A DNA stretch of 40,294 nucleotides from a virus, in IMG/VR virus record IMGVR_UViG_3300017991_000203, positions 1 to 40,294 of that record, one strand, 5' to 3'. Shown one piece after another: positions 1 to 40,294 of the stretch (position 1 is its first letter; each line of letters opens with the position of its first letter). Under the pieces are notes generated by a model, which saw only the letters and a program-made list of their open reading frames with translations, did no database searches and was not told where the DNA came from. The position numbers and the translations under genes are program-made.

Positions 1-502
1 TAAGTTTTGAATTTATATCTCCATCGCCAGCGTAAAAGCCCAATATCATACCAAGACAATAGTTAACTGGTATGTACCTTGGAATATTATTTTTGGTCCT
101 ATATCTAGTGACTTGCCTACTAGATTTATCGCTTCCCCATCTTGGGTATATGAATTCATCACCATCATAATTGGCCAAGCAATAATCTCTACAATAATCT
201 GTAAGGTCTATCGAAAATCCATCTTTTAATTTATCTCCAACCAACTTGACCCTATCTCTGGGATGTAAATCTCTGACAGAGACAAAGCCATTATTCGTAT
301 ATATCGGATGATCGATTGTGACACTAACTGCATCATTGAGACCACAATTGAATTTTGAAATAACTCCATTGTAATATCTATATTTTCTTGCAGAAACTCT
401 TTTCCATCTACCCTTGTGTGTAAAAACGACGTCTCCTACAACAATATCTTCTATTCTCTTAACGCCATCTAGGGTATCAACCAATGATCCCGGCAACTGA
501 CA
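1..502 (-). other. Intein 2 in TerL (N-terminal 167 residues; rest outside window)
   Basis: Begins with Cys directly after LMEYGA of TerL. Block A is CQLPGSLVDTLDGVKRIEDI; block B is VTIDHPIYTNNGFVSVRDL (about 61-79). A first LAGLIDADG motif, LGMILGFYAGDGD, lies at about 150-162, so this intein also carries a homing endonuclease. The C-terminal splice junction and second dodecapeptide are beyond position 1. The sequence is unlike intein 1, so it is a separate acquisition and not a duplication. Confidence 0.9.
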
Positions 503-2791
503 GGCACCATACTCCATGAGATATATATTTCTTGGAAGAGTGGCTTTGGCATGTGCCAACTGTCTTTTATCTAATAGGCCATCTGGTAGGTGTGTATGGG
601 GAATACGGATTATAGCATAGTCACGATGATTGAAGCCGTCTGGAATCAGATTCTCTCCCCCAAATATTTGTGAAACTCTATCTTGATCCCCCTTGCTGCG
701 AATGATATCCTGCCACATATCATGCTTTTTGGCAAAGTGATTAAAGGCATAATAGGCAGTACCAGAATATACGATCTGGTTGCCGTGCATTCTCCCGTCA
801 TCCGTAGTCAGTTCAGTCTTGATGTCTTTTGGGAGGTCCATTTTTGCCAGTTGCCTATCAAACGCTGCCTTCTTAGCTTCTTCTACTGGTGTCTTGGCAG
901 TAGCAGCAAAACCACGGACGACTACGTCAAAAACATCTTCGGGAATTGATGCAAATTCGTCTGCGATTACGACGTTGGCGCGGAAACCCCTAATTTTTGT
1001 GTTGTGACTATGAAACCCGTTCGCGCAGTATTCATGGCCATCTGGGACATGCACATCGAACGTAACGCATTCATCATCTTCTATGGATACGATTTCATCG
1101 TAATAGATATTGGGGTCAGCAAGACAACGAATAGTGTCGATTCGTGGATCATCTATGTGGCCGTAAACTCTCAAAAAATTATCGACGAGAGGACGAGAAG
1201 CGGATTTCTTAATCCTTAATCTGGCTGCGCAAACAGATGTACAATTCCCCGTATTCCTCGCCGCCCTATAGTTCTCCGCAATATCTACCATATCATCCAA
1301 AATATCGGGAATATTATCATTTTGATCCATCCATCGCTTTTTCTTGTCTATGCCTGCCAGCAAGACATCTTGTTTTCTTTTGAGCCTAAAACCAATTTCA
1401 GTGGCAAAAATCAACACGTCCCTACCAGTTATCGAAAGCTCATAGCATTCTTCCCATTCATCTTTTCTTTTACGGGACTTAACATGGGCTACGATACCAT
1501 AATGAAGCAATATATACTGAAGTTGTCTAACAAGCTCCTTGCTGGTATTATAAAATGTGACACCTATCTGGGTACCGCCACGTTCAGTAGTAACCTGAAC
1601 AGAACCATCCGTGTCGAAAAGACCCGAAATAAATGCAGAAGTTACATCGCGAGGAGATTTAAGAATGGTTGATGGAAATCGTTTATCTTTGGTTTTGAGA
1701 TGATCAAAACCAATCCCAAATTTTGTAATCAAATCGTCAATTTTCTTTTTCCCATACATATTCCAATGGACAACATCTGCTGATTGCTTAAAGCCTCCAA
1801 CAACCTGAATCGCGTCTGCCAATTCCCTATCTTCCGTGGCAAAACCCAATCTGTATCCGTTTTGTCCGATAAAACATCCATCACCTGTCAATAACCCTAG
1901 TGCATACGCTTCCTCATCAGTAACTCCAGAATCACCATTGTGCCATCTGGCAGAACGATCCAACAGAATACGATCACCAACCCGCATTTGATCCATTCTA
2001 GACCAAACAATTCCGCCATTTCTGACAATTTTCAACTTATGATTGTGCGTGCCCTCAATCTCAAAACCATGGTGTGTTCTTGCCCTTTTTGTCTGCGACT
2101 TCCCATTGCAATAAGATTCATCACTCAGTCTAAATTCGCCATTGCCCCAAATTTTTCTATCACGCTCAATTGTATTGTTTGTAGTCTGATCTGCTGGTTG
2201 ATCATCGGCAATGGTCCCAAAACAGTTTTCATAAGTCGTTGTGGTATAAGGACTTACGCAGCCGTCTCCCATCGGCAGAGCATATATTATGCTGTCGCCT
2301 ACCCTGAAATAACATAGATCGACATTTTGTCGCGGACCAGACTTTTTGCCACCACCGACTATGTTTCGCAATACCGGTGAACTATTCCAGATAGTGTCAA
2401 TGTAATTAAATACCAGCCTTGCCTGACGCAAACCAGCACCAACAATAACAACCTTCGTTCCGGGGTCTAGCAGTGCCCTCAGTACGGCATAAACTGCAAG
2501 CATAAATGATTTACTACCACCACGACATGCTATCAGCATTGGGAATGGTGTGTTCCACATCATCTGAAGAATAGCAATCTGAATAGGGAAAAGGTCTAGC
2601 CCCAAGATGGCTTTTGCTGTCCAGCCTATGTAGTCAAGGTTGATCATCTTGCCAACAATAGCTTGATCAAGTGGTTCCTTAGACTGTTTCAGGTCGGTGA
2701 ATATATGCTTACGAATATTTGGAACTTTGTCCCTATATGGGAACAAATACCCGTATTCACCCTGATCGGAATACAACAGATCGTGCAACAT
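1..2791 (-). CDS. terL: Terminase large subunit (TerL) with two inteins, 3' end outside window
   Basis: ATPase subunit of the DNA packaging motor. The minus strand is one uninterrupted frame from 2791 to the window edge. Without the inteins, the host protein shows a terminase Walker A variant, CRGGSKS (residues 89-95), an adenine-motif-like FPIQ at 68-71, and after the first intein KIRGFRANVVIADEF, the usual TerL Walker B region. LMEYGA follows just before the second intein. The nuclease domain lies outside the window. Start: ATG at 2791 has a weak SD; an in-frame GTG at 2812, overlapping the stop of the upstream HNH gene, would add seven residues (MNKEQQK). It is the last gene of the left operon. 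Family assignment is secure from the motifs; activity depends on splicing of both inteins. Confidence 0.9.
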   Translation of the reverse strand, partial: MLHDLLYSDQGEYGYLFPYRDKVPNIRKHIFTDLKQSKEPLDQAIVGKMINLDYIGWTAKAILGLDLFPIQIAILQMMWNTPFPMLIACRGGSKSFMLAVYAVLRALLDPGTKVVIVGAGLRQARLVFNYIDTIWNSSPVLRNIVGGGKKSGPRQNVDLCYFRVGDSIIYALPMGDGCVSPYTTTTYENCFGTIADDQPADQTTNNTIERDRKIWGNGEFRLSDESYCNGKSQTKRARTHHGFEIEGTHNHKLKIVRNGGIVWSRMDQMRVGDRILLDRSARWHNGDSGVTDEEAYALGLLTGDGCFIGQNGYRLGFATEDRELADAIQVVGGFKQSADVVHWNMYGKKKIDDLITKFGIGFDHLKTKDKRFPSTILKSPRDVTSAFISGLFDTDGSVQVTTERGGTQIGVTFYNTSKELVRQLQYILLHYGIVAHVKSRKRKDEWEECYELSITGRDVLIFATEIGFRLKRKQDVLLAGIDKKKRWMDQNDNIPDILDDMVDIAENYRAARNTGNCTSVCAARLRIKKSASRPLVDNFLRVYGHIDDPRIDTIRCLADPNIYYDEIVSIEDDECVTFDVHVPDGHEYCANGFHSHNTKIRGFRANVVIADEFASIPEDVFDVVVRGFAATAKTPVEEAKKAAFDRQLAKMDLPKDIKTELTTDDGRMHGNQIVYSGTAYYAFNHFAKKHDMWQDIIRSKGDQDRVSQIFGGENLIPDGFNHRDYAIIRIPHTHLPDGLLDKRQLAHAKATLPRNIYLMEYGACQLPGSLVDTLDGVKRIEDIVVGDVVFTHKGRWKRVSARKYRYYNGVISKFNCGLNDAVSVTIDHPIYTNNGFVSVRDLHPRDRVKLVGDKLKDGFSIDLTDYCRDYCLANYDGDEFIYPRWGSDKSSRQVTRYRTKNNIPRYIPVNYCLGMILGFYAGDGDINSKL
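1001..2260 (-). other. Intein 1 in TerL, LAGLIDADG homing endonuclease type, 420 aa
   Basis: Protein-splicing element inserted exactly between GDG and TKIRG of TerL, at the ATPase centre. It begins with Cys (CVSPYT) and ends HSHN followed by Thr (+1 extein), the expected splice residues. Block B is GFEIEGTHNHKL at about 65-76. LAGLIDADG motifs are LGLLTGDG (121-128) and SGLFDTDGS (212-220). Block F/G is seen as VTFDVHVPDGHEYCANGF then HSHN. Both endonuclease motifs keep an acidic residue, so the homing enzyme may be active. Length 1260 bp keeps the reading frame. Boundaries follow from the splice-junction rules; splicing itself is inferred. Confidence 0.92.
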
Positions 2792-2804
2792 TTTTTGCTG
2801 TTCT

Positions 2805-3512
2805 TTATTCACAACTAATATCTAACCTATCTTTCTTAACATATCTGTTGCACGTTGGACACAGAATAGATAAATTGTTCAAATCAAAAAGTCGCAATAA
2901 TTGTTCCTCGGACAATGCTGACGAGATAGGAACAACATGATCAATATCATAGCCAACAATATCATAATCGGCTCCGCACATTGGGCATCGATTATTCTGA
3001 TTCCGACGGATATTTTCCAGATGGCTGCAAAGCTCTTCGGAAGTGTATGGTAAATTCTTGCTATAACTAAGTTTCCCCAGCGAAGCAAGTCGTAAAGATG
3101 TCCTTAGTCTATGTTCGTAGTTACCAAGCTTCGTAGAACGTCTTTTCCTGACCCACCGATTTTTCTTTGTTCTATACTCGGCGGTAGAATGATTAGTTCG
3201 CTGTTGTTGTCTTATGCAAGCAAGACATTCGGGTTTGCCACATGGCTTGATATAAAATTCGGATACCCCATGATGCTTGCAAAACATCATTGCTCTTTTG
3301 TCATTGATCATTTGAACAACCACCTTCCTGGGGTGGCCGGGTGTCACATTGGTAGAAAAACCACACCTTTTTGCATTAGCTTTTATAGTAGACTTGTTTC
3401 TATTTAGGATTCTCGCACATTTTGATGGCCCCAATGTCTTATAGTGATTTCTCAAAAACCGTATGTCATCATCAGACAATGTCGGACATCGTCCACGTCG
3501 CTTAGCCACCAA
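2805..3512 (-). CDS. HNH endonuclease with N-terminal helix-turn-helix
   Basis: 235 aa. Residues about 10-55 (LSDDDIRFLRNHYKTLGPSKCARIL...) resemble a helix-turn-helix; the C-terminus has a canonical HNH zinc nuclease: CPMCG, YDIDHVVP, LNNLSILCPTCN. The start is a TTG with GGAG nine bases upstream; a GTG follows directly. It overlaps the ERCC4 nuclease gene by 11 bp and abuts terL. HNH proteins next to terminase can be packaging partners in cos phages or free-standing homing enzymes. The DNA-binding N-terminus and the neighbouring inteins favour homing, but this is not decided by the sequence. Confidence 0.85.
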   Translation of the reverse strand: MVAKRRGRCPTLSDDDIRFLRNHYKTLGPSKCARILNRNKSTIKANAKRCGFSTNVTPGHPRKVVVQMINDKRAMMFCKHHGVSEFYIKPCGKPECLACIRQQQRTNHSTAEYRTKKNRWVRKRRSTKLGNYEHRLRTSLRLASLGKLSYSKNLPYTSEELCSHLENIRRNQNNRCPMCGADYDIVGYDIDHVVPISSALSEEQLLRLFDLNNLSILCPTCNRYVKKDRLDISCE

Positions 3513-4047
3513 GGTAATCTTCTCCTTCGGTATCTTTCTTGCCCTGTAGCATCCATCTGTCCCTTTCGTGTCTCACTACTTCTTCACATATTATTTGCGC
3601 CATCTTTCTGCCGCAGGCTCCCGCTGGAATTATATGCACTCCGTATACTGCCGACAACTTCATGAGCCATCTGATTAACGACTTACCCGGTACGCCCTTA
3701 GAAAACTGTGGAGGAGATAGCTCCATGATATCTGGAGTAAGCGAAGACTCCACAATAATATATGCATATTTAAGCTTAGACATTCTCTCCATTTCTCTCT
3801 CAAACGCAGGTCTCTTGTCCTTGGCATAGTTGCCCCACAGTTCTGAGAAATCGGCTTTTCGTTCTATAGCCAAGAGATCGGTATAGCCAACCATACTGTA
3901 GTCGCCAGTTTGCAATGTATCCACCTTGGTACCAGCACACCTTGGAGGGCGTCTCTCCGGACGATGTGCGGCGAATGTCCATCCGTGACCCTTTTGCTCA
4001 CGTGTATCACGAATCATAGTGTAGGTGGGTAATACCAATCTAGGCAT
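3502..4047 (-). CDS. ERCC4/XPF-type nuclease
   Basis: 181 aa. The XPF-family catalytic pattern is visible: DTREQ near residue 14, GDYS near 48, then ERKADFSEL, i.e. the GD-Xn-ERKxxxD signature. These enzymes cut branched or flap DNA, and phage versions are linked to recombination or repair. There is no helicase or HhH2 domain, as in short phage ERCC4 proteins. ATG start overlaps the end of the GDP-mannose dehydratase gene by 8 bp, so translation is probably coupled. Confidence 0.87.
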   Translation of the reverse strand: MPRLVLPTYTMIRDTREQKGHGWTFAAHRPERRPPRCAGTKVDTLQTGDYSMVGYTDLLAIERKADFSELWGNYAKDKRPAFEREMERMSKLKYAYIIVESSLTPDIMELSPPQFSKGVPGKSLIRWLMKLSAVYGVHIIPAGACGRKMAQIICEEVVRHERDRWMLQGKKDTEGEDYLGG

Positions 4048-5047
4048 CGGCTATTGCTCCGTAATCGCTCTGGACCATGCGGTCAACCATCTCGCCAAAA
4101 CTGACCGTTGGCTTCCATCCCAGAACCCTTTGAACCTTCGAGGGATCGGCGTGCAAAAGATTGACATCTGCTGGCCGGTAGAATTTGGGGTCGATAACTA
4201 CATAATCACGATAATCCAGTCCGATGGTGCCAAAGGCCACTTCTAGAAGCTCCCTAACCGAATGGGTTTCTCCAGACCCCAGAACATAATCGTCTGGCTT
4301 CTCGTGCTGTAGTATCATCCACATACCACGAACCATGTCCTCAGCATGTGACCAATCTCTCTTGGCCTCGATATTGCCCAGAGCTAGCGGTGGCACGTCT
4401 ACGTCCTTCACCGGAAATCCCGAATTACGATTGATCCAATTAAGCAGCATAGCGACATATTGTGTTATTTTCCGCGTTACGAAAGCCTCTCCGCGCCTCT
4501 CAGATTCGTGATTAAACAAAATACCAGCACAAGCATGTACACCGTACGCCCGACGATACAGGCCAACCATCTGATGCGCATATAGCTTTGCTATGGCATA
4601 TGGAGAATTCGGCACCATTGGGGTCTCTTCCGACTGTGGAGATATATCAGTATCACCGAAAAGTTCCGACGTACTAGCTTGATAAAACCTACTTTTGGGA
4701 GAAAACTGGCGAATAGCTTCCAGCAAATTGAGGGGACCAATAGCGTCAATCTGACAAGTAGCTACGGGCTGGTCAAACGATACTCCAACATGGCTCATAG
4801 CAGCCAGGTTGTAAACCTCATCAGGCTGTATACCTGATACTAATCTGCTCACACATGGTGAGTCTGTCACATCGCCTTCTTCTAATCTAAACTTGTCATC
4901 AGATATTAAGGGTGCAATTCTTTCTGTGGTGTCGACAGACGATCTTCGTATCATCCCATAAACATGGTATCCTTTAGACAGCAGCAACTCTGCCAAATAA
5001 CTCCCGTCTTGTCCGGTAGTGCCTGTTATTAGGGCTGTTTTATTCAT
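4040..5047 (-). CDS. gmd: GDP-mannose 4,6-dehydratase
   Basis: 335 aa, near full family length. It is a short-chain dehydrogenase that converts GDP-D-mannose to GDP-4-keto-6-deoxymannose, precursor of fucose, rhamnose and perosamine sugars. Seen: NAD-binding TGTTGQDGSY (8-17), STSELFG (125-131), catalytic YAIAK (Tyr150, Lys154), and the GMD hallmark LFNHESERRGEAFVTRKI. It lies with a glycosyltransferase in the terminase operon, so the phage may sugar-modify a virion part, host surface or DNA. No partner epimerase or reductase is in the window; the host may supply it. Confidence 0.96.
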   Translation of the reverse strand: MNKTALITGTTGQDGSYLAELLLSKGYHVYGMIRRSSVDTTERIAPLISDDKFRLEEGDVTDSPCVSRLVSGIQPDEVYNLAAMSHVGVSFDQPVATCQIDAIGPLNLLEAIRQFSPKSRFYQASTSELFGDTDISPQSEETPMVPNSPYAIAKLYAHQMVGLYRRAYGVHACAGILFNHESERRGEAFVTRKITQYVAMLLNWINRNSGFPVKDVDVPPLALGNIEAKRDWSHAEDMVRGMWMILQHEKPDDYVLGSGETHSVRELLEVAFGTIGLDYRDYVVIDPKFYRPADVNLLHADPSKVQRVLGWKPTVSFGEMVDRMVQSDYGAIADA

Positions 5048-5312
5048 CGGTTATCAAACCTTTCTCTGCCTGGGCCTCGCGATGTTGCCTGACAACTTCC
5101 TGTATATCTTCTGGTATTTCCCGCACTGCCTCATTCCTATCAGCTTGTGTCAGCTTGTTAATATCTGCTAGACAACAATGCTTATACTTCTTGCCACTAC
5201 CACACAAGCACGGCCAATTCCTACACCACTTAGCGCGTTTCCTAGCTATCGGCATAGTAACTCCAGATATCCGCCTCCCCAAACTACGCTGCTCCGACGA
5301 CGACTTGCTCAT
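5040..5312 (-). CDS. Small SEC-C motif zinc protein
   Basis: About 90 aa. The SEC-C zinc motif CLCGSGKKYKHCC is clear and sits in the middle of the protein; the C-terminus is acidic and helical. SEC-C tails occur on SecA and many other proteins as metal-binding interaction modules, so the role here is unknown. Start: ATG at 5312 has AAAGGGG eight bases upstream; a GTG at 5321 or an ATG at 5255 with GGAG are alternatives. It overlaps the glycosyltransferase gene upstream and the gmd gene downstream. Confidence 0.85.
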   Translation of the reverse strand: MSKSSSEQRSLGRRISGVTMPIARKRAKWCRNWPCLCGSGKKYKHCCLADINKLTQADRNEAVREIPEDIQEVVRQHREAQAEKGLITDE

Positions 5313-6390
5313 ATGGGACACCCCTTTCCTCTGCGCTAATCCTTAAATCCATTTCCCAGCAGTGTTTTTCCGCAATTCTCTCACCTTCGACCCTAATGTG
5401 TCCAGCATCTTCATATCGTCCAGCAAAGCGAAACATATCTACGAGTCTATTGAAGTAGGTGTGGTTCTTGGCCACATGTTCTAGATTGCGACGAATGATA
5501 TGATACCGATCACTATCATTTTCTACCAACTCCATCACCATAGTAATGTAATCCGTAACGTTCTTCGCCGAAACGGTTCCATCTATGTATTTCTCAACAA
5601 GTGGATTATCTGATACCTGAATACCGCCGCATAGCGGAATCATGAATGATCTCTCATTGATGTAAGCATTAAGCTCTATCTGTTGCTTAGTATGGACATT
5701 GGGGCACGCACGGGCAGTGGCATATATTTCTGCCAACTTACTGGTATCACCAATAATGGGACCGTTGTAGTCAAGTCCCGCTCTGGACCACATATCGTCT
5801 CCAAAAGCCTGATATGAATGTCCAAGAAGCTTCAACCGCTTAAACAAAGGAACAATAAGCTGAGCCATAATTTCCGGTCTGTGCGAAAAATTTGCCACCA
5901 TTGCAACATCTGTTATGGTCGAAAAACTAGAAGGTAATGCACAGACGATATTGCCAGCAACTGGCACGTGTAGTAGATTGATCCCCCGCTGTTCCCACCC
6001 CGACATATACTCTTTCCAAGTATGTACCTCAAGTGGTGTATGAATCACAACAGAATGTATATCCTTGACGATTTCTGGTTCGTCCTCGTGGGCTAGCTCG
6101 TACGGTCCTCCGATGGTGGCTTCCTTGTCATTAAGGGGTAAGGCGCTGATGAAAACAGTAACCCCATTGTCATTTATGGTGTCAACTGGCAATTGTCTTA
6201 CACCATAGCGAGACGAGGTAAGGATCAGTCTGACACCGTACTCTTCGATGAACTTCCTACAACCCAACTTGGTCTTAGGATCGGCCACATAAACCTTCCA
6301 GCCCAGACATCTCAGTGCATCAACATAACCCTGCTGAACCATACTGGAGGTACCGCCTGGTCTCGGTATATACAAGGCACACTTATTCAT
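5284..6390 (-). CDS. CgeB-like glycosyltransferase
   Basis: About 368 aa, GT-B fold glycosyltransferase resembling the CgeB/DUF3880 plus glycosyl-transferase-group-1 arrangement. N-terminal MNKCALYIPRPGGTSSMV looks like the acceptor-side Rossmann start; the C-terminal half contains ANFSHRPE, FGDDMW, YNGPIIG and NERSFMIPLCGG, typical of the donor-binding domain. Start chosen at ATG 6390, with GGAG nine bases upstream; it overlaps the TerS-like gene by 8 bp. Donor and acceptor are unknown; the adjacent gmd suggests a GDP-6-deoxyhexose donor. Confidence 0.8.
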   Translation of the reverse strand: MNKCALYIPRPGGTSSMVQQGYVDALRCLGWKVYVADPKTKLGCRKFIEEYGVRLILTSSRYGVRQLPVDTINDNGVTVFISALPLNDKEATIGGPYELAHEDEPEIVKDIHSVVIHTPLEVHTWKEYMSGWEQRGINLLHVPVAGNIVCALPSSFSTITDVAMVANFSHRPEIMAQLIVPLFKRLKLLGHSYQAFGDDMWSRAGLDYNGPIIGDTSKLAEIYATARACPNVHTKQQIELNAYINERSFMIPLCGGIQVSDNPLVEKYIDGTVSAKNVTDYITMVMELVENDSDRYHIIRRNLEHVAKNHTYFNRLVDMFRFAGRYEDAGHIRVEGERIAEKHCWEMDLRISAEERGVPYEQVVVGAA

Positions 6391-7294
6391 CCTCATTATC
6401 TCCAAAATCGGTTTCGGCATCCATAATAATCGGTTCGACACTACCATCCGGAAATTCAATCGGCTTACGGAATTCAGCCTTGACGTCCTCGGCTGCCAAT
6501 TTGGTCAATTCTGCAAACCTACCTTCTCTGTCTCGCTCATCCTGGGAGTGCTGTAATCTGCCAACTATTTCAAGAAACGATTCCTTGCCACCTCTCAAGT
6601 CGTCTAGGCGGTCCTTACGTGTCGCGGCCAGATGAGCATACATCTTGTCTCTGGCCTTAACCAACTCATCACACCGCTTACTCATCTTCTCAACCAGTTG
6701 ATATTGATCATCCATCTGTTTGTGTTGCAGAATTCGCTCCCTTTTCTTTTCTCCATCTTCCCCTTCTTTTCTGGGGTTCAGACTTAACCATTCTTGCAAA
6801 TCTGCTATTTGTCGCTGCGCAAACCGTATTTCTGTCAACAGGCGATTGATTTGCAATCTATGTTTAAGAAGGTCATCTATTTGCATATATTCACTAACGA
6901 CAATATCCTCGAACTGACAACATAGAAGGCCAAAGTCTTCAACATAGTTCACGATTTCTTCAGCCTCGAACTGACGCTTCAGGGTACGATACATACTAGT
7001 CCTTTTAAGTTGATCCCTGAACCAATGAGCCTTCTCATTATCTGTAAGGCCCGGTGGCGGAATTTTTAGCATAGGATTGTCTAGAGCTTCAGTGTTGACA
7101 GGCTGACCCGGCTTCTTGACAACTCCCATCGTACGACGTCTTCTGCTAATGGTGTTTATTGCCCACTGAATTCCACATTCCTGGACTAGTCTCTGCTGGA
7201 TTTTTTTGTCTGATAATCCCTGTCTAGCACAATCTTTTAGAATTTGCATTGCCTTGGGATTAGATGATAACTTCTTGTGGTTCTTAGCCGACAT
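6383..7294 (-). CDS. Putative terminase small subunit / HTH coiled-coil protein
   Basis: 303 aa. Residues about 10-55 (AMQILKDCARQGLSDKKIQQRLV...) look like a helix-turn-helix with a basic follow-on (SRRRRTMG). The middle is long, charged and likely coiled coil (LLKHRLQINRLLTEIRF, EKMSKRCDELVKARDK). The tail is acidic. HTH plus coiled coil upstream of terL in one operon fits a DNA-recognising small terminase subunit, though several genes lie between and it is long for TerS. Start at ATG 7294 is supported by AAAGGG; it overlaps the sigma-like gene by 11 bp. Confidence 0.55.
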   Translation of the reverse strand: MSAKNHKKLSSNPKAMQILKDCARQGLSDKKIQQRLVQECGIQWAINTISRRRRTMGVVKKPGQPVNTEALDNPMLKIPPPGLTDNEKAHWFRDQLKRTSMYRTLKRQFEAEEIVNYVEDFGLLCCQFEDIVVSEYMQIDDLLKHRLQINRLLTEIRFAQRQIADLQEWLSLNPRKEGEDGEKKRERILQHKQMDDQYQLVEKMSKRCDELVKARDKMYAHLAATRKDRLDDLRGGKESFLEIVGRLQHSQDERDREGRFAELTKLAAEDVKAEFRKPIEFPDGSVEPIIMDAETDFGDNEDE

Positions 7295-7832
7295 CTCGAT
7301 CCCTTTCTGCCATAATCTCTGCCACCTTGTGGCATATTTCTTCCACCACGGGACCGCGAACCTTATTGTTTCCGATAAGTAGCTCAAATGGCTCTAGCAG
7401 GTCTGGAGGCAACCTATCCAGAATATACTGCAATGTCTCGCCAGAAAGGAGGGTATCCACCGGATCGGTATTCATAGAGGCAGAGCACAACAAAACGCCA
7501 TCCTCAGAAGCATCACCAGGACTTAATGGCAGGGCATTAACCAAGTTCATCCTGGTCCTAGCCAAGCCAGAGCCGACAGCAGTAGAACCTGGACGAAAAT
7601 ATTTGTCTCTCATCAGGTTCTTTAGGCGATTGGAAACGTGTCTCACCAAATAATTCTCGATAGGTCCTATATCCGGATTGTATCTCTCCATAGCATCCAG
7701 ACACATTTTCCATATCTCCTGATAGACATCCTTGTCCTCGAAATAAGCGAAGGCACCACCAGAACTGCGTCTTGAGGCCAATCTTTCGATTATGGGATAT
7801 GCTTTATTCAGAAGTTCCTGACTTATCGCCAT
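7284..7832 (-). CDS. Sigma-70 region 2-like protein
   Basis: 182 aa. Residues about 28-80 (YFEDKDVYQEIWKMCLDAMERYNPDIGPIE...VRHVSNRLKNLMRDKY) match the helical pattern of sigma factor region 2, as in virion-operon sigma-like proteins of environmental phages. A region-4-like helix segment (LQYILDRLPPDLLEPFELL) follows near 130-150. It may direct polymerase to phage late promoters; the four AGAACA/TATAAC promoters here are candidate targets (inference). Start at ATG 7832 is preceded by GAGGATGAAGA. It overlaps the acidic peptide gene upstream. Confidence 0.65.
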   Translation of the reverse strand: MAISQELLNKAYPIIERLASRRSSGGAFAYFEDKDVYQEIWKMCLDAMERYNPDIGPIENYLVRHVSNRLKNLMRDKYFRPGSTAVGSGLARTRMNLVNALPLSPGDASEDGVLLCSASMNTDPVDTLLSGETLQYILDRLPPDLLEPFELLIGNNKVRGPVVEEICHKVAEIMAERDRDVG

Positions 7833-7989
7833 CTTCTTCATCCTCTTGAGATGCCTCTTCGATGATTTGCTTACCCACGGCAGGTTCCGGGTCTGGAACC
7901 GCCAGATCATCATTCGCACCAGATTCCGCTTCGGCTGTTCCACGAGTCACAAGTTCGCAGTCAACTTTTACCCTTTTATCTTCTTCCAT
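7804..7989 (-). CDS. Small acidic protein, first gene of left operon
   Basis: 61 aa from ATG 7989, which has GGGGTGATGA just upstream (a GTG at 8013 is the longer option). It is mostly acidic, Pro/Ala rich and probably disordered (EPAVGKQIIEEASQEDEEDGDK). No family recognised. As leader gene of the operon, overlapping the sigma-like gene by 29 bp, it could modulate that protein, but nothing in the sequence shows this. Confidence 0.6.
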   Translation of the reverse strand: MEEDKRVKVDCELVTRGTAEAESGANDDLAVPDPEPAVGKQIIEEASQEDEEDGDKSGTSE

Positions 7990-8043
7990 TTCATCACCCC
8001 AAAAATTATACACAAGCTTTAGTCCGATAAAATCGCCCCTCCA

Positions 8044-8071
8044 TATATATAGAGAGTAGATTTCGGACCAA
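8044..8071 (-). promoter_or_regulatory. Possible sigma70-like promoter of left operon
   Basis: On the minus strand TTGGTC is followed after 16 bp by TATATA, 55 bases ahead of the first start codon. A second candidate -10, TATAAT, lies at 8010-8005. One TTATCGGAC copy sits at 8030-8022 in the leader, oriented with transcription. AT-rich tracts (8079-8096) separate it from the divergent plus-strand promoter. Confidence 0.4.
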
Positions 8072-8096
8072 GTGTTCCATTTTTTTTATTTTTTTT

Positions 8097-8125
8097 AGAA
8101 CAAACCTGTGGTTTCGAGGTATAAC
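8097..8125 (+). promoter_or_regulatory. Phage promoter, AGAACA-N10-TTCGAGG-TATAAC class
   Basis: AGAACA (8097-8102), ten bases, TTCGAGG, then TATAAC (8120-8125), giving a 17-bp spacer. Three more copies with the same spacing occur on the minus strand at 23435, 26444 and 27190. It drives the plus-strand operon starting at 8131. The -10 ends only five bases before an ATG, so the transcript may begin on the start codon. Confidence 0.72.
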
Positions 8126-8130
8126 ATGGT

Positions 8131-8307
8131 ATGGAAGAGTTCGAGGTGATACGTGTCATCGGTCATAGGGAGTGGTACGTGGTAGATCGTACTACCGGCG
8201 AAGTAGTACATACATGTGTATCTGAAGAGGTGGCAGAGATATACTGTAAAAGGCTCAATGATGGCTATAGGGATGATTTAAACAGTGATTCAATTGATCC
8301 ACGGTAA
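8131..8307 (+). CDS. Small unknown protein, possibly leaderless
   Basis: 58 aa, starting MEEFEVIRVIGHREWYVVD and containing RTTGEVVHTCVSEEVA; it looks like a small beta-hairpin/helix protein of unknown role. The ATG at 8131 lies five bases after the TATAAC box, with no normal leader or SD. An internal GTG preceded by GGGAG (8170s) is an alternative that would give about 45 aa. It overlaps the methyltransferase start by 23 bp, so coupling is plausible. Confidence 0.6.
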   Translation: MEEFEVIRVIGHREWYVVDRTTGEVVHTCVSEEVAEIYCKRLNDGYRDDLNSDSIDPR

Positions 8308-8998
8308 GTTCGAAGACATCTCGCCAGACAACATAGGCCAGGTTGATTTAATCGTGGGCGATCCCCCAGACAATATAGGTCTGAAATATGATGGTTTCAA
8401 AGATGCCGTCGCCTCCTGGCAGTATGTTGAAAACCTACAAATGTGGCTCAAAAAGATGGCCAGTATAACTATGGGACCAATATTTTTCACTTTCAATGAA
8501 AAGTGGACCAGGGAAGTGGAAATGATCATCAGTAAGCTTGATATACCGCTGATACAAAGATTACAGTGGTTCTTTACATTTGGGCAAGATCAGACAAGTA
8601 GGGGTAAGTACGGTCTGTGTTATCGTCCCGTTTATTGGTTAAATTCAGATTACGTTAGAGTAGACCAGATCAAAGTGCCCAGTGCAAGACAAGCAAAGTA
8701 TGGGGATAAGAGAGCCGCGAAGGGCGGTAAAATGCCAGCCAACATTTGGGAATTCCCAAGGATTTGTGGTACATTCAGGGAAAGAAGGAAACATTGTCCG
8801 ACCCAATTACCAGAAGCATTAGTGGAGCGTATTGTCAAAGGCCATTGTCCCCCAGGTGGTCGTGTGTTCGACCCATTTTTGGGCAGTGGCACTACGGCCA
8901 TAGTGTGTCAGCGACTTGGGCTAGATTGTGTCGGAACAGAAGTAAGCGAGCCGACTATTGCCCGAACAGCAGAAATTTTGGAGACTGACTATGTGTGA
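8285..8998 (+). CDS. DNA adenine/cytosine-N4 methyltransferase, beta-class order
   Basis: 237 aa. The catalytic motif DPPD (26-29) comes first and the AdoMet-binding DPFLGSGTT (196-204) near the C-terminus, the order of beta-class N6A/N4C methyltransferases. CPTQLPEALVERI at about 171-183 is the usual helix before motif I. DPPD in place of DPPY/SPPW is unusual, because the aromatic residue that stacks the flipped base is replaced; activity or base choice could be altered. No restriction enzyme is next to it, so self-protection or regulation is likelier. GTG start with AGGGAT upstream. Confidence 0.88.
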   Translation: MIQLIHGKFEDISPDNIGQVDLIVGDPPDNIGLKYDGFKDAVASWQYVENLQMWLKKMASITMGPIFFTFNEKWTREVEMIISKLDIPLIQRLQWFFTFGQDQTSRGKYGLCYRPVYWLNSDYVRVDQIKVPSARQAKYGDKRAAKGGKMPANIWEFPRICGTFRERRKHCPTQLPEALVERIVKGHCPPGGRVFDPFLGSGTTAIVCQRLGLDCVGTEVSEPTIARTAEILETDYV

Positions 8999-9347
8999 CG
9001 TAAGCTTGGTTTTAAAGCTGTTGGACGACTGGACAGACCTGATAGCAACCGGCGAACATATTAGCAGGGTGAAGGCAAGCAAACGACCAGGTGGACTAAG
9101 TAGTAGAATCAAAAGGACCACTGGACACCCGATAATTTTCGATGCAGACACCTATGATTCGCAGCAGGAAATCCAAAAAGCACTTTGTATGCAAATGCCA
9201 GAAATGGCACATGTCATACGCAGTAACCCGGAGATAATGGATGGACATGCATGGACTTGTGGAGATTTCATCGAGCTTTATTACAGCCATTTCCGATTGG
9301 TGGTTGATAAAATACGACAGGTTATCGAGAAACAATCAAACGTGTAG
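8991..9347 (+). CDS. Unknown protein
   Basis: 118 aa from ATG 8991 (GGAG seven bases upstream), overlapping the methyltransferase stop by 8 bp. Mostly helical by composition; contains HISRVKASKRPGGLSS and a C-terminal amphipathic stretch (YYSHFRLVVDKIRQVIEK). No family recognised. Confidence 0.65.
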   Translation: MCDVSLVLKLLDDWTDLIATGEHISRVKASKRPGGLSSRIKRTTGHPIIFDADTYDSQQEIQKALCMQMPEMAHVIRSNPEIMDGHAWTCGDFIELYYSHFRLVVDKIRQVIEKQSNV

Positions 9348-9564
9348 TATCTGTGGTAAGCCGGAATGCAATAGATTCTCCAAACGACTTTTCGGTCGAG
9401 TCGTCGTATGTGACACATGTAATAAAGACATACTTGAGGCATATATAACAAACAATCCAATAAAAATGCTGTGCCCCAATTGCACCGATAGCGATGAACC
9501 ATGCGATTATTGTAGGATTGGTGGGTCTTTGGTCTCGATAGTCTCTGGAGAGGTCGATGAGTAA
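9241..9564 (+). CDS. Multi-cysteine zinc-binding protein
   Basis: 107 aa. Four CxxC-type knuckles are visible: CSICGKPEC, CDTC, CPNC and CDYC, enough for two zinc sites. The part upstream of the cysteines has no clear pattern and overlaps the previous gene by 107 bp, although GGAG lies seven bases before ATG 9241; a later TTG start (9304) is possible. Probably a nucleic-acid or protein-binding accessory factor. Confidence 0.6.
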   Translation: MDMHGLVEISSSFITAISDWWLIKYDRLSRNNQTCSICGKPECNRFSKRLFGRVVVCDTCNKDILEAYITNNPIKMLCPNCTDSDEPCDYCRIGGSLVSIVSGEVDE

Positions 9565-10267
9565 TTATTCAAGAGAAGACGTAGACAGGTGGTTCGACTA
9601 TAGCTATCTACCATCCCGAAGACTTATCTATGTTGGTTCTCATAACCCCGAAACCGAAGAGGGGGGCGAGTCCGGAACGGACTGTCTGATGTCTGAATTT
9701 TTCGTCAAAGCTATTTGCCATGCGGACAGTTTCTCAAGTAAACCCATCATAGTCCATATGAATAACTTAGGGGGAAGCTGGGAACATGGCATGGCCATGT
9801 ACGATGCAATCAGAGCCTCCAAGTCGCATGTTTACGGTATCTGTTGGGGTCACGCAATGAGTATGGGTTCGATTATAATACAATCGTGTGACTCTAGGAT
9901 CGTAACACCGCATTGCACATTCATGATACATGATGGTTCCGAAAATCTTTACGGGACATGCAAGGCAGTAGAAGAATGGGCCAAGTATGCGACAAAATCT
10001 CGCAAACATATGTATGAGATATATCTCAGCAGAATGAAGGCTGCTAAGCCACGTATGACACTAAAGAAAATAGAAGAGCTATGTTCGCACGACAGTCTTT
10101 TCGATGCAGAACAGGCAGTCGACTTTGGATTGGCCGACTGGATTTTAGAAAGCTTGGACGACCCATACAAGTACTATGCTACCGACACACAAAACGCCAA
10201 GTGGCAGTCTGGTATGAAATTAAGTAGAAATATTGTTCAAATAGAAGAAACAGATGAGGATGAGTAA
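9557..10267 (+). CDS. ClpP-like serine protease (possible prohead protease)
   Basis: 236 aa. ClpP/crotonase-fold peptidase with catalytic Ser102 in GHAMSMGS and His125 in FMIHDGS; the third-residue region HDSLFDAEQAVDFGLAD corresponds to the ClpP DR(D)-AxEAxxYGLID block. In phages such proteins mature the capsid shell or cut scaffold. No portal or major capsid gene lies next to it here, so a non-capsid role cannot be excluded. Start overlaps the zinc protein by 8 bp and has GGAGAGG upstream. Confidence 0.85.
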   Translation: MSNYSREDVDRWFDYSYLPSRRLIYVGSHNPETEEGGESGTDCLMSEFFVKAICHADSFSSKPIIVHMNNLGGSWEHGMAMYDAIRASKSHVYGICWGHAMSMGSIIIQSCDSRIVTPHCTFMIHDGSENLYGTCKAVEEWAKYATKSRKHMYEIYLSRMKAAKPRMTLKKIEELCSHDSLFDAEQAVDFGLADWILESLDDPYKYYATDTQNAKWQSGMKLSRNIVQIEETDEDE

Positions 10268-10848
10268 TGTCGACCGAACTATGGAAAAACGTTAAGGGAT
10301 ACGATGGAACATATGCAATTTCTAGCCTGGGGCGTATCAAGAGGATTCTAGGTAGTGCAAGCACTTACCCCGGAAGAATTTTAAAACCCCAACTGAATAA
10401 ATTCGGATATTTACAAGTAACATTATCCCAAAACGGACGTAGAAAGACATTAAAGCTCCACAGGCTGGTACTTGAATCGTTCGTCGGTAATTGCCCTGAT
10501 GGCATGGAGTGCCTACATGCTGACGGGAACAGACTAAACAACAAATTGACCAATCTGCGATGGGGAACAAAATCGGAGAATGCCCAAAATGCCATACGCC
10601 ATGGGACTTTTTCTAGACTACACAATTGTGGTGCAAAAAATAAGATGTCTAAATTAACCGAAACGAAAGCCCTACAGATATTGCGATTATTACAATCTGG
10701 CAGAGATGGACATGCTGGTAAAAAATGGCTACAAAGAGAAATAGCAGCACTATTTAATGTTGATCAATCGACAATTTCGTATATCGCCACTGGGAAAATA
10801 TGGAAACACGTTAGAAATTCTCACCGAAATCAAGGAGCCAACAAGTGA
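10267..10848 (+). CDS. NUMOD4-HNH homing endonuclease
   Basis: 193 aa. N-terminal NUMOD4 domain (LWKNVKGYDGTYAISSLGRIKR), then the HNH-type core (KLHRLVLESFVG, LHADGNRLNNKLTNLRWGT, SENAQNA), and a C-terminal helix-turn-helix (LQREIAALFNVDQSTISYIATG). This is the architecture of free-standing phage homing endonucleases. It sits between the protease and MazG-like genes, sharing one base with the former's stop and overlapping the latter by 4 bp, so it was inserted without breaking the operon. Confidence 0.92.
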   Translation: MSTELWKNVKGYDGTYAISSLGRIKRILGSASTYPGRILKPQLNKFGYLQVTLSQNGRRKTLKLHRLVLESFVGNCPDGMECLHADGNRLNNKLTNLRWGTKSENAQNAIRHGTFSRLHNCGAKNKMSKLTETKALQILRLLQSGRDGHAGKKWLQREIAALFNVDQSTISYIATGKIWKHVRNSHRNQGANK

Positions 10849-11405
10849 ACCTATTTGAGTACCAAGAACTGGCCAAAAGTACGGCGATATATCCCAGAGA
10901 CAAAGCCATGCTATATCCCGCGCTTGGATTGATAGGCGAATGTGGTGAGGTGGCAGAAAAGATAAAGAAGGTTATCCGTGACGACGATGGCGTCATTACC
11001 CCGAAACGTCGCGAAGCGATTATGAAAGAACTCGGGGATTGTTGTTGGTATGTCGCCAACATATGTAGTGATACAGAACTGCCGCTGGGGATGATATACG
11101 AAGATCGCGATACTGCTATGGAAAAATCTATCAGATTATTAGAGATGCCAAAAGTCGTGTTGCTGATGAGCAAAAGTGTAGCCCTAGTCGCAGACGAATT
11201 GCGAGTGAAATACTATAACAGTCGCCAACAGCTATATAGATGTCCCCACGCAATGATGTCGCAAATTTCAAATGTACTAATGCACATAGAAGCCTTGGCC
11301 ATATTGTGTGGCTTTACCCTGGAAGATATATGTTCCGCAAATATAGATAAATTGCTAGACCGCAAAGATAGGGGTGTTCTCAAGGGAGATGGCGATAGTC
11401 GCTAG
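10845..11405 (+). CDS. MazG-like nucleotide pyrophosphohydrolase
   Basis: 186 aa. The all-alpha NTP pyrophosphatase metal site is visible as GECGEVAEKI (ExxE, about 28-37) and KELGDCCWYV (ExxD, about 63-72). Such enzymes remove NTPs or lower (p)ppGpp in phage infection. The second half (about 100-186) repeats a helical layout and may be a degraded second copy or dimer arm. GTG start with AAGGAG seven bases upstream. Confidence 0.82.
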   Translation: MNLFEYQELAKSTAIYPRDKAMLYPALGLIGECGEVAEKIKKVIRDDDGVITPKRREAIMKELGDCCWYVANICSDTELPLGMIYEDRDTAMEKSIRLLEMPKVVLLMSKSVALVADELRVKYYNSRQQLYRCPHAMMSQISNVLMHIEALAILCGFTLEDICSANIDKLLDRKDRGVLKGDGDSR

Positions 11406-11438
11406 CCAAAGGTGTATAATTATAGCGGAGGGTGGTGT

Positions 11439-11717
11439 ATGGAAATGGCTAGAAGAAGAAAAGTAACAAAGACACCAGAAATTGTCAAGACCTTCGACAA
11501 CCTATTATGGGTAAATCTCCCGAGTCACTGGATAGTAAAAACAGTATACTTCCGACAAACATTGTTCGTGTCTGCATTCGTTGAACACGAAGATGAAGAA
11601 GTATACAATAAGATTCGTCGCAGTTTCACCCTGAAGGTCCTAAGAGACAGAGAAGAGGATTTACAGGGTCTTGCTAGAGATTGTGCCGACGAGATGAAGT
11701 CAGAGGCTATTCGGTAG
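11439..11717 (+). CDS. Unknown basic-start protein
   Basis: 92 aa from ATG 11439, with GGAGG seven bases upstream (a longer GTG start at 11412 exists). Begins MEMARRRKVTK; the rest is beta then helix (TVYFRQTLFVSAFVEHEDEEVYNKIRR). No family recognised. The next gene starts one base after its stop. Confidence 0.6.
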   Translation: MEMARRRKVTKTPEIVKTFDNLLWVNLPSHWIVKTVYFRQTLFVSAFVEHEDEEVYNKIRRSFTLKVLRDREEDLQGLARDCADEMKSEAIR

Positions 11718-12068
11718 ATGATCACAAGCGACACTAGAGAATGGGTTAGTTTCCTGACCAATCGTTGGCTTGCTCTAACCGAGTTGGCAGCGATAGAACG
11801 TGTCTACAAGGTTATGGTGGAGCAGGCACAAAAGCATGGGGAATTACCCCCATCCCAACCAGTAACTTTACTAATCCAGCCGTGCCGTCAGATAGACATA
11901 ATAAAGCGATACATAATAGAGGCTTTACCCCAGGCAAGTTTCATTGATTATACCTTCGAGGCCCAGGCTCCGTTAAAGCCCGACGACTTTGCCGAAATAT
12001 ATATGCGGGAACAGCTACAGTGCGTTGAGAAGGTTCGCAGACTAATGGATAAGATGCATATCTCATGA
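11718..12068 (+). CDS. Unknown protein
   Basis: 116 aa, mainly helical, with a short hydrophobic strand (SQPVTLLIQPCRQIDIIKRY) in the middle. It overlaps the nucleotidyltransferase gene by 4 bp (ATGA), so the two are co-translated. No family recognised. Confidence 0.65.
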   Translation: MITSDTREWVSFLTNRWLALTELAAIERVYKVMVEQAQKHGELPPSQPVTLLIQPCRQIDIIKRYIIEALPQASFIDYTFEAQAPLKPDDFAEIYMREQLQCVEKVRRLMDKMHIS

Positions 12069-12994
12069 ACACAGAACAGGCCCTCGCAGCCACACTCAAC
12101 AAACCGGACCTCAAAGTTCTTTCTGGTTCTAGATTATACGGCACTTCTACTCCCGATAGCGATTATGATTATCGTGGCTTTGTGGTCCCACCAATCGAGT
12201 ACCTCATCGGGCTGAGAAGATTCGACCATCAGATAGTCAGAGAGCCCGACATAGTCCTATACTCTATCAGACGATTTTTTGAACTACTCATAGCTGGAGA
12301 CCCTGCTGTATATGAAATTCTGTTCGCCCCAGAGCAGAACATAGAGAGTGCTAGCTTTGTTGGAAATATGGTTTTAGCCCACCGAGATGTTTTCGCATGT
12401 AAGCAGTTCGCAAGACGCATTAGGGGATATGCACATTCAGAGTGGAGAAAAGTTACCGGTACACAATTAGTACCAGTCAAAAGAACCCCGACCGAAGATC
12501 AGGTGATAGAAAATATTCGTGAAACATTCATGCTGCCTAAGCCAGAGATGGATGAAGTAATACGCCTGCTTTTCCTACACCACCCAAGAGAAATAAGACC
12601 GGCTCGTCGCAAATTGGGTGCCAAAAGGAAAGAACAAATTGAACGATTCGGATACTGCACTTCTAGTGCTTGCCATTCTATAAGGCTATTGGGCCAACTA
12701 GCGGAGCTAATGGCTACGGGACAAATGACGTTCCCAAGACCGAACTGCGAACAGTTGTTGTCTATCAAGCGGGGAGAGATACCTCTGCGAGATGTGGTAC
12801 TTCTCTATGACTCACTCGACGAAGCAGCAGTCATCGCTGAAGAAGAAAGTAGCCTCCCCAATAGGGCGTCCATCAAGGATATCTGGCGTTTATATCACAG
12901 AGTAATGGCAGAAACCTTCTGGTCTAACGAGTATATAAAGCGATATTACCAAGAATATCATGGCAATTTTCGCGAGACCAAAGATGCCAAGTAG
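12065..12994 (+). CDS. Predicted nucleotidyltransferase (pol-beta superfamily, YcgL/RlaP type)
   Basis: 309 aa. The pol-beta signature GSRLYGTSTPDSDYDYRG (21-38) holds the GS motif and the metal-binding DxD, matching the YcgL/RlaP-like predicted nucleotidyltransferases. The remainder is helical, including a basic stretch (RPARRKLGAKRKEQIERFG). Phage members may act on RNA ends, but the substrate here is unknown. Its 3' end overlaps a small HNH-like gene. Confidence 0.85.
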   Translation: MNTEQALAATLNKPDLKVLSGSRLYGTSTPDSDYDYRGFVVPPIEYLIGLRRFDHQIVREPDIVLYSIRRFFELLIAGDPAVYEILFAPEQNIESASFVGNMVLAHRDVFACKQFARRIRGYAHSEWRKVTGTQLVPVKRTPTEDQVIENIRETFMLPKPEMDEVIRLLFLHHPREIRPARRKLGAKRKEQIERFGYCTSSACHSIRLLGQLAELMATGQMTFPRPNCEQLLSIKRGEIPLRDVVLLYDSLDEAAVIAEEESSLPNRASIKDIWRLYHRVMAETFWSNEYIKRYYQEYHGNFRETKDAK

Positions 12995-13412
12995 CCAAAC
13001 GGTTGAATGTGCATGGTGCGGCAAACGATTCCAAAAGGCAACAAAAAGAATTAATCAAACCGAAAGGGGGGGTAAGCAGCATTGTTGTTCACGATCCTGC
13101 GCCTCCAAGTTAGAAAACGAACAAAGACGCTGTGATCCTACCACCAAAAACGCGGCTAACACAAGGCGAGACAAAGAAAAATTCCCGGAGAAAAACACCG
13201 CACGGTCCCTTGTGCGTCAGGCCATCAAGTCTGGTCAAATCGTTCCTCCTCTAGAATGCGAAGTCTGTTATACGGAATGTATCACAGAAGGCCATCACCC
13301 CGACCATAACCGCCCATTTCTCCTAGTTTTCTTGTGTAAAAAATGTCATAAAAAAGCTGATTCCTCAGATGACAAATGGGAATCGTTGGCCACCGACCAC
13401 GAAAGTGTATAA
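12984..13412 (+). CDS. HNH-like zinc-finger endonuclease
   Basis: 142 aa from ATG 12984. An N-terminal zinc knuckle (CAWCGKRF with CCSRSC) is followed by a compact HNH-like site: CEVCY, GHHPDHNRPF and FLCKKCHKK. The pattern is common in small phage HNH proteins. It overlaps the end of the nucleotidyltransferase gene by 11 bp. Homing or nicking activity is inferred from the family. Confidence 0.75.
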   Translation: MPSSQTVECAWCGKRFQKATKRINQTERGGKQHCCSRSCASKLENEQRRCDPTTKNAANTRRDKEKFPEKNTARSLVRQAIKSGQIVPPLECEVCYTECITEGHHPDHNRPFLLVFLCKKCHKKADSSDDKWESLATDHESV

Positions 13413-13429
13413 GTAGGTGGTGATAAGCT

Positions 13430-14041
13430 ATGAAGGAAACATTCTGGTACAAACTTAAAAAGATAGTATTCCGCTTTATAGGCGATATCAAGTGGGCTGG
13501 CATATGGCATCCATTTTGGTTTACCGTCAACGCAACGTCCTTCAGACTCAAGGGAAAACAATATCGAGAAGCAGCAGCAGTAATCAAGCCTGGAGACATT
13601 CTGATCCGTAGGTTCGAGGGATACGTCGACAAGTGGCTAATACCAGGCTGGTTTAACCATGGAGGTATATACGTGGGAGATAATCAGGTGGTTCATGCTG
13701 TTAGCGATGGGGTAATCAAGGAAGACCTTATAGATTTTATGAGGACCGACCACGTTGTCATATTGCGGCCTCCATCACATTGTGCAGCATTAGCTGTCAG
13801 CAAAGCCATGAAGGCGGTTGGCAGCGACTACGACTTCGCCTTCGATTTCAAGGGAACACTGAGGTTCAGTTGTACCGAATTGGTAAACGTCTGTATCGGT
13901 GGCACGATACCGGGCAAAAAAAGATTCGGAAGATTTACCATAGTGGCGGATGATATCGTTTCCTACGACAAGCTAGAGGTTGTTTGGGCCTCGAAAGGAT
14001 GCAAAGAGCAATGGATGAAGCTGCGATCAACGAAAGACTAA
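13430..14041 (+). CDS. YiiX-like permuted NlpC/P60 hydrolase
   Basis: 203 aa. KPGDILIRR, FNHGGIYVGDNQVVHAV and FSCTELV give the circularly permuted papain-like layout of YiiX/YaeF proteins: His in NHGGIYVG comes before Cys in SCTEL. Members cleave amide or ester bonds; phage copies are proposed to act on cell wall or lipoproteins. There is no signal peptide; the N-terminus has an aromatic, possibly membrane-touching stretch (WAGIWHPFWFTV). Start preceded by GGTGGTGATAAGCT. Confidence 0.8.
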   Translation: MKETFWYKLKKIVFRFIGDIKWAGIWHPFWFTVNATSFRLKGKQYREAAAVIKPGDILIRRFEGYVDKWLIPGWFNHGGIYVGDNQVVHAVSDGVIKEDLIDFMRTDHVVILRPPSHCAALAVSKAMKAVGSDYDFAFDFKGTLRFSCTELVNVCIGGTIPGKKRFGRFTIVADDIVSYDKLEVVWASKGCKEQWMKLRSTKD

Positions 14042-14298
14042 AGTCACTGATAAAAGAAATTGCCGGTCTCCCTCAAGACCAACAGGCAAAACTTGCCCCA
14101 CTGGTTAAAGAGACCCAAGAGAGACACGACGAAATCAGTCGCAATGCCAACAAATTGGAAGACTCACTACAGAAGCTCAGGATATTGGTTCAATATGTGT
14201 TATTCGATCTTGAGGCCACCAGAAGAGAAGCAGATGCATTGAGAAAACGAATAATAGATGACGTACAGCAAGACGACGAAGAGGACACACAGACATAA
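14011..14298 (+). CDS. Small coiled-coil protein
   Basis: 95 aa from ATG 14011, overlapping the hydrolase by 31 bp. Almost entirely helical with heptad-like spacing (HDEISRNANKLEDSLQKLRILVQ) and an acidic tail. No family recognised. It is the last gene of the plus operon: the stop meets the stop of the convergent minus gene at 14299 with no visible terminator hairpin. Confidence 0.65.
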   Translation: MDEAAINERLKSLIKEIAGLPQDQQAKLAPLVKETQERHDEISRNANKLEDSLQKLRILVQYVLFDLEATRREADALRKRIIDDVQQDDEEDTQT

Positions 14299-14769
14299 TC
14301 AGGCATCGGCTCCACCGCTCGTACCGAAAGAGTCCAGTGAACACTGGTGTGGATTAAATCTACGATCGTGATCTCTCTTGTATGGTAAGCAGTAGTCGGC
14401 CAGATCGAATGGCACTAATCCAACGCTCATCCGATCTTCGCTCAATACAACTTCCACAGCTTCCTTCCCACACGCAAAAGCCACAAAAGCTTCCATATTA
14501 GCGCCTAGAGATTCCTTCCAACCAGGGAGCAGGGCAATCTTGCGACAATCATTAATAACTGCATTCAGGTCGGCAGTCATACATTCTGCAAAAGAAAGTT
14601 CTAGGTAGCTGTTGTGCTCCGACGGACTCCAGACTGAAAAGCCGCTATCCCTAATAAGACGAGCCACTAACGCAAACATCGCCTTATTTAGGTCCTTGTA
14701 GCCACGCATTGGCCCCCCGATATAGAAATCACACATCTTTTTGTTGCTGCCAAAAAGCTTGATAAGCAT
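14299..14769 (-). CDS. Nucleoside 2-deoxyribosyltransferase-like protein (DUF4406)
   Basis: 156 aa. YIGGPMRGYKDLNKAMF near the N-terminus, VWSPSEHN, then ADLNAVINDCRKIALLPGW and SLGANMEAFVAFACGK match the DUF4406/nucleoside deoxyribosyltransferase fold (GGPM start, D...LLPGW, S.GA..E). Such proteins probably salvage or modify nucleosides. ATG 14769 has AAGGA upstream; ATG 14775 is the alternative. It is the last gene of the middle minus block. Confidence 0.8.
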   Translation of the reverse strand: MLIKLFGSNKKMCDFYIGGPMRGYKDLNKAMFALVARLIRDSGFSVWSPSEHNSYLELSFAECMTADLNAVINDCRKIALLPGWKESLGANMEAFVAFACGKEAVEVVLSEDRMSVGLVPFDLADYCLPYKRDHDRRFNPHQCSLDSFGTSGGADA

Positions 14770-14780
14770 AGACATCCTTT

Positions 14781-15584
14781 CTAGATCAAAGAATCGTAGT
14801 GTTCATTCCATTCGTTACATGCTGCCCTACTAACCGCCCTGACAACATTAGGCATATAACACTTATACAACCCAGCACAGCTAAGGCTGTTAATTTCCAA
14901 AAGAAACAAATCTTCGCCGCACTGACATATGTCCATAGTATAACACAAATCTGGTTGCCAACTTTCGGATGCTATCTGTTGGGCAAACCGCCAGACACCA
15001 ATAGGAACCGTATCGTTTTCTTCTGGCAAATACCCACATCCGGTTACCACACGACCCTCACAGATCACAAATCGCCATTCCTTATCTATCATCTTGGCAG
15101 TAGAGACAACGATCAGTTCCTCCGGCGAATTTTGTTGCAAAAGCTGTTCTGCATCATCGTACCTTTCAACTATTTGTCCAGTAAATGGTTTTGTACCGCT
15201 ATCTGGCCTAACGAATAGAGAAAATCCACGCATTCTTGGGAATGTATTCTTGTTCCCGAGCCTCAATAGTTCTCCAAGTGGCATCATTCGGTAATCTTGA
15301 TTCAGCAAGTGTTTGCCCAAATACGCATAGTACGTACTACACTTCAGATTGTCAAAATTGGCAAAAGCACCCGGAACCCATGGAGCATATCTGCGAACAT
15401 ATCTGATAAAATCTATATCTCCATAGCAGACGACCGGCCACGCAGTAGTAGATGGTATGCGTATTGGGTCCAAATTGCTAAACTCCACTGGGACAGCTTC
15501 CATGTCCTGCCTACGGACCTCAGCAACCATCTCCGAGGTATCTACCCCGTCCATGTTAGTTTGAATCCACCATTCTGGCTTCAT
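14781..15584 (-). CDS. ATP-grasp domain protein (R2K-like)
   Basis: 267 aa. The C-terminal part has the ATP-grasp metal site: EWRFVICEGRVVTG, YTMDICQCGEDLFLLEINSL (Asp and Glu/Asn ligands), as in R2K-clade phage ATP-grasp proteins (DUF4343). These are predicted to ligate amino acids or peptides to a protein, for example on a phage tail or host target. Start at ATG 15584 is preceded by AGAGGA and overlaps the previous stop by ATGA; the longer form from 15650 lacks an SD. Confidence 0.78.
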   Translation of the reverse strand: MKPEWWIQTNMDGVDTSEMVAEVRRQDMEAVPVEFSNLDPIRIPSTTAWPVVCYGDIDFIRYVRRYAPWVPGAFANFDNLKCSTYYAYLGKHLLNQDYRMMPLGELLRLGNKNTFPRMRGFSLFVRPDSGTKPFTGQIVERYDDAEQLLQQNSPEELIVVSTAKMIDKEWRFVICEGRVVTGCGYLPEENDTVPIGVWRFAQQIASESWQPDLCYTMDICQCGEDLFLLEINSLSCAGLYKCYMPNVVRAVSRAACNEWNEHYDSLI

Positions 15585-15853
15585 ACGAATATCCTCTGCA
15601 TATGGCCAACGACCCTGATAGCTTGAACCGAATCTCGATACCCTGGACATTGATGAAATTTGGCAGTCGGATTATCCAGATTAAAAGTCCCATCGCGATT
15701 CAACATGCGAGTCTTCACTGTCCTGCCCCCCAGGTCTCTAACGTCTTCAACGACATATTTCCCAGGAGAGACATTAGGTAACTTCGAACAGTCGTCTTCC
15801 GATAACAGAATCACATCTCCAACGACCACTTGTGTACTAAGTTTCTCGGCCAT
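15581..15853 (-). CDS. Unknown small beta-rich protein
   Basis: 90 aa from ATG 15853. STQVVVGDVILLSEDD, SPGKYVVEDVRDLGGRTVKTRML suggests a small beta-barrel (SH3/KOW-like). No family recognised. The start overlaps the upstream stop (TAATG), and the end overlaps the ATP-grasp start. Confidence 0.65.
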   Translation of the reverse strand: MAEKLSTQVVVGDVILLSEDDCSKLPNVSPGKYVVEDVRDLGGRTVKTRMLNRDGTFNLDNPTAKFHQCPGYRDSVQAIRVVGHMQRIFV

Positions 15854-16143
15854 TAGCAAAACCCACTTTCTGGATAATCTCCTGGCTGCGGAACGGTACC
15901 GGTACATGGCACATCGCTATCAACCGGTACTATTGGCCAAATCTTTGGTATGCCTCTGATCCTTCCCTTCCTGATAGTCTCATGCATGATTGCAGCTATC
16001 AACGTAGACTCATTAACTAAACAAGTATCCCAAACCGTAACCCCGCCAGCAATTTCGTCTGAAAAATACGTAAAGCCACCCGCCTCATTTGGCCTACGAA
16101 ATAGTGTTGCCCCATTTGGTAGCTTCTCTAGTTCCTCGACCAT
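15853..16143 (-). CDS. Unknown protein
   Basis: 96 aa, SD AAAGGATAATG region upstream of the ATG at 16143. NGATLFRRPNEAGGFTYFSDE and GGVTVWDT indicate beta strands; the tail is rich in Pro. No family recognised. Confidence 0.62.
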   Translation of the reverse strand: MVEELEKLPNGATLFRRPNEAGGFTYFSDEIAGGVTVWDTCLVNESTLIAAIMHETIRKGRIRGIPKIWPIVPVDSDVPCTGTVPQPGDYPESGFC

Positions 16144-16152
16144 ATCAACACA

Positions 16153-16323
16153 TTATCCTTTCTGTGGTTTTTCCCAAGTGGCATACCGTTCGTATACACC
16201 TTTGCGACCAATGCTGCCACACGACGGACACCAGTATACCACAATCTGCCCAGTTTGGCAGTGACACGCCCAATGCGGTGCGTAAATCTTCTTCTTCTTC
16301 TGGTGCCTACAGCCGGTATTCAT
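16153..16323 (-). CDS. Small zinc-finger-like protein
   Basis: 56 aa. Begins MNTGCRHQKKKK and contains CHC and CPSCG, so a small zinc site is likely. The ATG follows directly on the TAG stop of the dockerin-like gene, and the 3' end supplies the SD (AAAGGATAA) for the next gene. Role unknown. Confidence 0.65.
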   Translation of the reverse strand: MNTGCRHQKKKKIYAPHWACHCQTGQIVVYWCPSCGSIGRKGVYERYATWEKPQKG

Positions 16324-18249
16324 CTATTCCTCGCAGAACGTATGGGGGTATTCGTCGTAATCGGTAAATGAAAGAACAATTTGTTGAATATCGCTAAAGT
16401 TAACGACCTTATTCGGAGTCTCCGGGTCTAAATCCCCACATGTCCAATGTGGATGACCACTAACATCATTATATATCTCAACCGCAGCGGTAACGTCATC
16501 CATATTCACAACACCATTAGGCGCACTCCACGCCCCGCCAGACTTAGAGCCAACAATATCCGCCCAGTAATAACTGCCGGGTTTATTGATTGTGGACACC
16601 CCAAAGCCATCGTCGAAAACCTCGGCGTCCTTCGTTGTATATAGCATGTAGGTCGCTACCGGAACGATGTGACAATCGCCAACGTGTACAACGCTCGGCC
16701 AGGAATCTGAGTAATACGGAGTGGAAACAACAGTAGACACATTATCTACATCGGGTTCGCCAACCCACCCGAGAACACCTTCTTCTTCTGGGAAATATTC
16801 TGAGTCAGTCATTTCGATCTGGATAGCAACCTCATTAGAAGTCGTTCCTGGAGCAAAAGAAATATATCTGTTCTTCTGATAGTGATGGGGAGATGCTGGA
16901 TCGTCTATGTCGACGCAGTCTTCCGAGTCAGACCCTCCAACGAGACACCAGGGAACATGATAAGCTACTTGCGGAGACAAATCCTGATATCTAACCGTAA
17001 GAAAATTATCGGTATCGACTGTATAAATGTTGTCGAATTCCATGTCTCTCCAATATATTGTGTCGATAATCATCTCATAGTCAGAATCACAGGTGATAGT
17101 AGTAGATGTTCCATTAGTGACCGTACAAGTATATACTTGGCCGTGCCACCCGCAATAATTCTCTTCAGAGAAAACTACATTCAGAACACCATCATCAGAA
17201 CCACTATCACCACTTAGAACAGCGACCTTTGGCAGCTTACCGTGAGATTGATAACAATCAGCAGATGAAACATCGTGTTCCTGGCTAATCGTCGCTATGC
17301 TTCCAAAAGTAATGTCGTCGCTGCCGTCAATTTCTCCAATCTGAATGCGGACAGCATGGGTATCATCGCCATCGGTTTCGTCACCGCGATAGACCAAAGC
17401 AAATCGATCGGATTCTAGAACCGCTACGTCTCGTCCCTGAATATCATCAATACCCAAATAGGCTTGATCTCCGAAGGTAATATCGTCGTTACCGTCAACG
17501 TTGCCGACAATAGCACGAGTATCCGCGCCAACCTCACACCTACGGTAAACCCAAATAAACTTGTCGGAATCCAGCTTCTTAATCACATGAAAATTGGTTG
17601 TACGATTAAGGTTCGATCCATCATCCGGGATAACATCAAGAGAATTAAACCCAGTCACGGACGTACCGCTAACAGTCCCCACAAATGCTTGGGCTCGGCC
17701 ACTGTATGCGTAATATCTAGCACGACCACCAACGACAAACTTGGTGGAACTCAGGACAGCGACATCAAGATGGAAGAGATTATAGGTATAGTCGCCTTGA
17801 TACTGGTTCGTAGTATCAAAGCTAATAGAGGCACTACTTCCTAGACCAGAAATGGAACCGACTACAGCAGTTGTATAATTGGTAGACGCACCGGCCTTGC
17901 GATAAACAAGGATAAACTTGTTATCGGTCAGCATGTCAATCGCATGTGCGTCTATTTCATGATCATCTTCATCAAAAGTCCCCTTGGTCGACCATGCCGA
18001 ACTAGTCGTACCACTAACAATGCTACCATCAGACTGAATCGTTTTAACTACCGCATAATAGTTGTTGCTACTGTCATTCAAGTACGTCACGACAAATCGT
18101 TCTTTACCAGTACTGTCGTCATTCATCATACATGACGATAAATGATGATAATTCCCATAAGTATCTTCTGCACAACTGTCCACCGCCAAACCGGGGCTAG
18201 CAATCCCCATCAAAATCGCAAGAACCAATCCCACAATAAATTTTTTCAT
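16324..18249 (-). CDS. Secreted beta-propeller-like protein with dockerin-like C-terminus
   Basis: 641 aa. A signal peptide is clear (MKKFIVGLVLAILMGIASPGLAVDS). Residues about 40-390 hold repeated blades of the form VAVLxSxxFxxxYR...TRAIVG (for example DVAVLESDRFALVYRGDE), a beta-propeller-like array. The last 110 residues read WADIVG...PNGVVNMDDVTAAVEIY and GDLDPETPNKVVNFSDIQQIV: paired dockerin-type calcium loops typical of Planctomycetota secreted proteins. It may be a host-derived surface or adhesion protein carried as cargo, or a tail-associated receptor binder. Start has GGGAG seven bases upstream. Confidence 0.78.
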   Translation of the reverse strand: MKKFIVGLVLAILMGIASPGLAVDSCAEDTYGNYHHLSSCMMNDDSTGKERFVVTYLNDSSNNYYAVVKTIQSDGSIVSGTTSSAWSTKGTFDEDDHEIDAHAIDMLTDNKFILVYRKAGASTNYTTAVVGSISGLGSSASISFDTTNQYQGDYTYNLFHLDVAVLSSTKFVVGGRARYYAYSGRAQAFVGTVSGTSVTGFNSLDVIPDDGSNLNRTTNFHVIKKLDSDKFIWVYRRCEVGADTRAIVGNVDGNDDITFGDQAYLGIDDIQGRDVAVLESDRFALVYRGDETDGDDTHAVRIQIGEIDGSDDITFGSIATISQEHDVSSADCYQSHGKLPKVAVLSGDSGSDDGVLNVVFSEENYCGWHGQVYTCTVTNGTSTTITCDSDYEMIIDTIYWRDMEFDNIYTVDTDNFLTVRYQDLSPQVAYHVPWCLVGGSDSEDCVDIDDPASPHHYQKNRYISFAPGTTSNEVAIQIEMTDSEYFPEEEGVLGWVGEPDVDNVSTVVSTPYYSDSWPSVVHVGDCHIVPVATYMLYTTKDAEVFDDGFGVSTINKPGSYYWADIVGSKSGGAWSAPNGVVNMDDVTAAVEIYNDVSGHPHWTCGDLDPETPNKVVNFSDIQQIVLSFTDYDEYPHTFCEE

Positions 18250-18270
18250 TACATACTCCCTACTAAGAAA

Positions 18271-18495
18271 CTATTCGCCATCCGGTATGATATCCGGTCC
18301 ATCACCATCCAAGATTATTAGTCGCTGATCCGGATCATCTAGAATGTGTGTGATGCAGCCACCAGCGTGCTTAATCCCATCTATCGTGTGATAGATGCCG
18401 TCTATTGTATCCATATACGACATGAACGCTTCGGCATTCTTCTCCGCATCGACTCCCCTGAAAATGAGACTCACTTCAGCTATTTCTTTTGACAT
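18271..18495 (-). CDS. Unknown small protein
   Basis: 74 aa. Strand-helix-strand pattern (EVSLIFRGVDAEKNAEAFMSYMDTI, CITHILDDPDQRLIILDGD), possibly a small ferredoxin-like fold. It overlaps the HNH gene by 16 bp. No family recognised. Confidence 0.6.
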   Translation of the reverse strand: MSKEIAEVSLIFRGVDAEKNAEAFMSYMDTIDGIYHTIDGIKHAGGCITHILDDPDQRLIILDGDGPDIIPDGE

Positions 18496-19130
18496 TGACT
18501 GGCTCTCTTTTGTCCAACGGGAGTGGTAAGGGCTTCTTCTGTGGGCCAGTTAGCCTCGTTGAGCCTAAAAGATAGTGTGTAGACATTAATGTTCAGTTCT
18601 TCGGCCCAGTCTGTTAAACATTGTGTTCTCCCATCGTGTGTAATTAAGTGGTTATTTCTTTTATTCCTGGCTTGCTCTTGCCTAGTCGCCCACTTGCAAT
18701 TTCCTGGTTCATAATTACCATCATTGTCTATTCTATCAATCGAGTGTCCTTCTGGGCACTCCCCCATATCTTTAAGAAAATTCTCAAATTTTCTCCATCG
18801 TCGACACACCATAATCCCTCGACCGCCATAATGTTTATTGCTTAAGTCGCTACACCTATAAATCATGCAAACCCAGCAATTATATGTTTGGCTAGTAAAC
18901 GCACCACTGGTATGACCATGTTTGGTCGAACCTTCTATAGACCTTTCCTTCTGCAAACAGCCACAACTTTTGGTATGACCGCTTTTGAGATTACAACTAG
19001 ATATTACCTTTTTTGTCCCACAGTCACATCTACACAGCCATCTGGTGTGGCCACCTTTGGCATTATCAGTCCTTGAAACAACGATAAGTCTACCAAACCG
19101 CTGTCCAGTTATATCCACGGGCTTACCCAT
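18480..19130 (-). CDS. HNH/AP2-type homing endonuclease-like protein
   Basis: 216 aa. Zinc-binding N-terminus (WLCRCDCGT, SCGCLQKER) followed by the common phage block HYGGRGIMVCRRWRKFENF, MGECPEGHSIDRIDNDGNY, EPGNCKWATRQEQ, a degenerate HNH-type site. The C-terminus (LTDWAEELNINVYTLSFRL) is an HTH-like recognition element. It has GGAGG upstream and lies between the collagen-like and a small gene, consistent with a mobile insertion. Confidence 0.85.
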   Translation of the reverse strand: MGKPVDITGQRFGRLIVVSRTDNAKGGHTRWLCRCDCGTKKVISSCNLKSGHTKSCGCLQKERSIEGSTKHGHTSGAFTSQTYNCWVCMIYRCSDLSNKHYGGRGIMVCRRWRKFENFLKDMGECPEGHSIDRIDNDGNYEPGNCKWATRQEQARNKRNNHLITHDGRTQCLTDWAEELNINVYTLSFRLNEANWPTEEALTTPVGQKRASQCQKK

Positions 19131-19164
19131 ATCTTTCCTCCAAAGTGCCGAATCAAATCGGTGT

Positions 19165-19187
19165 CCCCCGGTCGGGGGACCTCACTT
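19165..19187. terminator. Strong GC hairpin between collagen-like and HNH genes
   Basis: GTCCCCC-GGTC-GGGGGAC forms a perfect 7-bp stem with a 4-base loop. There is no U-run, so it may act as a message-stabilising or processing hairpin below the collagen-like gene, and not as a classical terminator. Confidence 0.5.
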
Positions 19188-19190
19188 CAT

Positions 19191-20741
19191 CTAGAGATGA
19201 TATTTCCGCGACCTAAGCTTCATCAATCCCAAAAGTGGGAGCATCGCGACAAGCGAAATCCCTCCGAAAGCACCACAAACACCAGTAGTGGGAGCCTCTT
19301 CTGGAACTAGATCGGTGATCACCTCCTCAACCGGTTCAGCACCTTCTCCACAGTTATGCACGATAACTTCCGATTTCCCACACACCACAGTACAGGTAGC
19401 ATCTAGATTATCTACTACTTCACAGCCTTCACCATCAACGCCATTCTGACCCGGTTCTCCTACTGGTCCTTGAGGACCTTCTGGACCGATATCTCCCTGC
19501 GGACCAGCCGGACCTTCAGGACCCTGGATACCGGGCTCACCTTGCAAGCCGGTCGATCCCACCTGACCATCTACACCATCACTGCCATCAGCACCATCAT
19601 CACCACGGCAGTCAAGCACGTCCACAGAACCATCAGCATTAGTATCTTCCGTGAAATTGCATACCTCTTCAGCCACTGTGTAGTCCAAATCGGTCATACT
19701 GAAAACGTACTCAACACAGCCAACATCGGTCTCGCAAACCGAACCCTCATACGTCTTGGCCATCTGGACTGCCTTGCTCGTCAGGCCATCTGGTAGCTCA
19801 CATTGATATTCCATCAAAAACTCATCCGGACATTCCCCATCAAACATCCTGCGTAACCGGGGAGCACAGAAATCCCGTCGCCGATTTCCGTTAAGGTCCC
19901 AGCAGTTCAGACCATTTACCACGGTAGCCGTAGATTCGCCACAATGGATAACAGCCATTCGTGGGAAATTCTCTACCCAACAAGAGTCTCCATCGCGACC
20001 ATCATCGCCATCCTGGCCATCACAAACAGTGGTCGAGGTATCGTCACCACAGGTAATAACTGCACAATCACCGTCTTGCTCAACATAGCAAGATTCGCCA
20101 TCTTCACCCGGCTCGCCATCGCAAACCGTTGCACTGGTACCATCTTCGCAGGAGATGTGAGCGCAAAGACCATCCTGCTCGACAGAACAAGAAAATCCAG
20201 GAATACCCGGAGGACCGGGAGGACCGGGATCGCCATCGGTGCCGTCTTCACCATCGTATAGGTATGCTACTGTCTCACCGCAGGTAATAGCCACAAATCC
20301 ATCACCCTGTTCTACGGTACAATCATCGCCATCCTCGCACTGCGGACAACAATAAATGACAGTTAAATCAACATTGACGGTCTTCTTGTGGCTGGTACAG
20401 TTTTCTCCAGCAAAAGTCTTGACCTGAACGTTGCCGAGACCCTGAGTGCCGGGAGCCAACATGGTGAAAACTTCAGTGAAATTTTGGCGACCATCACTGC
20501 TATAGTGATTGGGATTATCATAACAAACCCCGTCGATACTAGTACTCTTCCACTTCTGGACACTGTACCACTTGCCATATAGTTCTACGTTCACGGTAAC
20601 CTGAACTTCATCACCGGGACAAGCAGTAACCGGATCAAGTGATACAGAAGTAATCTTGTGGTGACAAGCCTCAGCTACGCTAGGAGTAGCAGCAAGACAC
20701 CAACAGGCCAGCAGTCCAACAATAACCTTACTGATCTTCAT
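19191..20741 (-). CDS. Collagen-like surface protein with signal peptide and C-terminal anchor
   Basis: 516 aa from ATG 20741 (GGAG nine bases upstream). A signal peptide (VIVGLLACWCLAATPSVAEA) is followed by a cysteine-rich body with a repeated unit of the type CxVEQDGxCAxITCGDxTxxxVCDG, Gly-X-Y collagen segments (GDPGPPGPPGIPG; GEPGIQGPEGPAGPQG), and a C-terminal GG-hydrophobic-basic tail (LVAMLPLLGLMKLRSRK) like a CTERM sorting signal. A signal peptide plus sorting tail suggests export to the host surface; collagen-like repeats also occur in phage tail fibres. Confidence 0.78.
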   Translation of the reverse strand: MKISKVIVGLLACWCLAATPSVAEACHHKITSVSLDPVTACPGDEVQVTVNVELYGKWYSVQKWKSTSIDGVCYDNPNHYSSDGRQNFTEVFTMLAPGTQGLGNVQVKTFAGENCTSHKKTVNVDLTVIYCCPQCEDGDDCTVEQGDGFVAITCGETVAYLYDGEDGTDGDPGPPGPPGIPGFSCSVEQDGLCAHISCEDGTSATVCDGEPGEDGESCYVEQDGDCAVITCGDDTSTTVCDGQDGDDGRDGDSCWVENFPRMAVIHCGESTATVVNGLNCWDLNGNRRRDFCAPRLRRMFDGECPDEFLMEYQCELPDGLTSKAVQMAKTYEGSVCETDVGCVEYVFSMTDLDYTVAEEVCNFTEDTNADGSVDVLDCRGDDGADGSDGVDGQVGSTGLQGEPGIQGPEGPAGPQGDIGPEGPQGPVGEPGQNGVDGEGCEVVDNLDATCTVVCGKSEVIVHNCGEGAEPVEEVITDLVPEEAPTTGVCGAFGGISLVAMLPLLGLMKLRSRKYHL

Positions 20742-20760
20742 ACGCCGATTCTCCATTTAA

Positions 20761-20970
20761 CTAGTCGCCCAACCAACCGTTACCAAGACTGTCGCCAAGA
20801 GGAGCCACGGGGATTACCAAATCCAAGCCATTCCGAAGCTCAAGCTCTACACCACCATATACCGTCTCGCCATTTACAACTGGACCAACGGCCAATTTCC
20901 AGGATTCAACAGCACACGTCCCAGTAGCCAACACACAGGACCCAAACAAAATAGCAAGCTTACGAATCAT
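20761..20970 (-). CDS. Small secreted protein
   Basis: 69 aa from ATG 20970. MIRKLAILFGSCVLATGTC is a signal peptide; the mature part (GPVVNGETVYGGVELELRNGL) looks like a small beta barrel. It lies just upstream of the collagen-like gene and may be secreted with it. Role unknown. Confidence 0.65.
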   Translation of the reverse strand: MIRKLAILFGSCVLATGTCAVESWKLAVGPVVNGETVYGGVELELRNGLDLVIPVAPLGDSLGNGWLGD

Positions 20971-21163
20971 TCGACGTTTCTCCTTCTGTGACTGGGGCAA
21001 CATCAACCGTGGGAAAGAAATTGGGACGACCAGCCGGTGGCCGACCACGACCAAATCTCACGCCGACAAAACCATCCTTAACTTCGCTGACACTTCCAGT
21101 CTTCCCGACCACCTTCGGACAACCATCGCACTTCGTAATACACACCTTATCACCAACGTTCAT
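20960..21163 (-). CDS. KOW/SH3-like small protein
   Basis: 67 aa. MNVGDKVCITKCDGCPKVVG, KTGSVSEVKDGFVGVRFGRG is the beta pattern of a KOW/SH3-like barrel (GDKV...G..G.V). GGAG lies eight bases before the ATG. It overlaps the next start by 11 bp. Function unknown; binding to nucleic acid or protein is possible. Confidence 0.62.
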   Translation of the reverse strand: MNVGDKVCITKCDGCPKVVGKTGSVSEVKDGFVGVRFGRGRPPAGRPNFFPTVDVAPVTEGETSNDS

Positions 21164-21182
21164 CTTTTTTCTCCAAAAATTC

Positions 21183-21383
21183 CTATCGCACCTGAATACG
21201 ACAACACAAAGCTAACCAACCAGCCCCAAAACCGTACTTAGCACTACCGCGACCAATAAGTCTCGGTTTCCACCAAATAGGTTTGCCATAACCGATCCAC
21301 AAACCAATTGAATGTTGTTTCCAGCCAATAGCAAAAACAAAGCCACGTTCCGGTTCAACAATATGCTTTGCTGTAATCTTCAT
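21183..21383 (-). CDS. Unknown Trp-rich small protein
   Basis: 66 aa, rich in Trp, Gly and Arg (WKQHSIGLWIGYGKPIWW). It starts four bases after the stop of the preceding gene, without a strong SD. No family recognised. Confidence 0.5.
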   Translation of the reverse strand: MKITAKHIVEPERGFVFAIGWKQHSIGLWIGYGKPIWWKPRLIGRGSAKYGFGAGWLALCCRIQVR

Positions 21384-21386
21384 CGA

Positions 21387-21704
21387 TTATACTGGAACAA
21401 CTTTAACAACTTCAACCTTCAACGGACCATTACCGTATTGCTCACCACCACCATATTGCTTCCGAAAATCTTTAGCTGCCTGTTCGGCTCTTTTCCTGGT
21501 CAAAAATATCTGTGGAGGACCAGCATAATCCAGCCACAGGTAACACCATTTATCCCTATCCCAAAACAACCCGCGATATCTAACAATATACCACGGAGGA
21601 TCGGCGGGGAAAGTGCTATTTAAGCCAAGATTGTCTTGGTCACAAAACTCTATCGATCCACCTCTCCAGTAAACCATTTTCGTTCTAGGACCTTTTATGG
21701 TCAT
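21387..21704 (-). CDS. Unknown protein
   Basis: 105 aa with GGAG eight bases upstream. Aromatic, beta-rich middle (PPWYIVRYRGLFWDRDKW) and a helix (RKRAEQAAKDFRKQYG). No family recognised; similar layouts occur in phage single-domain unknowns. Confidence 0.6.
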   Translation of the reverse strand: MTIKGPRTKMVYWRGGSIEFCDQDNLGLNSTFPADPPWYIVRYRGLFWDRDKWCYLWLDYAGPPQIFLTRKRAEQAAKDFRKQYGGGEQYGNGPLKVEVVKVVPV

Positions 21705-21904
21705 TGTGGTTTCTCCAAACCAGTTTGATAATCAATTTCATCTGACTGAGGATATCCTTCTGGGAACTCATGCCTATTCCCACAATTAAAACACTGAAAC
21801 CCTTCCAGGTCTGGTGCTGTCAGATCACCAGTATCCCCGTCGCACAACCAATTCGGAGTATCACACCCCTCGCACCAAATTTTATACCAGGTTTCGGTGT
21901 GCAT
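21701..21904 (-). CDS. Small zinc-ribbon protein
   Basis: 67 aa. CEGCDTPNWLCDG and CFNCGNRHEFPEGY provide a CxxC...CxxC zinc ribbon. AAGGC lies upstream; it shares 4 bp (ATGA-like) with the next gene and one base with the previous one. Function unknown. Confidence 0.65.
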   Translation of the reverse strand: MHTETWYKIWCEGCDTPNWLCDGDTGDLTAPDLEGFQCFNCGNRHEFPEGYPQSDEIDYQTGLEKPQ

Positions 21905-22149
21905 TACCAGCCTTTCAGTGACTTAATAGCTCTAGCTATAGATATAACAGCATCAGCAGCAATGTCCTTCTGGGTTTTGGATACACCAAAGCCCATTTTC
22001 GTGGTACCTCTCGAAATTGGCACAGTAGCTTTCATGGCTTCTTCAAGTCGCTCTGCTGCATCATAAAGTTGTCTAATGAGGACGGGATTACAAACCACAT
22101 TTTCTTCTCGGTATATCGGTGCTTTGTTTCTAGCCAAAATGCGATCCAT
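21904..22149 (-). CDS. Unknown helical protein
   Basis: 81 aa, helical (LIRQLYDAAERLEEAMKATV; DIAADAVISIARAIKSLKGW). It overlaps the previous gene by 20 bp. No family recognised. Confidence 0.58.
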   Translation of the reverse strand: MDRILARNKAPIYREENVVCNPVLIRQLYDAAERLEEAMKATVPISRGTTKMGFGVSKTQKDIAADAVISIARAIKSLKGW

Positions 22150-22462
22150 CCCAAAAAGTACCTATTCTGAATTCCGAACATCCAAACCGTAATTCTAACC
22201 CATAAATGCTAAATTTCAAATCACGAATACCTTTCTTCATGATGTCTTTAACAGTATGGGGCCACCAGAACATGTTTTTGTAGGAATTTGGTTTACGCTC
22301 TTCCTCTTCGATCTGATCAATGATATAGCTTGTTAGTCTCAGTTCGGCATAAGCATCTAGGCAAACAATAGTAGGACGGTTGCCGGTTTGTCGCGAATAT
22401 TCTATCTTCATCCGACAGATTTCGTCTATAATCGATTGTCTGGGCTTCTTGGTTGTTAACAT
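22130..22462 (-). CDS. Unknown protein
   Basis: 110 aa with GAGG upstream of the ATG. Contains RPTIVCLDAYAELRLTSYII and a second beta region (LKFSIYGLELRFG). Possibly a small alpha/beta domain of a phage structural type; no family recognised. Confidence 0.58.
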   Translation of the reverse strand: MLTTKKPRQSIIDEICRMKIEYSRQTGNRPTIVCLDAYAELRLTSYIIDQIEEEERKPNSYKNMFWWPHTVKDIMKKGIRDLKFSIYGLELRFGCSEFRIGTFWDGSHFG

Positions 22463-22509
22463 TGCACCTCGTATCCATCTTCAAAGCGGCGAAGGCATTT
22501 TCCCGAGCA

Positions 22510-22812
22510 TCAACCCTTAACATCTTTAGCCTCCCCAAGCTGCTGCAATTCTGCCGTAGTCGTTGTGGTTATATCCTTAAGGTGTCCCACTTTCCGAATC
22601 TTCTTGTGCAAGCACTCGTCGCATACGAGAATCTGCAAACATGCCTGTCCCTTGGTGTCAGGTCCTGGGTCGAAGAAGGTAGAGCCGAAATTGCCGAAGG
22701 ACCTAAAAACCAACCCATTATATGCTGGACCAATAATCATGGGATTATCTTCGGCCTCAACCTCAATCAGTCGATTGCAGCAAAAGCATTTATGTCTCTG
22801 GTATTCACTCAT
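22510..22812 (-). CDS. Zinc-binding unknown protein
   Basis: 100 aa. Cys pairs CFCC near residue 9 and CDEC near 73 could form one zinc site. The start overlaps the preceding stop (ATGAGTGA). No family recognised. Confidence 0.6.
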   Translation of the reverse strand: MSEYQRHKCFCCNRLIEVEAEDNPMIIGPAYNGLVFRSFGNFGSTFFDPGPDTKGQACLQILVCDECLHKKIRKVGHLKDITTTTTAELQQLGEAKDVKG

Positions 22813-22993
22813 TCTCTAGCCACACCTCATATCGCCCAGGTCCGATTCTCTTAGACTTAATGGTAGCCCTCTGGCCATGACGGAAAACCCATGATCCATG
22901 TCTATCCAGAATAGCCTGGAGCTTCTTCGTGGACACAACTTCTTTGAAGCAGTTAATTTTCCAATGATTGATGTTTAGATCGTTTTTATCCAT
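22805..22993 (-). CDS. Unknown small protein
   Basis: 62 aa from ATG 22993, preceded by GGAAGG. Contains KKLQAILDRHGSWVFRHGQRA and KRIGPGRYEVWLENE, a small alpha-beta pattern. No family recognised. Confidence 0.6.
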   Translation of the reverse strand: MDKNDLNINHWKINCFKEVVSTKKLQAILDRHGSWVFRHGQRATIKSKRIGPGRYEVWLENE

Positions 22994-23201
22994 CTCGGCC
23001 AACCTTCCAGAGAGCAACTATCTCGGCAATCCGGACCATAGATGCATGAGTACTACCTTTGTCTCCAGCTATCTGACTCAACTCATCACAACAGGAATCA
23101 CACAGCGGGATCACCGTATTCGCGATAGCGATAGTCCATGTAGCCCGTTCGTCACAATGTAAGCATTTTGTCCTATTACTTACAGCCTCTCTAATCTCCA
23201 C
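22986..23201 (-). CDS. Small double CxxC zinc protein
   Basis: 71 aa from GTG 23201, which has GGAGG nine bases upstream; the longer ATG form has no SD and a non-coding-like N-terminus. KCLHCDERATW and LCDSCCDEL form a zinc site. It overlaps the membrane-protein gene upstream by 11 bp. Function unknown. Confidence 0.6.
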   Translation of the reverse strand: MEIREAVSNRTKCLHCDERATWTIAIANTVIPLCDSCCDELSQIAGDKGSTHASMVRIAEIVALWKVGRDG

Positions 23202-23409
23202 GATGATATTCCTCCGAATAAGCCGATCCAAAATCGGGCGGTGCCGTAACGGTCCCGATGGACCACAAAAGTGCGAGACCAGCAATGAGGGTGATTGACC
23301 AGCCAACAACACAAACCGTTAGCCAGCGACGTAGATTCTTGTTTTTGGCCTCTTCGTCGTCTAGCTTCCTCACTATGGTCAGGGCGGAACTCTCTGGTTC
23401 GTAAAGCAT
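23191..23409 (-). CDS. Single-pass membrane protein
   Basis: 72 aa from ATG 23409 (GGAG seven bases upstream). A charged N-terminal helix (KLDDEEAKNKNLRR) leads into one membrane segment (WLTVCVVGWSITLIAGLALL). First gene after the AGAACA/TATAAC promoter at 23463-23435. Function unknown; small inner-membrane phage proteins include holin and superinfection factors. Confidence 0.65.
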   Translation of the reverse strand: MLYEPESSALTIVRKLDDEEAKNKNLRRWLTVCVVGWSITLIAGLALLWSIGTVTAPPDFGSAYSEEYHRGD

Positions 23410-23434
23410 TTCGAATCTCCATCGCAACTACTAC

Positions 23435-23463
23435 GTTATACCATCAAACCTGGGTTTTGTTCG
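23435..23463 (-). promoter_or_regulatory. Phage promoter, CGAACA-N10-TTGATGG-TATAAC class
   Basis: CGAACA, ten bases, TTGATGG, then TATAAC (23440-23435) followed by GTAGTA. Spacer 17 bp, matching the promoters at 8097, 26444 and 27190. It sits just before the membrane-protein gene at 23409. Confidence 0.68.
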
Positions 23464-23477
23464 TGAATAAATCAGAA

Positions 23478-23711
23478 TTATTTTTGCCAGTTATCGGTCT
23501 GTCTCTTCCTTAACGATTCAAGTATCGCCCTCTTTTCCTGCTCAACTTTATTCTGATCTATCTCGAAAAAGTCAGCCAATAGATCATCAATGGACTTCGG
23601 CATATGGACACCATGTTTTTCTCGCACCCACTCAATGAATTCGCCGACAACTTGACTCTTGTCGGCAATGGCGTGAAGTTTATCACACTCTGGAGTTTGT
23701 ATGTCTCCCAT
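23478..23711 (-). CDS. Unknown helical protein
   Basis: 77 aa from ATG 23711 (GGAG six bases upstream). Begins MGDIQTPECDKLHAIADKS, a start often seen in small phage proteins; the C-terminus is basic-helical (EQEKRAILESLRKRQ). A promoter lies downstream of it, so it ends a transcription unit or reads through. Confidence 0.62.
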   Translation of the reverse strand: MGDIQTPECDKLHAIADKSQVVGEFIEWVREKHGVHMPKSIDDLLADFFEIDQNKVEQEKRAILESLRKRQTDNWQK

Positions 23712-23713
23712 CA

Positions 23714-24355
23714 TCAACTCCTGGTTCCCAAAAAGACATCTCGCCACTTCCGATATTTGTGATATACAATGCCATAATCACTATTATCATCGACAAGCAT
23801 CTTCTCGCACAATATGGCACAGTAATCATAAGCGAGCTTTTGAGATTCAGTTAGTTCTTTCCTCGTCGTCGTACATCTATCATGCGCTCGTCCCCATATT
23901 CTCGCTGCTCCCTTGGCGGTATTCCACCACTGCTGTGGAGCACGTATCTTCTCCCCTCTAGCATTACATCTTTTGCTAGGGAAATTGGCTAAATCCTCGA
24001 AAAATGCAGCAGTATATTCACACAAATCACCAAATGACATATCGCTAGGATCAAGCGTAATCTCGTTAAAATACCGAGCGACTCTGTTCATGCCAACAAC
24101 TTGTGCGGCAAGACCGTCTTGGGTATACACCTTAGAATCGGACTTCCTGGTAGAACTGTCGGCATGGCTACTCCCAAACCGCTTTCTGCGATACGTACCA
24201 ATGCGAGCACTGGACCACGTCACACCAAACACAGCAAAAATGGCCTCACTGATATCTGGATTTGACCGATTGTCTGCGTGCATCCACTCAATGACCTTTT
24301 GGGCATTCTCATGATTCTGTAGATGTGGTCGTGTCTTTTCCTGCTGAGTCTTCAT
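23714..24355 (-). CDS. Unknown protein, possible N-terminal HTH
   Basis: 213 aa. NAQKVIEWMHADNRSNPDISEAIFAVFGVTWSSARIGTYR may form a helix-turn-helix; the rest is helical with Trp-rich middle (QQWWNTAKGAARIWGRAHDRC). No family recognised. Largest gene in this stretch; DNA binding is only a guess. Confidence 0.6.
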   Translation of the reverse strand: MKTQQEKTRPHLQNHENAQKVIEWMHADNRSNPDISEAIFAVFGVTWSSARIGTYRRKRFGSSHADSSTRKSDSKVYTQDGLAAQVVGMNRVARYFNEITLDPSDMSFGDLCEYTAAFFEDLANFPSKRCNARGEKIRAPQQWWNTAKGAARIWGRAHDRCTTTRKELTESQKLAYDYCAILCEKMLVDDNSDYGIVYHKYRKWRDVFLGTRS

Positions 24356-24366
24356 CTCACTTTCTC

Positions 24367-24618
24367 CTAACCAAAAACTTCCCTAAGATTCTCGTACGTT
24401 AACCTACGTTGCATTGCATCAACATCCTCTGCGACGACCGAATCGTCGCCAGACCCTTCGGGCTGTATAATTTCTGGATTGCATCCATTCCATTCGTGGC
24501 TATTCACGCATTCAAAGTTCACGGTCTGCTCACCGTCCACAGACAAGGAATAATACATTTGTACTATAAGCCCACCACACTTGGGACATAGAGAATTGTC
24601 AATCACTGTATCACTCAC
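24367..24618 (-). CDS. Zinc-ribbon protein
   Basis: 83 aa. CPKCGG near residue 11 with a later Cys-His pair (FECVNSHEW) suggests a small zinc ribbon; the C-terminus is acidic then helical. Overlaps the next gene upstream by 8 bp. Function unknown. Confidence 0.62.
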   Translation of the reverse strand: MSDTVIDNSLCPKCGGLIVQMYYSLSVDGEQTVNFECVNSHEWNGCNPEIIQPEGSGDDSVVAEDVDAMQRRLTYENLREVFG

Positions 24619-24814
24619 ACCTTAACCTCTCCTCAAGCTCACTAACCCTTTTAGATATTACCTTCAGATCACTAGTGGTAACCCAATATGGACGACTATC
24701 CAGGCGAACTTGGAACGACTCGGTATCACTGTCGAACAAGAGGGAACCAAGGTAAATATCATCTCGATAGATAGTATAGCTGAGACCACGGTTAGAGGCT
24801 TCTAAAATAATCAC
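24611..24814 (-). CDS. Unknown small protein
   Basis: 67 aa. Beta-rich start (LSYTIYRDDIYLGSLLFDSD) and a C-terminal coiled coil (LKVISKRVSELEERL). No family recognised. Confidence 0.6.
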   Translation of the reverse strand: MIILEASNRGLSYTIYRDDIYLGSLLFDSDTESFQVRLDSRPYWVTTSDLKVISKRVSELEERLRCE

Positions 24815-24817
24815 GCA

Positions 24818-24922
24818 TCAACCACCAAAACTTGCCACAATGATCATGAGGCAAACAATAAGGATAATCCCTATGACACTGTACACGATATCCAGTAAGG
24901 TACATTCATTATGCGGGTCCAT
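24818..24922 (-). CDS. Very small membrane protein
   Basis: 34 aa, MDPHNECTLLDIVYSV then one hydrophobic segment (GIILIVCLMIIVASFGG). ATGs at 24925 and 24922 are both possible, overlapping the stop of the upstream gene; AGAAGGG precedes them. Unannotated size class; role unknown. Confidence 0.6.
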   Translation of the reverse strand: MDPHNECTLLDIVYSVIGIILIVCLMIIVASFGG

Positions 24923-25305
24923 CATCCCTTCTCCCCAGATGGCACAACAGACGGAGGTTGTAAGAGCTTAAACTTCCACAAATCTTCTGCAAGAATCTCG
25001 GCTAGTATATCATCGATTTTCCCATCTTCTGTTTCGGCCCCAACCATCGTCTCTGTCGCGGCTTTCATCAACTCTGCCCTATCTGGCCCTGCCTTAATAA
25101 CTGCACATCTAAAATTAAATGGCAAATCCGGCAAATGATCTATCTCATCCATCAAGAACGAAGCAGCCTCTTCAGGGGTATATATGAAGATCGATGGACC
25201 AACGTCACAATAATCACAACCTGGATTCATCTGCAAAATATAGTATCCTTTCGGAGCCTTGAGTCTATAGAGACGATTCCCACTTGTACACCCACATTCA
25301 CCCAT
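24922..25305 (-). CDS. Unknown protein
   Basis: 127 aa from ATG 25305 (GGAG eight bases upstream). YRLKAPKGYYILQMNPGCDY, FIYTPEEAASFLMDEI: an alpha-beta domain; acidic helical C-terminus (DGKIDDILAEILAEDLW). No family recognised. Confidence 0.6.
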   Translation of the reverse strand: MGECGCTSGNRLYRLKAPKGYYILQMNPGCDYCDVGPSIFIYTPEEAASFLMDEIDHLPDLPFNFRCAVIKAGPDRAELMKAATETMVGAETEDGKIDDILAEILAEDLWKFKLLQPPSVVPSGEKG

Positions 25306-25514
25306 CAATTCATCTCCGGGAAAACATGTCGTTGCGGTACATGCCCGCCAACCTTAGAACCCAGCAGTTTAAGACGGGGATCGATTATATTATTAACGAC
25401 ATGATCTGCTACAACTTCTCTAAGGGCATCCTGGACCTGAACCCTATAAAGTGTATTCAATTCTATCTCTGGTCCAACGCCAACATCAAACTGTAATGAA
25501 ACTATAACCTCCAT
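25305..25514 (-). CDS. Unknown small protein
   Basis: 69 aa, ATG preceded by GGAGATTGAG. VIVSLQFDVGVGPEIELNTLYRVQ and a helix (VQDALREVVADHVVNN). No family recognised. Between this gene and 25588 a frame with KWVEVTEEKFNREMYGD looks coding but has no start, perhaps a decayed gene. Confidence 0.58.
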   Translation of the reverse strand: MEVIVSLQFDVGVGPEIELNTLYRVQVQDALREVVADHVVNNIIDPRLKLLGSKVGGHVPQRHVFPEMN

Positions 25515-25587
25515 CTCAATCTCCGTACATCTCGCGGTTGAACTTCTCCTCAGTCACTTCGACCCACTTAATGCAAGGCTCATCGAA

Positions 25588-25722
25588 TCACCTTTCCCCT
25601 AGAACTGCGGTTTTATTTCCGCCCAATTGATACTTAACCCATGGAACAAACCCATTAGTGGCAATCAAGTAGGCACCAGCAATTGCCATCAGAAATATGA
25701 GTAACTGGAATTTTTTACTCAT
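25588..25722 (-). CDS. Very small membrane protein
   Basis: 44 aa, MSKKFQLLIFLMAIAGAYLI then ATNGFVPWVKYQLGG. One N-terminal membrane segment or uncleaved signal. Overlaps the stop of the next membrane protein by 8 bp. Role unknown; with the neighbouring membrane genes it may form a lysis or envelope cluster. Confidence 0.62.
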   Translation of the reverse strand: MSKKFQLLIFLMAIAGAYLIATNGFVPWVKYQLGGNKTAVLGER

Positions 25723-26116
25723 TCATCCTACCTCCAAAACTCCCAGTCATAACGAACCGAAGAACCCTGAATAGTAAAACAACGATACCTAGACATAGGG
25801 CGGGACCGACACCAATCAATAACCTAATAAGATCGCCGACAATCCTTCGATTGTGTTTACCTATTTCATCTAAACCGAAGGTAAATATTACACCGCGACT
25901 GTGGGCACTGTGGAATTCGATAAACCCTAAGACGGAGATAGCACATAAAACCGCATATGAACACATGCCGAATACACAAACTACTTCGAAGGCTGTTGAA
26001 TCATCGGAGTTGAATATATTATGGGCGATCGGCAAAAACCATGAGAGGAAAAGAGCCCATAAGATGAACGTACTGATTAGGATAATAGAAAGTCTTATTG
26101 TATCAGGTCTTGTCAT
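25715..26116 (-). CDS. Multi-pass membrane protein
   Basis: 133 aa from ATG 26116 (GAGGG upstream). Three to four hydrophobic segments: LSIILISTFILWALFLSWF, FEVVCVFGMCSYAVLCAISV, and LIRLLIGVGPALCLGIVVLL. No family recognised; size and topology would fit a holin-like protein, but there is no lysin beside it to support this. Confidence 0.62.
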   Translation of the reverse strand: MTRPDTIRLSIILISTFILWALFLSWFLPIAHNIFNSDDSTAFEVVCVFGMCSYAVLCAISVLGFIEFHSAHSRGVIFTFGLDEIGKHNRRIVGDLIRLLIGVGPALCLGIVVLLFRVLRFVMTGSFGGRMNE

Positions 26117-26165
26117 TTTTTTCCCTCTATGCAAGACACCAAAAGTCCATCAGGTCAAGTATCAC

Positions 26166-26348
26166 TCACCCTGATACATTCGTATGATGACTTTCATCTT
26201 TAGTCCTGCCACAACATGGACACTCCACGCTATCAGAAGGTTGGGCCTTAAGCCAATCTCGCACAATGCCGATCTCTTTGACCGGATATTGGTTAATTTC
26301 CTCTGCGGTTGCGGGCTTCCCTTCACTTCCCAATTTGTGGATATTCAT
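26166..26348 (-). CDS. Small Cys-pair protein
   Basis: 60 aa from ATG 26348 (AAAGGA nine bases upstream). ECPCCGRTKDESHH near the C-terminus is a possible metal site. First conventional gene downstream of the promoter at 26472-26444. Confidence 0.55.
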   Translation of the reverse strand: MNIHKLGSEGKPATAEEINQYPVKEIGIVRDWLKAQPSDSVECPCCGRTKDESHHTNVSG

Positions 26349-26443
26349 TTCCTCGTATCCTTTCCTTAAAGGTGCCAAACACCAAAGGGTTAATGAAGCG
26401 TGTTGTGACTCCAACCCGTGGTGAACCTGTTCGCCACTAGTAT

Positions 26444-26472
26444 GTTATACCTCGAACAGCCGTGGCTGTTCT
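26444..26472 (-). promoter_or_regulatory. Phage promoter, AGAACA-N10-TTCGAGG-TATAAC class
   Basis: AGAACA (26472-26467), ten bases, TTCGAGG and TATAAC (26449-26444), then ATACTA. The 13-base TTCGAGGTATAAC core is identical to the copy at 8113-8125 on the other strand. It serves the minus genes from 26348 down. A GTG six bases past the -10 would open a 15-codon reading frame, possibly a leader peptide. Confidence 0.72.
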
Positions 26473-26533
26473 GATTTTTTTTTCGATCTTTTTCTATCCC
26501 GATAATCCGATTGATTCTGGCGCTTCAGAAAGG

Positions 26534-27184
26534 TCACTCCCCTCGTGGATCATGTCTCCAGGTAATACCGCGAAGAATATGGCTGATGTTGGAGGGTGTG
26601 ACACCATATATCTCGGCCAATTCGTTAATCGTCAGACCCTGCTTTGACAATTCTCTTATTTTACCAACCTTCGCGTAATTCAGTTTTGCCCCGATAATGT
26701 CGGCACCGTGCAGCCTTGCATCAGCCTGATTTTCTGCCTGTGTTCCCCACACCAAGTTGTCTGGATTTGAGTTTTTCTTGTTCCCATCTAGATGTCTGCA
26801 CTCTAGACCATCTGGCCTTGGTCCGTGGAAAGCAATACAAATGAGCTTGTGTACATGTTGCTTGTTATCCCGGCTCACGGTGATCCTTGGATAACCTTTT
26901 TTATCGTATTGCCACTTAAGACGGCGACCACGTTTGCCCCAGATGTGGCCTTCTGAATCGGCCCTGTAGCCAGGATATCCCGGTATGTCCTTTACCACAA
27001 TGCCAGACAGCGAAAGGTCCCTGGTTGGACGTGGCTTGGAGAAGCGACCTCCTCCGTTGATAATCCTGCTTATAGTGCGAACAGATAAATCATATCTCTT
27101 CGCTAGCTCCTTAACCTGCTCTCCCTTGGTCCAGTGCTGCCTTATCTCTGCGACCTGCCTGTCTGTAACAACTCGGTTCCTCAT
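26534..27184 (-). CDS. HTH-NUMOD4-HNH homing endonuclease, probably leaderless
   Basis: 216 aa. N-terminal recombinase-type HTH (VAEIRQHWTKGEQVKELAKRY), NUMOD4 (VVKDIPGYPGYRADSEGHIW), HNH core (HKLICIAFHGPRP, CRHLDGNKKNSNPDNLVWGT) and a second HTH (GLTINELAEIYGVTPSNISH). Complete free-standing homing endonuclease with a DNA-binding domain at each end. The ATG is five bases after a TATAAC box and has no SD. Confidence 0.9.
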   Translation of the reverse strand: MRNRVVTDRQVAEIRQHWTKGEQVKELAKRYDLSVRTISRIINGGGRFSKPRPTRDLSLSGIVVKDIPGYPGYRADSEGHIWGKRGRRLKWQYDKKGYPRITVSRDNKQHVHKLICIAFHGPRPDGLECRHLDGNKKNSNPDNLVWGTQAENQADARLHGADIIGAKLNYAKVGKIRELSKQGLTINELAEIYGVTPSNISHILRGITWRHDPRGE

Positions 27185-27189
27185 GATAC

Positions 27190-27218
27190 GTTATACGAAG
27201 AAAGGGTGAGGTTGTTCT
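27190..27218 (-). promoter_or_regulatory. Phage promoter, AGAACA-N10-TTCTTCG-TATAAC class
   Basis: AGAACA (27218-27213), ten bases, TTCTTCG, TATAAC (27195-27190), then GTATC and the ATG of the HNH gene. Same geometry as the copies at 8097, 23435 and 26444. The expected start of transcription falls on the start codon. Confidence 0.7.
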
Positions 27219-27499
27219 GTTTTTTTTGAGGGAAAGATGAGGGAAAGGTGTGGGTGATAAATTTATCTTTTTTGTAGGTAGTTTCAAAATTGGTCTGGCT
27301 TAGTGTGAAGGCCCCCGCGTTATCGGACCCCACCCAGTTATCGGACGGGAACAAAAAACCCCGCATCCCCTGTTATAGGACCTTCTCCACCTGAGCAGAT
27401 TATCGGACTACATACTCTTATCGGACCATGAAGATAAGCTTGCCAGACATGGCAAGGGAAACAAGCATGTTATAGGACCTATCTTTTTTCTTTTTGTTC
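27219..27499 (+). promoter_or_regulatory. Divergent control region with first cluster of TTATNGGAC sites
   Basis: No gene on either strand. From 27319 on it holds six exact TTATNGGAC copies (starts 27320, 27338, 27373, 27400, 27418, 27470). Two pairs are 18 bp apart (27320/27338 and 27400/27418). The AT-rich part 27220-27290 has no motif copies. This lies between divergent transcription units and ends at a sigma70-like promoter, a natural place for operator or origin sites. Confidence 0.6.
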
Positions 27500-27528
27500 T
27501 TGCTTTCGACCGATGCGGATTCTATACT
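27500..27528 (+). promoter_or_regulatory. Sigma70-like promoter
   Basis: TTGCTT, 17 bp, TATACT (27523-27528), followed by GGAGGG and the ATG at 27547. Unlike the AGAACA/TATAAC class, it resembles host housekeeping promoters, consistent with early expression of the right-hand genes. Confidence 0.6.
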
Positions 27529-27546
27529 GTATTGGAGGGTAACACT

Positions 27547-27714
27547 ATGGATTATCAGACACTAATCAGCGATGCGGCAAATTGGCTCTTCTCGGACCTT
27601 GACAATGGTATGCTGGTTATCGGGACGATGGTTGTTATCGGGGCCTTGGTTGCTATCGGACGTTCTTTCGGTTGGTGCTCGCATACTCGCAATATCGGAC
27701 GGAGGGTACTCTAA
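27547..27714 (+). CDS. Small membrane protein
   Basis: 55 aa from ATG 27547 with GGAGGG upstream. One membrane segment (MLVIGTMVVIGALVAIG); two V-I-G pairs in it are encoded by TTATCGGG motif copies. Stop overlaps the next ATG (TAATG). Role unknown. Confidence 0.6.
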   Translation: MDYQTLISDAANWLFSDLDNGMLVIGTMVVIGALVAIGRSFGWCSHTRNIGRRVL

Positions 27715-27806
27715 TGCTGACTATCGGACTAATCGGTGCTGGTGCTGTTGTTATCGGGTCTGTTTGGGTTTGGTTTGTTTGGGACGATATTAGCGGACTA
27801 CTGTAG
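27714..27806 (+). CDS. Very small membrane protein
   Basis: 30 aa, MLTIGLIGAGAVVIGSVWVW then FVWDDISGLL. Start overlaps the previous stop (TAATG), so it is translationally coupled. Contains motif variants CTATCGGAC and TTATCGGGT. Role unknown. Confidence 0.58.
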   Translation: MLTIGLIGAGAVVIGSVWVWFVWDDISGLL

Positions 27807-27818
27807 GGAGCGATAACC

Positions 27819-28073
27819 ATGACAACGGCAGAACAAGTTATCAGACGTAAGTGTGACCCGAATGCCGATCCTAACGCTATCGGACCGAGACAGTATTCCA
27901 TACTTATCGGTGGTTCACGCCACTATTCGCCAGAATTCAAGTGCGGCTGGAATGCGTTATTGGTCCCTATCCGTGCAGTATCGGACATTCTTCCAGACGG
28001 TTGTGTGCTGAGCGTATTATCGGGTATTGACGGCAAGTGGTATGATTGGCCGATAACTAAGGGGGGCAAGTAA
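27819..28073 (+). CDS. Unknown protein
   Basis: 84 aa, GGGAG upstream in the string GGAGCGATAACC before the ATG. Contains SILIGGSRHYSPEFKCGWNALL and CVLSVLSGIDGKWYDWP, alpha-beta. No family recognised. Confidence 0.6.
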   Translation: MTTAEQVIRRKCDPNADPNAIGPRQYSILIGGSRHYSPEFKCGWNALLVPIRAVSDILPDGCVLSVLSGIDGKWYDWPITKGGK

Positions 28074-28074
28074 C

Positions 28075-28263
28075 ATGCTAGTTTATTCGGACGTTGAGAT
28101 GGTTGAAGTTACGCTGTATTCTAGGGCGGTTGGCTATATCCGACGAACACGATTGTTGGCCGATGGCTTAGCCGATGCTTTGGACGATTATAGGGTACTA
28201 GGATGGCGTATCGTGCGTGTTGAGCGATTCACGGCCTATAACTACGATGTGCGGGAGGTTTGA
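28075..28263 (+). CDS. Unknown small protein
   Basis: 62 aa, SD AAGGGGGG. VEVTLYSRAVGYIRRTRLLADG, ALDDYRVLGWRIVRVERF: alternating strand and helix. It overlaps no neighbour; the next ORF starts two bases after its stop. Confidence 0.58.
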   Translation: MLVYSDVEMVEVTLYSRAVGYIRRTRLLADGLADALDDYRVLGWRIVRVERFTAYNYDVREV

Positions 28264-28265
28264 TT

Positions 28266-28337
28266 ATGGGACGTGAGATGTGGTTCTGGTTACGGGTCAT
28301 TTGGTGGTTTGGTCTTATAACAATCTGCATGTGGTAA
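28266..28337 (+). CDS. Tiny hydrophobic peptide
   Basis: 23 aa, MGREMWFWLRVIWWFGLITI then CMW. One Trp-rich membrane segment. Its ATG lies inside a TTATGGGAC motif copy (28264-28272). GGGAGG lies ten bases upstream. Coding is plausible but size makes it uncertain. Confidence 0.42.
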   Translation: MGREMWFWLRVIWWFGLITICMW

Positions 28338-28348
28338 GGAGCGATAAC

Positions 28349-28537
28349 ATGGCGCGATATAGGACTACTCAAGCTGAGTTTCAAGCGATACTTGAATCCC
28401 CAGGTATATTATGGGAACATGCGATACTGGAAAAAATTGTATCGAGTGGCAGATTACCGGACCACAGCATGGACCACCTACCATTATCGGACTGTGACAT
28501 CGGAACATTCGAATGGGATTTACCGGACGAAGTATGA
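28349..28537 (+). CDS. Unknown small acidic protein
   Basis: 62 aa from ATG 28349; AAGGAG then CGATAAC before the start. YRTTQAEFQAILESPGILWE and an acidic tail (CDIGTFEWDLPDEV). LSD is encoded by a TTATCGGAC copy. An intrinsic terminator follows 18 bases after the stop. Confidence 0.6.
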   Translation: MARYRTTQAEFQAILESPGILWEHAILEKIVSSGRLPDHSMDHLPLSDCDIGTFEWDLPDEV

Positions 28538-28554
28538 TCGGACCATGAGCAACA

Positions 28555-28582
28555 GGCCCATATTATCGGGCCTTTTTCTTTT
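28555..28582 (+). terminator. Intrinsic terminator with embedded motif copy
   Basis: GGCCC (28555-28559), eight-base loop ATATTATC, GGGCC (28568-28572), then a T-run (TTTTTCTTTT). It ends the 27547-28537 unit. The loop and right arm spell TTATCGGGCC, a variant of the array motif. Confidence 0.75.
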
Positions 28583-28968
28583 GCGCCCAGGATAAATTAT
28601 AGGACCTTGGGCCGTGAGCGATTATCGGGCGTTCCGTGTTTTTGTTTGGTTTGTGCGCATTTTTGTAGGTTATTATCGACCAGTGCAAATAATATCATAC
28701 AGCGCAGCAGGACACCAAAGGGGACATTATAGGACCTCCGAGTTATAGGACGATGCCTCGCGACCTGGGATTTGTTATAGGACTTATGGTGGTGAACGGT
28801 TATGGGACTTTCCTTGTCTTGCTTTGTTATAGGACGTGCCAATAATAACGTAGATAACAATCTATTATCGGGAAGGTCCGTTTTCGTAGGTTATAGGACC
28901 GGGACGTAAATTGCCGATAATATCGTGGCTGACAGGCGCAGAACGGCGAAAATAAACTTGTATAACAT
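28583..28968 (+). promoter_or_regulatory. Non-coding gap dense in TTATAGGAC sites
   Basis: No credible gene. Seven exact motif copies: starts 28597, 28727, 28743, 28775, 28800, 28827 and 28891, mostly the TTATAGGAC form. At 28911-28959 lies a longer element, GCCGATAATATCGTGG...GGCGCAGAACGG, which recurs near 29794. The region precedes a strong sigma70-like promoter. Confidence 0.6.
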
Positions 28969-28969
28969 T

Positions 28970-28997
28970 TTGACTTCCAGGATAACTAGGCTATAGT
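28970..28997 (+). promoter_or_regulatory. Strong sigma70-like promoter
   Basis: TTGACT (28970-28975), 16 bp, TATAGT (28992-28997). Start of transcription would be near 29004, about 45 bases before ATG 29050. It drives the two genes 29050-29608. Confidence 0.68.
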
Positions 28998-29049
28998 TTA
29001 ATGTAGTATAAAGCATTGGATTTTCGGACCACTATTTAGGGGGAGAACT

Positions 29050-29409
29050 ATGGGACGCAATGTTATCGGGCAAACCGGGAAAATGACGTTATCGGAAGAT
29101 GGCGTGCTGTATAATGTATCGAAAAAGCGGACGGTACGTTATTGGTACAAGAAGCACAAAGTTGGTTCTCGGACGTTCTGGTACGCCGAGGTTATTGGAC
29201 CATTCCACAGTCGGCTTTATGGGACGTGTGCTTTTGGGACCACGAAAGCGCGGGCTAAAGTAGCACTGAAGGACGTTCTCGGACGTGAACATGGGTATCT
29301 TGGACATCTGCTGTTATCGGACACGGATACGTCCGATACGGTCGGGACGTTTGACCAAAGGTTATTGGACCAGGCGATCCAGAATGTTCCGATAACGGCC
29401 ACTTTCTAG
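29050..29409 (+). CDS. Unknown protein packed with motif copies
   Basis: 119 aa, GGGGGAG upstream. Basic and beta-rich start (SKKRTVRYWYKKHKVGSRTFWY), helical end. Four exact TTATNGGAC copies and several variants lie in its reading frame as VIGP, LYGT, LSD and LLD, so its coding sequence has been shaped by the motif. No family recognised. Confidence 0.6.
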   Translation: MGRNVIGQTGKMTLSEDGVLYNVSKKRTVRYWYKKHKVGSRTFWYAEVIGPFHSRLYGTCAFGTTKARAKVALKDVLGREHGYLGHLLLSDTDTSDTVGTFDQRLLDQAIQNVPITATF

Positions 29410-29419
29410 GGGTGATAAC

Positions 29420-29608
29420 ATGCCGAAGATACCTATCGGAAGTAAAGTAGAGCTTGATTGTTGGCCGACTGGCGGAAAAGTTATCGGACATCACGATGGA
29501 CATCCGATAATCCAACCTGAGCCGTGTATCTTATCGGACGACGATCCGACGATCAAAAGTTATACGGACGCAATGGGTTTGGTCCGAATACCATTCTACC
29601 AAAGATAG
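29420..29608 (+). CDS. Unknown small protein
   Basis: 62 aa, start preceded by GGGGTGATAAC. IGSKVELDCWPTGGKVIGHHD resembles an SH3-like start; acidic middle (LSDDDPTIKSYTD). Two exact motif copies are used in two different frames. Confidence 0.55.
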   Translation: MPKIPIGSKVELDCWPTGGKVIGHHDGHPIIQPEPCILSDDDPTIKSYTDAMGLVRIPFYQR

Positions 29609-29618
29609 CGGACCAATC

Positions 29619-29659
29619 ATTATGGGACCGGAACATGCGCAATTTCGGTCCTATATTTT
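29619..29659 (+). terminator. Intrinsic terminator built from two opposed motif copies
   Basis: TATGGGACCG ... CGGTCCTATA form the arms, about 15 bases between, followed by TTTTTG. The left arm is a TTATGGGACC copy and the right arm is the reverse complement of a TATAGGACCG copy. It closes the 29050-29608 unit. Confidence 0.62.
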
Positions 29660-30137
29660 TGCGCCGAGATTCGAGTTATGGGACGAAGGGCGGTGCGCGA
29701 TGAGCGTTATAGGACGATTCCGGTTTTGTGTTATTGGACGTTGAGCGGTGGCGATTATGGGACAATTCCGATAGCCAGTTTACCTTGTGTGTATTGGCCG
29801 ATAATATCGTGCTTTACGGCGCAGAAACGCCATTTCTTATCAGAATTAACTTATCAGACTAGATTTTACTCCATTTGGGCCGATAAAAACCCCATTATCG
29901 TGGAAAAGCGAGTTATAGGACCCTGTTATAGGACTAGCATAACCTATATTATAGGATTTTCCGATAAAATCGCGGTTTTGGCCGTATAATAACGTGTTTT
30001 TCTCGGACTAAGCTGTAAACGGGGATATTATAGGGCATTGGAAACCGGACGTGGAAATTATCGGACTAGGACGTTGTTTGCCGATAATATGGCGCGTGGC
30101 GCTACCAAAAATGGGGATTTTTTTTCTATATAACAAA
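29660..30137 (+). promoter_or_regulatory. Non-coding gap with motif cluster, including 24-bp-spaced triplet
   Basis: Exact motif copies start at 29676, 29707, 29731, 29755, 29913, 29926 and 30058; the three at 29707-29763 are each 24 bp apart. The GCCGATAATATCGTG element recurs at 29797 and as GCCGATAATATGG at 30079. GGCG-CAGAAA-CGCC-ATTTCTT (29818-29838) is a weak terminator-like hairpin. I see no convincing gene. Confidence 0.55.
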
Positions 30138-30166
30138 TAGACCATTTGTATAACTAAATCTATAGT
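30138..30166 (+). promoter_or_regulatory. Possible sigma70-like promoter
   Basis: TAGACC, 17 bp, TATAGT (30161-30166), in an AT-rich stretch. The string CTATAGT..TTATGTAG resembles the promoter at 28992. It would give a roughly 180-base leader containing the hairpin GCGGC-TGTCT-GCCGC (30216-30230) before ATG 30355. Confidence 0.42.
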
Positions 30167-30354
30167 ATTATGTAGGATGAAAAACAACCTACAACAAAAT
30201 ACGGACCAAGCCGACGCGGCTGTCTGCCGCCGATAATAAGTGGCGTGTGCAATATACGTCCGAATAGTTCCGTTGATTACTTGTCCGTCTCGTTATGGGA
30301 CGGAGTAGTCTCGGTTACGGGACGGGCTATAACTACCTTGCAAGGGGAATAGTT

Positions 30355-30675
30355 ATGAGTCAGTCTGCCGCCACCGATGCCGGAACGTCTGTAGAGTTTG
30401 GGGCCGATAACCTCATCGCGAATGCCGCGATTTATCGGGAGCACAAGCGCCTCGTCGATGCCGCTAGTCGGTACGAGAACGTCGATGACGCGATTGCTGG
30501 TCTCCGTGTCGCTTGGGCCGCGCTTGAGAGTCAGGTCGCCGATGGGGCTGGTTATACGCCCGATTCGGACCTTGGCTTCGGTTCCGATAACGCCGCCGTG
30601 ATTGCCGAGAGTCTGCTCGGTGTCCGCAACACGGTCGGTGCTACTCGCAAGATGTTCGCGGCTCTGGGCAAGTAG
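30355..30675 (+). CDS. Unknown alanine-rich helical protein, GC-rich
   Basis: 106 aa from ATG 30355 with AAGGGG upstream. Helical, Ala-rich (LIANAAIYREHKRLVDAASR; DAIAGLRVAWAALESQVADG). Codon use is clearly more GC-rich than its neighbours, suggesting a different origin or high expression. CCGATAAC and TTATCGGGA variants lie inside. Placed between the motif array and the structured RNA region; possibly the protein partner of one of them (inference). Confidence 0.65.
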   Translation: MSQSAATDAGTSVEFGADNLIANAAIYREHKRLVDAASRYENVDDAIAGLRVAWAALESQVADGAGYTPDSDLGFGSDNAAVIAESLLGVRNTVGATRKMFAALGK

Positions 30676-32030
30676 TCTCCGCGTGTCTCTCGCATCGCGC
30701 CTGAAATATCGGGCTACATACCGTGATCGGGCGCGTAACGATGGATATTCGGACGTAAAGTCTGAATTGAACCGCTTGGCTAGGTGGCACCTAGTCGTTA
30801 TAGGCACCCAATATAGTGTCAGCGGTTCCCATAACCAATGTAGCGGGGAGTCCGATACGCATCGGGTATTCCCGGACGTGGTTGGTTATTAGTCCGATAG
30901 TCGCCGTAGTAGGGTCTGATAAGCGCAGGATGTGTGTTATCGGGTCTAAACCGGAGTCCCGGTTATCGGTCGAATCCCAGTCATAGTAGCGGCAAAACGC
31001 AGGGTCCGAAATGCGGACCCGGTCTGCGCCGATATGGCGTCGGTGGGATAAGCGGCGAGCCGTCTGCGCGATTCTTTGTATAGTCTGGTGGGTGTCCGGT
31101 TTCAGCGCCGGATCACGGGGCAAGCAAAGGTAGGTCGCGTTGACTATTCAACGGTTCGTCGTGGGAATACGCCGATGTCTGGTGTGGGCTCACTATTTTG
31201 TCGTGGGATAGGCATTCCAAATATCAAGTCTCGGTTAACTTTTCCGCGATTATTTTCTGTCTCAAGGGTCTGGTATTGTTTGCTGAAACAATATAGGGTC
31301 TGAGATTCTGGATTAGCGGACGAATTCCGTTCTTGATTGGATTCGTCGAATTATGGCGCACAACGGGCATTGCGCGCGATAAAACGATGGTACGCTGAAC
31401 GACGCGACACGTCAACCGGTACGAATAAACGGATATTTTCGTCTGGCGAAACCGTCTTGTATCGATTGACGTTAATATAAAGGCTGCAATGAGACCATCC
31501 TGGGAAAAACAGTCAGCCAGACTCGATTGCCAGGGTGTCAGCCAAAAGAAATTAGAGGTTAGGGCCTACGGGCCGGGAAGCCTATGTGGCGCAAGTGGTT
31601 TAAGCTAAAGGGCTTACGTCAGATCAATCACTCGCAGATTGATTACCATCGCCGCTAGGTCGGTAGTCTGGTGGGTTGGCTACCGCTATTTGATTGGCGA
31701 GTCAGGTCAGGACTTGGGTTTAACCCGAACTCCGATAACGCCTGGCGCAGCCATCTTGGGAGTGTGCGATGAACAGCAAAATCGCACGGGTGGGTACCAA
31801 CTTTATTAGTCTGGTATCCGTGGTCAGGGGTGGATGGTAACTCTGGCTATTTTTCAATATTACGCACTCGTGCCACGGGGTCGAGAGATGTCGTGGTGCA
31901 TTCTGGACCAAAGGCGCGCCAAGGGTCGCTAGGGCATTGGTTCACGGCACATAACCGAATAACCTGAATTTGCACTGCATTCCTTTTGTCGTCTGGCAAT
32001 CTAGTTTACCACGTGTGGGAGTTTGTCACT
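30676..32030 (+). ncRNA. Candidate giant structured RNA (about 1.35 kb without genes)
   Basis: No credible gene on either strand, yet many perfect hairpins: CCGAT/ATCGG at 30852; GGGTCCG/CGGACCC at 31002; TCCGG/CCGGA at 31095; TATTGTTT/AAACAATA at 31274; GACGAAT/ATTCGTC at 31319; GGCC-TACG-GGCC (UNCG tetraloop) at 31563; CGGTAG/CTACCG at 31661; GTGCGAT/ATCGCAC at 31764. Base composition is GC-rich. Size, phage setting and tRNA genes on the same arm recall the large ornate phage RNAs (GOLLD, ROOL), but I cannot assign it to either. Ends are set by flanking genes, so the true transcript may be shorter or double. Confidence 0.55.
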
Positions 32031-32219
32031 ATGGAAACGTCTGGATTAGACATTCGGAAATTGACCATCGATGACATCATCAACGCCATGCGGGTCAACG
32101 GTATCAAAACGATAGATGTTTGTACTGAGCACAGCACGCGAGACGCAGAAGATGACTATATCGCCACTGTCACCGAATGGTACGGCGCGGTCACTCGGAT
32201 CAATCCGCATGGGCTATAG
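32031..32219 (+). CDS. Unknown small protein
   Basis: 62 aa from ATG 32031 with GGGAG nine bases upstream. SGLDIRKLTIDDIINAMRVNG, KTIDVCTEHSTRDAEDDYIA: helix then strand. No family recognised. Confidence 0.58.
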   Translation: METSGLDIRKLTIDDIINAMRVNGIKTIDVCTEHSTRDAEDDYIATVTEWYGAVTRINPHGL

Positions 32220-32251
32220 GTAGCTCACTAACCCCTTTTGAGGAGAAAGAC

Positions 32252-32347
32252 ATGATTTTGGCCGTCACGATGGGTATCGGAGGCAATTGGTTCCTGGGAA
32301 GCTGTTTGGCAATCGGAGGCTTGGTCCTCTGTCGCAAGATCAAGTAG
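32252..32347 (+). CDS. Very small membrane protein
   Basis: 31 aa, MILAVTMGIGGNWFLGSCLA then IGGLVLCRKIK, with a strong SD (GAGGAG). One membrane segment with basic end. Role unknown. Confidence 0.55.
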   Translation: MILAVTMGIGGNWFLGSCLAIGGLVLCRKIK

Positions 32348-32568
32348 AGTATTTTTTAACAGGGCGGGTCTCAGTAGACACAGTGACCGAGGCTGCTGAG
32401 GCGCGAACGGGGATATAGCACCCAGATTCGGTGGGGTTTCCCGGAAATTTTGTAGGTACAAGGATGATAGAAATATCGTTTTTGTAATTGTCCACTAACG
32501 TGGTTGACCATTGTCGTCGACACTTTCTCAGTTATTCTAACAAAGAATGCGGTTTTTGGGGTAAAGCG
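32348..32568 (+). other. Gap without gene
   Basis: No gene found. It holds a G/C-rich stretch with the palindrome-like AGGCTGCTGAGGC and a TTTTGTAGGTACAAGG string. TTTTGTAGGT also occurs upstream at 27270 and 28664. Confidence 0.35.
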
Positions 32569-32811
32569 ATGAAAGTAGAAGTTTATAGTGAGCCGACAGA
32601 GCCCGAACAGGTACTCAGATTAGCCCTTGAAGAGAGGGAAGATGGTGTGTGGCTCGTCGCTGTAGACAAACATGGCACGCCTGTGTATCGTGGGAGCATC
32701 CTTTCCGTCAATAACGAAGGTGTCATCAGTCTATGTCCGAATGTCAACGAGGATATCGGCCTAGAATTGACCGAGGATAAGGTCCCCTTCCTGCGATACC
32801 CTCAACCATAA
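32569..32811 (+). CDS. Unknown protein
   Basis: 80 aa from ATG 32569 (GGGG upstream). EDGVWLVAVDKHGTPVYRGSILSV and GVISLCPNVNEDIGLELTE: a small beta domain. No family recognised. Confidence 0.6.
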   Translation: MKVEVYSEPTEPEQVLRLALEEREDGVWLVAVDKHGTPVYRGSILSVNNEGVISLCPNVNEDIGLELTEDKVPFLRYPQP

Positions 32812-33031
32812 GTCCTTCTCCCACAACCAGTTATCACCCCCAATAAACTACACCACATCCCTAGAAAACTATCCGGGGTTCCCTGGAAAGTATTCGGGGA
32901 TTTATTGTAGTCTGGGTGTGTCTCTGGAGCAGGTTTCTTGTACCCCGTGGCGCGCCCCTACGAAATCCCTGATGGTATGTATACTCTATAGGGGTATTAG
33001 GGGTACTACACGACACAGAAAGGAACCGAAA

Positions 33032-33169
33032 ATGAAATATACCGACGATTGGAGGCCAAAAACGCGGGTTCGGAGCACTGCAAAGCCCAAGTCAAGTCTC
33101 AAGCCAGTTTGCTCTGAGCCCGTGCGTAAATACGAGATTCACATCATTGTGGAGGTCCGTGGGGCTTAG
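33032..33169 (+). CDS. Small basic protein
   Basis: 45 aa from ATG 33032 with AAGGA upstream. Highly basic (WRPKTRVRSTAKPKSSLKP), ending in a strand (KYEIHIIVEVRGA). Nucleic-acid binding possible. Upstream gap 32812-33031 carries two near-repeats, GAAAACTATCCGGGG and GAAAGTATTCGGGG, 21 bp apart. Confidence 0.5.
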   Translation: MKYTDDWRPKTRVRSTAKPKSSLKPVCSEPVRKYEIHIIVEVRGA

Positions 33170-33187
33170 TGGCACGAAGTGGGTGAT

Positions 33188-33244
33188 TATCCGTTGGGTA
33201 CAAAAAATTGAATCGATTTCTTGAATTTTGTACCTGAACGGATA
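33188..33244. repeat. Long inverted repeat
   Basis: Arms TATCCGTT-GG-GTACAAAA and TTTTGTAC-CTG-AACGGATA pair almost perfectly around a 22-base AT-rich centre. No T-run follows. It lies between genes 33169 and 33297 and could be a protein site or a stable message hairpin. Confidence 0.65.
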
Positions 33245-33296
33245 GTTCCCCTACAAAATTTCGTATAGCGCCTTACAGGCGAGAATGGGGGGTAAG

Positions 33297-33566
33297 ATGG
33301 CTATAGAGGTGGGGGATCAAGTCAAGCTAACCCAGAATATCTGCGATGTTCCAGCGGGCACAGTCGGTGTTGCGGAAAAGATGGTTGATGGGGGATACTA
33401 TTGGGTAGTATCCCAGGAGGATCAATGCAGCATATGGGCTCACTTCAACGAGCTAGAAAAGATCGGAGAACAATCAGCCACAGAAGAGGAATGGGCTCCT
33501 CCGAGTGAAGAGGAATTGCGGCGTCGGAAACATGAAGCCCTGGCTAAGATGCTGGGATTTTCTTGA
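33297..33566 (+). CDS. SH3/KOW-like protein with charged tail
   Basis: 89 aa from ATG 33297 (GGGGGG upstream). VGDQVKLTQNICDVPAGTVG, GGYYWVVSQEDQC, IWAHFNELEKI is a small SH3-like barrel pattern (GD.V.L......G..G.V), as in many short phage proteins; the tail is helical and charged. Function unknown. Confidence 0.65.
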   Translation: MAIEVGDQVKLTQNICDVPAGTVGVAEKMVDGGYYWVVSQEDQCSIWAHFNELEKIGEQSATEEEWAPPSEEELRRRKHEALAKMLGFS

Positions 33567-33577
33567 AGGGGACGAAT

Positions 33578-33871
33578 ATGGTCATTCAAGACTGGGCAGT
33601 AGTCACCGATCCAGACCCATTCACCGCACCGGAGCTTAAGGCCCCTATGCTGTATGGAGAGGTATACGGTCATCCGAGATTCGCCGATGGAAAGTGTGTT
33701 AGAACGTCACGGATCGTCAGCAAGACAGAATATGGCGAAGTCGTGACTGAAAGCGGCAGCGTCTATCGGCTCGGGGCAGTCAATCCGGCTTATGAGTTGA
33801 AGTTCCCTGGCGCGGAAGAGCGGCTTCTGGAGAGTTTGGAGGTAGGTGGGAACGAAACGAGGGCAAGCTAA
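33578..33871 (+). CDS. Unknown protein
   Basis: 97 aa from ATG 33578 with AGGGG upstream. TSRIVSKTEYGEVVTESGSV and YRLGAVNPAYE: beta-rich core, resembling small phage proteins that report gene-expression context only. No family recognised. Confidence 0.6.
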   Translation: MVIQDWAVVTDPDPFTAPELKAPMLYGEVYGHPRFADGKCVRTSRIVSKTEYGEVVTESGSVYRLGAVNPAYELKFPGAEERLLESLEVGGNETRAS

Positions 33872-33885
33872 GGGGGGATCGTCCG

Positions 33886-34392
33886 ATGGCCAAGAGACAG
33901 CCGTGCAAGTGTTGCAAGACCGAGACAAACCCGGTAACGACGGAGGGATACGGCTTCAATAGTTTGCAGGGAGAGGCCAGAGATTGGGCGAAGAATCATA
34001 GATTTGCCCGGTCTGAGTACTGCGTCCCCGTTAATGGTGGGAAGCGGTTCGGTGGTCCCGATTGGGTTAGGGTCAAGTGCGGCGATGGTCGGATGGGATT
34101 CACCACACGTCGTAGAAACCAATCGGAAGTCCAGATGGAACGGGGGCAAGACGGCCAATGGGTCAAGAAGCGTTCGACGGTAGCGAGGCCCAAATCCCAG
34201 AGAGCGTCGGCTGGTCGTATGCCAAGACGGATTGATGGGGGGAAGTTCAGTCTGGTATCATCTGCGGAGATCAAGAGAGTCGAGGCTGATCCGATAGTAG
34301 TGGCTCAGAGAAAAAGAGAGTTGCGGAAAATGAAGAGAGCTGCGAATCGGAATAACAGGGCGCGGAGGGGACACAAGAAAGCTACGATGTAA
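33886..34392 (+). CDS. Basic zinc-knuckle protein
   Basis: 168 aa. Starts MAKRQPCKCCKTETNP and ends in a strongly basic, Arg/Lys-rich tail (RKMKRAANRNNRARRG). The combination suggests nucleic-acid binding. No family recognised. Confidence 0.6.
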   Translation: MAKRQPCKCCKTETNPVTTEGYGFNSLQGEARDWAKNHRFARSEYCVPVNGGKRFGGPDWVRVKCGDGRMGFTTRRRNQSEVQMERGQDGQWVKKRSTVARPKSQRASAGRMPRRIDGGKFSLVSSAEIKRVEADPIVVAQRKRELRKMKRAANRNNRARRGHKKATM

Positions 34393-34541
34393 TGGACGAC
34401 GTCAAAGTACCGGAACGGCTACCTTAACGGGTGACAACAAAGTTGTTTAAAAGGGACCGACGCGAGAAGGACGCTTAACCCTGGATGAAACCCGCCAGGA
34501 CATCGTAGTTGTGTAGGATCGCCAGCGATAAGGAGTATGTA
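34393..34541 (+). ncRNA. Structured intergenic element
   Basis: About 150 bases without gene. ACAAC-AAA-GTTGT (34434-34446) and CCTGG/CCAGG (34480-34499) are clear hairpins. It could be a 5' leader element of the gene at 34542 or a small RNA; no known class recognised. Confidence 0.3.
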
Positions 34542-34736
34542 ATGGCTAGGGGTAATAGAATTGTGGTTTTCCTGGATGGTGGAGATGTTAGTCGAATCGT
34601 CTCCGATGACTTCCACACCGAAATTCTGTTGGTCAATGGGGATGATACGTCTCAGGTGAAATTCATAGACGTAGACGTTGACTACCTTGAAACTGACAGA
34701 TATTTTGACAAAGCATATGGGCGACCGGGGAGTTGA
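34542..34736 (+). CDS. Unknown small protein
   Basis: 64 aa from ATG 34542, strong SD (AAGGAG). NRIVVFLDGGDVSRIVSDDF, EILLVNGDDTSQVKFIDVDV: beta-rich and acidic. The next gene starts one base after its stop. Confidence 0.62.
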   Translation: MARGNRIVVFLDGGDVSRIVSDDFHTEILLVNGDDTSQVKFIDVDVDYLETDRYFDKAYGRPGS

Positions 34737-34737
34737 T

Positions 34738-35163
34738 ATGGGGAATAAGTCAGAGGATTATCTCGCACACATCAAGGCCCTGGCCGAACGTATTGGTAGA
34801 CAGAAGGAAAAATGGCTGGAGTCTACTATATATCCACATCTCCAGGACCTGCTTAATAAAGCCCAGTCTCGTCTGCGTCGGCGGATTATGTTCCTAAGTG
34901 GCAATGGTACATGGGCATTCTCGTTTCAGTGTTCTACTTGCTACGATAAGGTTTTGGTCAACCAACTTCAAGACGCGGTATCACAACCAGAACTAAAGGG
35001 ACGTGTACACGAAGCAATCCGTCGAAGGTTCCCCGAACTTGTGGAATTTTGCAATATCGTGGTAGCTGTTCAGGACGAGCTGGACGAAACGATAGGCGAC
35101 GTCTACCCAACCGTGAAGCCGAAAGGGAACAATGACAAGGGAGATAGTCGGGAGAGTGCTTAG
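34738..35163 (+). CDS. Unknown protein
   Basis: 141 aa from ATG 34738 with GGGGAG upstream. Helical N-terminus (EDYLAHIKALAERIGRQKEK), a Cys pair (CSTC), then helices (LKGRVHEAIRRRFPELVEF). No family recognised. Confidence 0.6.
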   Translation: MGNKSEDYLAHIKALAERIGRQKEKWLESTIYPHLQDLLNKAQSRLRRRIMFLSGNGTWAFSFQCSTCYDKVLVNQLQDAVSQPELKGRVHEAIRRRFPELVEFCNIVVAVQDELDETIGDVYPTVKPKGNNDKGDSRESA

Positions 35164-35298
35164 CGGCGTTGGCCATTAACTCAATGCCGACAGGTAATGC
35201 TGTGGCAAGCCGATTGGAGGATTGGCCTGTAAATCGTACCGAAGCACGGGGGCTATTGGTAACGTGATGGTGGGGTCACGGACGAAAAGGAGATTGAA
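35164..35298 (+). ncRNA. Structured intergenic element
   Basis: 135 bases without gene, containing CGTGA-TGGTGGGG-TCACG just before the SD of the next gene, and CGGC...GCCG pairing at its start. Similar GC-rich gaps precede several genes in this arm. No known RNA class recognised. Confidence 0.28.
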
Positions 35299-35532
35299 AT
35301 GGTTGGTGTTGGCATTATCCGCATTAAAGAGACCGACAAGCTGGCTGTCTGGATGAGAAATAGATACCCAGAGAGAGTATCACTTGGAGCACCGATGCTG
35401 AACTATTCAGCCACTGGTCACGTTAGCGCCGTTGACATAAACGTAGATGGCCTAACCGACACCGAGTTGGTGGAAGCTGGACTCAGTATCTACGAGTCTG
35501 AACTGCTGTTGAGCCAGGGGGAAATTGGCTAA
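35299..35532 (+). CDS. Unknown small protein
   Basis: 77 aa, SD AAAGGAG. GVGIIRIKETDKLAVWMRNRY and GLTDTELVEAGLSIYESELLL. Alpha-beta; no family recognised. Confidence 0.6.
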   Translation: MVGVGIIRIKETDKLAVWMRNRYPERVSLGAPMLNYSATGHVSAVDINVDGLTDTELVEAGLSIYESELLLSQGEIG

Positions 35533-35730
35533 AGAACTTAGGAAAGAACTGCTACGGCAGTGGGACAGTCACAGGGCATAGCAATGTGTGTTATTTGAAT
35601 CGGGACGCGAAACGGGATACCGGAGTAGCTTACCGAGAACCATACCATTGCCGTAAAACCCTTAATATGTAACTGAGCCGGGGTCGGTGGGGGCCTTGGT
35701 GTTTTAATTATTAGAGGTAGGGAGTGTGTG
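35533..35730 (+). ncRNA. Structured intergenic element with UNCG hairpin
   Basis: About 200 bases without gene. ACTGC-TACG-GCAGT (35548-35561) is a perfect stem capped by a UACG tetraloop, the same loop seen at 31567 in the large RNA candidate. The rest is GC-rich. Leader or small RNA; class unknown. Confidence 0.35.
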
Positions 35731-36516
35731 ATGACAACGTTTGCCGAGCTGGTCGACAACGCACAACACCATCTTGTTAGACAATTGTTATATCTAAAGC
35801 GATGTTTCGGCCACAAGGCGGGGATCGGTATTGTCGTGTTTCCAGATAAGACAGATCATTGTCGAACAGTCACAGAACTGGTCGAACACGGCCACGTACC
35901 ATCTGGCCTAGAATGGATAGACGAATTTATCCCGTCCATCCCAACGGTTTATGCTGCGCCGACAGACGATGTTCTTCTATTCCCTTCAACTGCGGACGAT
36001 GGACCAGAATGCCCATGGGTCACTGCACGGCGAGAACAAGAGGCGGCTAAGGTACGGGCTCGGGTAAAGAGACGGCCAACTAGGACAATAGCTATGAAAA
36101 TCCACGTTAGCGGTCGTGACGAGGTAAACGACGTTATTGGTGGTTGCAGTGGGTCTGTGTGTGTCGTGTCTATCACTGACGTCGATACTGAACCAGCAGT
36201 TATCAACCATCCGGAACCACAAATTCTTAGACTGTGTTTCAACGACTTCGACAGGATCATTCCGGACAGAAGTGATCTAGCGTACTTCACGGAAAGTCAC
36301 GCCATGGATATATCGGAATTTGTCCATCGGCAGATGTGCGATAACATCGTCATCCATTGCGAGATGGGTATCTCCCGTAGTCCAGCTATTGCCGCAGCGC
36401 TAGCCAACCACTTCGGTCTACCAGAGAAATACAAGTGGTTACGGGAATATCTCGCCAACTCCATGGTATTCACAATAATGATGAACGAGTTGGGTTTTGT
36501 TGTGCACAGGACCTAA
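35731..36516 (+). CDS. Dual-specificity phosphatase-like protein
   Basis: 261 aa. The cysteine phosphatase loop HCEMGISRSP (about residue 206-215), preceded by NIVI and followed by AIAAALANHF, is the Cx5R signature. The first 120 residues are a separate unknown domain (CFGHKAGIGIVVFPDKTDH). Phage copies of this family occur in several large phages with unknown substrates. GTG 35728 or ATG 35731 can start it, after AGGGAG. Confidence 0.82.
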   Translation: MTTFAELVDNAQHHLVRQLLYLKRCFGHKAGIGIVVFPDKTDHCRTVTELVEHGHVPSGLEWIDEFIPSIPTVYAAPTDDVLLFPSTADDGPECPWVTARREQEAAKVRARVKRRPTRTIAMKIHVSGRDEVNDVIGGCSGSVCVVSITDVDTEPAVINHPEPQILRLCFNDFDRIIPDRSDLAYFTESHAMDISEFVHRQMCDNIVIHCEMGISRSPAIAAALANHFGLPEKYKWLREYLANSMVFTIMMNELGFVVHRT

Positions 36517-36531
36517 GAGGGGGAGACTATT

Positions 36532-37020
36532 GTGTGTTACTTCGATAAGCTATTTAGTAAACCAAGAGCGTCGATTAATACTATCTGTCATGCAATCGGG
36601 CATCCGAGGTTTGATAGACCTGACCTGTTGGTCGGAACCGGTTCGAGTGGACAAATCCCGATAATGGCTGTCGCCATGCAAATCAGAATGCCCTTTGCCA
36701 TAGTCAGGAAATCTGGCGAAACTACCAGAAGAATTGATGAAGGTGGATGTCATTCTACTAGAAGGGTAGAACCATTCAATCCGATCGACTCAAGGTACAT
36801 CATCATAGATGACACGATATGCACTGGCGGGACCATCCAACCAATACTCAAGGGAATGGGAAGACAGAACCAGTGCGTGGGAATAATTCTCTATCAGGCT
36901 ATGGATAGGGATTGGTATCACAACCCATGTACTTGTGAAAGAATCCCGGTGGTTTGTGTCGAAGAAGACATTGTCAAGGTAGACAAGCTGTACGGCTGGG
37001 ACGAAGCGGTTGTTGTATGA
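36532..37020 (+). CDS. Phosphoribosyltransferase-like protein
   Basis: 162 aa. RYIIIDDTICTGGTIQPIL (about 87-105) is the PRPP-binding loop of type I phosphoribosyltransferases; PDLLVGTGSSGQIPIMAVA earlier is the accompanying strand-helix. Substrate unknown: salvage of a base or a regulatory role. GTG start with GGGGGAG. It follows the phosphatase gene by 15 bases, so the two are co-transcribed. Confidence 0.8.
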   Translation: MCYFDKLFSKPRASINTICHAIGHPRFDRPDLLVGTGSSGQIPIMAVAMQIRMPFAIVRKSGETTRRIDEGGCHSTRRVEPFNPIDSRYIIIDDTICTGGTIQPILKGMGRQNQCVGIILYQAMDRDWYHNPCTCERIPVVCVEEDIVKVDKLYGWDEAVVV

Positions 37021-37073
37021 ATCGGATGGTGCGCATAACTCGAAATGGGGGTGTGTGGCAATCCTCGTTGTCT

Positions 37074-37156
37074 GGGGTAGTGGCGAAATGGCATACGCGA
37101 GGGTTTCAAGTGCCCTTGGATGAAAATCCATGCAGGTTCGAATCCTGTCTACCCCA
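37074..37156 (+). tRNA. tRNA-Leu (CAA anticodon)
   Basis: 83 bases. Acceptor GGGGTAG pairs with CTACCCC. Anticodon loop TTCAAGT (CAA) sits between AGGGT and GCCCT. A long variable arm (TGGATGAAAATCCA) marks class II, and the T-arm GCAGG-TTCGAAT-CCTGT is standard. Discriminator base is A; CCA is followed by ATC, so it is not encoded. Confidence 0.93.
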
Positions 37157-37175
37157 ATCATTGTGGAGAAATATT

Positions 37176-37511
37176 ATGGAATTGTCAGCTATCAAGAAAT
37201 CTCTCAAAGAACATGGATTTTGGCATTGTAGTGGAGGAAAGTCTTTATCCCATCCCCACGCGACAGAGATGTGGCAGTTCAAAACCTTTGACGCCGACGG
37301 CAAAATCAAATATTTTATTACAGCCTATCTGTACGATGGGGTTGTGTCACGTCTACCTGCTGGCATTGCATTCGACAGTGCCATGTACCAGCCAGGCCGT
37401 CCAGATGAATGGATTACCGCACAACTGAACGGCGCGACGGTAGATAGGGCAATCGAATTTTTTGCTGATACTTACGACAAACTCGGGTGTGAACCGGATA
37501 GACATAACTAG
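37176..37511 (+). CDS. Unknown protein
   Basis: 111 aa from ATG 37176 with GGAG upstream, directly after tRNA-Leu. IKYFITAYLYDGVVSRLPAG and RPDEWITAQLNGATVDRAIEF; alpha-beta. No family recognised. A TGGCG-CAAA-CGCCA hairpin (37512-37525) directly follows its stop. Confidence 0.62.
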   Translation: MELSAIKKSLKEHGFWHCSGGKSLSHPHATEMWQFKTFDADGKIKYFITAYLYDGVVSRLPAGIAFDSAMYQPGRPDEWITAQLNGATVDRAIEFFADTYDKLGCEPDRHN

Positions 37512-37646
37512 TGGCGCAAACGCCAGACTTAGATAGGTCAGCAAGAAGTCCCTGACGACATCAATCCCAATGTCCAAAATGAGGGCTGGTTGGTGTGTGT
37601 CGGGGATTTTTTGTTGTGCTATCGCAAGATAGGTGGTTTAATAACG

Positions 37647-37895
37647 ATGCAGAGAGAGAAGAGGAAGAGGACTAAGTCGGGCATATTCTTCAAGTGTCCT
37701 GAGTGCAAGAAGAGATTCAGGGTGATTGGGGTGAAGTCCCATAGGCAGGCGGATAACAGCACTTGTGACTGTTTTTATTGCGGGGCGCTGTTGCTTATTG
37801 TCAATGGAAAGGCTCGCAATTTTCATCGGGAAATGCACAAGGATTATCCGAAGTGGCCGCGAGACGGACAAGGGACAGGGTGGATTGGCATTTAG
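37647..37895 (+). CDS. Basic zinc-ribbon protein
   Basis: 82 aa from ATG 37647. Basic start (MQREKRKRTKSG), then FKCPECKKRF and CDCFYCG form a zinc ribbon. Nucleic-acid binding is likely by composition; target unknown. Confidence 0.65.
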   Translation: MQREKRKRTKSGIFFKCPECKKRFRVIGVKSHRQADNSTCDCFYCGALLLIVNGKARNFHREMHKDYPKWPRDGQGTGWIGI

Positions 37896-37904
37896 GGGAA
37901 ACCG

Positions 37905-38144
37905 ATGGTCGGCATACATACCAGTTGCAAAATTAAGCTTGATCCGCGTCCGGAATGCGATGATGTCGTTATCATGTCCGATAGCACAATTGTCGGATGG
38001 CTCCACTGGGAACCTATCATAAAGCAGTGGATGGTAGAACTCGATGCCAAGGTTACCTGTTCGGCAGGGTATCTAGCTCGCGTATTTGAAAAGGCGTCAA
38101 GCTTGTTCGGTGGTCCGGTTTGGGAGAAACAGGTAGGTAAATAG
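37905..38144 (+). CDS. Unknown protein
   Basis: 79 aa, GGGG upstream. ECDDVVIMSDSTIVGWLHWEP and IKQWMVELDAKVTCSAGYLA: beta-rich. No family recognised. Confidence 0.58.
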   Translation: MVGIHTSCKIKLDPRPECDDVVIMSDSTIVGWLHWEPIIKQWMVELDAKVTCSAGYLARVFEKASSLFGGPVWEKQVGK

Positions 38145-38424
38145 GATGTATTATCACAGACTGTGGTCTAGCCAGAGGGATAACACCTCTTCAACGAAAC
38201 TGCCAGTTCGCTACTGGTAGTGGGGTAAGTTGGTGCCCGATGGGGTGAAATGCAGGGTGTCCGTTTCTAGGGCGGGCAGCACTCCTGAACTCCGAAAGTT
38301 AGGGGGCAACTCTCAGACGCAATGTCGGTGGGCGTGGCGAGTCCTTTGCTGGGGGTATATAAAGAAGTGCCACACTTGGTGCTACAGTCTGTTGTAATAT
38401 ACCTTATCACAGGAGGGGGAAACG
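38145..38424 (+). ncRNA. Structured intergenic region
   Basis: 280 bases without gene. CTGCCAG-TTCGCTA-CTGGTAG is a 7-bp stem that looks like a tRNA T-arm but lacks the expected loop bases and an acceptor stem. GC-rich throughout to about 38340. It could be a tRNA remnant or a small structured RNA; class unknown. Confidence 0.35.
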
Positions 38425-38748
38425 ATGTACACGGTTAATGTATGGAACACGGAGAGTACGAATTTTGACACCAGTCCATGGATCGCTCGGAATGGTACCA
38501 GCGCGTATCTGGGGCTGACACGAGAAAGGGCATTGCGGGTTATGGGTTCTTGCATTAACGAACCAGCTATCTGCAAGGCAGTCATGCAAGGTGGAGATGA
38601 GTGCTTGACGTGGACAAGGCCCAATGCGGTATGCGAGTTGGGTGAAGAACCATGTGAATGTGGAGGTTGCGAAGATTGTGATGGGGATTGCGAGGGCTGT
38701 CCAGGGCACGATGAATTAGAAGGGGGAAATCATGGCGAAGAAAATTGA
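38425..38748 (+). CDS. Unknown Cys-rich-tail protein
   Basis: 107 aa, very strong SD (AGGAGGGGG). The N-terminal part (YTVNVWNTESTNFDTSPWIA) is beta-like; the tail is dense in Cys, Gly and Asp (CECGGCEDCDGDCEGCPGHD), a likely metal-binding segment. No family recognised. Confidence 0.62.
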   Translation: MYTVNVWNTESTNFDTSPWIARNGTSAYLGLTRERALRVMGSCINEPAICKAVMQGGDECLTWTRPNAVCELGEEPCECGGCEDCDGDCEGCPGHDELEGGNHGEEN

Positions 38749-38995
38749 AAACAAGGCGTCTCTGTGTAAGGTTCTGTCGGATCGTGGTGTTCATCTTGAG
38801 CATGTCCATAACGCTCGTCAGTGCAGCAGTGTTCATTATGGCAAGAACATTGTTATTGGGCAGGACGACAATGGGAAGGATATCCTCGCTCCTATCGGAA
38901 GCCGATGTCGGGTGTGCGGAATGAGGATTCGTGGATTCGATCACACATCTGGCGCTCATCACAACAAGAGGGTGCCGAAGTGCGTCCGTAGTTAG
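38732..38995 (+). CDS. Zinc-binding small protein
   Basis: 87 aa; start overlaps the previous gene by 17 bp with AAGGGGG upstream. RCRVCGMRIRGFDH near the end, with later His residues, suggests a zinc site. No family recognised. Confidence 0.6.
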   Translation: MAKKIENKASLCKVLSDRGVHLEHVHNARQCSSVHYGKNIVIGQDDNGKDILAPIGSRCRVCGMRIRGFDHTSGAHHNKRVPKCVRS

Positions 38996-39013
38996 CACTG
39001 CATCGGGGCTGTC

Positions 39014-39121
39014 TTGGGTAATTCAGTTTATCCTGTGTGTCCTTGGTGTCGGAATAACCGAAAACATAAGAAGAAGAAACAAGAGCCTGTCGAGGAACAG
39101 GACGAACAAAATAGGAGATAA
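39014..39121 (+). CDS. Possible very small Cys-pair protein (TTG start)
   Basis: 35 aa if it starts at TTG 39014 (GGGG five bases upstream): MGNSVYPVCPWCRNNRKHKK then KKQEPVEEQDEQNRR. CPWC plus a basic then acidic tail looks coding, but the start codon is weak. Confidence 0.42.
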   Translation: MGNSVYPVCPWCRNNRKHKKKKQEPVEEQDEQNRR

Positions 39122-39403
39122 GGTCTGCGCAGAACCGGGGCACCGCGCGTACGGCGGTGGTTAATGGTGGTACGGCAGGATGTAGGTGGGAGTCGAAGAA
39201 CGTCGTGGGGCGATTGTGAGCGGTCTATCGGGGGTCGACCAATGAGTGGTTGCCGGTAGAAGCGCAGCGATTCATGGCGTGAGGCATCCATGAGAAACCA
39301 CTGGCCACCTTCCCGGAAATTACCCGCAGTCACGTCGTACAGGATTCGGGGTTGATCGCCTGATGGTCTGCGGACAACTGCGGGTAATTCCTGGGGTGGT
39401 GGT
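39122..39403 (+). ncRNA. Structured intergenic region with 15-bp inverted repeat
   Basis: No gene seen. Near-perfect arms GGAAATTACCCGCAGT (39315-39330) and ACTGCGGGTAATTCC (39377-39391) enclose 46 bases. CACCGC/GCGGTG (39143-39161) is another perfect stem. The distal arm lies about 15 bases before the next ATG, so pairing could hide its SD. Confidence 0.42.
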
Positions 39404-39763
39404 ATGGAGAAAGTAATGAACAGAGACAAGTTCCGTCGTGGCGTATTGGGTATCCTAGTTGGCTCACTCATGGTCTACGGAGCCAGCATAGCGAACGGTA
39501 TCCCGTATTTTGTGGTGATTATTATCTTTGCTTTTAGTCTCATACCACTCGGTAACGGCACTTTCAAGATCATCGATTCGTTCAGGGGTCGCGTGCGATC
39601 AGGACAGCAAGTGCCAATTCACAAGATTATCTTGCATTACTATTGCCAGCACTGCGACGAAGCAGCTTTCCAATACCTCCCAAATATCACGGAGGTGGGT
39701 ACGGCTATTTGTCCTGACTGTGGCGATGATATGGAGTTGGAAGACAATGTCGAAGTTCTCTAA
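39404..39763 (+). CDS. Membrane protein with C-terminal zinc ribbon
   Basis: 119 aa. Two hydrophobic segments (GVLGILVGSLMVYGASIA; FVVIIIFAFSLIPLG) precede a zinc ribbon (YYCQHCDEA, CPDCGDD). Starts at ATG 39404 or 39416. No family recognised. Confidence 0.65.
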   Translation: MEKVMNRDKFRRGVLGILVGSLMVYGASIANGIPYFVVIIIFAFSLIPLGNGTFKIIDSFRGRVRSGQQVPIHKIILHYYCQHCDEAAFQYLPNITEVGTAICPDCGDDMELEDNVEVL

Positions 39764-39983
39764 GCAGGATATTCCGGCTGTTAGAAGACTTCTCGACGCA
39801 GTCGGAGAAAGATGGGGTGGTCCATTCGTATCTGTTCGGGTAGAATTATTCGACGACGGAAGTGGTAAGCTCCTATTCGGACAGCTTGGTAGTAGTTGTG
39901 TAGACGTGTTGGCAAAATTCGACGGGTTGGGGGAATTGGCTGAACTCTTGGGTGAACAAGACGACAGCGGGCCAGTGGCTTAA
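39747..39983 (+). CDS. Unknown small protein overlapping tRNA-Met
   Basis: 78 aa from ATG 39747 (GGAG nine bases upstream). VRRLLDAVGERWGGPFVSVR and a helical acidic end. Its last five codons (G-P-V-A and stop) form the 5' part of the tRNA-Met gene, a 15-base overlap. Confidence 0.6.
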   Translation: MSKFSKQDIPAVRRLLDAVGERWGGPFVSVRVELFDDGSGKLLFGQLGSSCVDVLAKFDGLGELAELLGEQDDSGPVA

Positions 39984-40041
39984 TGGTTAAAGCATCCGGC
40001 TCATAACCGGGGGAGTGAGGGTTCGAATCCCTCCTGGCCCA
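39969..40041 (+). tRNA. tRNA-Met (CAT anticodon)
   Basis: 73 bases. Acceptor GGGCCAG/CTGGCCC is perfect. Anticodon stem TCCGG/CCGGG with loop CTCATAA; T-arm GAGGG-TTCGAAT-CCCTC. Could be elongator Met, or Ile if lysidine-modified; initiator features are not evident. No CCA encoded. Confidence 0.95.
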
Positions 40042-40054
40042 TTGGGGGACTAAT

Positions 40055-40294
40055 ATGACACAAACACTACTCAGCGTCGATCTCGATTGGCTCAACAAGT
40101 CGAGTGACCCAGCAGTCAAGCTCGGTAAATTATTGAAGTATATTCCTCCCGGCATACCTGTCACATTCACTGTCGAGCACCACCAGTTTTTGCCCTGGCT
40201 TCGTCGATTCGTAAGGTCTCCCCCAATCTCGCCGCCATTCGCCCTAATCAACGTTGACGCCCACCCTGCTTTTTACGGCTGGCTTCTCCCCCAA
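40055..40294 (+). CDS. UPF0489-like protein (partial, N-terminus only)
   Basis: 80 residues to the window edge. QTLLSVDLDWL and FALINVDAHPAFYGWLLP resemble the metal-binding strands of the UPF0489/arginase-like fold. GGGGGA lies upstream, just after tRNA-Met. Assignment is tentative because the rest is missing. Confidence 0.45.
   Translation, partial: MTQTLLSVDLDWLNKSSDPAVKLGKLLKYIPPGIPVTFTVEHHQFLPWLRRFVRSPPISPPFALINVDAHPAFYGWLLPQ

Follow-up and report, generated by a model that had tools for sequence, protein, structure and literature searches.

The question raised by this viral DNA is why one nine-base word, TTATNGGAC, recurs so densely and in a single direction within about 3 kb. The window analysed is the whole 40,294-nucleotide stretch of IMG/VR record IMGVR_UViG_3300017991_000203. 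It contains 32 exact copies of TTATNGGAC, of which 30 lie on the plus strand (27320-30301) and two on the minus strand (1864-1872 and 8022-8030), while dinucleotide shuffles of the window yield a mean of 1.63 and at most 5. Tolerating a single mismatch raises the plus-strand total in 1-kb bins 27-30 to 60 (16, 16, 22 and 6), against a maximum of two in each remaining bin of the window; the minus-strand counts for bins 27-30 are 0, 3, 7 and 6. The original prediction of thirty same-facing exact copies in all three reading frames, accompanied by many one-base variants and with only isolated exact matches elsewhere, agrees with these counts, and the boxes within the small ORF F2 alone span three frames (Table 1). 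As to function, it offered a dispersed repressor site or a set of replication sites.

Table 1. Features in and around the TTATNGGAC array (window coordinates)
Feature	Position	Strand	Remarks
HNH endonuclease	26534..27184	-	final leftward gene ahead of the point of divergence; a neighbour outside the array
Predicted origin point	27181..27319	.	cumulative GC-skew minimum (27181) plus gap to first box
T/G/A-rich tract	about 27220-27279		within origin gap; could be an unwinding element
Six boxes in 159 bp	27320..27478	+	27320, 27338, 27373, 27400, 27418, 27470; adjoins skew minimum; candidate origin core
Two boxes	28264..28492	+	28264, 28484; amid small ORFs
Seven-box intergenic block	28597..28899	+	28597, 28727, 28743, 28775, 28800, 28827, 28891
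GCCGATAATATCG element	28913..28925	+	includes inverted altered half-site TTATCGGC
GCCGATAATATCG element, further copy	29797-29809
GCCGATAATATCG element, as GCCGATAATA	30080-30089
Small ORF F2	29050..29409	+	conserved, 119 aa; 12 further loci hold relatives; four boxes (29192, 29217, 29314, 29362)
Two boxes	29481..29539	+	29481, 29531; within a small ORF
Five-box block	29620..29763	+	29620, 29676, 29707, 29731, 29755
Three boxes	29913..30066	+	29913, 29926, 30058
Final box of cluster	30293..30301	+
Small ORF F1	30358..30675	+	conserved, 105 aa, nearly box-free; closes the cluster in relatives

Related contigs of 70-181 kb each carry one cluster of 3-5 kb with 17-60 strand-biased TTATNGGAC sites, and outside the cluster the density of the word is near background. 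The motif is sharp: ten related clusters together contain 283 copies of the consensus on the cluster strand, 17 on the opposite strand and 41 copies of its most frequent one-base variant. In three conserved small-ORF families of these relatives, 50 sites were observed where a synonymous-codon null, the codon-aware control proposed with the original prediction, gave 6.4 expected and a maximum of 14 in 2000 randomizations. This excess and the strand bias show that selection acts on an oriented DNA word beyond coding, as had been claimed. A loss of the sites in relatives had been named as the result that would count against that claim; we found instead that density and orientation are conserved despite the turnover of individual box positions. 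In the window's phage group the boxes are co-oriented with the ORFs, and other array-phage groups mix both orientations within single intergenic regions or clusters. Among cultured phages we found no relatives of the array region and no near match for positions 1-25000.

Between same-strand boxes, distances below 13 bp and of 20-22 bp are avoided and those of about 16, 25 and 34 bp preferred; this non-random spacing suggests protein contacts on the DNA. A simple 10.5-bp periodicity was considered and rejected; the spacing spectrum shows two broad peaks, at 9.25 and 11.25, so our claim is limited to non-random spacing with peaks at 16, 25 and 34 bp. A search of viral contigs returned 107 three-site stretches of the word. 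We do not use this raw count as proof because, among the matches listed for a reversed-motif control, many spacings were multiples of 9, suggesting coding repeats; the proof rests instead on the null models, on the placement of the arrays at the origin, and on their orientation and mixed spacing. Pattern matches in cellular genomes were mostly tandem or coding repeats and were set aside, except for loci in Planctomycetota.

Each of the ten contigs has its detrended GC-skew minimum 134-994 bp away from the 5' end of the cluster (less than 200 bp in six), and in the contigs of 165-180 kb the skew maximum lies roughly opposite the minimum. For co-directional ORFs (666) the leading-strand skew at third positions is +0.119, and for opposed ORFs (68) it is +0.114. 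Since it is equal in ORFs that oppose the inferred fork, the skew looks replication-driven rather than a transcription effect, and the array looks to mark the phage origin. This placement makes the set of replication sites the better supported of the two functions first suggested.

The same word is found in bacteria of the class Phycisphaerae (Planctomycetota), where it lies upstream of parA in 25 of 30 orthologs (shuffle maximum 3), with 26 sites antiparallel to parA versus 1. It also forms half of a 19-bp palindrome, TTATNGGAC-N-GTCCNATAA, upstream of a flbD-like gene in 11 of the 11 closest orthologs, and a looser form of the palindrome occurs at parA and at a xerD-like gene. Near-palindromes were found in 27 of 248 genomes versus about 10 for the reversed control. 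A regulatory word conserved in these genomes points to a host-encoded binder, and its position before partition and flagellar genes makes it probable that the phage recruits a bacterial protein of the cell cycle or of replication initiation. The original interpretation is thus retained in its selection on a DNA word, its orientation and its replication sites; the dispersed phage repressor site has lost ground, because the sites occupy one locus and the word is regulatory in Phycisphaerae.

The word shares with the DnaA boxes (TTATNCACA) of oriC and datA a length of nine bases, asymmetry, an N at position 5 and the 5' half TTATN, and the two also have in common clusters facing one direction, preferred distances and location at a replication origin. 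In DnaA, the 3' TnCACA is recognised by the helix-turn-helix and the 5' TTA by Arg399, and the essential datA boxes all face one direction (PMC5742627). TTATNGGAC has the 5' half of TTATNCACA unchanged and departs from it in the 3' half, which is CACA in the DnaA box and GGAC in the phage word. Canonical boxes (TTATNCACA or TTWTNCACA) do not make up the arrays; the pooled clusters hold 0 and 1 TTATNCACA versus 283 TTATNGGAC. The phage arrays also differ in their extent, with 17-60 boxes that run through coding genes for 3-5 kb, and in their preferred distances, whereas E. coli double boxes are separated by a 2-3 bp gap (PMC11317965).

Two DnaA proteins score above the family cut-off in 28 of the 29 genomes examined. 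The second, DnaA-2, has an altered DNA-reading helix where this could be read and differs at the equivalents of D433, T435 and H439, which are listed as box-contacting DnaA residues (PMC7561715). We give about an even chance to the reading that the array consists of binding boxes at the phage origin, most likely bound by host DnaA-2. The 30 boxes would form a binding array on the rightward side of a bidirectional phage replication origin, each box being bound as an oriented unit by the host protein. The changed helix-turn-helix of this second DnaA paralog of Phycisphaerae-type Planctomycetota would recognise GGAC in place of the CACA read by normal DnaA. Head-to-tail assembly on the same-facing boxes would open the origin, so that replication would initiate at the array, or would alternatively gather and use up the initiator, like datA in E. 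coli; it would also hinder transcription across the region.

Several observations weigh against DnaA-2. At host flbD the site is an inverted 9-1-9 palindrome, a form more usual for dimeric regulators than for DnaA. The dnaA-2 promoter does not contain TTATNGGAC, and canonical TTWTNCACA boxes are present upstream of the gene instead. Boxes dispersed across 3 kb, genes included, do not resemble the compact origins that are known. Genomes G119 and G202, which are without a parA box, have a different DnaA-2 helix, but the pattern is broken by G072 (no exact parA box, yet the usual helix), G151 (no parA box, flbD boxes kept) and G173 (only one DnaA found, though parA has boxes). A phage-encoded DnaA was also considered as the binder and rejected, no Bac_DnaA_C domain being found in 39 array-phage records.

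The flbD palindrome and its looser counterparts would suit a non-DnaA host transcription factor, a dimeric cell-cycle or motility regulator with TTATNGGAC as its half-site, such as a FlbD-like sigma-54 activator or a regulator above FlbD. The phage array would then be a decoy that titrates this factor, or would couple phage replication to the host cell cycle. A partial right half at offset 10-11 is seen at about 5% of phage sites, and the helix TLYAKVKQ is common to FlbD orthologs that have the operator, whereas many without it have TLHAKLKR; this correlation is confounded because both follow the same phylogeny. A strict dimer would bind poorly to the single oriented 9-mers that make up most phage and parA sites, and a decoy needs neither orientation nor origin placement. 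A sigma-54 promoter, which sigma-54 enhancer sites should have downstream, is present at host flgD; we found none near the phage arrays, which speaks against such an activator, and sigma-54 activation of phage promoters was rejected. We regard a dimeric regulator as possible but unlikely.

A phage-encoded monomeric repressor that blocks transcription elongation beside the origin is more doubtful still. Such a protein would act like those at the L5 and Cluster A stoperators, which share with the array asymmetry, 20-30 copies and, for the window's phage group only, orientation with transcription, and the region begins at a divergent transcription point. Cluster A stoperators are 13-14 bp long, occur genome-wide and are bound by a phage repressor of the Gp71 type (PMC6550527). 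The phage array, in contrast, occupies one origin locus of 3-5 kb per contig, its word is common to host genomes and conserved upstream of chromosomal parA and flbD, and other phage groups mix both orientations in intergenic clusters. No HTH repressor family shared by the array-phage groups was found among the genomes compared. The SPbeta SPBRE sites, bound by MrpR/YopR, are reported to be a further repeated phage operator set (PMC10516654).

Plasmid and phage iterons likewise comprise multiple same-facing initiator sites at an origin. Iterons are usually in tight tandem and bound by an initiator encoded on the same replicon, whereas the phage boxes are irregularly spaced, and in the genomes compared we found no initiator candidate encoded by every array-phage group. 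A RepA-like ATPase lies near the arrays in seven loci of another group; none was identified in the window's group.

Co-orientation with transcription in the window's phage group and a GGA core might suggest an RNA-level word, acting as a sponge or site for a regulator of the CsrA kind. We consider this very improbable. CsrA/RsmA sites have GGA in a hairpin loop with an ANGGA core, and here the base before N is T, not A, with neither hairpin context nor flank complementarity across 1074 sites. The non-random 16, 25 and 34 bp spacing, the 26 antiparallel host sites, the mixed orientations inside single intergenic regions of other phages and the tie to the GC-skew minimum also speak against it. 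No Rfam family was found in the array region, and tRNAs lie elsewhere in the window. Finally, although some similar matches, in cellular genomes as well as in the reversed-motif control, amount to no more than tandem or coding repeats, the chance that the array is a functionless compositional or coding by-product is negligible, given that the synonymous-codon null is exceeded about eightfold and that placement is conserved at the skew minimum and at host parA.

DnaA also functions as a transcription factor. With somewhat less than even chances, we suggest that the second DnaA of Phycisphaerae, with TTATNGGAC as its own box, forms a parallel initiator and cell-cycle circuit controlling parA and flagellar genes, and that several unrelated phage groups build origins from long oriented arrays of this box. 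If DnaA-2 reads TTATNGGAC, these bacteria have two DnaA proteins and two box codes, a clean case of divergence in initiator specificity in which the second DnaA is exploited by phages. With the array, a large family of uncultured phages would gain an origin that is named and testable, and a conserved regulatory word would come to light in Planctomycetota, a phylum with unusual division and little-known cell-cycle control. The titles and abstracts searched did not show TTATNGGAC as an element of phages or of DnaA.

TTATNGGAC is also a sequence handle tying uncultured phages to Planctomycete hosts. The window's own phage group presumably infects Phycisphaerae, but a host link from gene or DNA similarity was looked for and rejected: of 150 genomes, only three showed a match, a weak one, to the C-terminal part of a single protein, and the DNA matches were short and mostly in a sugar-epimerase gene. 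A Phycisphaerales contig with four boxes encodes a terminase 51-53% identical to those of array phages of another group, and this Phycisphaerae prophage is, by its terminase sequence, a relative of that group.

The window is a 40,294-base fragment of an uncultured phage (an IMG/VR virus record) that carries genes for HNH endonucleases, a head-maturation protease, a nucleotide-sugar epimerase and tRNAs. It contains 32 exact copies of the nine-base word TTATNGGAC, compared with a mean of 1.6 and a maximum of 5 in shuffled windows. Thirty copies lie on the plus strand in one array, and the other two are on the minus strand elsewhere. The original observation of oriented sites was right and understated the case. 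Across three families of conserved small ORFs, exact copies number 50 against 6.4 expected from synonymous-codon shuffles (maximum 14 of 2000), with 5 copies on the opposite strand. The positions of the word in conserved ORFs vary among relatives, indicating that density and orientation are maintained while individual sites turn over.

Searches of cultured phages found no relative of the array region or of its two conserved proteins. One of the four HNH genes directly adjoins the origin-side end of the array. A GCCGATAATATCG-type element appears repeatedly on the downstream side of box blocks, with an apparent conserved promoter (CTATAGT.TAATGTAG) after it. F1, a conserved protein (105 aa; also at L013, L028, L104 and other loci), closes the array in relatives; the member that was searched matched nothing in Pfam or NCBIfam. 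The ~1.3 kb 3' of F1 lacks a convincing gene, resembles the sequence 3' of F1 in the relative L013, and could be a long structured RNA; it has no Rfam match.

Features of the window and of compared loci
Feature	Location	Remark
Word array	27320-30301	plus strand
HNH endonuclease genes	2805-3512, 10267-10848, 18480-19130, 26534-27184
GCCGATAATATCG-type element	28913-28925, 29797-29809, 30080-30089
F1	30358-30675	plus strand
Region 3' of F1	30676-31960
Coiled-coil (MDTKE...) loci with TTATCGGAC	L394, L395, L396, L397, L398	Phycisphaerae
Repeats of GTTTTATAGGACACCC	L338 4548-5093	Marinomonas contig

The word cluster marks the phage replication origin. After detrending, the cumulative GC skew reaches its minimum 134-994 bp from the cluster 5' end in every one of the ten contigs of the window's phage family (27181 versus 27319 in the window), and in the five contigs of 165-180 kb its maximum is roughly opposite (one contig was covered to 180,000 of 181,360 bases). 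About 90% of ORFs are directed away from the minimum. The leading-strand third-codon skew is +0.119 for ORFs running with the inferred fork (n = 666) and +0.114 for those against it (n = 68, some possibly spurious); being equal in both directions, it stems from replication rather than transcription. Among the roles originally proposed for the sites, we therefore prefer a replication-site set to a repressor.

Same-strand sites avoid distances of <13 and 20-22 bp and favour ~16, 25 and 34 bp, and no pairing was detected in their flanks; together these results point to recognition by a DNA-binding protein rather than to a role in RNA. Pooling ten clusters gave 283 copies of the consensus and at most 41 of each one-base variant; canonical DnaA boxes were absent from them. 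DnaA boxes read TTATNCACA, of which the word retains TTATN with the remainder altered.

Scans of cellular sequences pointed to Planctomycetota. The word occurs within 300 bp upstream of parA in 25 of 30 Phycisphaerae orthologs, 26 words opposing the gene's direction and 1 sharing it (shuffles: mean 0.26, maximum 3). All 11 of the closest FlbD orthologs also have it between flbD and flgDE, where it usually forms one half of a 19-bp palindrome accompanied by one to three extra half-sites in fixed direction, and a similar form precedes a xerD-like gene in two genomes. Near-palindromes (<=1 mismatch) occur in 27 of 248 genomes versus ~10 for a reversed control. The right half of the flbD palindromes resembles the GCCGATAATATCG-type element. 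A sigma-54 type promoter (TGGCAY-N5-TTGC) lies between the word and flgD at most loci examined (L411-L421 and other flbD loci) and could be part of a Phycisphaerae motility circuit. Two or three TTATCGGAC sites precede a conserved coiled-coil protein in five genomes.

The leading candidate for the binder is DnaA-2, the second of two Phycisphaerae DnaA paralogs. Two DnaA proteins exceed the family cut-off in 28 of 29 genomes examined (G173 has one, and G156 has a weak second match). DnaA-1 keeps the usual GGRDH[TS]TV..H helix; DnaA-2, where readable, has [KR]NH[AS]T, with the later histidine replaced by leucine or serine in most genomes. Of the box-contacting residues given in PMC7561715, DnaA-2 differs at three; they sit in the recognition helix for the box's 3' half (PMC5742627). 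G119 and G202 lack the parA box and have a different DnaA-2 helix; G072, G151 and G173 depart from this pattern. Against DnaA-2 stand the palindrome at flbD and the sequence upstream of dnaA-2, which has canonical boxes and no TTATNGGAC. These TTWTNCACA boxes, found at most loci (L507-L539, L540-L566), often show 67-bp direct or 23-24-bp inverted spacing.

Box-bound DnaA can block RNA polymerase, and a 1989 title by Schaefer and Messer, cited in PMC10950094, mentions an active orientation. In E. coli datA, the essential boxes all face one direction (PMC5742627). Starting from the origin, a long array of same-facing boxes could nucleate head-to-tail assembly of DnaA-2 and hence opening; it could also draw DnaA-2 away from the host chromosome and impede transcription across the region.

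When viral contigs were searched for three copies lying close together, 107 stretches came up, from phages with 32-67% G+C. A reversed-motif control gave many matches among those listed, with spacings resembling coding repeats, so the count itself is not evidence; the weight is carried by irregular, non-repeat clusters at many viral loci. Relatives of the window's phage (70-181 kb contigs) have one 3-5 kb single-strand cluster and few sites elsewhere. Other groups have compact intergenic clusters of mixed strand; in one of these groups a RepA-like ATPase is encoded nearby. Four sites lie on a Phycisphaerales contig that also encodes a terminase 51-53% identical to those of another array group, tying array phages to Phycisphaerae; for the window's own group we infer the same host from the common word only. 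No earlier report of the word appeared in the literature searched; what appears new is a variant of the oriented initiator-box array, its word common to phage origins and Planctomycete cell-cycle genes. The irregular GTTTTATAGGACACCC repeats on the Marinomonas contig include the word and look like an unrelated repeat family.
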